From Gemmatimonadota bacterium (GTDB lineage: Bacteria; Gemmatimonadota; Gemmatimonadetes; Longimicrobiales; Gaopeijiaceae), in NCBI GenBank assembly GCA_007126575.1, contig SLBA01000011.1, forward strand, positions 1 to 48,806: a stretch of 48,806 bases of DNA, read 5' to 3'. Both the position numbers and the translations under genes were made by a program. The notes under the pieces were generated by a model, which was not told the origin of the DNA, did no database searches, and worked only from the letters and a program-made list of their open reading frames with translations. Below are positions 1 to 48,806 of the stretch, piece by piece (the first letter of the stretch is position 1; every line of letters starts with the position of its first letter).

Positions 1-1538
1 CGGGTGGCGGCCACCGGCCCCCCGATCAGGAAGAGGAGCTGATTGGCCCCCACGGCGCGCAGCAGGGTGCTCTTTCCGGACATGTTCGATCCCGTCACCA
101 GGAGGAGCCCTCCGGGTGCGGGAAGCTCCACGTCGTTGGGCACCGCCTTGTCGGGGGGGAGCAGGGGATGCCGGAGGGCCTCGGCGCGGATCCCGTCGGT
201 GCCGGGCTCGGCCGGGACGGCGAAGCTCCAGGACGGATGTTCGAAGCGGAGCACCGCGAGCGCCGTGAGCAGCTCGAGCTCGCCCAGGGTGTGGACCCAT
301 CCGTCGATCTGGTCTCCCCAGCGCTCCCGCCACCGCTCGAGCCGGTCCAGGTGGTGCAGGTCCCAGGCGAAGAGCGCCACCAGGGGAAAGTGGGTCAGCC
401 CCGAGCGACGGACGGCGGCCCAGTCGGTGATCCGGCGCAGGCGCCGGAGGGCATCGGCCGCCTCGGGCGTTCCGGAGCCCAGACGGTCGCGCAGCTCGGC
501 CAGCTCGGCGGCCTCTCCGGGAGTGCGGGCGGCGATCTCGAGGAGGTCGGCCCAGGAGCGCAGTGCATCGTCGCCCCCCTCGGCGGCGTCGAAGCGGCTC
601 GCGGCCTCGCCTCCGGTGCGACGATGCAGCGCCAGGGCGGCGACGACCCCGAAGAGCCAGATCGGGGCCGCGAACCATCCGGCGAGCCAGGCCACGATGA
701 GGCCTGGGTTCGCGACGGCGAGCACCCGGGCCAGGGGAAGGGCCCAGCGTCGATCCCGGGTCCAGCCCTCGCCGCGTGCCCAGTGCAGGAAGGGGACGAG
801 GGTGCCGGGGTCTTCGGGCCGTTCCTGGAGTCGGGCCGCGAGCTGCACCGACTGGAGGAACCCGGGGTGGCCCGCCAACTCCGCGACTGCCTCCTGCCGT
901 CGGTCCCGCCGCTGCGCCCACTCGGGGTCGGGCTCGCTTCCGGCCGCGGAGCCATCGGGCCCCCGCGGATCACGGTCGAGCTGCCGGATCCAGTCCGCCG
1001 GGTCGTTCGAGCGCGGTCGGCGCGGGTAGAGAAGCGCCTGCCGCAGGGCCGCCCGTCCGGGGGCGCTTCTCACCGTACCGAGCAGGTGGCCCAGCGACCC
1101 GGGCCCGAGGGTGTCGAGGTCCCCGGCCCAGGGGTGACCTTCCGGGGCCTTCCCGAGCTCGGGGCGGGGGAGGGCGTCGAAGTCGCGAACGAGCCGCGCC
1201 AGCCCCTCCTCGTGGATCCGGATCCGCTCCGCGTTGCGGCGCAGGCGGGCCCGGATCCTCCGATGGCGCCGCATGAGGAAGACGAAGGTGGCGGCGGCGA
1301 GTCCACCGAGCCCGATCAGCGCCGGCCACCAGCTCCGCGGCGAGGTCTCGAGGAGGAGAAGGGGGATCGCTCCCGCCAGGAATGCCCAGACCCGCCAGGT
1401 CGAGTATCGATTCAGTTCGGCATCGAGCGCCTCGCCACGGGCCCGCGCCTCGTCGAGCCGGGCGCGGTACCATTCGGCCGGGGCGGTATCGACGGGCCCC
1501 GGGGGGGAGTCGGCTTCGACCATTTCGATCGGATTCAC
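1..1538 (-). CDS. MutS-family ATPase with N-terminal membrane anchor (3' end beyond window)
   Basis: The reading frame is open to the window edge; about 512 codons are visible and the C-terminus is missing. Near residue 482 it has the MutS-type Walker A motif GSNMSGKST, in the context of VELPAPGGLLLVTG. Residues ~45-90 are two hydrophobic segments separated by a short loop, followed by a basic stretch, and a second hydrophobic pair lies mid-protein. This is the layout of the membrane-associated MutS-like proteins of about 600 aa, which lack the mismatch-recognition domain of true MutS, so classical mismatch repair is not assumed. The GTG start at 1538 overlaps the upstream flavoprotein stop as GTGA, with GGAGGA just upstream; an ATG at 1523 is the alternative. 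Family call is firm, cellular role unknown. Confidence 0.85.
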   Translation of the reverse strand, partial: MNPIEMVEADSPPGPVDTAPAEWYRARLDEARARGEALDAELNRYSTWRVWAFLAGAIPLLLLETSPRSWWPALIGLGGLAAATFVFLMRRHRRIRARLRRNAERIRIHEEGLARLVRDFDALPRPELGKAPEGHPWAGDLDTLGPGSLGHLLGTVRSAPGRAALRQALLYPRRPRSNDPADWIRQLDRDPRGPDGSAAGSEPDPEWAQRRDRRQEAVAELAGHPGFLQSVQLAARLQERPEDPGTLVPFLHWARGEGWTRDRRWALPLARVLAVANPGLIVAWLAGWFAAPIWLFGVVAALALHRRTGGEAASRFDAAEGGDDALRSWADLLEIAARTPGEAAELAELRDRLGSGTPEAADALRRLRRITDWAAVRRSGLTHFPLVALFAWDLHHLDRLERWRERWGDQIDGWVHTLGELELLTALAVLRFEHPSWSFAVPAEPGTDGIRAEALRHPLLPPDKAVPNDVELPAPGGLLLVTGSNMSGKSTLLRAVGANQLLFLIGGPVAAT

Positions 1539-2524
1539 GATTCGTCCTCCCCCCGGGCGGCGGCCGCGAAGCGGCGCACGATCTCGCCCGCCGGCTCGAG
1601 GGCATCGATTCCCTCGACCGACTTGCCGGCCTGCCAGTACTGGTCCCGTCCGGACTCGTCGAGCGACGCCTTGCCGAGCTTGCGCATGGAGCGAAGCGCG
1701 TAGAGGGTGCGCATCCAGTGCTTCGTGGGCCGCCACCGGAGGAGCCTGCGGGCGAGGGGACCGGCCCGGGTTCCCATGGCCTGCACGTAGGGCGTGTTCA
1801 GGACCGCCACCGGAACCCCCGTGATCCGCTCCGACCAGACGATGTCCTCGGCGTCGGCCTTGACGATCGCCTCCTTGTAGCCGTCGGCGGCCCTGCACTC
1901 GGGGGTCGCGATGAAGCGCGTGCCCATCTGCACCCCGTCGTAGCCCATCTCGAGCGCCTCGACGAAGTCGGGGGCATCGCCGATCCCGCCGGCGCACACG
2001 ACCGGCACGCCGAGGTCGGCGATCTCCTCGAGGAGCTCCCGGGCCGAGCGTGGGCCGGGATGCCCTCCGGCGCGGCGGTTGACCCCGATCAGCCCGTCGA
2101 CTCCCGATTCCAGCCCCTTCTCGGCCCAGCGCCGCTCGGTCACGTCATGGTAGACCTTGCCACCCACCGCATGCACCCGCTCGACGACCCAGTCGGGCTT
2201 GCCGAGCGAGGTCACGAAGAAGCGCACGCCCTCTTCGAGCGCCACGTCGATCCATTCCTCCATCCGGGCCCGGTATCGGCTCGAGTTGCCCTCGATCAGG
2301 GCGTTCATCCCGATCGGCTTGTCGGTGAGCGACCGGATGAAGCGGATCCCTTCGCGGAATTCGTGCCCGTGGATGTAGGTGAGGGAGATCGGCTGGAGGA
2401 CCCCGAGCCCACCCGCTTCGGAGACGGCGGCGACCAGCTCCGGATTCGAGCACGGGTACATGGCGCCGCAGATGAGGGGGATCTCGATCCCGGCGTCGCG
2501 GGTCAACGCGGTCTGGAGGGGCAT
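1535..2524 (-). CDS. Nitronate monooxygenase / 2-nitropropane dioxygenase-family flavoprotein
   Basis: 329 aa with the FMN-binding TIM-barrel signature of the NMO/FabK family: an N-terminal P-L-I-C-G-A-M loop, GGLGVLQP, and the phosphate-binding CAGGIGDAPDF...GVQMGTRF block near residues 180-210. The family oxidises alkyl nitronates such as propionate-3-nitronate with FMN and O2, or acts as the FabK enoyl-ACP reductase; the sequence alone does not settle which. No signal peptide or membrane segment is present, so it is cytosolic. The ATG at 2524 gives the normal family length. The stop overlaps the start of the MutS-like gene, so the two are translationally coupled on the minus strand. Confidence 0.85.
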   Translation of the reverse strand: MPLQTALTRDAGIEIPLICGAMYPCSNPELVAAVSEAGGLGVLQPISLTYIHGHEFREGIRFIRSLTDKPIGMNALIEGNSSRYRARMEEWIDVALEEGVRFFVTSLGKPDWVVERVHAVGGKVYHDVTERRWAEKGLESGVDGLIGVNRRAGGHPGPRSARELLEEIADLGVPVVCAGGIGDAPDFVEALEMGYDGVQMGTRFIATPECRAADGYKEAIVKADAEDIVWSERITGVPVAVLNTPYVQAMGTRAGPLARRLLRWRPTKHWMRTLYALRSMRKLGKASLDESGRDQYWQAGKSVEGIDALEPAGEIVRRFAAAARGEDES

Positions 2525-2678
2525 GAGGGGGGTCGGGGAAGGGGCGGATGCAGCCGGAACGATTGCGGACGTGCGGAAGATCCATCACCCTGGGAGCTGG
2601 AGCAACCCCGAGGGCCGGCCCGCCGGGTCCGTCCTCGCGGCGTCCGCCCACCTCACTTCCGCCGACGGGACTCATCGA

Positions 2679-3821
2679 ATGCTGCTCTACCTCGCCCTCG
2701 GCACGATCCTCCTGATCGCCGGCGCCGAGGGTCTCGTGCGCGGGGCCGCGGCGCTCGCCGCCCGGATGCGGGTGCCCCCTCTCCTGATCGGACTGACGGT
2801 CGTGGCGCTCGGCACCTCTTCTCCCGAGGTCGTGGTCACCGTGCGAGCCGCGCTGGCCGGGTACCCGGGGCTGGCCGTGGGCAACGTGGTGGGCTCGAAC
2901 CTGTTCAACATCCTGTTCATCCTGGGGCTCGCCGCACTCATCGGGTCCCTTCGCGTCACCGCTCCCGTGATCCGTAGAGATGTCCCCCTGCTCATCGCGG
3001 CCTCGCTCCTGACCCTGGGGTTCGCCCTGAACGGGTCGATCGGCCGCGGGGAGGGCCTGGTCCTGCTGACGCTGGCCGTCGTGTACACCCTGCACCTGGC
3101 GGGAGCCGGGATCCGGGCCTCGCAGACGGCGCGCGACGACAGCCGTGCCCTCGACCGCAAGGAAGGGCGCGACCCTCTCCGGAGCTCGGTTCCGCCCGGG
3201 TCTCCCGGTGTCCTCGTCTCGATCCTCCTGGTCGCGGCAGGCACCGGCGCGCTGATCTGGGGCGCGAGCTGGGTGGTGACCGGAGCGACCGAGCTGGCTG
3301 CCGTATTCGGCGTGCCCGAGCCGATCGTTGGTCTGACGGTTCTGGCGGTCGGGACCTCGCTCCCCGAAATCGCGACGTCGGTGACCGCGGCGCTCCGCGG
3401 GCGTGGGGATCTGGCGGTCGGGAATATCGTGGGCTCCAACCTGTACAATCTCTTTCTCGTGCTGGGCGTCGGGGCGGTGCTTTCTCCCGTGGCTCTCGAA
3501 ATTGCAGAGAGCCTGATCCGCTTCGATGTTCCCCTGATGCTGGGGGCCGCGATCGCTCTGCTGCCCTTCGCGGCCACGGGGCATCGGATCGATCGATGGG
3601 AGGGTGGTGTCTTCCTCTTCTACTGGCTCGCGTACATGGCGCTCCTCGTACTCGAGGTCCTCGGTCACCCGGTCCGGGACTCGATGTGGGTTCTCTTCGC
3701 GGCCTTTCTCGTTCCGATCACTCTGGTGACCTTGGGTGTCGTGGGAATGAGAGTGATCCGGGGAGAAGAGGATCCGGCAGCGGACGAACATGGAGAGGAG
3801 ATGAATGGCGAGGTCGGGTGA
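2679..3821 (+). CDS. Calcium/sodium antiporter, CaCA superfamily (YrbG-like)
   Basis: 380 aa, almost entirely hydrophobic, with the two inverted alpha-repeats that define the family: LGTSSPEVVVT near residue 45 and VGTSLPEIATS in the second half, each followed by a VGSNLFN/VGSNLYN motif. The acidic residues in these repeats bind the cation. About ten membrane segments are expected. The protein would exchange Ca2+ for Na+ (or K+/H+) across the inner membrane. The start at 2679 gives the typical N-terminus MLLYLALGTILLIAGAEGLV; the open frame extends 300 nt further upstream but that part is non-homologous. The 3' end overlaps asd by 17 bp. Confidence 0.92.
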   Translation: MLLYLALGTILLIAGAEGLVRGAAALAARMRVPPLLIGLTVVALGTSSPEVVVTVRAALAGYPGLAVGNVVGSNLFNILFILGLAALIGSLRVTAPVIRRDVPLLIAASLLTLGFALNGSIGRGEGLVLLTLAVVYTLHLAGAGIRASQTARDDSRALDRKEGRDPLRSSVPPGSPGVLVSILLVAAGTGALIWGASWVVTGATELAAVFGVPEPIVGLTVLAVGTSLPEIATSVTAALRGRGDLAVGNIVGSNLYNLFLVLGVGAVLSPVALEIAESLIRFDVPLMLGAAIALLPFAATGHRIDRWEGGVFLFYWLAYMALLVLEVLGHPVRDSMWVLFAAFLVPITLVTLGVVGMRVIRGEEDPAADEHGEEMNGEVG

Positions 3822-4902
3822 ATCGAGAGTTCCGGTCGCGGTCCTGGGGGCCACGGGAACCGTGGGCCAGCGCTTTGTGCGCCTTCTGCAGGATCACCCC
3901 TGGTTCCACCTGGCGGTGGTCGCCGCCTCGGAGCGCTCCGCGGGGCAGCGCTACGGCGACGCCGTCGACTGGCAGCAGGGAGTGCCGCTCCCCGAATCCG
4001 TGGCCGAGATGCGGATCCAGCGGTGCGAGCCGATGACCGGCATTCCCCTGGCGCTCTCGGCGCTCGACGCTTCGGCGGCGGGACCGATCGAGACCGCCTT
4101 CGCGAGAGCGGGGATCCTCGTGGTGTCGAACGCCCGTTCGCACCGGATGGATCGCGACGTTCCGCTCCTGGTTCCCGAGGTGAATCCCGGGCATCTCCGG
4201 TTGCTGGAAGAGCAGGAGGTACCCGACGGGGCTGGGATCATCACGAACCCGAACTGCTCCACGATCGGGGTCGCGATGGTCCTTGGGCCCCTTCACCGGG
4301 CCTTCGGGGTCGAGCGGGTGCATGTGGTCACCCTTCAGGCGCTCTCCGGCGCCGGTATGCCCGGGGTGCCGGCGATGGCGATCCAGGACAACGTCCTCCC
4401 CTTCATCGAGGGAGAAGAGGAGAAGCTCGAGTCCGAGCCGCGAAAGATCCTCGGTCGACTCGGACGCGCGGGAGGGGGCATCGAAGAGGCCGAGCTGGCG
4501 ATCTCGGCACAGTGTACCCGGGTGCCGGTCTCGGACGGGCACATGGCGATGGTCTCGATCCAGCTGGGCGAGCGGGTCGGGGTCGAGGAGGTCCGTGCGG
4601 TCCTCTCGGACTTCCGGGGGCTACCGCAGGAGCTCGGGCTCCCGACGGCACCGCGCCGTCCGATCCACCTGTTCGACGAGCCCACCGCTCCCCAGCCGCG
4701 CCTGCACCGGGATCGCGAGCAGGGGATGGCGGTGACCGTCGGCCGGATTCGCCCCTGTCCGCTCACCGACGTCCGCATGGCGATCCTCTCGCACAACACG
4801 GTGCGCGGCGCGGCGGGGGGCGCGCTGCTGTGCGCCGAGCTGGCGATCGCCGAGGAGCGCATCCCCGGGATCACGCCTCCGGTGCCGACCGACGATCGAT
4901 GA
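3805..4902 (+). CDS. asd: Aspartate-semialdehyde dehydrogenase
   Basis: 365 aa. Reduces aspartyl phosphate to aspartate semialdehyde, the branch point to lysine/diaminopimelate, threonine and methionine. The N-terminal Rossmann motif LGATGTVGQR binds NADPH. The catalytic cysteine is C151 in ITNPNCST and the general-base histidine is H246 in VSDGHMAMV. The N-terminal and active-site motifs resemble the archaeal/fungal type of the enzyme more than the E. coli type. Start ATG 3805 lies 4 nt after GGAGAGGAG; an ATG at 3801 is out of frame. It overlaps the antiporter by 17 bp, so the two are probably co-transcribed. A hairpin follows the stop. Confidence 0.95.
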   Translation: MARSGESRVPVAVLGATGTVGQRFVRLLQDHPWFHLAVVAASERSAGQRYGDAVDWQQGVPLPESVAEMRIQRCEPMTGIPLALSALDASAAGPIETAFARAGILVVSNARSHRMDRDVPLLVPEVNPGHLRLLEEQEVPDGAGIITNPNCSTIGVAMVLGPLHRAFGVERVHVVTLQALSGAGMPGVPAMAIQDNVLPFIEGEEEKLESEPRKILGRLGRAGGGIEEAELAISAQCTRVPVSDGHMAMVSIQLGERVGVEEVRAVLSDFRGLPQELGLPTAPRRPIHLFDEPTAPQPRLHRDREQGMAVTVGRIRPCPLTDVRMAILSHNTVRGAAGGALLCAELAIAEERIPGITPPVPTDDR

Positions 4903-4932
4903 GGGGCCGGGGCTGAACCGCCGACCCCTCAT
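4899..4932. terminator. Hairpin between convergent asd and M28 genes
   Basis: ATGAGGGG (4899-4906) pairs perfectly with CCCCTCAT (4925-4932) across an 18-nt loop. It includes the asd stop codon and lies in the 42-bp gap between convergent genes. There is no T-run, so it may act as a bidirectional stem or an mRNA 3' end rather than a classical intrinsic terminator. Confidence 0.45.
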
Positions 4933-4944
4933 GGTGGTGGGGGC

Positions 4945-6261
4945 TCAGCGGGGCGGGCGCACGTAGGCCGAGACGAGCGACTCGTGTCCGCCGGGACCCA
5001 CCGCGGCGACCCCGAAGACGTAGTCGTCGATCGAGATGTCCTCGAGGATGAACTCGGTGACGTCACCCACGTAAAGCGAGTGCTCCCAGTCGGGGCTCCA
5101 CGCCTCGCGCCAGACGATCCGGTATCCGGCGGCCCCTTCGACCTGCCGCCACTGGACCTGGGCGTCGTAGCCTCCGCCGCGGCGGAGCATGTTGAAGGAG
5201 ACGCCGGGGGCCGGGGGAGCGAGCGCGAGCGAGGCCACGCCGGCCACGTTGACCCGGGCGTTGTCGGCCAGGTACGCGGGGTCGACCCCGTCGGGGGTGT
5301 CGAGCACGGTGTGCTGGCGCTCGAAGTTCTCGCGCGACTCGGTGAAGCGGACCCCCGCGAAACCGTTCTGGTTGAAGGGGGTGTGGTCCCCGCCCCGGCC
5401 AAAGCGGTCCTCGCGGGCGATCAGCCGGATCTCGTGGCCCGGCACGTAGAGCGAGCCGATCCGGCGGATGTAGCGGGCCAGCTGGCGCGAGATCGAGTCC
5501 TCGGGGCCGGGCGAGAAGATCCGGACCGTGCGGGAGTCGACGATCCCGGTACCCCCCGTCGAATTTCCGATCATGTCGTTGTTGAAGACGGCGGTGATCT
5601 CGACCTCTTCCTCGACCATCCGCTCCGCGTGCAGCCGGGCGCCCACGAGACCCTGCTCCTCGCCGGCAAAGCCGATGAATACCAGGGTGGCGTCAAACTC
5701 GAGCCCGCTCTGAGCGAAGATCCGGGCCAGTTCCATCGCGATCGCGGTACCACTGGCATCGTCGTTCGCCCCGGGCGCGTAGGTGTCCCACTGCCCGTCG
5801 GTGGGCGCCTGCGGCACCGCGTCCTCGTCGTAGTCCCCGTAGACGACCGAGTCGTAGTGGCCGCTCACGTAAATCCTGCGGTCGCTGCGGCCGGGAAGGA
5901 TCGCCATGACGTTGCGCAGGTCGGTGCGCACCTGGATCCGTCCGCCGGGCTCGACGTCGTAGGCGTCGAACGACACCTCGAGCCGGTCGGAGTACGAGGC
6001 CATCTCTTCGAGCATCCACTGCCGGGCCGCTCCGATCCCCCATTCGGGATGCTCGGTCGTCGACAGGGTGTGTCGGGTGCCGAACGAGGCGAGTCGCTCG
6101 ACGATCGCCTGCAGACGATCGGGGTCGACCGAACGCACCAGCTCCTGGATCTGGGGATCGAGCGAGGGGTCGGTGGACTGGGCCCGGGCGTCGGCCGCCG
6201 GGGCCAGGAGGAGGCTGCACACGAGCGCTCCGCTCGCGACGATGAAGGTGTGAAGCCGCAT
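4945..6261 (-). CDS. Secreted M28-family zinc aminopeptidase
   Basis: 438 aa. A signal peptide (MRLHTFIVASGALVCSLLL...ADARAQ) marks export. All five di-zinc ligands of family M28 are visible: SGHYDS (His), GANDDASG (Asp), FAGEEQG (Glu pair), NNDMIG (Asp) and GGDHTPF (His). After the peptidase domain the last ~90 residues look like a fibronectin-III-type domain (AAGYRIVWREAW...DDYVFGVAAVG). It probably removes N-terminal residues from peptides outside the cytoplasm. The ATG at 6261 is chosen over the one at 6267 because AAGGAG lies 7-8 nt before it; the open frame runs on upstream without homology. It may be co-transcribed with the GNAT gene 77 bp upstream. Confidence 0.92.
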   Translation of the reverse strand: MRLHTFIVASGALVCSLLLAPAADARAQSTDPSLDPQIQELVRSVDPDRLQAIVERLASFGTRHTLSTTEHPEWGIGAARQWMLEEMASYSDRLEVSFDAYDVEPGGRIQVRTDLRNVMAILPGRSDRRIYVSGHYDSVVYGDYDEDAVPQAPTDGQWDTYAPGANDDASGTAIAMELARIFAQSGLEFDATLVFIGFAGEEQGLVGARLHAERMVEEEVEITAVFNNDMIGNSTGGTGIVDSRTVRIFSPGPEDSISRQLARYIRRIGSLYVPGHEIRLIAREDRFGRGGDHTPFNQNGFAGVRFTESRENFERQHTVLDTPDGVDPAYLADNARVNVAGVASLALAPPAPGVSFNMLRRGGGYDAQVQWRQVEGAAGYRIVWREAWSPDWEHSLYVGDVTEFILEDISIDDYVFGVAAVGPGGHESLVSAYVRPPR

Positions 6262-6338
6262 GGGCATTCTCCTTGGGAGACTGGGAAACGAAGTCCGGGG
6301 CGCCGCCGTCGGGAGCGCCCGGGTTCTTCGAGATTCCG

Positions 6339-7001
6339 TCATGAGGATGAAGTCTGCGAAGGTACGGGGGTGGGGCGCCATTCCACAATGGCGGCCGCTC
6401 CCTTGCTCTCGCGGTCGGTTTCGAGGTAGTCGCGCGCCACCCCCAGCACCCGGAATCCCATCGCGAGCTGGAAGGAGAGGGTCGGATCGGTGCGCTCCCC
6501 CCGGACCACGGACTCGACATACGTCTCGGGGGTCACTTCGGAGGCCACCCGATGGTATCCGGGGATCCGGGCGCCCGCGCGGATCGCCTTCAGTCCCCAC
6601 ACGTCGACCAGCCGTTCGCGAGCCCGGTAGAGCCGCGATCCGATCCCGCGGCCCTGCGCGTCGGGGTGCACGGCGACCCCCGCGGCGTAGAGGAGGTCGC
6701 CGGCGGGGGTGTGAGTGTCGAGCCGTCCGTGCCCGGTGAGTTCATCCCAGCTGGCAACGAGCGGCCAGTCGTCGGAACGGAGGATGAGCGATACGGCCAT
6801 CCCCAGGACCCGACCGCCGCCGGGCTCGGTGGCGACCAGCTGTCCCTCGGGGAAGAGCTCCTGGTGGTGGAGGAGCTCGGGGGCCTTCCACCCTTCGAGG
6901 GTGCCCCAGATCTCGCGTGAGAGCTCGACGAGGTCCATGAGATCCCGGCTGCGGGCGGGCTGGACCTCGACCTCGGTGCGCGGGTCGGGGGGGCGACTCA
7001 C
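6339..7001 (-). CDS. GNAT-family N-acetyltransferase
   Basis: 220 aa. The acetyl-CoA binding motif A is clear: AAGVAVHPDAQGRGIGSRLY (the Q/R-x-x-G-x-G/A signature). A later segment reads AIRAGARIPGYH...YVESVVRG. This resembles the GNAT domains sometimes fused to carbon-nitrogen hydrolases, but here it stands alone. The acceptor substrate cannot be told. GTG start at 7001; no nearby ATG gives a better N-terminus. Divergent from the M14 peptidase gene across a 153-bp gap. Confidence 0.85.
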   Translation of the reverse strand: MSRPPDPRTEVEVQPARSRDLMDLVELSREIWGTLEGWKAPELLHHQELFPEGQLVATEPGGGRVLGMAVSLILRSDDWPLVASWDELTGHGRLDTHTPAGDLLYAAGVAVHPDAQGRGIGSRLYRARERLVDVWGLKAIRAGARIPGYHRVASEVTPETYVESVVRGERTDPTLSFQLAMGFRVLGVARDYLETDRESKGAAAIVEWRPTPVPSQTSSS

Positions 7002-7026
7002 GGGGTGCCGCCGGGAGCGGAGTTCG

Positions 7027-7056
7027 TTGACGGGATCGACCCCGATCCCCTATTCT
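7027..7056 (+). promoter_or_regulatory. Sigma-70-like promoter for the M14 peptidase gene
   Basis: TTGACG (7027-7032), 18-bp spacer, TATTCT (7051-7056). It lies in the divergent gap and would give a leader of about 90 nt before the ATG at 7155. Confidence 0.5.
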
Positions 7057-7154
7057 GCCGGTACACGATGACAGCCCAGCCATGCTCGTGGACCCGAGGG
7101 CGCCGAAGCTCGATCGCCCGGCCACGCACGACCTTCTCTGGAGGACCGTTCCGG

Positions 7155-9842
7155 ATGATTCGCACCGCTCCCTTCCGCTTGATCTGCACCCTCTTCGCCC
7201 TCTCGCTCCTGGTTCCGGTCGGGGCGCAGTTCGCGCCGTCCGCGGGCGCCCTGTCGGCCCAGACCGTTCCGCATCCGAATGATGTGATCGGGTTCGAGCT
7301 CGGCTCCGACTACATGCTCGCCGACCTGGAGCAGCTCTACGGGTACTACGAGACCCTCGCCGCTTCGAGCCCGAGAGTCGAGATGGAGGAGATCGGCCGC
7401 TCCGTGCGTGGAGAGCCCCTGTATCTCCTCTACATCTCGTCCGAGGAGAACATCGCACAGCTGGACCGCTGGCGCGAGATCTCGGAGCGCCTGGCCCGGG
7501 CCGACGACCTGACGCCCGACGAGGCCCGGGAGCTGGCTCGCGAGGGCAAGGCGATCGTCTGGATCGACACGGGGCTGCATTCGGCCGAGGTGGCGACGTC
7601 GCAGCACGCGCCCCTCCTGGCGCACCATGTGGCCACCGACGAGTCCGACGAGGTCCGCCGGATCCGCGATGACGTGATCCTCCTGCTCATGCCGCAGATG
7701 AATCCCGACGGCCACACGATCATGGTCGACTGGTACCGGGGCGTGGCGCGCACCGATCACGAGTTCACCGCGCCGCCCGAGGTGTGGCACGAGTACGTGG
7801 GGCACGACATCAACCGCGACTGGTTCATGCTGCGCCAGGTCGAGACGCAGGCGGTCGCGCACCAGCTCTACGAGCGGTGGTACCCCCAGATCGTGTTCAA
7901 CCACCACCAGCACTCTCCCTTTCCGACCCGGATCTTCATCCCGCCCTTCTCGGACCCCCTGAACCCGCACATCCATCCGCTGGTGGTACGAGGGGTGAAC
8001 ATGGTCGGGGAGCACATGGCGAAGCGCTTCGAGGAGCTCGAGATGCCCGGAGTGGTCTCGGGGCTCACCTTCACGATGTGGTGGAACGGGGGCATGCGCA
8101 CCGCGCCCTACTTCCACAACCAGGTGGGGATCCTCTCCGAGGTGGCGCACCGCTACGCGTCGCCCCAGTACCACGATCCCGACGATCTGCCCGAGTCGAT
8201 CCGGGCCGGCTCGCGCGAGATCTCGATGGTCGAGCCCTCGATCTACTACTCGAACCCGTGGGAAGGTGGATGGGCCCGCCTGGCCGACGCGGTGGAGTAC
8301 CACTTCGTCTCGTCGATGGGGTCCCTCGACATCGGCTCCCGGCTCCGCGAGGACTGGCTCTACAACAAGTATCGGATGGGCTCCCAGCAGATCCGTGATG
8401 GCCGCGAGGGCGGGCCTTTCGCCTACGTGGTTCCGATGGAGGAGCAGTGGGATCGGGGCGAAGCGGTCGAGATGCTGAACGTGCTTCGGCGCGGCGGGGT
8501 CGAGGTGCACCGCGCCACGCAGCCCTTCACGGCCGGAGGTGCGCAGTACCCGGAGGGCACCTACGTGGCCTTCGTGGGCCAGGCCTTCCGGGCCCACCTG
8601 ATGGACCTGATGGAAAAGCAGGAGCACCCGCAGCGGGAGCTCTACCCGGGCGGGCCCCCGGAGCCCCCCTACGGCGGGCTGGCCGGCTGGACCCTTCCGA
8701 TGCAGATGACCGTGAACGTGGTGCGGGTCGAGGAGCCCTTCGAGGCCCAGGTCGAGGCGGTGGACCGGCTGCCCCCGCCCGAGAGCCGGGTGGCGGGATC
8801 GGGGAGCTTCGGATACGCCTTCTCGGGGCAGCAGAATTCGGCACGGATCGCCGCGAACCGCCTGATGCACGAGGGAGAGCGTGTGCACTGGGTCACGCAG
8901 GCCTTCTCCGCCGGGGGTGGAGAGCTGGTCCCCGGGGCCTTCGTGGTCGAGGCCGGCGCGGGCGGATCCGACCGGATCCGCGCGGTGGCCGAAGAGACCG
9001 GGATCGACCTGATCGCCCTGGACGGGGTGCCGCAGGTTTCGATGGAGCCGCTCGACGCGCCCCGGCTCGGGATGTACATGCCCTGGACGGGCAACATGGA
9101 TGAAGGCTGGACTCGCTACATCTTCCACGAGTACGGCTTCCAGCCCGACACCATCCGCAATTCCGACCTGCAGAACGGCGACCTGTCCGACTACGATGTG
9201 ATCCTCCTTGCCGACCAGGGAGCCGGATCGATCATGAACGGCAATCCGCCGGGCCGGATGCCCGAGCCCTACATCGGCGGGGTCGGAGAAGAGGGTGCGG
9301 CGAAGCTGAGGGCGTGGGTCGAGGCCGGCGGAACGCTGGTTACCTTCGACGGGGCGGGCGACTTCGCCATCCAGGCGCTCGACCTTCCGGTGAGCAACGC
9401 CACTTCGGGGCTCTCCCGGGAGGAGCTCTTCATTCCGGGATCGCTGATCCGGACCGAGTTCGACGGGAGCCACCCGATCGGATTCGGAATGCCCGACCAG
9501 ACGGCCTCGTTCTATCAGAACTCCCGGGCGTGGGAGGTGCACGACGAGGATCGGGTCGACGTGGTCGGCCGCTACGCCGAATCCGATCTCCTGATGAGCG
9601 GCTGGGAGGTCGGAGCCGAGGAGCACCTGGCCGGAAAGGCCGCCGTGGTGCGCGCCCGGGTGGGTGACGGCGAGGCCGTCCTGATCGGCTTCCGGCCGCA
9701 GTTCCGGGCTCAGTCGACGGGCACTTACAAGCTCTTCTTCAATGCGATCCTCGGAAGCGGGGCGCAGAACCGCGAGGCGCTGATCGGCATGCGGGGGTTC
9801 GGACTGGTCGGCGCCGGTGAGGGCCTCCCCGCTCCGAACTGA
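7155..9842 (+). CDS. Secreted M14 zinc carboxypeptidase with C-terminal GATase-like domain
   Basis: 895 aa. An N-terminal signal peptide is followed by a peptidase M14 domain: H142-x-x-E145 in GLHSAEV supplies two zinc ligands, and NHHQHSPF (~residue 250) is likely to supply the third histidine. PQMNPDG and HDINRDW are further family motifs. From about residue 636 to 790 there is a class-I glutamine-amidotransferase-like fold (YDVILLADQG, LRAWVEAGGTLVTFDGAGDF) that lacks an obvious catalytic cysteine. Such M14 proteins of ~900 aa are common in secretomes of this type of bacterium. ATG 7155 is chosen because it begins the signal peptide; the frame is open 150 nt upstream. The MATE gene overlaps its 3' end by 26 bp. 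Confidence 0.9.
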   Translation: MIRTAPFRLICTLFALSLLVPVGAQFAPSAGALSAQTVPHPNDVIGFELGSDYMLADLEQLYGYYETLAASSPRVEMEEIGRSVRGEPLYLLYISSEENIAQLDRWREISERLARADDLTPDEARELAREGKAIVWIDTGLHSAEVATSQHAPLLAHHVATDESDEVRRIRDDVILLLMPQMNPDGHTIMVDWYRGVARTDHEFTAPPEVWHEYVGHDINRDWFMLRQVETQAVAHQLYERWYPQIVFNHHQHSPFPTRIFIPPFSDPLNPHIHPLVVRGVNMVGEHMAKRFEELEMPGVVSGLTFTMWWNGGMRTAPYFHNQVGILSEVAHRYASPQYHDPDDLPESIRAGSREISMVEPSIYYSNPWEGGWARLADAVEYHFVSSMGSLDIGSRLREDWLYNKYRMGSQQIRDGREGGPFAYVVPMEEQWDRGEAVEMLNVLRRGGVEVHRATQPFTAGGAQYPEGTYVAFVGQAFRAHLMDLMEKQEHPQRELYPGGPPEPPYGGLAGWTLPMQMTVNVVRVEEPFEAQVEAVDRLPPPESRVAGSGSFGYAFSGQQNSARIAANRLMHEGERVHWVTQAFSAGGGELVPGAFVVEAGAGGSDRIRAVAEETGIDLIALDGVPQVSMEPLDAPRLGMYMPWTGNMDEGWTRYIFHEYGFQPDTIRNSDLQNGDLSDYDVILLADQGAGSIMNGNPPGRMPEPYIGGVGEEGAAKLRAWVEAGGTLVTFDGAGDFAIQALDLPVSNATSGLSREELFIPGSLIRTEFDGSHPIGFGMPDQTASFYQNSRAWEVHDEDRVDVVGRYAESDLLMSGWEVGAEEHLAGKAAVVRARVGDGEAVLIGFRPQFRAQSTGTYKLFFNAILGSGAQNREALIGMRGFGLVGAGEGLPAPN

Positions 9843-11193
9843 TCCACTGCGCCTTCCAACGCGGGGAGACCTGCGCTCCGCGGCGGCCCTTGCGTTGCCG
9901 GTGGTGGCCGTACAGCTCGGCCTTAACTCGATGGGGCTCGTCGACACCCTGATGGTGGGGCGGGTGTCGTCGGTGGACCTGGCGGCGGTCGCGCTCGGGA
10001 ACCTCTACTTCTTCATGGTGGGGGTCTTCGGGATGGGGCTCCTCATGGGGCTCGATCCGCTGGTCGCGCAGGCGATCGGGGCGCAGGACCGTCCGGCCGC
10101 CACCCTCGCGATGCAGCGGGGGATCGTGCTGGCCGTCGGGCTCACCGTGATCGCGGTAGCCGGTCTGCTCCTGGCCGAGTCGGCCTTCGGGCTGGCGCGG
10201 CAGCCGGGCGAGGTGATCCCGGTGGCTGCGCGCTACGCGCTCTGGTCGATTCCCGGGGTGCTCCCTTTCTACCTGTTCGTGGTGCTGCGCCAGAGCCTGC
10301 AGGCGATGAGCCGGGTGGCGCCGATCGTCTGGACGATCGTGGCGGCCAACCTCTTGAACGTGGCGCTGAACTGGGTGCTCATCTGGGGGAACCTGGGGGC
10401 GCCGCGGCTGGGGGCCGTGGGTTCGGCCATGGCCAGCTCGATCTCGCGCTGGGGTCTGGTCGCGATCCTCCTGGCGATCGCCTGGCCCCTGTTGCGTCCC
10501 TATCTCCGGCCTCTTCAGGTCGGGATCCTGCGGGCGCGACCGCTGGGACGGATGGTCGCCCTGGGAGGCCCGATCGGGATGCAGTTCCAGCTCGAGTTCG
10601 GGGCCTTCGCCATGGTGGGGGTGGCGATGGGCTGGCTCGGGACCGTTCCGATGGCCGGCCACCAGGTCGCGCTGGCCCTGGCGTCGTTCGCCTTCATGGT
10701 GCCGGTCGGGGTGGCCGCGGCCGCCGCCGTGCACGTGGGGCAGGGGGTCGGGGCCCGCGAGCTGGGCCGGGCCCGGCGGGCGGCGGGGGCGGCCCTCGTC
10801 CTCGGGCTGGGCTTCATGACCGTCACCGCCCTGATCTTCCTGACCTTTCCGAGAGGGCTCAGTCGGCTCTTCACCGAGGATCCGGCCACCCTCCTGGTCG
10901 CCGCCGCACTCCTGCCGATCGCGGGGGTCTTCCAGATCTTCGACGGTCTCCAGGCGGTCGCGGCGGGGATCCTGCGGGGGGTGGGCGACACGCGGGTGCC
11001 GATGTACGCGAACATCCTGGGTTTCTGGATCCTGGGGATCCCGCTGGGCCTGCTGCTGGCCTTTCCCCTGGAGATGGGTGCCACCGGCCTCTGGTGGGGT
11101 CTCGCGGCGGGGCTCGCATCGGTCTCGCTGCTTTTGATCTGGCGGGTCCGCAGCCAGCTCGGCCGGGAGCTCCGACGGGTGCTGGTGGATTGA
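9817..11193 (+). CDS. MATE-family efflux transporter (NorM-like)
   Basis: 458 aa with about twelve membrane segments and the family's opening motif ALPVVAVQLGLNSMGLVDTLMVGRVSS, plus the repeat in the second half (MVALGGPIGMQFQLEFGAFAMVG). The family exports cationic drugs or metabolites in exchange for Na+ or H+. The GTG at 9817 gives the correct N-terminus and lies inside the end of the M14 gene, so translation is coupled. The substrate is not predictable from sequence. Confidence 0.93.
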   Translation: MRASPLRTDPLRLPTRGDLRSAAALALPVVAVQLGLNSMGLVDTLMVGRVSSVDLAAVALGNLYFFMVGVFGMGLLMGLDPLVAQAIGAQDRPAATLAMQRGIVLAVGLTVIAVAGLLLAESAFGLARQPGEVIPVAARYALWSIPGVLPFYLFVVLRQSLQAMSRVAPIVWTIVAANLLNVALNWVLIWGNLGAPRLGAVGSAMASSISRWGLVAILLAIAWPLLRPYLRPLQVGILRARPLGRMVALGGPIGMQFQLEFGAFAMVGVAMGWLGTVPMAGHQVALALASFAFMVPVGVAAAAAVHVGQGVGARELGRARRAAGAALVLGLGFMTVTALIFLTFPRGLSRLFTEDPATLLVAAALLPIAGVFQIFDGLQAVAAGILRGVGDTRVPMYANILGFWILGIPLGLLLAFPLEMGATGLWWGLAAGLASVSLLLIWRVRSQLGRELRRVLVD

Positions 11194-11233
11194 TCGCGGG
11201 CGGATGGGACGGATCGGTCGGGGGGGCGCTCCC

Positions 11234-11321
11234 TTGACGCGGGACCGGCCGAAGCGCACGATCACGGGACCGTGAACCCCATTCGCCCGGTCCGGCGCCC
11301 AATGATCCGCCGCCGGCGCCC
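11234..11321 (+). promoter_or_regulatory. Intergenic region with weak promoter, dyad and paired direct repeats
   Basis: The 219-bp gap before the LVIVD gene holds TTGACG (11234-11239) and, 17 bp on, a weak CACGAT (11257-11262). A perfect 14-bp dyad TCACGG-GA-CCGTGA (11262-11275) follows at once. Two copies of CCGGCGCCC lie 21 bp apart (11292-11300, 11313-11321). Sequence is as seen; regulatory function is inferred. Confidence 0.3.
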
Positions 11322-11412
11322 CGGGGGTATGAGCGCACCTGATCGGCCGCGAATGCCCCTTCGAGCAACTCGGCCTCGTACCTAGGCCATCGCAACCCGG
11401 CAAGAGACCCAC

Positions 11413-13602
11413 ATGATTCGCATCGCACAGCCCGCACCGTCCGAGAGAAGGGTGGTGCTTACAGCCCCCGCCAGCAGGGGCCTTCACGGGGCGGACGCCG
11501 CCAAGACGGCCTCCGCAGGGAAGGCCTCCCTCCTTCTCGTGGTCTTCCTCGTGTTCGGTGGCCCGGCGAGCGACGCGCTTCCCGGACCCCTCGGCGCCGA
11601 GCGACTGGCCGCGCAGGTCACCGATCCCCTCGAGGCCGGGCTCGCCGTGGAGCGTCTCGAGGCGAGCGCCGAGAGCCTGGTGCTGGCGGTGGGGGAGCGG
11701 GCGCGACTCTCGGTCCGGGCGCTCGACGCGGCGGGAGCCGAGATCGACGCGGTGATCCGCATCACCGGCCCGCGTCAGGGAGTGCGGATCCTCGAGGACG
11801 GGGTCGAGGGGATCGCGGTGGGGGAGTGGACCGTGGTCGCCACCGTGGGGCTCCCGGCCGGAGCCGAGCAGGATCCGCCCAGCCTGCGCATCCCCGTCGT
11901 GGTGGAGTGGCCGGCGGTGACCGAGGTGCGCGTCCGGCCGCCCGAGACCCGACTCTACCAGGGCACCACGGCCCGCTTCGGGGTGGCGGCAACGCATGCC
12001 GACGGCACCGAACGTCCCCGGCCCCCGGCGATGTGGGAGAGCTCCGACCCCGAGGTGGCCGAGGTCGACGCCTACGGACACGTCACCGCGCACGCTCCGG
12101 GGAGCGTCCGGATCGGGGCCCGGGTCGACGGGGTCGAGGGCTGGGTCGAGCACGAGGTCGAGCCCTTTCCGGTCGACCGGATGGAGCTCGGCCTCCCCGA
12201 AGGACCCCATCGCACGGGTGATGTGATCCGGATCGAGCTGCGGGCGCACGACGCCGGGGGTGACGAGGTGCGCGATCTGCCGGTCAGCTGGGGGTACAGC
12301 TGGGATCCGGGGCGCGAGGACATCCTGATGCCCGGGGCCGAGGCCCAGATCCGCGAGGGGCGCTTCACGGCCGAGGTGCCCGGGGACTACACGGTCTTCG
12401 CCACGGCGGGGGTCCGGACGGCGCGGGTCACCTTCACGGTCGAGCCGCGCGAGGTGGTGCACGGGGTTCAGCTCCTGGGGCAGGGCCGGGTGAGCGAGTA
12501 CCACACCTCGGACTTCTGGATCTGGGAGGGGGTCGATGGTCGGGACTGGGCGCTGAGCGGGACCTGGGGCGCCGATGGCTGGAGCTACCTGTGGGACGTG
12601 ACCGATCCGGGGGCCATGGTCAAGACGGACTCGCTTCGGATCGACGCACGCACCGTCAACGACGTGAAGGTCTCGCCCGACGGTCGCTACGGGGTGCTCA
12701 CGCGGGAGGGGGCCTCGGATCGGGTGAACGGGCTGGTGGTCCTCGACCTGGCCTCGGAGCCCGGACGGATCCGGGTCGCCACCGAACTGGACGAGGGGCT
12801 CACCGGCGGGGTGCACAACACCTATCCGACCGACGACTACCTCTACGCCCTCTCGGGGGGCCAGAAGTACCTGATCATCGACATGAGCGACATCGAGAAC
12901 CCGCGCACGGTGGGCGAGGTGCAGCACGAGGACTGCCGGATCCACGACGTGTGGGTGCACGACGGGCTCGCCTACTCGGCCCAGTGGGGGTGCGGGCTCC
13001 TGGTGTACGACGTCGGAAACGGGGGCTGGGGCGGCACCCCCGAGGCGCCGGCCTTCGTCTCGCAGTTCCTGACTCCCGGGGGGCGGACGCACGCCGTCTT
13101 CCCCTACTACCAGGAGTCCACGGGGATCTTCTACGTCTACCTGGGCGACGAGATCATCGGGCGCTCGGGGATGGCCTGGGCCGGTCAGCCCTCGGGCCCC
13201 TACAACCCGGCGACCCCCGAGGAACCGGTGCCCGAGCAGACCGCCGGGTACATCCACATCGTGGACTTCTCGGATCCCGCGACGCCGAAGAAGGTGGCGC
13301 GCTACCACGTGCCCGAGTACGGGACCCACAACATCTGGGTCGAAGACGACGTCCTCTACCAGGCCTACTACGAGGGGGGGCTGAGGGTCGTCGACGTCTC
13401 GGGCGAGCTCCAGGGCAACCTGGCCGACCAGGGGCGGGAGATGGCGGTCTTCAAGCCGCATGACCCCTTCGGCAAGATCCGCAACGCCGCGCAGGTGTGG
13501 AGCGCGATGCCCTTCAAGGGCCGGATCTTCATGTCGGATCACAACTCGGGGCTCTGGGCCGTCGAGATCGAGCCGCCGGAAGCCTTCCGGCCGGTCAGTT
13601 GA
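11413..13602 (+). CDS. Secreted Ig-like / LVIVD-repeat protein
   Basis: 729 aa. A long N-terminal region precedes the hydrophobic stretch [13 protein letters not shown], so the true start may be downstream of 11413. Residues ~170-270 look like a bacterial Ig-like (Big_2) domain ([25 protein letters not shown]). From ~350 onward are LVIVD-type propeller repeats: [64 protein letters not shown]. This family is extracellular or periplasmic and its function is not established. It ends directly against moxR, whose alternative TTG start overlaps this stop. Confidence 0.85.
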
Positions 13603-13622
13603 CGACCGGGGCCGAGGTACAG

Positions 13623-14615
<993 letters not shown>

Positions 14616-14625
14616 GCCCCACGCG

Positions 14626-15576
14626 ATGAGGGGGCCCGACGACGCCGCCGACTCCGCGTCGCCGGCGGGTGAGGATCTTCTCCCCCCGGAGCTCCTGGAC
14701 CAGGTGGGCGACCTGGAGTGGGTGGCCCGGCGGGTGGCCCGGCTCCTCGCGGCCGGGGCGCACGAGACCCGCTCCGCCGGGCGGGGCGAGGAGTTCGAGC
14801 GGCACCAGCCCTACCAGCAGGGCGATGACCTGCGGTATCTCGACTGGAAGCTTCTGGCCCGGACCGACCGCCTCTACCTGCGCCGGTTCCGTGAGCGCAG
14901 CCACCTGCGCACCCTCTTCGTGCTCGACGCCTCGGCCTCGATGGCCTTTGAGGGAGGCGCCCCGGTCACCAAGCTGCGCTACGGGGTCCTGCTGGCCGCG
15001 ATCCTGGGCCACCTGGCCCGCGACGCGGGCGATGCGGTCGGGCTCGTGGTGGCGGGGGCCGAGGCCGAGGCCGAGCTGCCCCCGGGGCGCGGGAGCGAGC
15101 GGTGGCGTGCGGTGCTCCACGCGCTGCAGGGGGTGCGGGGTGCGGGTGGGGGGGACCTGGGCCCCTGGCTCGAGCGGGCGGGACTTCTGGCGACGCCGGG
15201 GTCGCGGATCGTGATCCTCTCCGACTTCCTGGAGGGCGACGACGGGATCGAGCTGATGCGCTCGGTGGGGCACCTGCGGGCCCGCGGAGACGAGGTCGGT
15301 GCGATCCGGATCCTCTCTCCCGAGGAGCTGGGCCGCAGCGGGGGCGACGAGGCCCTCTACACCGACCCCGAGGATCCGGAGCGGCTCCTGCCCGCGGCGC
15401 CCGGACGCGACCCGGGCTACCTGGCGCGGCTCGACGCCTACTATGCCGAGCTCTCGCGCGGCCTGGTCGACCGGGGCGCGCGGTGGGCCGAGGTCTCGAG
15501 CGCCGACCCCCTCCTCCCCTTCCTGCGGGGATGGTTTCGGGCGCCGGACCGATCCCTTCGGGGCGCGCGGGCGTGA
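14626..15576 (+). CDS. DUF58 domain protein (VWA-like)
   Basis: 316 aa. Core DUF58 signatures are visible: GRGEEFERHQPYQQGDDLRYLDWKLLART, then a VWA-type fold with the MIDAS-like LFVLDASASM and IVILSDFLE. Partner of MoxR in Bat/aerotolerance-type clusters. The protein has no clear membrane segment, so it is probably cytoplasmic. It starts 10 bp after moxR and its stop overlaps the batA-like start as GTGA, consistent with one transcript. The exact biochemical role of the family is not known. Confidence 0.92.
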   Translation: MRGPDDAADSASPAGEDLLPPELLDQVGDLEWVARRVARLLAAGAHETRSAGRGEEFERHQPYQQGDDLRYLDWKLLARTDRLYLRRFRERSHLRTLFVLDASASMAFEGGAPVTKLRYGVLLAAILGHLARDAGDAVGLVVAGAEAEAELPPGRGSERWRAVLHALQGVRGAGGGDLGPWLERAGLLATPGSRIVILSDFLEGDDGIELMRSVGHLRARGDEVGAIRILSPEELGRSGGDEALYTDPEDPERLLPAAPGRDPGYLARLDAYYAELSRGLVDRGARWAEVSSADPLLPFLRGWFRAPDRSLRGARA

Positions 15577-17105
15577 TCGAGCTCCTGCGACCCGGCTTCC
15601 TGGTGGCCGGGGGGGCGCTGGCGCTCCTGGCGGTCGGGCTCCACCTGCTGCGCCCCCGAACCCGGGAGCGGAAGGCGCTTCCCACGGCCCGGTTCCTGAC
15701 CGAGGACCCCCGGTCCCGGATTCGGTGGCACCGGCGCCCCGATCACTGGTCGCTGCTGGCGCTCCGGGTCGCCTTCGCCCTGGCGCTGGGGGCGGCCTTC
15801 GCCGGGGTGGTGTGGGTGGGCCCGTCCGACGGACGGGGGGTGGTCGTGGTCATCGACTCGGAGGCGGGCGAAGATCTCGACGAGCTGCGGGAGCGGGCGA
15901 GCGCCGCATTCGCCGAGGGATCCGACGAGGAGTCGGATGGGACGTCCCACGCGGTGGCCGTCGAGGTCAGGATCGCGGTTCCGGACGCCTCGGGCACGCT
16001 TTCGCTGGCGACTCTTCTCGGCGAGGTGCGCGAGGGCGCCGCGGCGTTGACCGGGGTGGACTCGATCGCGGCCGTCATCATGGCCCGTCCCCGGGCGGAG
16101 CTGTGGGGGCCTGGCGTGCCCGAGCTTCGGGATCGGAGTTGGCCCGGCCGCATCCGCTACGAGCGGGTGGGGCCTGCCCTCGAGACCGGCGGGGGTGGGG
16201 AGGCCGATGGGGGCCCCGAAGTCGAGGCGGGGCCCGAAGTCGAGGCGGGTGCCGGAGTCGAGGCGGGTTCCGAGGGTTCGGCCCCGTCGCCGGAGGTGGT
16301 CGCCCGGTCGGAGCCTGCCGAGCTCCGGCCGCCGACGGGGCTCCCTGTCGAGGTGGGGGCGCATTGGGTCGCGGTCTGGGAGGCCCTGCCGGTCCGATCC
16401 CGTTCGGGCCCGGAGTCCACCCCGGGCACGGAGCCCGCCCCCGGCCCGGTTGATCGGATCGAGGTCGAGCTGGTCACAGCGCTCCCCGATGCGTGGGCCT
16501 CGGGTCCGGATCGTCTCTGGCGGGAGGGGACGGACGGTGCCTCTGACCGTTCGATCGAGGGAGTCGGCGCCGGTGACGGCGATGCGCCGGGCGCCACGCG
16601 CAGCCCGCGCCAGCTCCTCCTGCTCGACGGGCGGAGGCTCGACGGGGGAGGGGAGGAGCCCGCGGGAGCGCCAGCCGAGGGGGCCGTGATTCCCCTGCTC
16701 AGGGCCGGAGGTCTGCCGGCCGCGGCGGCGACGGTCACCGGGGGGGTCTGCCGGATCGCGCTGGCGATCGGGGCCGACGCGCCGATCCTGGCCGGACCCG
16801 AGCTGTCCCCCCTCCTGGAGTCGCTCGCTCGAGAGGGCTGCGGGCTGGGACCCAGGCTCCCGGCCGCCGAGGTGGACCGTGCGCTCGCGGTCCTCCTGGA
16901 GCGCGAGGATCTTCCGGTGACCGTGGCCCGCGCCGAGCTGAGAGCGCTCCCGACGGGAGGGGTGGACTTCACCCCCTGGCTCCTGGTGCTGGTCCTGCTC
17001 CTGGCGGGGGTCGAGTGGCTCCGAACCCGCCGGCTGGATCGAGGGCGGAGGTTCGAGGGTACCCTCACCCCACCCTCCGACACGAACCCCGGGCCGACGC
17101 CTTGA
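15573..17105 (+). CDS. BatA-like membrane protein (aerotolerance regulator N-terminal domain)
   Basis: 510 aa. The N-terminus is the BatA signature: a membrane helix (GFLVAGGALALLAVGLHLLRP), then KALPTARFL and RIRWHRRPDHWSLLALR leading to a second helix. The central region is acidic and low in complexity, with an 18-bp tandem repeat. A last membrane helix (PWLLVLVLLLAGVEWLR) ends the protein. It has no canonical VWA MIDAS motif that I can see. GTG start at 15573 overlaps the DUF58 stop; its own stop overlaps the next start as TTGA. The family is an inner-membrane component of Bat/CoxR-like systems with a suspected envelope-stress role. Confidence 0.8.
   Translation: MIELLRPGFLVAGGALALLAVGLHLLRPRTRERKALPTARFLTEDPRSRIRWHRRPDHWSLLALRVAFALALGAAFAGVVWVGPSDGRGVVVVIDSEAGEDLDELRERASAAFAEGSDEESDGTSHAVAVEVRIAVPDASGTLSLATLLGEVREGAAALTGVDSIAAVIMARPRAELWGPGVPELRDRSWPGRIRYERVGPALETGGGGEADGGPEVEAGPEVEAGAGVEAGSEGSAPSPEVVARSEPAELRPPTGLPVEVGAHWVAVWEALPVRSRSGPESTPGTEPAPGPVDRIEVELVTALPDAWASGPDRLWREGTDGASDRSIEGVGAGDGDAPGATRSPRQLLLLDGRRLDGGGEEPAGAPAEGAVIPLLRAGGLPAAAATVTGGVCRIALAIGADAPILAGPELSPLLESLAREGCGLGPRLPAAEVDRALAVLLEREDLPVTVARAELRALPTGGVDFTPWLLVLVLLLAGVEWLRTRRLDRGRRFEGTLTPPSDTNPGPTP
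16215..16268 (+). repeat. Three 18-bp tandem repeats inside the batA-like gene
   Basis: Unit CCCGAAGTCGAGGCGGGG at 16215-16232, one change at 16233-16250, three changes at 16251-16268. It encodes a repeated P/A-E/G-V-E-A-G hexapeptide. The repeat is in frame, so copy-number change would vary the linker length without breaking the gene. Confidence 0.85.
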
Positions 17106-20100
17106 CATCTCCGATCCTGCAGACCCGACTCGCCGAACTGCGGCGACGCTGGCGGATCCGCACCCTGGTGCGGGGCGCGGGCCTGGCCGTCGGGCTCGCC
17201 TCGGTCACGGTGCTGGGGCTGGTGGGGCTGGCGGCGCTCGGGCTCGTGCCGGCGGGGGCGAGGGGGGTCCTCCGCTGGATTCCGGTCGTGGCCCTCCTCG
17301 GACCCCTCCTCGGGGCCCTGTGGATGATCGTCGGGCGCGTCCCCCCGGACCGTCGCCTCGCCCTGCAGATCGACGAACAGCTTCCGGAGCTCGAGCAGGG
17401 GGCCGCGACCCTCCTGGAGCTCCCCGAGGCGCACCCCTACGCCGCTTCGATCCGAGCGGCGGTCGAGGGGCGGATCGGTCGGGCCCGGGACTCGCGGTTC
17501 GCGTGGTGGAGGCCGGCCGAGGGCGAGGGACGGCGAGCGATCCCGGTCCTGGCGGCGCTGGCCCTGGCGGGGACCCTGCTCGCCACGCAGGGCGGACCCG
17601 GGGTGGTGTGGGGCGCCTGGGGGGCCGCCGCGTCCGGCGCCGGCACCGGCGCTCCCGGAGTCGCGGGGCCGATGGGGACCGACGGGGAGCTCGAGGAGGC
17701 CCCGATCGACCTCCCCGACCACCTCACGATCACCCTTCGACCCCCGGGATACACGGGGCTGCCGGATCGCGAGGTCCCCTTCGACGAGGGGGTGATCACC
17801 CTGGCGGGCTCCGAGCTGCGGCTGGTGGCCGAGCTCCCCGAGGGGGTGGACCCCCCGGAGCTTCGCCGGATTCGTCCGGGGAGTGGCGATGGGGCCGAGG
17901 GGGTGACCGGGTCGGGCGCGGATCCCCGCGGTGATCGGGGGTCGGAGGTGGCGGCCTGGACGCCCTTCGAGGCCGACGGGAACGGAGGGTGGACCGCCCG
18001 GGTGAGCCTCGACACGGGGGATCGCGGCCTGGTGCTGCGCCACGGCGCGGAGTGGATTCTCCCCCTGCAGGTCCGCCCCGACGGGCCCCCCGAGGTCGAG
18101 CTGATGGAGCCGGGCCGTGACATGGTTCTGGCCACGGGCATCGGCACGGTCCAGCTCCAGGCCCGGGCCCGGGATCGGTACGGGATCGGCGACTTCGAGC
18201 TCAGCTGGATGCACACCCGGGGCTCGGGAGAGTCGTTCGACTTTCGCGATGGTCGGATCGCGTGGGACGCGGTCGAGGAGGGCGCCGACGGGGCCCTCGA
18301 GGGGCGACTCACCCTGGACCTGGAGTCGATCGGGCTCGGGCCGGGCGATGTGCTCCACCTGCGTGCGGTGGCCCGCGATCGCAACGATCTGACCGGGCCG
18401 GGAGAGGGCGTCTCCCGCACCCGGCAGCTGCGCGTGATCCGAGAGGGCGACGAGATGTCGGTCGACGCGCTGATCGGCCTGCCGGTCGACGTCGAACAGG
18501 AGCCGGTCCTGTCGCAGCGGATGATCCTGATGATGACCGAGGAGCTGCTCGCCGAGGCCCCCCGGATGAATGCGAGCGACGTCCGCTCCGAGGCGCTCCG
18601 GATCAGCCGGGAGCAGAACCGGCTGCGCACCCGGATCGGTGAAGAGGTCTTCTCGAGAGCGACCGGGGCGATGGAAGAGGTCGTCCTTCACCTGGGTGTG
18701 GAGTTCGATCCGCATGGGGGGATGGCGGGCGCGGCCCACGCCCACGATGACGACCACGACGACCACGACCACGAGCATGACCGGGACGCGGAGGCCGACC
18801 GGACCTCCCCCCCCGTCCAGGGCTCCCGCTACGGCGTGGCCTCGATCTTCGACCCCTCGGCACGGGCCGACACGGCTCGTGAGCCGACCGGGGTCGGGCC
18901 CGGACAGGGAGCCGCGCACGACCACGACCACGGGGACAGCCGCGGCGCTCGCCTCGACTTCGGGGCCGGCGAAAACCTGGAGCCGCTCTTCATGGGACGG
19001 CCCGGCGCCCTCCCGGTCGGGTTCGGTGAGCTCGAGGAGCTGGGTCACGATCACGACGGGAATCCGATCCTCTCGGTGAACCAGCCCCTGCTCGAGATCT
19101 ACAACGCGATGTGGGAGTCGGAGCGCTACCTGAGCCTGATCGACCCGGACCGGTCGACCCCGCACCAGCAGGAGGCGCTCGACGGGCTCCAGGCGCTGCG
19201 CGAGAACACCCGGGTCTTTCCCAGGGGACGGGTGAGCGTGCCCCCGGTGGACGTGGGTCAGGCGCGTGGAACCGGTGAGATCGACGACGCGGACCCCGCG
19301 GCCCGCATGCCCGGGGAGCGGCGGGAGGCCGCGGATGCCCGTATCGGGGAGATGGACCGGGTCCTGGTGCGCATCGACGAGGGGAGCGACCGGGGGGAGC
19401 CGGAGCTGCATGCGTTCGCCCTCTCGCTCCTCGAGGATCCCGTGGTGCCCACCGAGACTTCGAGCGCTGTGGTGCGTGCCTCGCAGCTCCTTCAGCGCGG
19501 TGAGCTCGAGGCGGCGTCACGGCTCCTGCGCGATACGCGGCGCGACTGGGCCCGACCCGCTCGCGATCGGGGGGTCCGGCTCGTCGAGACCCCGCTGAGT
19601 CCGATGACGGGGTGGCCGGGAGACGAGGATCGACCGGGCGCCGCGCGCGGGGTGGGGTCTCCGGACGCCCTCTTCGAAACCCCCTTCGTCTTTGCGACCC
19701 TTCGATACGAAAGCGGGAACTGGGACTCCGCACCCCTGGTCCCGCAGAATCTGATCCACTCGCTGGCCCAGTACACCGAGTTGCCAGTGGCGCCCGAGGG
19801 GGTCGTGGTCGACCTCTCGTCGGACGAGATCTTTCGGTATCCGGTGCTCTACCTGACCGGGCACCTGCCGGTGCGCTTCTCGGACGCCGAGGCGCGCAAC
19901 CTGGAGCGGTACGTGCGCCGGGGCGGATTCGTCTTCATGGACGATCACAATCACGACATCGACGGAGCCTTCCACCGCACCGCGACCGCCGAGCTCGCCC
20001 GCATCTTCGGGCCGGACGCCCTCGAGGCCCTCCCTTCGGACCACGAACTCTACCGCAGCTTCTTCCACTTCGAGGACGGGCCGCCGACGACGAGCCACGA

Positions 20101-20293
20101 GCTTTCGGGGTGGGGCGACGGACTGATTCACCCGGATCTATACGCGGTCCTGGTCGATGGCCGCATCGGGGTGCTCTACTCGAACAAGGACTACTCTTCG
20201 GAGTGGAGCTACCACGCGGTCAACAAGCGCTTCCTGGCCGTCGACAACACGCGCTTCGGCGTGAACCTGCTCCTCTACGCCCTCACGCGCTGA
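17102..20293 (+). CDS. DUF4175-like / DUF4159 fusion, large His-rich membrane protein
   Basis: 1063 aa. Residues ~20-80 hold two membrane helices and ~145-165 a third. The following domain resembles DUF4175 (LTITLRPPGYTGLPDREVPF, later ARARDRYGIGDFELSW). Residues ~546-560 and ~606-614 are clusters of alternating His and Asp, with another GHDHDGN near 648, which could bind divalent metal. Residues ~860-1063 are a DUF4159 domain (FATLRYESGNWDSAP, RRGGFVFMDDHNHD, LYSNKDYSSEW). The two domains are usually separate proteins in Bat-type clusters. TTG start at 17102 overlaps the batA-like stop. Molecular function unknown; an envelope location is likely. Confidence 0.8.
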   Translation: MTSPILQTRLAELRRRWRIRTLVRGAGLAVGLASVTVLGLVGLAALGLVPAGARGVLRWIPVVALLGPLLGALWMIVGRVPPDRRLALQIDEQLPELEQGAATLLELPEAHPYAASIRAAVEGRIGRARDSRFAWWRPAEGEGRRAIPVLAALALAGTLLATQGGPGVVWGAWGAAASGAGTGAPGVAGPMGTDGELEEAPIDLPDHLTITLRPPGYTGLPDREVPFDEGVITLAGSELRLVAELPEGVDPPELRRIRPGSGDGAEGVTGSGADPRGDRGSEVAAWTPFEADGNGGWTARVSLDTGDRGLVLRHGAEWILPLQVRPDGPPEVELMEPGRDMVLATGIGTVQLQARARDRYGIGDFELSWMHTRGSGESFDFRDGRIAWDAVEEGADGALEGRLTLDLESIGLGPGDVLHLRAVARDRNDLTGPGEGVSRTRQLRVIREGDEMSVDALIGLPVDVEQEPVLSQRMILMMTEELLAEAPRMNASDVRSEALRISREQNRLRTRIGEEVFSRATGAMEEVVLHLGVEFDPHGGMAGAAHAHDDDHDDHDHEHDRDAEADRTSPPVQGSRYGVASIFDPSARADTAREPTGVGPGQGAAHDHDHGDSRGARLDFGAGENLEPLFMGRPGALPVGFGELEELGHDHDGNPILSVNQPLLEIYNAMWESERYLSLIDPDRSTPHQQEALDGLQALRENTRVFPRGRVSVPPVDVGQARGTGEIDDADPAARMPGERREAADARIGEMDRVLVRIDEGSDRGEPELHAFALSLLEDPVVPTETSSAVVRASQLLQRGELEAASRLLRDTRRDWARPARDRGVRLVETPLSPMTGWPGDEDRPGAARGVGSPDALFETPFVFATLRYESGNWDSAPLVPQNLIHSLAQYTELPVAPEGVVVDLSSDEIFRYPVLYLTGHLPVRFSDAEARNLERYVRRGGFVFMDDHNHDIDGAFHRTATAELARIFGPDALEALPSDHELYRSFFHFEDGPPTTSHELSGWGDGLIHPDLYAVLVDGRIGVLYSNKDYSSEWSYHAVNKRFLAVDNTRFGVNLLLYALTR

Positions 20294-20324
20294 ACCGGAC
20301 CCCAGGGATGGGGGAGCCGGTTCA
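20291..20324. terminator. Bidirectional hairpin spanning two convergent stop codons
   Basis: TGAACCGG (20291-20298) pairs perfectly with CCGGTTCA (20317-20324), and the inner CCCC (20300-20303) can pair with GGGG (20311-20314). The outer bases are the stop codons of both flanking convergent genes. There is no T-run on either strand. Confidence 0.55.
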
Positions 20325-20912
20325 GGGGATCTCGATCAGGATCGGAAGGACTCCGGACAGCTTCGCCCACTCCATCACGTCGGCGACGATGAAGATGAGG
20401 GGGATCGCGAGGCAGTCGCGCAGCGCTCTCGAGAAGCGGGGGGCATCGAGTCTCACGGTCTCTCGACTCATGGGGCGCCGCAGAAGGGGGATGAAGCGGG
20501 GGACCCTCCGTCGGTAGGCCTCGAACTCCTCTCCGAACAGCTCGCGCAATGTGCCTTCCTCGCTGTGGATCGCGGGCCAGTGGGCGATGAAGAAGATGAC
20601 CGCGAAGAGGGCCGCGATGATGAGCGACTCGAAGGCCAGCCCCGCTCCGACGAAGCCGATCAGGCTGAACAGGTAGAGCGGGTTCCGTACGAGCGAATAG
20701 GGCCCTTCGGTGACCAGCGTCCGGTTCTTTCGGCCGGCCAGGTAGACGCTCGCCCAGATCCGGCCTCCCATGGCGACCAGAAGGAGGAGGAGCCCTGCGG
20801 CGCCGAGGAGCGTGTCCCAGACCCCCCCTTCGACGTAGACGTGGTGGGAGACCAGCACGAGGAAGGCGACCGGCAGGAGGAGCAGGCGGGTGGCGGTGAG
20901 TCTGGGGTTCAT
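20322..20912 (-). CDS. Isoprenylcysteine carboxyl methyltransferase-family membrane protein
   Basis: 196 aa with four to five membrane segments. The family's SAM-binding signature is present: TEGPYSLVRNPLYLFSL, followed later by EEGTLRELFGEEFEAYRRRVPRF. Bacterial members are small integral membrane methyltransferases whose acceptors are mostly unknown; true prenylated-protein substrates are not expected. It is a single minus-strand gene between plus-strand genes and converges on the DUF4159 gene. ATG at 20912 is the only plausible start; no strong ribosome binding site is seen. Confidence 0.88.
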   Translation of the reverse strand: MNPRLTATRLLLLPVAFLVLVSHHVYVEGGVWDTLLGAAGLLLLLVAMGGRIWASVYLAGRKNRTLVTEGPYSLVRNPLYLFSLIGFVGAGLAFESLIIAALFAVIFFIAHWPAIHSEEGTLRELFGEEFEAYRRRVPRFIPLLRRPMSRETVRLDAPRFSRALRDCLAIPLIFIVADVMEWAKLSGVLPILIEIP

Positions 20913-20969
20913 GGCGAATGGGGTCCGGGGAGGAAAGGAGGTCTGAATGACTCGGGTGCGATGCCGGAA

Positions 20970-20999
20970 TTGGACTTTGGGGGCCCGCACCCCCATTCT
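20970..20999 (+). promoter_or_regulatory. Candidate promoter before the second M14 gene
   Basis: TTGGAC (20970-20975), 18 bp, CATTCT (20994-20999). The same spacing and a similar -10 to the promoter at 7027, also ahead of an M14 peptidase. A G5/C5 inverted repeat lies in the spacer. Confidence 0.3.
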
Positions 21000-21041
21000 G
21001 ATCCGATACCCTGAGATATACACCCGAACGGAGTGTTTTGC

Positions 21042-22949
21042 ATGTTCCGAGCCTTCCTGCTCCTCGCGATGGTCTCCCTGCTCACCGCACCCGCCCTCGC
21101 CGAGGCCCAGCGGATGGGCCCCCCGTCGAGCTACTGGACCCTGACCCCGGACTACGTGCCGGAGTCCGATCGGCACGCGGACTGGTACACGGTCGCCGGC
21201 GAACGCGACGGGCCCTCGATGTTTCCCCGGGTGCAGCAGCCCGAGGTCGAGTACGAGCCCGGCGACGCCCTGACCTGGGATCGCTATCACACCCCCGACG
21301 TGATGTACTACTGGATGTTCCGGTGGGCCGAGGAGTATCCCGAAATCCTCGACCTGTACGAAGTGGGGAGGTCGTTCGAGGGCCGTCCAATCTACCAGGC
21401 CACGATCACCAACAAGGCCACCGGAGCCCACACCGACAAGCCGGCCGCCTACTTCGACGGGGGGCGCCACGCCGGTGAGATCACCCCCTCGGAGTCGACC
21501 CTCTGGCTCATGCAGTACCTGCTCGAGAACTACGGGACTGACCCCGAGGTCACCGACATGGTCGACCACAACACGATCTACCTTCGACCGCAGGCCAACC
21601 CCGACGGGTCGAACCTCTACCTGCACACCGCACAGCGGAATCGCAGCTCGGTGCGGCCGGTCGACCAGGACGGCAACGGTCTCTACGACGCGAACCCCCC
21701 GGTCGACCTCGATGGAGACGGGACGGTCCGGCAGATGCGGTGGTACGTGGGCGAGGGGAATGGAAACGCCGTGATCCGCGAGGACGACGAGAGCGGACGC
21801 CTGATGCAGCGAGTCCCGATGGGTCAGGGGGACTGGCGCCTCGAGACCGAGGGGATCGACCACGTGGGCGAGGGTCGCTACGGCTCGGACGGGATCGGCG
21901 GGCTGGACCTCCACCGGAACTTCCTCGAGAACTGGCGCCCGATGCCCGGAATGGAAGAGACCGGTCGGGGCTACACGCAGGTGGGCGCCGGCGAGTACCC
22001 GCTGAGCGAGCCCGAGATCTACTCCTTCGTCATGTGGACGCTCACGCACCCGCACATCTCGGTGGTGAACCACATGGACACCTCGGCGCCCTTCCACCTG
22101 CGGGGGCCGTCGACCTCGAGCCAGTACGAGCGGATGTACGAAGAGGACCTGGAGCTCTTCTTCTACTTCGACACCCTGGGGATGAGCATCACGGGGTATC
22201 CGGGGGCCGGAAGCGTTTACGATGATTTCATCGGGGGGCGACCCCTGTTCGGGCACGGTCCCGACTACGGCTACTTCTACTACGGGGCCATCTGGTACGG
22301 TGACGAGCTCTGGAACAACGGCCGGTTCGAGGATTTCAACGACGACGGGTCGATGGACGACTGGGATCGCCTCTACTGGGACGACAACTTCAACAATGGC
22401 GAGGGCTGGAAGGACTGGGTCGAGGTGGATCACCCGCAGCTCGGGACCGTCGAGGTCGGGGGGTTCCACCCGAAATTCTTCCTGCAGAACCCCCCCGCCC
22501 CCATCATGGGGGAGTGGGCCGAGAAGCAGGCGCGCTTCAACCTCGCGCTCATCCAGCATCTGCCCCGGTTGCGGGTCGATGAGGTTGCCACGCAGGAGAT
22601 GTCGAACCCCGACGAGGAGGGCCCCGAGGAGCTGGTCGAGGTGACGGTGACCTGGACCAACGAAGGGGGGATCCCCACCGCGCTGCGCCAGGCCGAGCTG
22701 GTCGCGATCGTGCGGCCCGACCGGGTGTCGCTCGAGTTCGACCCCGAGCTGACCCGGGGTGGGGACGAGGCCCGGGTGAGGTTCGTCGGCTCGGGCAGCG
22801 GGATCGATGTCGGGCGCACCGACGCGGGCGAGACCCGCTCGATCACCTTCCAGCTCGCCGTCTCCGGAGACGGGCCCGTCGAGGGGGTCGCTCGGGTTAG
22901 TTCGACCCGGGGCGGGGTGGTGGAGCTGCCCTTCAGCGTGGATCCGTGA
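21042..22949 (+). CDS. Secreted M14-family zinc carboxypeptidase
   Basis: 635 aa. Signal peptide (MFRAFLLLAMVSLLTAPALAEAQ). The M14 zinc motif is H143-x-x-E146 in GRHAGEITPSE; QANPDG and DLHRNFLENW follow, and a third ligand is likely in VVNHMDTS. A tail from ~residue 500 looks like a beta-sandwich (EVTVTWTNEGGIPTALRQAELV...), as in other secreted M14 enzymes. The protein differs in both length and C-terminal domain from the other M14 gene in the window. ATG 21042 has GGAG eight nt upstream and is preferred to GTG 21033. The next gene begins 19 bp after its stop. Confidence 0.9.
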   Translation: MFRAFLLLAMVSLLTAPALAEAQRMGPPSSYWTLTPDYVPESDRHADWYTVAGERDGPSMFPRVQQPEVEYEPGDALTWDRYHTPDVMYYWMFRWAEEYPEILDLYEVGRSFEGRPIYQATITNKATGAHTDKPAAYFDGGRHAGEITPSESTLWLMQYLLENYGTDPEVTDMVDHNTIYLRPQANPDGSNLYLHTAQRNRSSVRPVDQDGNGLYDANPPVDLDGDGTVRQMRWYVGEGNGNAVIREDDESGRLMQRVPMGQGDWRLETEGIDHVGEGRYGSDGIGGLDLHRNFLENWRPMPGMEETGRGYTQVGAGEYPLSEPEIYSFVMWTLTHPHISVVNHMDTSAPFHLRGPSTSSQYERMYEEDLELFFYFDTLGMSITGYPGAGSVYDDFIGGRPLFGHGPDYGYFYYGAIWYGDELWNNGRFEDFNDDGSMDDWDRLYWDDNFNNGEGWKDWVEVDHPQLGTVEVGGFHPKFFLQNPPAPIMGEWAEKQARFNLALIQHLPRLRVDEVATQEMSNPDEEGPEELVEVTVTWTNEGGIPTALRQAELVAIVRPDRVSLEFDPELTRGGDEARVRFVGSGSGIDVGRTDAGETRSITFQLAVSGDGPVEGVARVSSTRGGVVELPFSVDP

Positions 22950-22968
22950 GCCGGGGGAGAACGACGCC

Positions 22969-24684
22969 GTGACCCGTCTGCGGCCCGTGCTCCTGGGGGC
23001 GCTCGCGCTCCTCCTGCTCGGGGTGCTGGGCTTCGAGCATCTCGATCGACCCGGTGACGGGGCCCCGGGGGAGCGGGGGGTGGTGTGGGCGGACCTGACC
23101 CTCGACCCCCCGGGGGGGATGCATGGGGGCGATCCCCTCTGGATTCCCGCCTCCGCCTACCCGCGGCCGGCGTCCGGAGGGGGTGCTTCCGCCGAGGCCC
23201 TGGCGGGAGCCGAGGAGCGGCTGCGCGCCTTCGGGGCGGGGCGTCCCCTGGTCGTCGAGGTGTCGGACGGGGGCCCGCCCGCCCGTGCCCGGATGCCGCT
23301 CCGCCTTCGCGAGGGGCGGGCGTCGGTGGGGGTGATCCGGGTCGACCGGGGTGTGGAGGCCCCGGGGTCCCTGCTGCTGCGGGGTGAGGCGGGTGTCGTG
23401 GACACCATCCCGGGCCGGGAGCTCCCCGATGGTTCGGGGCTGGAGTTTCCCCTCCTCTTCGAGCCGGTGCGAGCCGAGTGGACCCCGTGGGAGATCGAGG
23501 GGGTGCCGGGCGTCGCCTCGGCGGACCCGATCACCTGGTGGGGCTGGGTCGAGCCGGCGCGTCCGCTGCGGGTCCTGGCGTTGTCGGGCCCCCCGACCCC
23601 GGAGTCGCGTTTTGCGCTGCGGGCGCTCGAGGAGGCGGGCGAGGAGGTCGAGGCGTGGATCCATCTGGGTCGCGGGCTGTGGACCGGCCGCGGCCGGGAC
23701 CAGGGGCTCCCCACCGGTGAGGCGGCGCGGGAGCTCTACCGGGGCTTCGACCTGATCCTCCTCTTTCCCGGACTCGATCTGCCCGAGGCGCAGCGGGGCG
23801 CGATCGACCGCGCGGTGCGTGAGTCGGGTTTGGGGCTTCTCCTGGCGGGGCGGGGTGGTGGGGACGAGACCGAGTCGTCGGGGGCCGGGATCACGGAGCG
23901 CCCCGCCGCGGAGCTGACCTGGACCGAGGCGCCCCTCGAGCTGCCCACCCTGCCCGAGGTCGAGCTCGACGTGCGGATCCGGGGGGAGGGAACCGAGGTC
24001 GTCCGTGTCGGGGTCGAGGGGCGCGGCCGGGTGGCCGAGATGTCCCTGATCGAGAGCTGGCGGTGGCGGATGGAGGCCGGAGCCGAAGCGGAGCACCGGG
24101 CCTTCTGGCACGGGCTTGCGGGGTGGCTGACCGGGGGCTTCGGGCCGGATCCGGTCGTCGAGGTGCTCGGGGCCGATCTCGTGCCCGGAGACCCGGTGCG
24201 AGCCCGCTGGCTGTCGAGCCGGGCGCCGGGTGAGAGGGCGGGGGTGCAGTTCGAGGCGCCGGGGGCGCCCCCCAGGGTTTCGTCGATCGAGCCCGATCCG
24301 CTGGCGCCGGACCGGGCCGCCTTCGAGTGGGAGGCCGAACTCGCCTGGGCCGGGGTCGCGGCGGGGCCCCACCGGATCGCGCCGGTGGGCTCGGGCGAGG
24401 AGGCGGTCGCGGGAGAGCCCGATCCCCGAGCCGCCGGGGGCTGGACGCACCTGCGGGAGCCGGGAGAGGGCCTGGAGGCCGCGCTGGACCCCGAGGGGCT
24501 CCTGGCGCGGCGTGCCCTCGGATCGCCCACCGGACGCCTGCTGGCCCCGGAGCTGTTCGCGGCCGGGCTCGAGCGACGGCGGTCCACCGGGCTCCCGGGG
24601 TGGATGTGGCCCCTCCTCTTCCTGCTCCTGGCGGGGCTGGCGGGGGGAGAGTGGGCGCTGCGACGCTCCCGTGGGCTGGCCTGA
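22969..24684 (+). CDS. Membrane-anchored GATase-like protein (Bat-cluster type)
   Basis: 571 aa. One N-terminal helix (residues ~5-21) and one C-terminal helix (~544-563, WMWPLLFLLLAGLAGGEWALRR) anchor a large extracytoplasmic part. Residues ~199-300 resemble a class-I GATase-like fold (RVLALSGPPTPESRFALRALEEAGEEVE, FDLILLFPGLDLPEAQR) without a visible catalytic Cys-His-Glu set. Such proteins usually accompany BatA/DUF58/MoxR genes, so it may belong functionally with the cluster at 13.6-20.3 kb, from which two genes separate it. GTG start at 22969 follows GGGGGAGA. Function unknown. Confidence 0.6.
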   Translation: MTRLRPVLLGALALLLLGVLGFEHLDRPGDGAPGERGVVWADLTLDPPGGMHGGDPLWIPASAYPRPASGGGASAEALAGAEERLRAFGAGRPLVVEVSDGGPPARARMPLRLREGRASVGVIRVDRGVEAPGSLLLRGEAGVVDTIPGRELPDGSGLEFPLLFEPVRAEWTPWEIEGVPGVASADPITWWGWVEPARPLRVLALSGPPTPESRFALRALEEAGEEVEAWIHLGRGLWTGRGRDQGLPTGEAARELYRGFDLILLFPGLDLPEAQRGAIDRAVRESGLGLLLAGRGGGDETESSGAGITERPAAELTWTEAPLELPTLPEVELDVRIRGEGTEVVRVGVEGRGRVAEMSLIESWRWRMEAGAEAEHRAFWHGLAGWLTGGFGPDPVVEVLGADLVPGDPVRARWLSSRAPGERAGVQFEAPGAPPRVSSIEPDPLAPDRAAFEWEAELAWAGVAAGPHRIAPVGSGEEAVAGEPDPRAAGGWTHLREPGEGLEAALDPEGLLARRALGSPTGRLLAPELFAAGLERRRSTGLPGWMWPLLFLLLAGLAGGEWALRRSRGLA

Positions 24685-24780
24685 GTCCGGTCGCTGCGGT
24701 GGGCTGCCCGGCAGGGAGCCCGGGAGCGCACGCCGTGGCTCCGCCCGCGGATCTTGCTTCGGATCGGCCGGGCCCGCACA

Positions 24781-24809
24781 TTGACCTTCTGTCCACGATC
24801 CACCATACG
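24781..24809 (+). promoter_or_regulatory. Candidate promoter for the tldD-pmbA pair
   Basis: TTGACC (24781-24786), 17 bp, CATACG (24804-24809), in the 178-bp gap before the TldD gene. It would give a leader of about 50 nt. Confidence 0.4.
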
Positions 24810-24862
24810 CTCCACCCCATGACCGACTCCACCCCATTCCTTTGCCGGGACCGACCTCTGCC

Positions 24863-26500
24863 ATGAAACGACGAGATTTTCTTCGAAACTCCGCGATCCT
24901 GGCGGCTGGCAGTTCCTTCGTGGGGCACCCCGGGCTGCTCGACGGGATCCTGTCTCCGCGCGTGACCCCCGACGGTGTCCTGAGCGCCCGTCGTGCGGAC
25001 CCCGAGCGCCGGGCCCTCGCCATGCGGGCGTTGGGCGCGGCCGAGGATGCCGGCGCGGAGTACGCCGATGTCCGGATCAACACCAACCGGAACCGGGGTA
25101 TCTCGACGCGTGAGCGGCGGGTGCTCGGGGTATCGGACAACGTCACGGCCGGCTTCGGGGTCCGGGTGCTCGTCGATGGGACCTGGGGCTTTGCGGCCAG
25201 CGGGGTGGTGACCGACGACGAAGTGGTGCGGATCGCCCGCCGGGCGGTGGCCCAGGCGAGGGCCAACCGGGCGGCCCAGCGGCAGCCGGTGGAGCTCGCG
25301 CCTGCGCCGGTCGAGCCCGACGGGGTCTGGACGAGCCCGATCCGGACCGACCCCTTCGACATCCCGATCGAGGAGAAGGTCGCCTACCTCTTCGAGGCGA
25401 ACGAGGCCGCCCTCGGGGTGGGCGGGGTGCAGTTCGTGAACTCCTCGCTCTTCTTTCTTCGCGAGGAGAAGTTCTTCGCGAACTCCGAGGGGACGGTCAC
25501 CGACCAGACGATCTACCGCACGTCTCCCTCGATGTCGGTCACGGCCGTCAGCTCGGACGGCTCGGACTTCCAGTCGCGGAGTTCGACCGACATCGCACCG
25601 ATGGCGCTGGGGTGGGAGCACGTGATCGACTCCGACCTCGTGGGGCTGGCTCCGATGTTCGCCGAGGATGCGGTCGAGAAGCTCTCGGCCCGCTCGGTCG
25701 ATCCCGGACAGTACGACCTGATCCTCCTGCCCACGCACCTCTGGCTGACGATCCACGAGTCGATCGCCCACCCGACCGAGCTGGATCGGATCATGGGCTT
25801 CGAGGCGAACTACGCCGGCACTTCGTTCATCTCGCCGGTCGACGAGTACCTGGGCAGCTTCCAGTACGGGCCGGAGTTCATGAATGTGGTGGGGGAGCGA
25901 TCCACCCCCGGAGCGCTCTCGAGTGTGGGCTGGGACGACGAGGGGGTGGCGCCCCAGGACTACCACATTGTTCGCGACGGGATCCTGGACGACCTGCAGA
26001 CCACACGGGAGCAGGCGCTCTGGCTGGCCGACCACTACCGGAGCCAGGGGCGCGAGGTGCGCTCGCACGGGAACTCCTACGCCCAGTCCTGGGCCGATGT
26101 CCAGTTCCAGCGGATGCCGAACGTGAACCTGCTCCCCTATCCGGATCGCGACGTGACCCTCGAGGAGCTCGTCGACGGGGTCGACCGCGGGATCCTGATC
26201 GACGGAAGCGGCTCCTTCTCGATCGACCAGCAGCGCTACAACTCCCAGTACGGAGGGCAGGTGTTCCGCGAGATCCGCAACGGCCGGCTCGAGGGGATGC
26301 TCAAGGACGTCGCCTACCAGATCCGCACACCGGAGTTCTGGAACGCCATGGACCTGTGCGGGGGAGAGAGCACCTATTTCGTGGGGGGCGCCTTCGGCGA
26401 CGCGAAGGGCCAGCCCGCGCAGTCGAACGCCATCAGTCACGGGTGCCCCGCCACCCGACACCGCGACGTCACCGTCATCAACACCGCCAGGAGTGTCTGA
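24863..26500 (+). CDS. tldD: TldD-family metalloprotease with Tat-type signal
   Basis: 545 aa. The zinc-binding motif of TldD, H298-E-S-I-A-H302, is in LTIHESIAHPTELDR. The C-terminal domain ends with a typical GGESTYFVGGAFGD...SHGC block. TldD/TldE heterodimers cleave unfolded peptides and mature RiPP-type natural products or degrade antitoxins. Unlike E. coli TldD this protein begins MKRRDFLRNSAILAAGSS, a twin-arginine type signal (RRDFL), which predicts export. ATG 24863 starts exactly at that signal. The PmbA gene follows after 3 bp. Confidence in the family is high; export is an inference. Confidence 0.93.
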   Translation: MKRRDFLRNSAILAAGSSFVGHPGLLDGILSPRVTPDGVLSARRADPERRALAMRALGAAEDAGAEYADVRINTNRNRGISTRERRVLGVSDNVTAGFGVRVLVDGTWGFAASGVVTDDEVVRIARRAVAQARANRAAQRQPVELAPAPVEPDGVWTSPIRTDPFDIPIEEKVAYLFEANEAALGVGGVQFVNSSLFFLREEKFFANSEGTVTDQTIYRTSPSMSVTAVSSDGSDFQSRSSTDIAPMALGWEHVIDSDLVGLAPMFAEDAVEKLSARSVDPGQYDLILLPTHLWLTIHESIAHPTELDRIMGFEANYAGTSFISPVDEYLGSFQYGPEFMNVVGERSTPGALSSVGWDDEGVAPQDYHIVRDGILDDLQTTREQALWLADHYRSQGREVRSHGNSYAQSWADVQFQRMPNVNLLPYPDRDVTLEELVDGVDRGILIDGSGSFSIDQQRYNSQYGGQVFREIRNGRLEGMLKDVAYQIRTPEFWNAMDLCGGESTYFVGGAFGDAKGQPAQSNAISHGCPATRHRDVTVINTARSV

Positions 26501-26503
26501 GTC

Positions 26504-27859
26504 ATGGGTTCAACGAACGAGTTCCTCTCCGAAGACGAAGCCCGCCGGATCACCGATCGGGTCCTGACGCTCTCGGAAGCGGATCACTGCCGAGCGAATC
26601 TGTCGAGCGCGATGGACGGGAACACCCGCTTCGCCCAGAACCAGATGAGCACCTCGGGTGACATCAACAACACCAGCCTGACCGTAACGAGTGCCTTCGG
26701 GCTGCGCGTCGCTTCGTCGACCACGAACCGCTTCGACGACGAGTCACTCGCCCAGGTGGTCCGCACCTCGGAGGAGCTGGCCCGGCTGGCCCCCGAGGAC
26801 CCGGAGTACATGGGGGAGCTGGGCCCGCAGAGCTATCCCGATTCGGATTCCTACTATCCGACGACCGCGAACCTGGAGCCCGAGGAGCGGGCCCGCGCGA
26901 TCGCCGAGGTCACCGAGCAGGCGGTCGCCGAGGATCTCATCTCGACCGGCTTCCTGGTGCATCGGTCGGGGGCGAGCTGTGTGGCGACGTCATCCGGCCT
27001 CTTCGCCTACGGTCTGGATTCGCGGGTGAACTTCACCACCACCGTCCGGACGGAAGATGGCACGGGAAGCGGATGGGCCGGCACGTCGGTCAACGACTGG
27101 GCCGACCTCAACACCCGGGAGCTGGGTGGGATCGCGGTCAGCAAGGCGATCCAGTCGCGGGAGCCCCGCGACGTCGAGCCGGGTCGCTGGACCGTCGTGA
27201 TGGAGCCGACCGCGGTCGGCAACATGGTGAACCTGATGGTCAACCAGCTCTCGGCCCGCGCGGCCGACGAGGGCCGCTCCTTCTTCTCGGCGCCGGGTGG
27301 CGGGACCAAGCTCGGGGAGCAGTTCATCGACGAGCGCGTCACGATCCACTCCGATCCCCAGGATCCCCGGATCCACTCCACGCCCTTCAGCGGAGAGGGG
27401 CTTCCGAACCGCCGGACCACCTGGGTCGAGAACGGGGTCCTGCGGGAGCTGAACTACGACCGCTACTGGGCCGAGCAGAACGACCGGGAGCCGACCGGGT
27501 TCCCCTCGGGGTGGTACATGGAGGGGGGCAGCGACACCCTCGAGCAGATGATCGCCTCGACGGAGCGGGGCCTGTTGCTCACGCGCTTCTGGTACATCCG
27601 CGGGGTGGACCCGCGCACCATCCTCTTCACCGGGCTCACGCGCGACGGCACCTTCCTGATCGAGAACGGGCAGATCACCCACCCGGTCAAGAACCTGCGC
27701 TGGAACGAGACCCCGATCTTCATGCTCAACAACATCGAGATGATGGGGGCTCCGGTGCGGATCTCGTCGGGGGAGTCCGCCGGGCTCACTCCGGCGGTCG
27801 TGGTGCCTCCGCTCAAGGTCCGGGACTTCGCCTTCACCTCGATCTCGGACGCGATCTGA
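26504..27859 (+). CDS. PmbA/TldE-family protease partner
   Basis: 451 aa. It aligns in layout with TldE/PmbA: an N-terminal alpha/beta domain, then VVMEPTAVGNMVNLMVNQLSARAADEGRSFFS, GTKLGEQFIDERVTIHSDP, and a C-terminal FMLNNIEMMGAPVRISSG. It lacks the HExxxH motif, as PmbA/TldE does, and so is the non-zinc subunit of the pair. No signal peptide is visible (MGSTNEFLSEDEARR), in contrast to its partner. It starts 3 bp after tldD and the two are surely co-expressed. Confidence 0.9.
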   Translation: MGSTNEFLSEDEARRITDRVLTLSEADHCRANLSSAMDGNTRFAQNQMSTSGDINNTSLTVTSAFGLRVASSTTNRFDDESLAQVVRTSEELARLAPEDPEYMGELGPQSYPDSDSYYPTTANLEPEERARAIAEVTEQAVAEDLISTGFLVHRSGASCVATSSGLFAYGLDSRVNFTTTVRTEDGTGSGWAGTSVNDWADLNTRELGGIAVSKAIQSREPRDVEPGRWTVVMEPTAVGNMVNLMVNQLSARAADEGRSFFSAPGGGTKLGEQFIDERVTIHSDPQDPRIHSTPFSGEGLPNRRTTWVENGVLRELNYDRYWAEQNDREPTGFPSGWYMEGGSDTLEQMIASTERGLLLTRFWYIRGVDPRTILFTGLTRDGTFLIENGQITHPVKNLRWNETPIFMLNNIEMMGAPVRISSGESAGLTPAVVVPPLKVRDFAFTSISDAI

Positions 27860-27908
27860 GTCGGAGCGTCGCCCGGAACCTTCCGCACCCGCCCGGGGTC
27901 CGGAATCC

Positions 27909-28505
27909 ATGCGCCGCCTGCCCCTATTCCCGCTCCCGGTGGTCCTCTTTCCGGGAGCGGTCGCCCCCCTGCACATCTTCGAGCCCCGCTACCGGCAAAT
28001 GGTGGCGCGGTGCATCGAGTTCGATCGTCGGTTCGGACTCCTCTACCACGATCCCGATCGCATGGGCCCCTTCGAGATGGAGGAGGGGCGCGTCGGCACC
28101 ATCGCCGAGATCGGGGAGTTCCGCATCCTTCCCGATGGACGGTCCCTCCTCCTCGCCCATGGGCGGGAGCGGTTCCGGATCAACGACGGGATCGAGTCGC
28201 CGGAGCGCTACTACGAAGGACTGGTCGAGCCGTTCGAGGATGGGAGTCCCGGCGATCCAGAAGAACTGATCCGACGCCGGATGCGGTCGCTGGACCTGCT
28301 CGTGTCGGTGCTCGAAAAGCTGCCGGACCTTGAGGGGCGGGAAGACGTGCCGGCCCTCGAGATCGATCCGGCCGACGAGACCTCCTTTCAGATCGCGCAG
28401 CGGATCCGGGTGGATCCCGCCTGGCAGCACGCACTCCTCGAGATCACCGATGAGACCCGCCGGCTCGAGCGGATCGACAGCCTCCTGAGCGACGCGCTTT
28501 CATGA
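27909..28505 (+). CDS. Lon N-terminal (substrate-binding) domain protein
   Basis: 198 aa. It begins with the classical PUA-like Lon-N motif RRLPLFPLPVVLFPGAVAPLHIFEPRYRQMV and contains no ATPase or protease domain, so it is a stand-alone Lon-substrate-binding-domain protein. The role of these proteins is not established; adaptor or substrate recruitment is the usual suggestion. ATG 27909. Its stop overlaps the next start as ATGA, so it is coupled to the small membrane protein. Confidence 0.9.
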   Translation: MRRLPLFPLPVVLFPGAVAPLHIFEPRYRQMVARCIEFDRRFGLLYHDPDRMGPFEMEEGRVGTIAEIGEFRILPDGRSLLLAHGRERFRINDGIESPERYYEGLVEPFEDGSPGDPEELIRRRMRSLDLLVSVLEKLPDLEGREDVPALEIDPADETSFQIAQRIRVDPAWQHALLEITDETRRLERIDSLLSDALS

Positions 28506-28969
28506 CACCCTCGAACACCCCCCCGAAGACTCCATCCATGCCCCCCTCCGACGACCGCCCCACTACCGCCCCTGCCGGCCGATCGGAGCCGCCCGAGGAG
28601 CGATGGATCGAGACGCCGCGGGGAGGGCTGTTCTTCATCAACTCGCTCTTCGTATTTCCCTACCTGATGGTGCTGGTTCCGCTGCTCACCCGGCTCTTCG
28701 TTCGAGGGGTCGTGGGTGGGCTTCCGGGGGAATCCACGATTCTGGACACCTTCCCCCTCCTGGCGGAGTACCTGGCGCCGCGCTACGGGTGGCTGGCGGC
28801 GCTTCCCATCGTGCTGGTTGTGAAGAACCTCGGCATGGAGCCGCAGCGCCTGCCCCGGGTCGTGCTCTGGTGCCTGCTCCTGCTGCACGCGGCCGTCCTG
28901 GTGTGGACGCTGACCGGGTGGGTCGGCCTGCACGGCTTCGAGCTGCCCGCGGGCCCGGCGGGCTCATGA
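28502..28969 (+). CDS. Small membrane protein of unknown function
   Basis: 155 aa. A Pro/Ser/Thr-rich N-terminal ~40 residues precede three predicted helices (FFINSLFVFPYLMVLVPLLT, WLAALPIVLVVKNLG, VVLWCLLLLHAAVLVWTLTG). No family recognised. It overlaps both neighbours by four bases (ATGA at each end), which argues that it is a real gene. An internal ATG at 28538 is an alternative start. Confidence 0.7.
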   Translation: MTPSNTPPKTPSMPPSDDRPTTAPAGRSEPPEERWIETPRGGLFFINSLFVFPYLMVLVPLLTRLFVRGVVGGLPGESTILDTFPLLAEYLAPRYGWLAALPIVLVVKNLGMEPQRLPRVVLWCLLLLHAAVLVWTLTGWVGLHGFELPAGPAGS

Positions 28970-29721
28970 GCCGGATCGTGCACCTGAGGGTCACCCGTCG
29001 GGCTCGCCTGGCGGTGCAGCGGGGGGTCGGAGCGCCGGAGGGGGAGGGGGACTCGCCCGAGGCGCTCTCGGAGCTCTGGATCCTCCTCCATGGCTACCGC
29101 CAGCTCGCCCCCCGCTTCATACGGCATTTCCGAGCGTTGCATGATCCCAGTCGCCTCCTGGTGGCGCCCGAAGGCCTCTCCCGCTTCTACCTCGAGGGGA
29201 GCCCAGGCCCGCACCGGGGGGGAGATCCGGTGGGGGCGAGCTGGATGACCCGCGAGGATCGCGAGGCCGAGATCGAGGATTATGTCGGGTACCTGGATGA
29301 GGTTCTGGAGTGGGGGCTGGCGGCCTGTGCAGGGCAGGGGCGCCGGACCTCGGTGCGGGTTCTCGGATTCTCGCAGGGGGTCCACACCGCGGCTCGCTGG
29401 GTGGCGCTCGGGGAGGCCTTCCGGGAGCCGGAGCTGCGGGAGCGGACCCGCCTCCTCGTCTGGGGCACCGCGCTCCCGGCGGATCTCCCGGAGGAGGGCC
29501 TGGAGCGCTTCCGCACCCTCGAGTCGCTCATCCTCGTCCGGGGAGAGGAGGATCAGCTCCGGGTTGAGGGGGACGAGGAGGGGGAGGAGGCCCAGCTGCG
29601 GGAGGTCGGGATCGACTACCGGGTCCGAGTCCATTCGGGGGGGCATCGGATCGATGGGGCGCTGCTCAGGGAGCTCGCGGGTTGGGTAGGGGGCGGAGTG
29701 GATGAGGGCCCGGCCGGCTGA
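28966..29721 (+). CDS. Alpha/beta hydrolase, phospholipase/carboxylesterase type
   Basis: 251 aa. WILLHGYRQLA gives the oxyanion-hole strand, GFSQG carries the nucleophile S136, and GGHRID carries the likely catalytic H227; an acid in the GEEDQL region (~200) is likely to complete the triad. The middle matches the YpfH/carboxylesterase class (LLVAPEGLSRFY). No signal peptide, so cytosolic. ATG start overlaps the preceding stop. The last gene of the LON-membrane-hydrolase run; substrate unknown. Confidence 0.85.
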   Translation: MSRIVHLRVTRRARLAVQRGVGAPEGEGDSPEALSELWILLHGYRQLAPRFIRHFRALHDPSRLLVAPEGLSRFYLEGSPGPHRGGDPVGASWMTREDREAEIEDYVGYLDEVLEWGLAACAGQGRRTSVRVLGFSQGVHTAARWVALGEAFREPELRERTRLLVWGTALPADLPEEGLERFRTLESLILVRGEEDQLRVEGDEEGEEAQLREVGIDYRVRVHSGGHRIDGALLRELAGWVGGGVDEGPAG

Positions 29722-29743
29722 CTTGCGGCGGCGTGCGGAGTGG

Positions 29744-29756
29744 ATTACACGGTAAT
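29744..29756. promoter_or_regulatory. Operator-like dyad before the antitoxin gene
   Basis: ATTAC-ACG-GTAAT, a perfect inverted repeat in a short AT-rich island 37 bp before the antitoxin start. RHH antitoxins usually bind such dyads to repress their own operon; that role here is inferred. Confidence 0.45.
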
Positions 29757-29792
29757 ACAGTGATTCATCGCACCCAACCTGGAGGGCGTCCG

Positions 29793-30215
29793 ATGTCATC
29801 GATTCAGCACAGCCTTCGCATTCCGAAAAAGCTGGATCGCGAGATCAGCCGGGAGATCCAGTTCCGGGGAGAGCGTGACTGGTCCAAAGGCGAAATTTCA
29901 CTGATGGAGGAGGCCCTGCGCTCCTCACGGGTTCCCGGGATCGTATTCGTTCAAGGGCGTAATGAACGCCGACCGGCCGTTGCCTTCTCGGGTCTGGAGG
30001 TCCGGGAGGTCGTCGCGACCTGGAAGGAGTCCGGAGAGACGTGGGATGAACTGATCAAGGCCTATCCGGAGGTCTCCGAGAACCAGTTGCGGGCAGCGCG
30101 GGCCTATTACAGCACCTACCCGGAGGAGATCGACGAACGGCCGGCGCGTGAGGCATATTGGACGCCTGAGCGTGTAGCGGAGGAGAGGCCCTTCACGCGT
30201 AGACCGGGCGCTTGA
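29793..30215 (+). CDS. RHH/DUF433-type antitoxin
   Basis: 140 aa. N-terminal ribbon-helix-helix-like segment (HSLRIPKKLDREISRE...SKGEISLMEEALR), then a DUF433-like region (SGLEVREVVATWKESGETWDELIKAYPEVSENQLRAARAYY), the usual antitoxin layout for DUF5615 PIN-like toxins. ATG 29793 has GGAGG seven nt upstream; the frame is open from 29733. The stop overlaps the toxin start as TTGA. GC content here is visibly lower than in flanking genes, suggesting recent acquisition. The toxin partner is damaged, so this may now be an orphan antitoxin. Confidence 0.65.
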   Translation: MSSIQHSLRIPKKLDREISREIQFRGERDWSKGEISLMEEALRSSRVPGIVFVQGRNERRPAVAFSGLEVREVVATWKESGETWDELIKAYPEVSENQLRAARAYYSTYPEEIDERPAREAYWTPERVAEERPFTRRPGA

Positions 30216-30382
30216 AGGACGCTCGCTTCCATATCGACGAGGACGTTCCGCACTCCTGCTCCGAAGTTGGAGAAGGCCTGGATCTCGACATCCGCTCGGC
30301 CAGGGATGCCCAGCCTTCCTTGCCCCAGGACGATCCAGTGCACCTTCGTGCCGCAGCCCGGGACCGGAGAATCATGGTCACC
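30212..30382 (+). pseudogene. DUF5615 PIN-like toxin, 3'-truncated
   Basis: A TTG start overlapping the antitoxin stop opens a frame whose first ~57 residues match the DUF5615 toxin pattern: FHIDEDVPHS (acidic catalytic site), a central SARDA segment, HLRAAARDRRIMVT. The family then needs a conserved R/H-D-x-D-F strand and ~40 more residues. Here the sequence turns at about 30380 into the antisense of a lipoprotein gene. The frame itself stays open to 30808, so a chimeric 198-aa product is possible but unlikely to be an active nuclease. Confidence 0.6.
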
Positions 30383-30729
30383 CCGAGCCAGCGGGGCTCC
30401 GGGAGCTCTCCGGGGCCCTCACCCCCCTCTCCGAAACTCGACTCCCGTTCGCCCGAGAGAGTGAAGAGGTGGACCCGTGGCAGTCCCCGATCGAGGACGG
30501 CAATGAAGTCGTCGCCTGCGGCGGTCCGGTTCGGCCGGGCCCACTCGCTTCCCTCTTCGATCTCGGGGGCAGGGGGGGCGGTCCACTGGAGTTCGCGACC
30601 CACCTCGGCGGGTTCGTCGGGGATGACCACCGGATCGGCAGGGGCGGGCGTGGAGTCCGCCTCACGACCGCATGCAGCAGTCAGGAGGGCGGAGAGGAGG
30701 AGGGTCAGAAATCGGGACACGGGAGTCAC
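30377..30729 (-). pseudogene. 6-bladed beta-propeller lipoprotein, 3'-truncated
   Basis: ATG 30729 begins a lipoprotein signal with lipobox LLTAAC. The first propeller blade then reads FIAVLDRGLPRVHLFTLSGERESSFGEGGEGPGELPEPRWLGV, typical of secreted 6-bladed propellers of ~350-400 aa. After about 118 residues the homology stops where the toxin remnant begins on the other strand; the frame runs on to 30193 as antisense of the toxin gene. It is therefore a broken gene, the tail-to-tail partner of the truncated toxin. Confidence 0.65.
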
Positions 30730-30791
30730 CTCGCGAAGGAATCCATTGCGGGTCTCTCACGATTGGGGTGATCACCCCGGCCCCGCAGCTT

Positions 30792-31739
30792 TCAGAACTC
30801 GCCGATGAACCCGATCTCGGTGCGGAGCTCATGGCCGGTTTCGCGCAGGACGGTGTCGCGGGCCAGGTCGATCAGGTGTCGGACCTCGGCGGCAGTCGCG
30901 CCGCCGAGATTCACGATGATGTTGGCGTGCTTGTGGAAGATCCCGGCCTTCCCGTGCACATGGCCCTTCAGGCCGCACTGGTCGATCAATCGGCCCGCGC
31001 CGACCCCGTCGATCTTCTGGAAGATCGAGCCCGCGCAGGGATAGAGCCAGAGATCCGGATGACGGTCGTCGCGCCACGCCAGGTTCTCGCGCATCACCTG
31101 CCGCAGGCGCGCGGGATCCTCGGGGATCAGCCGGAACGTTGCCGAAAGGACTACATCGTCGCGGTGGTGAAGGATCGAGTCGTCGTAGCCGAACTCGAAG
31201 TAGTCGGGGCCCACCTCGATTCGCGTCCCCTCTTCGGTCCAGAGGTCGGCGGAGTCGAGGACCTCCTCGATGAAGACGGTCCGCTCTCGTTCGGGCGCCG
31301 GCGAGAGGAAGTGGAGATTCTGCCAGAGTGCCCCCCCGACGGTGCTGGGGATCCCCACGAAGTGGTGCAGGCCCCCCAGGCCGAGCTCGACGGTCTTCAC
31401 GATCAGGTCCGGGAAGATCTCGACGCCGGCTCCCGCCCGAATCCGGTGGTCGTCGAGGATCTCGACCCCCCCGACGGTGGAGTGGATCACGAGCCCCCGA
31501 ACCCCCCGGTCGGCCACGAGGATGTTCGCCCCCCGTCCGAGGAGCACGTGCGGCACTCCGAGCTCGCGGGCGGCCTGGATCGCCTCTACGAGTTCGTCGG
31601 CGGTGCGGGCCTCGACGAACAGGTCGGCGGGCCCTCCGATGCGGAAGGTGGTCAGGGGCGCGAGGGGCACGTCACGACGGACGCGGCCCGCGCCCAGCCT
31701 GCGCTCCAGTTCGGCGGTGGTGGAGGTATGGTGGCTCAT
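30792..31739 (-). CDS. murB: UDP-N-acetylenolpyruvoylglucosamine reductase
   Basis: 315 aa. MurB reduces UDP-GlcNAc-enolpyruvate to UDP-MurNAc for peptidoglycan. The FAD-binding loop is TTFRIGGPADLFVEA with LGRGANILVADRG; VGIPSTVGGALWQN and the catalytic-serine region CAGSIFQKIDGVGAGRLID (family GS-F-K-N-P variant) follow, then HANIIVNLG. The Q-K-I in place of the usual K-N-P is a notable deviation. Cytosolic. ATG 31739; divergent from purT across a 185-bp gap in which I see no strong promoter. It stands apart from any mur/fts cluster. Confidence 0.93.
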   Translation of the reverse strand: MSHHTSTTAELERRLGAGRVRRDVPLAPLTTFRIGGPADLFVEARTADELVEAIQAARELGVPHVLLGRGANILVADRGVRGLVIHSTVGGVEILDDHRIRAGAGVEIFPDLIVKTVELGLGGLHHFVGIPSTVGGALWQNLHFLSPAPERERTVFIEEVLDSADLWTEEGTRIEVGPDYFEFGYDDSILHHRDDVVLSATFRLIPEDPARLRQVMRENLAWRDDRHPDLWLYPCAGSIFQKIDGVGAGRLIDQCGLKGHVHGKAGIFHKHANIIVNLGGATAAEVRHLIDLARDTVLRETGHELRTEIGFIGEF

Positions 31740-31924
31740 GGCTCCGAAGGTAGAGAAGGTGGCCCGTCGGGGGAACCAGCGACCCCTGCCGGGGTGTTGA
31801 ACGGCGCAGGCAGTCTCTGGATCCATCCCGCCGCCCGCAGGGCATGCGGCCGGGACGCAGGCCCACCATGGGCAGGATCCGCGCGAGCCGTTCTCGTCCT
31901 TCCTCGAAGAAAGGTCTGACCGGT

Positions 31925-33100
31925 ATGAGCGATCGTCCCGAACTTCCCCGTACCCTCCTGCTCCTCGGCTCCGGCGAACTGGGCAAGGAGGTCGCGATCG
32001 CGGCCCAGCGCATGGGGCTCCGGGTGATCGCGGCGGATCGGTACGCGGATGCCCCCGCAATGCAGGTCGCCGACGTGTCCGAGGTCTTCTCGATGCTCGA
32101 CGGAGACGCTCTCGAGGCCGTGGTCCGCAAGTACAGCCCGGACTTCATCGTCCCCGAGGTCGAGGCGATCCGGACCCAGCGGCTGCAGGAGCTCGAGAAC
32201 GACGGGTTTCGGGTGATCCCCACGGCCGAGGCCGCCTTTCTGACGATGGACCGCGAGGCGATCCGGCGGGTCGCCGCCGAGGAGCTGGGGGTGCGGACTC
32301 CCGCCTTCGCCTTCGCCGAGTCGCTCGAGGCCCTGCTCGAGGCGTGCGACCGGATCGGCTACCCCTGCGTGGTCAAGCCGGTGATGTCGTCGTCGGGCAA
32401 GGGCCAGTCGACGGTGACCGGACCCTCGCGGGTCGAACATGCCTGGGAGTTCGCGAGGGAAGGGGGCCGTGGAGACGAGTTGCGGGTGATCGTCGAGGAG
32501 TTCGTCGAGTTCCATACCGAGATCACCCTGCTCACCGTTCGTGAGTGGGACGGGCACACCCACTTCGTGCGGCCCATCGCGCATCGGCAGGAGCGGGGAG
32601 ACTATCGGGAGTCGTGGATGCCCGCGGGCCTCACCGACGCGCAGCTCGAGTCGGCGCAGGTCGCTGCGAAGCGGGTCACCGACCGGATGGGCGGGGCGGG
32701 GCTCTTCGGAGTCGAGTTCTTCGTGACCGACGACGAGGTGATCTTCTCGGAGCTCTCTCCCCGCCCGCACGACACCGGGATGGTGACGATGATTTCGCAG
32801 GACCTGTCGGAGTTCGAACTGCACCTTCGTGCGATCCTGGGGCACCCGATCCCGGCGATCCGCTACTACGGTCCCTCGGCGTCGGCGGTGGTGCTGGCGG
32901 AGCGGGAGGGCCGGGTCGCCGGGTACGACGGGGTCGAGCGGGCGCTCCTGGTCGAAAGCGCGCAGCTGCGACTGTTCGGGAAGCCGCGGGCGTACCCGTT
33001 CCGTCGAATGGGAGTGGCGCTCGCGACCGGAGAAGATGTTGCCGAGGCGCGCTCCCGGGCGCTCGAGGCGGCCTCGCGGGTGGACGTGCGAATCCAGTGA
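31925..33100 (+). CDS. purT: Formate-dependent phosphoribosylglycinamide formyltransferase
   Basis: 391 aa, the usual PurT length. ATP-grasp enzyme forming formyl-GAR from GAR, formate and ATP in purine synthesis, so no folate donor is needed. Recognised by [33 protein letters not shown] (ATP lid), [14 protein letters not shown] and [11 protein letters not shown]. Start ATG 31925 follows AAAGG. The stop overlaps the next gene as GTGA. Confidence 0.95.
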
Positions 33101-33540
33101 GCGAGGCGTCGGGCGCCTCGTCTTTCGTCCTGATCTTCGACGGGGCGTGCGGGATCTGCCAGCGATCGGTGGCCTGGGTCGAGGCCCGGGATCATGAGGA
33201 TCGGATCGAGATGTTGTCCCTTCAGAGCGAGGCCGTCCGCGAGCGGTTCCCTTCGGTTCCGAGGTCCGACCTCGAAGCGGCCATGCACCTGGTCGCTCCC
33301 GACGGGCGGGTCTGGACCGGGGCCCGGGCGGTCGAGGAGCTGCTCCGTCTGCTGCCCCGTTGGCGGCTGGGCGCGTGGACCTTCCGGATCCCCGGCGTCC
33401 GGCTCGTTGCCGGATGGGTGTACCGGATGGTTGCGGGCAATCGGCATGCACTGGGCTGCGGGGACCACTGTGCACTCGATGAAGGTCTGTCAGATTCTGA
33501 GGTGCGGTCAACACGTGACGATGGCGGGGGAGTGCCGTGA
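33097..33540 (+). CDS. DCC-family (DUF393) thiol-disulfide oxidoreductase-like protein
   Basis: 147 aa. The family's Cys motif is at the N-terminus: [12 protein letters not shown] (D-x-x-C-x-x-C), followed by [13 protein letters not shown] and [17 protein letters not shown]. Members are predicted thioredoxin-fold proteins, function unproven. GTG start overlaps the purT stop. The C-terminus contains two further Cys and His residues ([12 protein letters not shown]). Confidence 0.85.
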
Positions 33541-33548
33541 ACGTGGGG

Positions 33549-33600
33549 TTGACGGGGTCCCGGTCCCGGTTTTATGTATAATCTAATATTTGGATTCTAC
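33549..33600 (+). promoter_or_regulatory. AT-rich promoter/operator of the BlaI-type gene
   Basis: TTGACG (33549-33554) and a perfect TATAAT (33577-33582) with a 22-bp spacer; TATGTA (33573-33578) gives an 18-bp alternative. From 33576 to 33600 is an imperfect 25-bp dyad (GTA-n-AATC ... GATT-n-TAC, 9 of 12 pairs matching) overlapping the -10. Autorepression by the BlaI-type protein is inferred. Confidence 0.45.
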
Positions 33601-33621
33601 CACTCAGCATAGGGGGGGTTC

Positions 33622-33990
33622 GTGGCCGAGAAAAAAGCGATGTTCACCGAGCGTGAGCTGGACATCATGGATGTCCTCTGGAGAGAGGGCTCGGGCACGG
33701 TGCTCGAGGTTCAGGAGGCGATCGAAGACCCGTTGGCGTACACGACGGTCCTGACCGTTCTGAGAACGCTCGAGCAGAAGGGCTACGTCGGGCACGAGAT
33801 GGATGGGCGAGCCTACCGGTACCTGCCGCTGGTCGAGCAGAACGTCGCTCGTCGGAACCACCTGGACCGACTCCTGGGCAACCTCTTCAAGGGGTCCCCC
33901 GAGCTGCTGGTCACGCAGCTGGTCTCCGATCGGGACCTGTCGAAGGCGGAGCTGAAGAAGCTCCGGGCCCTCCTCGACGAGCGGCTCTGA
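33622..33990 (+). CDS. BlaI/MecI/CopY-family winged-helix repressor
   Basis: 122 aa. N-terminal winged helix with the family signature FTERELDIMDVLWREGSGTVLEVQEAI and YTTVLTVLRTLEQKGYV; the C-terminal half is the helical dimerisation domain. GTG start 33622. In classical systems a BlaR1-type M56 membrane protease inactivates the repressor; no M56 gene lies beside it here, so it is an orphan regulator. The nearest operon is the convergent Sco/polyferredoxin group, which is not an obvious target. Confidence 0.9.
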   Translation: MAEKKAMFTERELDIMDVLWREGSGTVLEVQEAIEDPLAYTTVLTVLRTLEQKGYVGHEMDGRAYRYLPLVEQNVARRNHLDRLLGNLFKGSPELLVTQLVSDRDLSKAELKKLRALLDERL

Positions 33991-34023
33991 GGCCGATCGT
34001 TCGAAAGCCGGGCCGCTCGGCCT
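33990..34023. terminator. Hairpin between convergent genes
   Basis: AGGCCGA (33990-33996) pairs with TCGGCCT (34017-34023), loop 20 nt, immediately after the BlaI-type stop and before the end of the minus-strand operon. No T-run. Confidence 0.4.
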
Positions 34024-34053
34024 GACACGATCTGAACGTTAGGGACTACGGCG

Positions 34054-34629
34054 TCAGCCGACCTCCGGGTCGGCGGGCGCCGTTGCCGTTGGGCCCGGCT
34101 CCTCTTCTTCGCGGCTCAGGATCCAGAGTCCCACGAGGATCAGGGGGAGGAGCGCCAGCACTGAGAGCACGACCGGATGACCCAGCAGACCTCGGTCGCG
34201 GGCGGTAATCTCGAACGAGGCCTCACCCTCGCCGGCAGGCCCTGACACCTGCACCCCGATCTCCCACCGACCTTCGGCGCCGAGTGCGAACTTCGTGGCG
34301 TAATAGCGTGGATCGTCCGCCTGATCCCGGGTTGCCACGAGCGACTCGCCCACCCCCTGATCGTCGAGAGCCCGCGAGGTGACGACGACCTCTACGTCTT
34401 CGGCCACGCCGAGCTGGCCGTCCTGGAGGATCAGGAGGCTCACGTCGAGGGAGTCCGGGCGCACCGGGGTGGGGTCGGTGAAGACCGAGACGCGGTACTC
34501 TCCCATCACGACATTGGCCAGCCGGAGGGTGCCCCCATTGGCCCAGGTGGTCTGGGGGAGGAAGAAGACGACGACCAGAAGTGCGATCACGCCAAGGATC
34601 GCCACCCTCCCTTTCGTGCGGTCAGACAA
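34054..34629 (-). CDS. Membrane-anchored protein of unknown function (YtkA/FixH-like region)
   Basis: 191 aa. An N-terminal helix (VAILGVIALLVVVFFL), an extracytoplasmic beta-rich middle with some resemblance to YtkA/FixH-type domains (DVSLLILQDGQLGVAEDVEVVVTSRA), and a C-terminal helix (VVLSVLALLPLILVGLWIL) with a short Glu/Pro tail. The TTG at 34629 lies inside the polyferredoxin gene (8-bp overlap) after AGAGG. Last gene of the SCO-YtkA-polyferredoxin operon. Family not certain. Confidence 0.6.
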   Translation of the reverse strand: MSDRTKGRVAILGVIALLVVVFFLPQTTWANGGTLRLANVVMGEYRVSVFTDPTPVRPDSLDVSLLILQDGQLGVAEDVEVVVTSRALDDQGVGESLVATRDQADDPRYYATKFALGAEGRWEIGVQVSGPAGEGEASFEITARDRGLLGHPVVLSVLALLPLILVGLWILSREEEEPGPTATAPADPEVG

Positions 34630-36343
34630 AGAACGTTCCTCTCATTTCCATGGGCTGAAGGAGGAGCCAGATGCCGGCTCCGGCCAGTAGTGTGGCGAGA
34701 AGCCCCCACGGAAGGAAGGCCCGGCCGGCCACCCGGCTCGAGGGGTGCATGCCGCGGGCGATCCGGTACAGGGCGATCAGACTCACCAGAAGGCCTCCCT
34801 GCAACGTCAGGAGCTGTATGGGGAAGAGCCAGGACTCGGGGACCATCGGGCCAAGCCCCCAGGCGGGGTCTCCCGAGGGGAGCCCCAGGTCGCCCAGGTA
34901 CTCCTGAACGACGGGGACCACGGTGAGCCCTCCGATCAGCAGGTGGTAGAGGTAGTGCGCGGTCCACATCCCGAACCCCAGGGGGACGAGGCCCCAGGCG
35001 TACCGGGTGGCGCGGCGCGTGAGAGAGTCGCCGGCGCGGTCGACGGAACCCGGTGGCTCCAGCGCGCGCGAGGCGGCGGCGGTGCCCAGCGTCAGTGCGA
35101 CCGGAACGAGGACGAGGCCGACCGCGAAGAAGCCCAGGAGGAGCCCGGCCCTCGTGGTGATTCCGAAGGTCGTGGCGACCCAGTCCTGCAGGGCGAAGAC
35201 GGGCTCGACCATCCCGAAGGCGTTGAGGAAGGCGGCGAAGGTGAGCAGGAGGGCGAGCGCCGCGAGATCGGGGCGCCCCGAGAGGCGACCGACGCCGGAG
35301 CGCACGGGGTCTTCGGTGAGGTCGCGCAGGGGGGAGCGGGTGAAGAATCCCACGTTGTCGTGCGGGCAGGCGTGGATGCACTCCATGCAGAAGGTGCAGT
35401 CCAGGTTGCCCTCCTTGCGGGGCTGATAGAGGGCCAGCTCGCAGCCTCCCTGCACGAGCCCGGTCCGGCCCAGCGCCCGCCCCGATGCCGCGGAAGCGAG
35501 GCGGGGCGGGGGGGGTGGGTTCGATGGCGGACCCCCGGTTCCGGCTCCCGCCAGGGCGAGGCGCCCGTGGGCGTCGGGGCGGAGTGGACGGGTCTGCCAG
35601 TCATAGTCGGATCGGTCGGACAGGTCGGACAGGTCCGACGCATCCGACCGGGCCGTGTTTCCCGATCGCTGCCCCGAGCCCACGTGGGCCCGGGCCTCGG
35701 GCGTGTAGCGTCCGCGGATGCAGTCGAGCGTCTCGCACCGACCGCAGACCTCGGGATCCCGGACCCGGATCTCGGTGGGGGAGACCATCGCATTGACGAA
35801 GTGGAACTGCCCGATCGGGCAGACGAAGCGGCAGAACGACGCCCCCCGGAAGAATCCGTCGATCACGAAGGCGAGGACGAAGTAGGTGGCCGCGACCCAG
35901 GCGGTGAGCCAGGGGCTCGCCCAGAGCGAGAAGGCCTCGTATGCCCAGAAGAACCCGATCAGGAGCCCGATCGCCAGCCACTTCGACCGAAGCATCGATG
36001 GCCAGGGCCGGTCGGCCGGCAGGAAGCGCTTGGCGATCCGGCGCGGGAGCATGAAGGGGCACGCCATGCAAAAGAGGTTCCCGGCGACGAGGAGCGCCAG
36101 GACCACGAACCCCCGCCAGTGCACCCAGGGCAGGACGCCCGCGAGGTTGCGCGGGGCGAGCTGCGGGCCGAACCATCCGTCGAGGAGGATGATCGCGGCC
36201 AGGGCGAGGCATCCGGACTGGAGGACCGTCCGCGCGTGTCGCCACCGCAGGAACCGCCCCAGTACCGGGAGCGTCAGGAGGTCGACCCCGCCGACGGTAC
36301 GGGTCGAACTCGGGTTCGGGGCGCTGCCGGACCCCGCGGTCAC
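34622..36343 (-). CDS. FixG/NapH-like membrane polyferredoxin
   Basis: 573 aa. N-terminal membrane part carries C92-M-A-C95-P and C171-x3-C175-P, as in FixG/CcoG/NapH. Cluster ligands follow: C200-x2-C203-x4-C208, then after an 80-residue low-complexity insertion C301, and a classical C316-x2-C319-x2-C322-x3-C326-P. The C-terminal half has about six more helices. The family moves electrons at the membrane and helps cytochrome oxidase copper handling (CcoG) or quinol oxidation (NapH). GTG start at 36343 overlaps the YtkA-like stop. The insertion (~219-298) is unusual, see the repeat at 35606. Confidence 0.8.
   Translation of the reverse strand: MTAGSGSAPNPSSTRTVGGVDLLTLPVLGRFLRWRHARTVLQSGCLALAAIILLDGWFGPQLAPRNLAGVLPWVHWRGFVVLALLVAGNLFCMACPFMLPRRIAKRFLPADRPWPSMLRSKWLAIGLLIGFFWAYEAFSLWASPWLTAWVAATYFVLAFVIDGFFRGASFCRFVCPIGQFHFVNAMVSPTEIRVRDPEVCGRCETLDCIRGRYTPEARAHVGSGQRSGNTARSDASDLSDLSDRSDYDWQTRPLRPDAHGRLALAGAGTGGPPSNPPPPPRLASAASGRALGRTGLVQGGCELALYQPRKEGNLDCTFCMECIHACPHDNVGFFTRSPLRDLTEDPVRSGVGRLSGRPDLAALALLLTFAAFLNAFGMVEPVFALQDWVATTFGITTRAGLLLGFFAVGLVLVPVALTLGTAAASRALEPPGSVDRAGDSLTRRATRYAWGLVPLGFGMWTAHYLYHLLIGGLTVVPVVQEYLGDLGLPSGDPAWGLGPMVPESWLFPIQLLTLQGGLLVSLIALYRIARGMHPSSRVAGRAFLPWGLLATLLAGAGIWLLLQPMEMRGTFFV
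35606..35650 (-). repeat. 9-bp tandem, palindromic repeat inserted in the polyferredoxin gene
   Basis: Units GTCGGATCG, GTCGGACAG, GTCGGACAG and GTCCGACGC lie head to tail (35606-35641). GTCGGAC-AG-GTCCGAC (35624-35639) is a perfect hairpin, and CGGTCGGA/TCCGACCG closes an outer one (35613-35650). It encodes a D-L-S-D-L-S-D-R-S-D stretch in frame. It looks like a REP-like element, inferred. Confidence 0.7.
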
Positions 36344-36798
36344 CGCTGGGTGGACCCGTTCGATGGATCGGCGGCGCCTCCCGAGGCGACCCGAACGCGG
36401 GTCTCGTGGATCCCTGCGGTGCCGTCGGGAAGGGTGATGTGCGCCCGCAGGATCCAGTCCCCGCCCATCGTGAACTCGAAGGACTGGATCCGGTAGCGAC
36501 CGTCTCCCTCGTCCCGAGCCACCTCGCGCACGGGTACCATCCCCGCGTGATCCATCGTCCCCTCGACCTCGACCTCGGCGCCGGTGACGGGATCTCCGGC
36601 GTCGTCGTGGATCTCGACGACCACGAGTGCCGGGCCGGTGATCGGGGGGGTGGGGGTGACCGCGAGCTCGACGGTCCCCGGAAGGGCCTCTCCGGTATCC
36701 CCTCCCCGGCAGGCGGAGATCAGAACCAGGAGGATGAGAAGCCCGGGACGGATCCGGCGGGCTTCGCGCGCCCGGCGAATCGAGGGTCCCGGGGTCAT
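36340..36798 (-). CDS. YtkA/FixH-like lipoprotein
   Basis: 152 aa. Lipobox LISAC near residue 30 predicts a membrane-anchored lipoprotein. The rest is one beta-sandwich like YtkA/FixH: VVVEIHDDAGDPVTGAEVEVEGTMDHAGM, then YRIQSFEFTMGGDWILRAHITLPDG. The His/Met pattern (MDHAGM) could bind copper, consistent with the SCO gene before it. Start ATG 36798 overlaps the SCO stop (ATGA), and its stop overlaps the polyferredoxin start (GTGA). Confidence 0.75.
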   Translation of the reverse strand: MTPGPSIRRAREARRIRPGLLILLVLISACRGGDTGEALPGTVELAVTPTPPITGPALVVVEIHDDAGDPVTGAEVEVEGTMDHAGMVPVREVARDEGDGRYRIQSFEFTMGGDWILRAHITLPDGTAGIHETRVRVASGGAADPSNGSTQR

Positions 36799-37493
36799 CG
36801 CAGGACCCGGCGAAGGTCCCGGGCCATGGATTCCGAACCCTGGAAGGGAGCGAGGAGGAGGACGACGCGCCCGGCCCGATCGATCACGAAGGAGCGGGCG
36901 GAATGGTCCACCCCGTAGGCCCCCGGGGCCCCGGGGGGGATCGCGGCCTGAACCTCGGGAGAGAGCGAGGGGTCGCCATGGTCCATGTGCGCGTGGGGGT
37001 CCTCGTCGCCAGCCCGAGTCGGTGCCCGGGCCACATGAACGCCCCAGTCGCGCGCGGTCTCGAGGACCTCCTCTTCCGTACCCCGGAGGGTGACGATCGA
37101 GGGGTGGAAGTTGGCCATCCACTCCTCGAGACGTTCCGGGGTGTCCCGCTCGGGATCGACGGTGACGAAGACGACCCGCAGGCGATCGGCCTCTCGCGCC
37201 GAGAAGTCGTCGAGCACCCGGGTCAGGCTCAGGAGCGTCGAGGGGCAGACGTCGGGACAGTTCGAGAAGCCGAAGAAGACCACGGTGGTACGCCCCCGGA
37301 AGGAGGCGAGGTTCACCGGTTCGCCGTCCAGCCCGGGCAGCTCGAGTGCGGGCGCCGGATAGGGGGACGGGGGCGCCGAGGCGCCGTCCCATTCCATCTC
37401 GGACATCGGGGGTGGGGTGAGCCAGACGATCGCCGCCACGACGGCGAGACCGACGAGGGCGCTGGTGGTGACCTGCAGAATGCGACGGCGCAT
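36795..37493 (-). CDS. SCO1/SenC-family copper chaperone
   Basis: 232 aa. One N-terminal membrane helix, then a thioredoxin fold with the copper motif C79-P-D-V-C83-P and the third ligand H197 (GVDHSARSFVID). The family delivers copper to, or reduces, the CuA site of cytochrome c oxidase. An extra His-rich loop (DPHAHMDHGD, ~165-174) may bind additional copper. ATG 37493; the frame is open to 37559 but the earlier residues are non-homologous. First gene of a four-gene minus-strand operon divergent from troA. Confidence 0.92.
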   Translation of the reverse strand: MRRRILQVTTSALVGLAVVAAIVWLTPPPMSEMEWDGASAPPSPYPAPALELPGLDGEPVNLASFRGRTTVVFFGFSNCPDVCPSTLLSLTRVLDDFSAREADRLRVVFVTVDPERDTPERLEEWMANFHPSIVTLRGTEEEVLETARDWGVHVARAPTRAGDEDPHAHMDHGDPSLSPEVQAAIPPGAPGAYGVDHSARSFVIDRAGRVVLLLAPFQGSESMARDLRRVLR

Positions 37494-37541
37494 GGATCCA
37501 GGAGGTCGGAAGGGGCGGGCAGGGCGGGGCGGGTGCGTTCG

Positions 37542-37576
37542 GAACCCTTGACGGTTCAAGGTAATGAAAGAAAATT
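37542..37576 (+). promoter_or_regulatory. Promoter of the metal-transport operon
   Basis: TTGACG (37548-37553) with, 17 bp on, AAAATT (37571-37576). The -35 sits in nested dyads GAACC...GGTTC (37542-37557) and CTTGA-CGGT-TCAAG (37547-37560), so a second regulator is possible. The -10 runs into the first operator box. Confidence 0.4.
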
Positions 37577-37612
37577 TAGTCTGAGCTAAATCATGATTTA
37601 GCTTGGCCTAAA
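37575..37612. promoter_or_regulatory. Twin DtxR/MntR-type operator
   Basis: Two boxes of the form TTTAG-N6-CTAAA: TTTAGTCTGAGCTAAA (37575-37590) and TTTAGCTTGGCCTAAA (37597-37612). They are separated by TCATGA, centre-to-centre 22 bp, about two helical turns. The whole 38 bp is symmetric about 37593.5, with GCTAAATCATGATTTAGC as a perfect 18-bp dyad at its centre. It overlaps the proposed -10 of the troA promoter. This is the kind of site bound by DtxR/MntR/TroR metal-sensing repressors. Confidence 0.7.
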
Positions 37613-37638
37613 TTACTCCCGGAGAAAGGCACCGTTCC

Positions 37639-38592
37639 ATGCACCAGCGCATTCGATCGAGACCATGTCTGGGGATCGCCCTCGCCCTTGCCCTTGCCCT
37701 GTTTGTCCTCAACGCCTGCGGGGGAGACGCTCGGTCCGCGGAGGAGGGGATTCGGGTCGTCACCACCATCGGGATGATCACCGACGTGGTCGAGCGGGTC
37801 GGAGGGGATCGGGTGTCGATCCAGGGGCTGATGGGCCCCGGGGTGGATCCTCACCTCTACAAGGCGTCGGCGGGAGACGTGCGGCGACTCGCCGAGGCGG
37901 AGCTGATCTTCTACAACGGGCTGCACCTGGAGGCCGCGATGGGCGAGGTGCTCGCCGAGATGGACGGGCGCACCCGCACGAGGGCCGTCACCGATGCCCT
38001 CGACCGCGAGCGGCTGCTGACCCCGCCCGAGTTCGAGGGGGCCTACGACCCGCACGTCTGGTCCGATGTCTCGATGTGGATCTCGGCGGTCGAGGTGGTG
38101 CGCGAGACGCTGACCGAGGTGGATCCGGAGGGCGCCGAGGCGTTCGAGCGTCGGGCGGCCGAATACATCGCGGAGCTCGAGGAGCTCGACGAGTGGGTAC
38201 GATCCGAGATCGCGCGGGTGCCGGATTCCCTGCGGGTCCTGGTCACGGCGCATGACGCCTTCAACTACTTCGGGCGGGCGTACGGCTTCGAGGTCCGGGG
38301 GCTCCAGGGACTCTCGACGGCCACCGAGGCCGGCACGGGTGACGTGCAGCGCCTGGCGGACTTCATCGCCCGGCGGGAGATCCCCGCCCTCTTCATCGAG
38401 ACCTCGATCCCCCCCCGCAACATCGAGGCGGTGCAGGCCGCCGTGCGCTCCCGGGGATTCGACGTCGAGATCGGGGGGAGCCTCTTCTCGGATGCGATGG
38501 GCGATCCCGGAACTCCCGAGGGGACCTATCTCGGGATGATTCGATCCAACGTCCGGACGATCGTCGAGGCGTTGACGGGGGAAGACGGGTGA
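37639..38592 (+). CDS. troA: TroA-like Mn/Zn/Fe-binding lipoprotein of ABC transporter
   Basis: 317 aa. Lipobox LNAC (C27) anchors it. Cluster A-I metal ligands are visible: H72 (DPHLYK), H139 (DPHVW), H205 (TAHDAFNYF) and D285 (LFSDAMG), the three-His plus Asp set of TroA/ZnuA. It lacks the His-rich loop of ZnuA, which favours a Mn/Fe role over strict Zn. It delivers the ion to the permease encoded downstream. First gene of the plus-strand operon; the start lies 26 bp after the twin operator. The stop overlaps the ATPase start. Confidence 0.9.
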
Positions 38593-39392
38593 TGGCCGGG
38601 CCGGAGGCCGCCGCGTCCGTTCCCGGCGGAGGGCCGGCGATCGAGGTCAACGACCTGACCGTCGCCTACCGGGAGCAGCCGGTACTCTGGGACATCGACC
38701 TCGAGGTCCGGCCGGGCGCGCTCACCGCGATCGTCGGACCGAACGGGGCGGGGAAGACCACCCTCATCCAGTCGATCCTGGGGCTGGTGCGCCCCGCCGC
38801 CGGCCGGATCCGGATCCTCGACCGGCCGATCCGGGACGCTCGGGGCGAGGTCGCGTACGTGCCCCAGCGGGGGACCGTGGACTGGGACTTTCCCACCTCG
38901 GTGCTCGACGTGGTGCTCATGGGGACGTATCGCGAGGTCGGGTGGTTCCGTCGCCCGGGGCGAGCCGAGCGGATCCGCGCGGTCGCGGCACTCGAGAAGG
39001 TGGGGATGGAGGCCTACCAGGACCGGCAGATCCGACAGCTCTCGGGCGGGCAGCAGCAGCGGGTCTTCCTGGCCCGTGCGCTGGTGCAGGAGGCCCGGAT
39101 CTACCTGATGGACGAGCCCTTCCAGGGCGTCGATGCGCGCACCGAGACCGCGATCGTCGAGGTGCTGCGTGAGCTGCGCGACCGGGGGGACACGGTCGTG
39201 GCGGTGCATCACGCGCTTCAGACCGTGCCCGAGTATTTCGACGACGTGGTGATCCTCAACGTGCGGCGGATCGCGTCGGGACCGGTGAGCGAGGTCTTCA
39301 CCGAAGAGAACCTCCGGGTCGCCTACGGGGGTCGCGTGCCCTTCCTGCACGCGGTCTCGGATGCACCGGTGGCCGACCTGCCGGAGAGCTGA
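38592..39392 (+). CDS. troB: Metal ABC transporter ATPase (TroB/MntB type)
   Basis: About 266 aa. Walker [10 protein letters not shown]-loop [12 protein letters not shown], signature LSGGQQQR, Walker [13 protein letters not shown] and H-loop VHH are all present. The PQR-x3-WDFP Q-loop is typical of Mn/Zn/Fe importers. ATG 38592 is preferred over the GTG one codon upstream because GGAAG lies seven nt before it; both overlap the troA stop. Works on the cytoplasmic face with the two permeases. Confidence 0.92.
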
Positions 39393-39394
39393 CG

Positions 39395-40528
39395 GTGCTC
39401 GAGGCGCTCCAGGTCTTCCTCTTCGACTACACCTTCCGCACCGTGGCGCTGGGAGCTGCGGCGCTGGGGGCGGTGGCGGGCGCCCTGGGGTGCTTCGCCG
39501 TCCTCCGGCGCCAGAGCCTGCTCGGCGATGCGATCGCCCACGCGGCGCTCCCGGGGATCGGGCTCGCCTTCCTCCTGACGGGAAGCCGGGCGACCCCGGT
39601 GCTCGTGCTCGGCGCCGCCCTGGCCGGCTGGATCGGCACATTGGCCGTCATGGGGATCGTTCGGGGGGCCCGGCTCCCCGAAGACACGGCGCTCGGGATC
39701 GTGCTCTCGGTCTTCTTCGGCTTCGGTCTCGTGATCCTGACCTTCGTGCAGCGTCTTCCCCTGGCCTCGCAGGCCGGGCTCGAGACCTTCCTGTGGGGGC
39801 AGGCCGCCACCCTCATGGCGGCCGATGTCCAGATGATCATCATCGTAGGGGCCGGGGCTCTGGCGCTCCTGGCTCTCTTCTGGAAGGAGTTCAAGGTCCT
39901 CTCCTTCGACGGGGCCTTCGCGGCGAGTCTGGGGATGCCGGTTCGGCGCGTGGAGTTTCTCCTGACCTCGCTTCTGGTCGTCGCGATCGTGCTCGGCCTG
40001 CAGACCGTCGGGGTCGTGCTCATGAGCGCCCTCGTGGTGGCGCCCGCCGCCGCGGCCCGCCAGTGGGTCGACTCACTCGGGCTGATGGTTCTGCTGGCGG
40101 CCGCGCTCGGAGCGCTCGCGGGAGTGGTCGGGGTCGGGTTCAGCAGCGCGGGATCGGGGATTCCCACGGGCCCCGTGATCGTCCTGGTGGCGAGCGCGAT
40201 CGTCGGGATCTCGCTGCTCGCGGCCCCCGGCAGGGGACTGCTGGCGGAGCTGGTCCGACAGCGCCGGGTCGGGCGGCGGATCCGCGCCGACGCGGTGCTC
40301 GCCGACCTCTACGCCCTGGCCATGCAGCACGAGGATCGGCGCTACGGGCATCCGGTGGCGACGCTGCGCACCATGCGCCACGGCGAGGTCGGAATCGAGC
40401 GCAGCCTCGAGACGCTGGCCGAGCAGGGGTGGGCCCGCGAGCTGAAGCCCGGGTCCTGGGGGCTCACACCCGAGGGAGAGAAACGCGCCCGCACGCGCTT
40501 CCTGGACCAAGACGCGGAGCACCCATGA
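39395..40528 (+). CDS. troC: Metal ABC permease with C-terminal winged-helix tail
   Basis: 377 aa. Residues ~1-285 are the ABC-3 permease (GCFAVLRRQSLLGDAIAHAALPGI, FKVLSFD, LVVAPAAAARQW). The last ~90 residues are soluble and look like a DtxR/MntR-type winged helix (AVLADLYALAMQHEDRR...ERSLETLAEQGWAREL...LTPEGEKRAR). Family permeases without this tail are about 280 aa. GTG start 3 bp after troB; stop overlaps the next gene by four bases. The tail may sense metal or gate transport; this is inference. Confidence 0.88.
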   Translation: MLEALQVFLFDYTFRTVALGAAALGAVAGALGCFAVLRRQSLLGDAIAHAALPGIGLAFLLTGSRATPVLVLGAALAGWIGTLAVMGIVRGARLPEDTALGIVLSVFFGFGLVILTFVQRLPLASQAGLETFLWGQAATLMAADVQMIIIVGAGALALLALFWKEFKVLSFDGAFAASLGMPVRRVEFLLTSLLVVAIVLGLQTVGVVLMSALVVAPAAAARQWVDSLGLMVLLAAALGALAGVVGVGFSSAGSGIPTGPVIVLVASAIVGISLLAAPGRGLLAELVRQRRVGRRIRADAVLADLYALAMQHEDRRYGHPVATLRTMRHGEVGIERSLETLAEQGWARELKPGSWGLTPEGEKRARTRFLDQDAEHP

Positions 40529-41637
40529 GCGGCCTCGATTTCGAGATCCAGCTTCTGGCGGTCGTGGTCTCGGTGGCCTGTGCCCTCCCGGGGGTCTTCC
40601 TGGTCCTCAGGCGGATGGCCCTGCTCTCGGACGCGATCTCGCATTCGATCCTTCTCGGGATCGTCCTGGCCTTCTTCTGGGTCCAGGACCTGAATTCACC
40701 CATCCTGATACTGGCCGCGGCCGCCACGGGGCTCCTGATGGTGGCCATGGTCGAGGCGCTTCACGCCACCCGCAGGGTGAAGGAGGACGCCGCGATCGCC
40801 CTCGTCTTTCCCGCGCTCTTCTCCCTCGCCGTGCTCCTGATCTCGCGCTATGCGGGCAACGTCCATCTCGATGTCGACGCGGTCCTCCTGGGAGAGATCG
40901 CCTTCGCCCCCTTCCGTCGCCTCGAAGTCGCCGGCCACGACCTCGGCCCTCGGTCGCTCTGGACGATGGGGGGGATCCTGGCGCTCAACCTCCTCTTCAT
41001 GCTGGCCTTCTACAAGGAGCTCAAGGTGTCGACCTTCGACGCCGGACTCGCCGCCGCGATGGGCTTCTCTCCGGTGCTCATCCAGTACGCCTTCATGGGG
41101 CTGGTGTCGGTCACGGCGGTCGGGGCCTTCGACGCGGTCGGGTCGATCCTGGTCGTGGCCCTGATGATCGCCCCTCCCGCGTCGGCTCGGCTGCTCACCG
41201 ATCGGCTACCCCTCATGATCGGCCTGAGCGCCCTGCTCGCCGCGATATCGGCGATCTCCGGATTCTGGATCGCGAGGGGGCTCGATGCCTCGATCGCGGG
41301 CTCGATGGCCACGGCCGCCGGACTCGTGTTCCTTCTTTCGATGCTCCTGGCTCCCGACCGGGGGGTGGTCGCGAGCCTCCTGCGCCGGCGGCGCCAGAAG
41401 GTCTCGTTTGCCCGTCTGATGCTCACGATCCACCTGCTGAACCACGAGAACAGCCCCGCGGCCCCCGAAGAGAACCGCCTGGGCCATCTGTCGGTGCACC
41501 TGCGGTGGAGCCCGGAGTTCGCTCGTCAGGTCGCCGATCGAGCGGAGCGGGATGGGCTTCTGGACCGCGGAGAGGGCGATCGGTTGCACCTCACCCCCCT
41601 GGGCCGCGAAGCCGCCCGGCATTTCATGGCGCGCTGA
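40525..41637 (+). CDS. troD: Second metal ABC permease with winged-helix tail
   Basis: 370 aa. Permease core with GVFLVLRRMALLSDAISHSILLG and MIAPPASARLLTDRL. After ~residue 290 a soluble segment reads FARLMLTIHLLNHENS...GHLSVHLRWSPEFARQVADRAERDGLL...HLTPLGREAARHF, a second winged-helix-like tail, related in pattern to that of the upstream permease. Two different permeases with one ATPase and one binding protein is the troABCD/mntABCD arrangement; a heterodimeric channel is expected. ATG start overlaps the previous stop. Confidence 0.88.
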   Translation: MSGLDFEIQLLAVVVSVACALPGVFLVLRRMALLSDAISHSILLGIVLAFFWVQDLNSPILILAAAATGLLMVAMVEALHATRRVKEDAAIALVFPALFSLAVLLISRYAGNVHLDVDAVLLGEIAFAPFRRLEVAGHDLGPRSLWTMGGILALNLLFMLAFYKELKVSTFDAGLAAAMGFSPVLIQYAFMGLVSVTAVGAFDAVGSILVVALMIAPPASARLLTDRLPLMIGLSALLAAISAISGFWIARGLDASIAGSMATAAGLVFLLSMLLAPDRGVVASLLRRRRQKVSFARLMLTIHLLNHENSPAAPEENRLGHLSVHLRWSPEFARQVADRAERDGLLDRGEGDRLHLTPLGREAARHFMAR

Positions 41638-41787
41638 CCCCGCCCGACCGAGGGGTTTGGCGAATCCCGCTCTCTTCTCTTACCTTCCGACGGCCCCCCC
41701 GCAGTCGGGGATGAGGGTGCGCCCGAACACGGGGGATGCACGTCTCCGTGAACGACATCCATCGAAGACTCTGGAGAGTTCCACCCG

Positions 41788-43881
41788 GTGACATCGACGC
41801 ATTGGCTCTTCCGCGTAGCGGAGCGGGCGGGCATGAAAGCTTCCGGAACCCCGTCGATCGCGCCCTCGACCCCGGTTCGTGAAGCATGGAATCCGGTGGT
41901 GAGGGCGCTCGGCGTCGACGACCATCGACTCGCGAGCGCGGTGGCTTCGCACTTCCGCCTCGACCTGGCCGACTTCGGGGGATCGGACCCGACTGCGTCC
42001 GAGGTGATTCCGGAGTCGGTGGCCCGCAAGCATCATGTCTTTCCCCTGACGATCACCGACCGCCAGATCACGGTCGCGACCTGTGACCCGACCGATCTCG
42101 ACGCGGAGCGCTCGCTGGGCTTCGCGTCGGGGCGCACGGTGGTCTTTCGGGTGGCTTCTCCCCAGCAGATCCGGGACGCTCTGGACGGATCGTTCTCGCC
42201 GGAGCGCTCCGTCGAGGCGCTCCTGAGCAACCTGGACGTTTCCGGGGTCGAGGAGGCCGATGGTTTCCAGGTGGTCGAGGAGCGCGGCCCGGAGTCGTTG
42301 GCGGCCGCAGACGTCGAATCGGGACCGGTCACCAAGCTGGCCAACCTGATCATCCGCGATGGGATCGAGGCGGGGGCGTCGGACATCCACATCGAGCCCG
42401 GTCGCGGGAAGGGGCACGTCAGGATCCGGGTCGATGGCGTGCTCCGGCAGCACATGGAGCTCCCCATGCCCGCCCTCAACCGGGTGATCTCGAGGATCAA
42501 GATCCTCTCGAAACTCGACATCACCGACCGGCTGAGGCCGCAGGACGGCAAGGCACGGGTGCAGGTGAGAAACAGCGGCTACGACCTGCGCGTGTCGACG
42601 ATCCCCTCGGCCGGGTCCGAGAAGTGCGTGATCCGGATCCTTGCCTCGACCCAGACCTTCACCCTCGACGGGCTCGGGATTCCCACCGTGGAGCTGGAGC
42701 GCTTCCAGCAGCTCCTGGGCCACCGCGAGGGGATCGTGCTCGTGACCGGACCCACGGGATCGGGCAAGACCACCTCGCTCTACGGCGCCCTGCGGGAGCT
42801 GGCCGACGGGAAGGTCAACATCATGACGGTCGAGGACCCGGTCGAGTACGACCTGCCCGCGATCACGCAGATCCAGGTCGAGACCAAGCAGGGGGTGTCC
42901 TTCGCCGGAGCGCTTCGCGCGATCCTGCGTCAGGATCCGGACGTGATCCTGGTCGGTGAGATCCGGGACCGCGAGACGGCCGAGACCGCGGCGCAGGCCG
43001 CGCTGACCGGACACCTGGTGCTGGCCACCGTGCACGCGAACGACGCGGTCGCGGCGGTGGCCCGACTCGCCGACCTCGGACTGCAGCACTCGACGGTGGC
43101 GACCGCGCTTCGAGGGACGCTCGCCCAGCGCCTTCTGCGTCGGGTCTGTTCAGCCTGTGCGGAGCCGGTGCGGGGCTCGCTGACCCCCGAGGAGCAGGAG
43201 CTGGCCCGCCGCCTCGACACCGAGCCGCTCGTGCGGGCCGTGGGGTGCTCCGAGTGCGGCTTCACCGGGTATCGCGGACGCCTTCCCGTGCTCGAAGTGA
43301 TGTTCATCGACCCCCGGATCCAGGAGGCGATCGAACTGCGAAAGGGACATGCGACGCTGCAGCGTCTTGCGATCCAGGGTGGCATGCGCACGATGCGCGA
43401 TGTCGCACTGGAGTACGTGCGCGAGGGGCGCACCACCCTGGTCGAGGTCGAGCGGGTCATCGGACAGATGGTCGATCACCAGGAACGCGAAGCGGCGAAG
43501 GGGCCTCCCCGGATTCTCGTCGTCGATGACGAGGAGGATGCCCGGCTCCTGGCGACCACACAGCTCCAGAGCCAGGGGTTCGAAGTGACGGCGGTCGAGG
43601 ACGGTCAGGCCGCGATGGATATTCTGGCGACGGACCCGGACTGGTCTCTGATGATTCTCGACCTCCGGATGCCCGGCAAGGACGGTCGCGAGGTGTTGCG
43701 CTGGGTCCGGGGAGCCGTCGATACGGCGGCCCTTCCCGTGCTGGTGCGTACCGGCAAGGAGGGCGACGAGTCCGAGGCCGAGCTTCTCGAGGCCGGAGCC
43801 GACGGGTATCTCTCGAAGGGAATCCAGCCGGATCGGTTCATCGCCCGGGTCCGTGCCATTCTCCGGCGGGCGGCCCTCTGA
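41788..43881 (+). CDS. GspE/PilB-type secretion ATPase fused to a receiver domain
   Basis: 697 aa. Residues ~1-160 are the T2SS-E/PilB N-terminal domain. Then the ATPase core: Walker A GPTGSGKT (321-328), Asp box VEDPVEYDL, Walker B-type DVILVGEIRDRETAE, HANDAVAAVARL, and a Cys4 zinc site (CSACAEP...CSECGFTGYRGR). From ~573 to 697 is a CheY-like receiver: VVDDEEDA, phospho-acceptor D625 in LDLRMPGKDG, T~652 and K~677. It powers type IV pilus or type II secretion assembly; the receiver suggests control by a histidine kinase. GTG 41788 with GGAG 11 nt upstream. No other pilus genes are nearby. Confidence 0.9.
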   Translation: MTSTHWLFRVAERAGMKASGTPSIAPSTPVREAWNPVVRALGVDDHRLASAVASHFRLDLADFGGSDPTASEVIPESVARKHHVFPLTITDRQITVATCDPTDLDAERSLGFASGRTVVFRVASPQQIRDALDGSFSPERSVEALLSNLDVSGVEEADGFQVVEERGPESLAAADVESGPVTKLANLIIRDGIEAGASDIHIEPGRGKGHVRIRVDGVLRQHMELPMPALNRVISRIKILSKLDITDRLRPQDGKARVQVRNSGYDLRVSTIPSAGSEKCVIRILASTQTFTLDGLGIPTVELERFQQLLGHREGIVLVTGPTGSGKTTSLYGALRELADGKVNIMTVEDPVEYDLPAITQIQVETKQGVSFAGALRAILRQDPDVILVGEIRDRETAETAAQAALTGHLVLATVHANDAVAAVARLADLGLQHSTVATALRGTLAQRLLRRVCSACAEPVRGSLTPEEQELARRLDTEPLVRAVGCSECGFTGYRGRLPVLEVMFIDPRIQEAIELRKGHATLQRLAIQGGMRTMRDVALEYVREGRTTLVEVERVIGQMVDHQEREAAKGPPRILVVDDEEDARLLATTQLQSQGFEVTAVEDGQAAMDILATDPDWSLMILDLRMPGKDGREVLRWVRGAVDTAALPVLVRTGKEGDESEAELLEAGADGYLSKGIQPDRFIARVRAILRRAAL

Positions 43882-43901
43882 ATCCGACCTCCTCCCGAGA
43901 A

Positions 43902-43932
43902 TTGACACCCTGAGGGGTGACTGCGAAGTTAA
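43902..43932 (+). promoter_or_regulatory. Candidate -35 before secD
   Basis: Perfect TTGACA at 43902-43907 in the 123-bp gap. No good -10 lies at 16-18 bp; GAAGTT (43925-43930) is weak. Low confidence. Confidence 0.25.
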
Positions 43933-44004
43933 GAGGCTTGGCAGAGGGGCCCCCCGTCGGGAGTCCCGTCGTCCGCTCATCTTCTGAAGGTCCAACACGC
44001 AGAT

Positions 44005-45696
44005 ATGTTCAAATCCATCCGAGCCCGGATCCTCCTGATCCTTCTCGTGGTGGGAGCCTCCGGTTGGTATCTCTACAGCAACCACATGGAAACGGGCTCC
44101 CCCATCAAACTGGGTCTCGACCTTCAGGGGGGCATGCACCTCGTCCTCGAGATCGATGATCCGGAAGGCCTCATGTCTCTCGAGGACCGGGCCGACGCGA
44201 TCCAGCGATCCGAGCGTGTCATCCGGAATCGGGTGGACGAGCTTGGGGTCGAGGAGCCGATCATCCAGACGGTCGGACAGGATCGACTGATCGTCGAACT
44301 CGCCGGGGTCACCGACGAGGAGCGGGCCAAGGAGCTCGTCGGTACCACCGCCCTGCTCGAATGGAAGCTGGTGCTGAGCACCTCGCAGATCGAGGCGGCG
44401 CTGGGCCGGCTCGATGCGGCGGTGGTGGCCGCGATCGGCGCGGATTCGATCCGGGCGCTCGGTCGCGACATCGAGATGGCACAGGAGACGGTCGAGGACC
44501 TCCTCTTCGGTGGCCAGCCTCCCCCGGAAGAGGAGCTGACCGAAGAGCAGCGGGCACTGCAGGAGGAGCTCGAGGAGGCCGAGGACCCGGAGGCGCTGCA
44601 GGAGCTCGAAGAGGAGCTGGAGCAGCTGACCGAGGATGAGCGGCTCCTTCGCCCCTTCTCTTCGCTTCTTCTGGATTCGGGCCAGCCGGGCGAGTTCCTG
44701 GTGACCACCGAGGACTACCAGGTCGCCCGGATGTTCACGGAGCTCCCCCAGTTCCAGGCCGCACTTCCCCGCGGGGTGACGGTGCAGTGGGGCTGGCAGC
44801 CGCAGGCGTTCGGCGGCCGACTCTACCGCCAGCTGTATGTGCTCCAGCGCGACGCCTTCCTGACCGGAGACATGCTCGAAGATGCCAGCTCGGCCCGGGA
44901 TCAGCAGTTCAACCAGCCGATCGTGCAGTTCGAGCTTTCTCGTGCCGGCGGTCGGCTGTTCGGTGACCTGACCGGACAGAACATCGGGGAGCGGATCGCC
45001 ATCATCCTGGACCGCGAGGTCGTGAGCGCTCCCACGGTGCGCGCGCAGATCCGCACCCGGGGTCAGATTGAGCTCGGTGGGTCCTCGATGGAAGAGGCCC
45101 GTGACCTCGCGCTCGTCCTGCGGGCCGGTGCGCTTCCCGCCCCCTTGCGCATCATGGAGGAGCGGACGGTCGGACCCTCGCTCGGTCAGGACTCGATCGA
45201 TCAGGGAATGATCGCGGGGATCATCGGGCTGTTGCTCGTGGTCGTGATCATGATCGCGTACTACAAGGTCACGGGAATGATCGCGATCGGGGCGTTGACC
45301 GTATACATGCTCCTCGTAATGGGGGGTCTGGCCGCCCTGGGCGCCACCCTCACCGTGCCCGGAATCGCGGGACTGATCCTGTCGATCGGTATGGCGGTGG
45401 ACGCGAACGTCCTGATCTTCGAACGAATACGAGAGGAAGTGGACGCCGGTCGAGCGGTCCGAACCGCGGTGGACGAAGGGTTCGGCCACGCGCTGTCGGC
45501 GATTGTCGACGCGAATCTGACGACGCTGATCACCGCGCTGATCCTCTTCCAGTTCGGAACGGGTCCGGTCCGGGGGTTTGCCGTCACCCTGTCGGTCGGG
45601 ATCATCGCATCGTTCTTCTCGGCGCTCTATGTGACCCGGACGCTGTACCTGATCTACATCCGGAACAAGAAGGCCCAGGACACCATCAGTATCTGA
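44005..45696 (+). CDS. secD: Protein translocase subunit SecD
   Basis: 563 aa. One N-terminal helix, then the SecD P1 region (GLDLQGGMHLVLEI; VIRNRVDELGVEEPIIQTVG), the hydrolase-like LGKGDV-type segment replaced here by LLEWKLV, and the five-helix RND part (LGATLTVPGIAGLILSIGMAVDANVLIFERIREE). Residues ~166-219 are an acidic Glu/Leu/Gln-rich, coiled-coil-like insertion not found in E. coli SecD. SecDF uses the proton gradient to pull proteins through SecYEG. Separate from secF by 82 bp. ATG 44005. Confidence 0.95.
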   Translation: MFKSIRARILLILLVVGASGWYLYSNHMETGSPIKLGLDLQGGMHLVLEIDDPEGLMSLEDRADAIQRSERVIRNRVDELGVEEPIIQTVGQDRLIVELAGVTDEERAKELVGTTALLEWKLVLSTSQIEAALGRLDAAVVAAIGADSIRALGRDIEMAQETVEDLLFGGQPPPEEELTEEQRALQEELEEAEDPEALQELEEELEQLTEDERLLRPFSSLLLDSGQPGEFLVTTEDYQVARMFTELPQFQAALPRGVTVQWGWQPQAFGGRLYRQLYVLQRDAFLTGDMLEDASSARDQQFNQPIVQFELSRAGGRLFGDLTGQNIGERIAIILDREVVSAPTVRAQIRTRGQIELGGSSMEEARDLALVLRAGALPAPLRIMEERTVGPSLGQDSIDQGMIAGIIGLLLVVVIMIAYYKVTGMIAIGALTVYMLLVMGGLAALGATLTVPGIAGLILSIGMAVDANVLIFERIREEVDAGRAVRTAVDEGFGHALSAIVDANLTTLITALILFQFGTGPVRGFAVTLSVGIIASFFSALYVTRTLYLIYIRNKKAQDTISI

Positions 45697-45707
45697 GGAG
45701 TGAACGG

Positions 45708-45734
45708 CCCCCGGGGACATTCAGTCTCCGGGGG
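45708..45734 (+). other. Stable hairpin between secD and secF
   Basis: CCCCCGGGGAC (45708-45718) pairs with GTCTCCGGGGG (45724-45734) with one G-U pair and a 5-nt loop, 11 bp. It starts 12 bp after the secD stop and has no T-run. It may attenuate transcription or mark an mRNA processing site between the two genes. Confidence 0.55.
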
Positions 45735-45778
45735 TCGGTCCGCATCCCCTCCACCAGACCCCCAAGGCTGCACATTAC

Positions 45779-46753
45779 ATGAGATTTTTCAAGGACGCGA
45801 GCTACCAGTTCATCGAGAAGCGGCGGAAGGCCTACGTGGTCTCCGCCGTGGTGATCGTACTGGGGCTGGGTGCGATGCTCTACAACGTCGTGAGCATCGG
45901 AAGCTGGGTCGATTACGGTATCGACTTCACCGGCGGCACCGTCATGGTCTTCGAGTTCGAGGACGAGACGTCGGCCGCGGATCTGCGGGAGGCGCTCGGA
46001 GGAGCCCAGGCCCCTTCGATCGCGGAGTTCGGTGCGGACAATCAGTACATCGTTCGCGCCCCCCTCGCCGAAGACACCGATGACATCGAGGTCGTCTCCC
46101 GAGCGCTGCGGGCGCAGCTCGACGCGTCGCCGGCAGTCGGAGCGTACCAGGTGATCCAGACGGACATCGTGGGGGCGAAGATCGGAGAGGAGCTGACGCA
46201 GCAGGCGCTGCTCGCGATCCTCTTCTCCTTCGTTCTGACCCTTATCTACATTGCCTTCCGGTTCGAATTCCGGTTCGGGCTGGCTTCGATCATCGCAACC
46301 ACCCACGACATCCTGATCACGCTGGGGTTCCTGGCGCTCTTCCGGGTCGAGATCTCGCTGCCGACCGTTGCGGCGATCCTGACGATCGTCGGGTACTCGC
46401 TGAACGACACGATCGTGGTGTTCGACCGGATCCGCGAGAATCTCAACAAGAAGGGCGGGCGCCGTGAGGATCCGATCAAGCTGATCGACCGGTCGATCAA
46501 CGAGGTGCTCCCGCGTACGGTGATGACCTCGGGGACCACCCTTGCGGTGCTCCTCTCGCTCCTGATCCTCGGCGGTGCCGTGATCCGGGACTTCACGATC
46601 GTCCTGATCCTGGGAGTCGTGATCGGTACGTACTCCTCGATCTTCGTCGCCTCGCCCGCGTTGCTCGAGATTCAGCGTCGCTGGGAGAAGAAGGACAAGA
46701 AGAAAAAGAAGGGTGCGACGGCCCGGAAGAGTCGCAAGGCGATTCCGGTCTGA
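45779..46753 (+). CDS. secF: Protein translocase subunit SecF
   Basis: 324 aa. GIDFTGGTVMVFEF is the SecF P4 signature. QTDIVGAKIGEELTQQALLAILFSF opens the membrane part, VGYSLNDTIVVFDRIRENL is the conserved SecF motif, and the C-terminus is a Lys-rich tail (DKKKKKGATARKSRK). Partner of SecD upstream. ATG 45779. Confidence 0.95.
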   Translation: MRFFKDASYQFIEKRRKAYVVSAVVIVLGLGAMLYNVVSIGSWVDYGIDFTGGTVMVFEFEDETSAADLREALGGAQAPSIAEFGADNQYIVRAPLAEDTDDIEVVSRALRAQLDASPAVGAYQVIQTDIVGAKIGEELTQQALLAILFSFVLTLIYIAFRFEFRFGLASIIATTHDILITLGFLALFRVEISLPTVAAILTIVGYSLNDTIVVFDRIRENLNKKGGRREDPIKLIDRSINEVLPRTVMTSGTTLAVLLSLLILGGAVIRDFTIVLILGVVIGTYSSIFVASPALLEIQRRWEKKDKKKKKGATARKSRKAIPV

Positions 46754-46823
46754 GGATCACCGGGTCCACGGGCGGTCCGCCGCCCCCTTCTCGACCGTCG
46801 GATGCAAGGGACCGCTGTACTCG

Positions 46824-47645
46824 ATGATCATCGACACGCACTGCCATCTCACCGCGCCCCCCTTCGAGGATGATCTCGACGAGGTCCTGACGAGGGCGGC
46901 GGAAGCGGGCGTCGGTGCCGTGGTCAGCATCGCGTCGGATCTGGAGGACGCCGAACACGTCGAGGCGCTCTGTGCGCGGGCGGCGCATGCGGACGCGGGC
47001 GGGCCGCGAATCTTCGGCACTGCGGGGATTCACCCGCACCAGGTCGGCGAGTTGCCCACGGGCGCCGGGGCGAAGGACGAGGTGCTGGCCCTGCTGCGAG
47101 AGCGGCTCTCGGCGCCGGGCACCGTGGCCCTCGGCGAGTGCGGACTCGATTTCCACTACGACTTCTCGCCTCGCGACGTGCAGTTCCGCTGGTTCGAATG
47201 CCAGCTCGAGCTGGCCGGAGAGCTGGGGCTCCCCGTGGTCGTGCACTGCCGCGAGGCCGAGGCCGAGATGACCTCGATCGTCCGTTCGGCGGGCGAAGCG
47301 GGAGTCCGCGGGGTCCTGCACTGCTTCCCCGGAGACCTCTCGCTCCTCGAGGCCGCAATGGACGCCGGCTGGTACGTCTCCTTCACCGGGATCGTCACCT
47401 TCCGCAGCTTCCGCGGAGACGAGGCCGTGCGGGCGGTGCCGTCGGATCGGTACTTCGTCGAGACCGATGGACCCTACCTGGCGCCGATACCCCATCGGGG
47501 CCGCCGGAACGAGCCCGCCTTCGTGCGCCACACCATCGAGCGGGTCGCGGAGCTGCGCGGGGAGCCCGTCGAGGGGGTGATCGAGCGGACGACCCGGACG
47601 GCCGAGGCCTTCTTCGGCTTCGAGGCCCGCTCCGGAGCCCGATGA
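46824..47645 (+). CDS. tatD: TatD-family metal-dependent hydrolase (DNase)
   Basis: 273 aa. The N-terminal metal motif is IDTHCHL (H-x-H); GTAGIHPHQVGE, ALGECGLDFHYDFSPRDVQ, VHCREAEAEM, LHCFPGDLSLLEAAM and the final FVETDGPYLAP are all family landmarks. Members are exonuclease or 3' repair-type hydrolases in the cytosol; the in vivo substrate is uncertain. ATG 46824 is chosen as the start of the motif region; the frame is open to 46713. The stop overlaps the mutL start as ATGA. Confidence 0.93.
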   Translation: MIIDTHCHLTAPPFEDDLDEVLTRAAEAGVGAVVSIASDLEDAEHVEALCARAAHADAGGPRIFGTAGIHPHQVGELPTGAGAKDEVLALLRERLSAPGTVALGECGLDFHYDFSPRDVQFRWFECQLELAGELGLPVVVHCREAEAEMTSIVRSAGEAGVRGVLHCFPGDLSLLEAAMDAGWYVSFTGIVTFRSFRGDEAVRAVPSDRYFVETDGPYLAPIPHRGRRNEPAFVRHTIERVAELRGEPVEGVIERTTRTAEAFFGFEARSGAR

Positions 47646-48806
47646 GCAGAGGGGCGATGTCCCGGACGATCCAGGTTCTCCCGGATGCCGTCGCGAACCA
47701 GATCGCGGCCGGGGAGGTGGTGGAGCGCCCGGCGAGCGTCGTCAAGGAGTTGGTCGAAAACGCCGTCGATGCCCGAGCCGAACGGATCGAGGTGCGGATC
47801 GAGCGCGGGGGCAAGCGGTCGATACGGGTGGCGGACGACGGGGTGGGAATGAGTCGCGAAGACGCGCTCCTCTCGCTGGACCGGCACGCGACTTCGAAGA
47901 TCCGCAGGGCAGAAGACCTTCGCGGCGTGCGCAGCTTCGGGTTCCGCGGCGAGGCCCTCCCGTCGATTGCTTCGGTTTCGCGGCTCACCATCGAGACCCG
48001 GCGCCGGGCCGACCCCGTGGGAACACGAGTCTCGGTGCGCGGCGGAACGGTGCTCGATGTGCGCGATCACCCGCGAAATCCGGGCACGACGGTCCTGGTC
48101 GAAAACCTCTTCTTCAACGCCCCCGCGCGATCCAAGTTTCTGCGGGCCCCGGGGGTCGAGAGCCGGGCGGTCAGCGAAGCCCTGACCCCCATCGCGCTCG
48201 CGAATCCGGCGCTCGAGCTGACCCTCTGGTCCGATGATCGCCCGCTGCTCGAACTTCCCTCCTCGGCGGGGCTCGGCGGCCGGGTCGCCGCGATCTGGGG
48301 TGACGATGCGGCATCGGGCCTGATCGCGGCGGACCACGAAGACGAAGGGTTCCGGGTGCAGGGGCTCATCCAGCGCCCCGACGCCACCCGTCCGGGGTTC
48401 AGGCGGTCGCAGCTCTTCGTGGCCGGACGTCCCTTTCGGGACCCCGGGCTGCTGCAGGCCGCGGGGCGGGGATACCGGACCACGATCCCCGCGGACCACC
48501 GTCCGTGGATCTTCCTCTTCCTGTCGGTTCCCGACGGGTCCGTCGATGTGAATGTGCACCCGACCAAGGCCGAGGTCCGCTTCGACCGAAGGGAGCGAGT
48601 GGAGCGCGTGGTCGAGGAGGCCGTTCGGGGCGCGCTCGAGGGCCTGGCGTCGTCGGCCACCTTCGACGCCCCGCACGCCCCCCCGGAGATGAGGGTCCGC
48701 GAGCAGCCGAAGCCCCTGGCTGAGGGGGCCGACACCGAGTCGCAGATGGCGCTCTTCCTGGCCTCGGGGCCCGGACCCGGCGACGCGCCGGGCGCGGCGA
48801 CCACTC
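47642..48806 (+). CDS. mutL: DNA mismatch repair protein MutL (3' end beyond window)
   Basis: About 388 codons visible. GHKL ATPase motifs: NQIAAGEVVERPASVVKELVENAVDA (motif I, with the catalytic E and Mg-binding N), VADDGVGM (motif II), HATSKI and GFRGEAL. Then the S5-like domain (GTTVLVENLFFNAPAR) and the linker start. It forms the repair complex with MutS. Whether the C-terminal endonuclease motif is present cannot be seen. ATG 47642 overlaps tatD; an ATG at 47657 is an alternative start. Confidence 0.95.
   Translation, partial: MSRGAMSRTIQVLPDAVANQIAAGEVVERPASVVKELVENAVDARAERIEVRIERGGKRSIRVADDGVGMSREDALLSLDRHATSKIRRAEDLRGVRSFGFRGEALPSIASVSRLTIETRRRADPVGTRVSVRGGTVLDVRDHPRNPGTTVLVENLFFNAPARSKFLRAPGVESRAVSEALTPIALANPALELTLWSDDRPLLELPSSAGLGGRVAAIWGDDAASGLIAADHEDEGFRVQGLIQRPDATRPGFRRSQLFVAGRPFRDPGLLQAAGRGYRTTIPADHRPWIFLFLSVPDGSVDVNVHPTKAEVRFDRRERVERVVEEAVRGALEGLASSATFDAPHAPPEMRVREQPKPLAEGADTESQMALFLASGPGPGDAPGAATT

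Follow-up and report, generated by a model that had tools for sequence, protein, structure and literature searches.

A tandem operator of predicted DtxR/MntR type upstream of a troA metal-import operon in Gemmatimonadota

Upstream of troA in a Gemmatimonadota genome, a 38-bp element carries two matching palindromic boxes. Judged from sequence comparison, the element is very likely the tandem operator of an Mn/Fe-responsive DtxR/MntR-type repressor, encoded on another contig (C203), that would block the troA promoter. The type of operator as such, a tandem site for a DtxR-family regulator activated by Mn or Fe, is already known, but its conservation is unusually high here. New are the conserved register of the two boxes, their link to dtxR genes, and a second target in the same genome. 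The window referred to below is the whole stretch of DNA that was analyzed (48,806 nucleotides), and its relevant features are summarized in Table 1.

The twin boxes and the troA promoter

The two exact 16-bp boxes with centers 22 bp apart (two helical turns), proposed in a first-pass annotation of this DNA, were both confirmed, including their coordinates. The perfect dyad that it placed between them is also present but extends over 20 bp (AGCTAAATCATGATTTAGCT) and not 18 bp, and the 38-bp element as a whole is self-complementary at 32 of 38 positions. The exact pattern TTTAG-N6-CTAAA occurs at two sites in the whole 3.68-Mb genome (G000), both within the 38-bp element, and the reversed-pattern control gave 0 matches across the same 3.68 Mb. 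From base composition, approximately 0.12 single boxes per genome would be expected, and approximately 3e-8 for the twin. In a search of 395 Gemmatimonadota genomes, the exact twin turned up in 15 (reversed control 0). The consensus of 47 boxes is TTTAGGCNNGCCTAAA, in which the five outer letters were imposed by the search pattern, while the inner preference for GGC/GCC was not. Relatives have other hexamers between the two boxes (TAATGA, TGACAC, ATTAAA, and others), so that the inner dyad is not conserved. This perfect dyad was also considered as the binding site itself and was dropped because the intervening bases vary and promoters with one box retain the TTTAG...CTAAA form of the outer letters. 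Rfam and terminator scans of the region returned no known RNA family and no terminator, and thus no sign of a riboswitch. Among the DtxR/MntR papers covered by a text search, none gave a TTTAGGC MntR box.

Table 1. Features of the window around the 38-bp element.
Feature	Position	Strand	Remark
SCO1/SenC gene	36795..37493	-	likely start at 37493; divergent from troA, 145-bp intergenic region common to both
Probable -35 of the troA promoter, TTGACG	37548..37553	+	TTGAC also upstream of box 1 in other loci
Box 1, TTTAGTCTGAGCTAAA	37575..37590	.	predicted DtxR-dimer site; overlaps the -10/start region
Box 2, TTTAGCTTGGCCTAAA	37597..37612	.	predicted second DtxR-dimer site; center 22 bp from box 1
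troA, metal-binding lipoprotein of an ABC importer (PF01297)	37639..38592	+	
ABC ATPase	38589..39392	+	nearest models are Mn/Fe importer ATPases
ABC-3 permease 1	39395..40528	+	C-terminal winged-helix tail of ~100 aa
ABC-3 permease 2	40474..41637	+	C-terminal winged-helix tail of ~100 aa; coordinates are those of the reading frame, real start codon probably slightly downstream

The sole sigma-70-like promoter found in the region, TTGACG...GAAAAT at 37548-37575, makes box 1 coincide with the -10/start, so that the palindrome overlaps the promoter of a metal-uptake gene. The arrangement is common: in 14 of 24 box-bearing loci, TTGAC precedes box 1 by 21-28 bp, compared with 1.7% of random 30-mers, and a bound repressor would thus cover the -10/start. 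The gene next to the boxes is indeed a TroA orthologue, as the first reading had it, with Treponema pallidum TroA as its best solved relative (E=1e-90). The nearest named relatives of the operon are found in Gemmatimonadota MAGs. An assignment of the ligands of the substrate-binding protein to the Mn type (H,H,E,D) was withdrawn, as the TroA alignment has His at the third position; read from this alignment, the TroA-like ligands do not settle the choice between Mn and Zn. The divergent arrangement of SCO1/SenC and troA is kept in G001, G002, and G210, and apparently also in G022. Since relatives keep it, the operator may act in both directions and serve SCO1/SenC as well.

The regulator

A genome devoid of DtxR/MntR homologues would have spoken against an operator of this kind. 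The only canonical DtxR of the genome studied here was found on contig C203 (L003), outside the window as had been anticipated, where the gene adjoins a uridine-kinase-like gene; all other PF01325 matches are weak and under the family cut-off. The C203 protein consists of winged-helix, dimerization, and FeoA domains. Its best solved matches are 5zr4 (which we take to be mycobacterial MntR), 8pvt (presumably DR2539), SloR, and ScaR. Assuming the usual residue letters of DtxR and MntR, it has Asp at the DtxR M10 position, Glu at C102, and Lys at the MntR Glu11 position, and the metal site is predicted to be MntR-like.

As the regulator gene lies on another contig, the linkage within this genome is indirect, and in the Gemmatimonadota lineage of the window the dtxR gene no longer adjoins the tro operon. 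In other phyla, DtxR homologues with 32-55% identity to the C203 protein are encoded near the orthologous troA operon, mostly immediately upstream. At 23 of 31 such loci a box with no more than one mismatch stands just before the dtxR gene (reversed control 0). Nothing else in the sequences ties the box to the regulator as strongly. The own dtxR gene on C203 has no near-consensus box in front according to a one-mismatch genome search, and the autoregulation suggested for other phyla would therefore be absent here.

The same evidence bears on the question of whether the operon is instead repressed by a Fur-family protein (Fur, Zur, or Mur) that recognizes the boxes. The genome does encode three members of this family, and control by Zur or Mur is frequent among Zn/Mn ABC importers. 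However, in many phyla the box precedes dtxR genes that lie next to the orthologous operon. Moreover, its TTTAGG half-sites are like those of the DtxR/IdeR type (TTAGG...CCTAA) and unlike those of the Fur and Zur types (GATAAT or GTTATA), which makes control by a Fur-family protein highly improbable. Together with the lone canonical DtxR and the other metal-uptake targets described below, the boxes before dtxR genes support the DtxR/MntR-type operator that the first-pass annotation had suggested.

The annotation had also raised the possibility that regulation acts through the winged-helix tails of the permeases. In this reading, the tails of both permeases would themselves bind the boxes and control the operon while anchored in the membrane. 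In profile comparison, the tails do match the DtxR winged helix (92.6 and 96.5% probability), and certain other phyla have tails that reach the DtxR metal-binding region. In the lineage of the window, however, the tails end after the winged helix and have neither a dimerization nor a metal site, and the same boxes precede unrelated transporter genes and dtxR itself. Direct binding by the tails is hence not favored, is not needed to explain the operator, and appears extremely unlikely; a regulatory role within the transporter is more likely for them than that of an operator-binding factor. Continuation of the permease tail into the DtxR dimerization/metal region was observed at six loci (L153, L184, L185, L192, L194, and L196), and relatives with an extended tail include some Verrucomicrobia and deltaproteobacterial ones.

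Spacing of the boxes

Of the 11 troA orthologues from the same family whose upstream DNA is complete, 10 have two boxes exactly 22 bp apart (each box with two mismatches at most). Across these orthologues, the cores differ in sequence and the start codon lies at varying distances, while the spacing stays constant. The troA orthologues of the more distant family f3 have degenerate boxes only. When 32 anchor boxes were searched for a partner with up to two mismatches, the spacing was 22 bp in 13 cases, 23 bp in 5, 19 bp in 2, and 24 and 25 bp in one case each, with a single partner in the range of 26-60 bp. Outside Gemmatimonadota a second site is rarer, and when found, the most frequent spacing is again 22 bp.

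At many homologous promoters there is just one box, which would fit a DtxR that binds each box independently, with the 22-bp register reflecting promoter geometry, i.e., one site at the -10/start and one just downstream, and not dimer contacts. This is a variant of the tandem-operator explanation and compatible with it. However, the exact 22 bp are kept while cores and start-codon distances vary, and cooperative SloR sites are reported with the same period, so that we regard independent binding as rather unlikely. The conserved spacing and the published SloR geometry instead support the box pair as a putative cooperative dimer-dimer site.

Further targets

The first-pass annotation had called for a genome scan for further metal genes with the box. 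A one-mismatch search yielded a second twin, GTTAGGCAGGACTAAA and ATTAGGATTGCCTGAA, 22 bp apart on contig C8 (5224/5246). This twin is degenerate and lies 63 bp upstream of a gene for a 759-aa TonB-dependent receptor (L202:2885-5161), and a divergent metallophosphoesterase-like gene is located on its other side. Receptor orthologues in G003 and G017 (53-54% identity) have twin boxes too. By these sequence features, the C8 receptor is very probably under the same repressor and is a candidate outer-membrane importer for Mn or Fe.

A random scatter of the box with no link to metal genes was not what the family revealed. Of its 27 exact-box loci, 24 were assigned to troA/SCO1, TonB receptors, di-haem oxidoreductases (PF06537), or DtxR-FeoA/FeoB operons, some of them from coordinates or synteny alone; the di-haem oxidoreductases are counted here as iron-uptake proteins. 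In relatives, the site is thus linked to dtxR genes and a metal regulon. For the boxes in G005, G008, and G016, a connection to metals is not clear. At L115 and L116, twin boxes are flanked by genes for a putative outer-membrane protein and a squalene-hopene cyclase, with no evident metal link. A second type of box-bearing TonB receptor, whose plug region contains a CGVC motif, was found at L041, L113, and L117.

A further protein, encoded in relatives (L032:1538-2578), has a hydrophobic helix at its N terminus, a DtxR body whose winged helix is degenerate, and a pair of FeoA domains. Proteins of this type also occur at L024, L026, L029, L033, L214, L215, and L217; where the flank was read, FeoB comes next and a box stands in front. 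The domains suggest a DtxR-FeoA-FeoA protein that is tethered to the membrane and partners FeoB, and a non-tethered form with twin FeoA domains is known as PgMntR (PMC4805248).

Proposed mechanism and implications

With plentiful Mn2+ (possibly also Fe2+), metal-loaded repressor dimers would occupy the two TTTAGGC-like palindromes on one face of the DNA, probably in mutual contact. The bound repressor would block the sigma-70-type promoter, whose -10 and start fall on box 1, and uptake by the tro importer would be shut off. When metal becomes scarce, the repressor would leave the DNA and uptake would resume. The C203 repressor would also act on the C8 TonB-dependent receptor through the weaker second twin, so that import across both membranes would be coordinated.

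More tentatively, and with somewhat less than even confidence, the 22-bp register for two dimers may be an old and widely kept trait of DtxR repressors with a FeoA domain, with a range that extends from SloR of Streptococcus to the Gemmatimonadota and Chloroflexota. In Gemmatimonadota it might define an Mn/Fe uptake regulon for both membranes that includes a TonB-dependent receptor for an Mn or Fe chelate. For the DtxR/MntR subfamily of these largely uncultured phyla, the analysis supplies a well-supported operator sequence, the above consensus, often doubled at 22 bp, with which metal regulons can be read from genomes. Furthermore, the box draws attention to a receptor in the outer membrane that may import Mn or Fe, and promoters with one and two sites form a natural series in which to examine how spacing tunes the metal response.

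Comparison with known systems

The troABCDR operons of Treponema denticola and T. pallidum encode a related importer and, with TroR, a regulator of the same class. However, they have one 18-bp operator and troR within the operon (PMC2628430), whereas here the operator is double and the regulator gene unlinked. At mneP of Bacillus subtilis, several MntR dimers bind cooperatively to adjacent palindromes, there as 18-bp sites with 1-bp gaps (19-bp period), and activate efflux (PMC11275975). Neither this 19-bp period nor the Tyr22 interface was found in the 38-bp element and the C203 DtxR. Because Tyr22 is not conserved and the MntR sites are 19 bp apart, the case for cooperativity rests on the analogy with SloR.

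With regards to the second target, Stenotrophomonas maltophilia likewise has an MntR box before a TonB-dependent receptor (PMC13217887). Several box-bearing receptors in relatives of our genome also have a CXXC motif in the plug region (CGVC versus CQNC), although the S. maltophilia box differs and the C8 receptor is without CXXC. DR2539 of Deinococcus radiodurans is a dual Mn/Fe regulator with Lys at MntR Glu11, a retained His98, and an SH3 domain (PMC3327659). The C203 DtxR shares the Lys, the His98, and the SH3/FeoA domain. DR2539 controls an Mn importer in response to Mn and Fe, but the target studied there is mntH (PMC3327659). The tro operons of Deinococcus have GTTAGG-N4-CCTAAC-like sites.

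At sloABC of Streptococcus mutans, SloR binds cooperatively to 18-bp sites with 4-bp gaps, i.e., with a period of 22 bp (PMC12096823), and 18-bp sites with 4-bp gaps are likewise found here. Contacts via Phe187 of the FeoA domain are said to support the cooperativity, for which the authors cite data not shown (PMC12096823). A Phe is aligned with this interdimer residue in the C203 DtxR, although its conservation may be structural. SloR has three sites with AATTAA half-sites, while the element described here has two with TTTAGG half-sites and belongs to another phylum. Still, both systems comprise a DtxR-family Mn repressor (predicted here) with a FeoA domain and 6-6-6 palindromes that overlap the promoter before a metal ABC operon.
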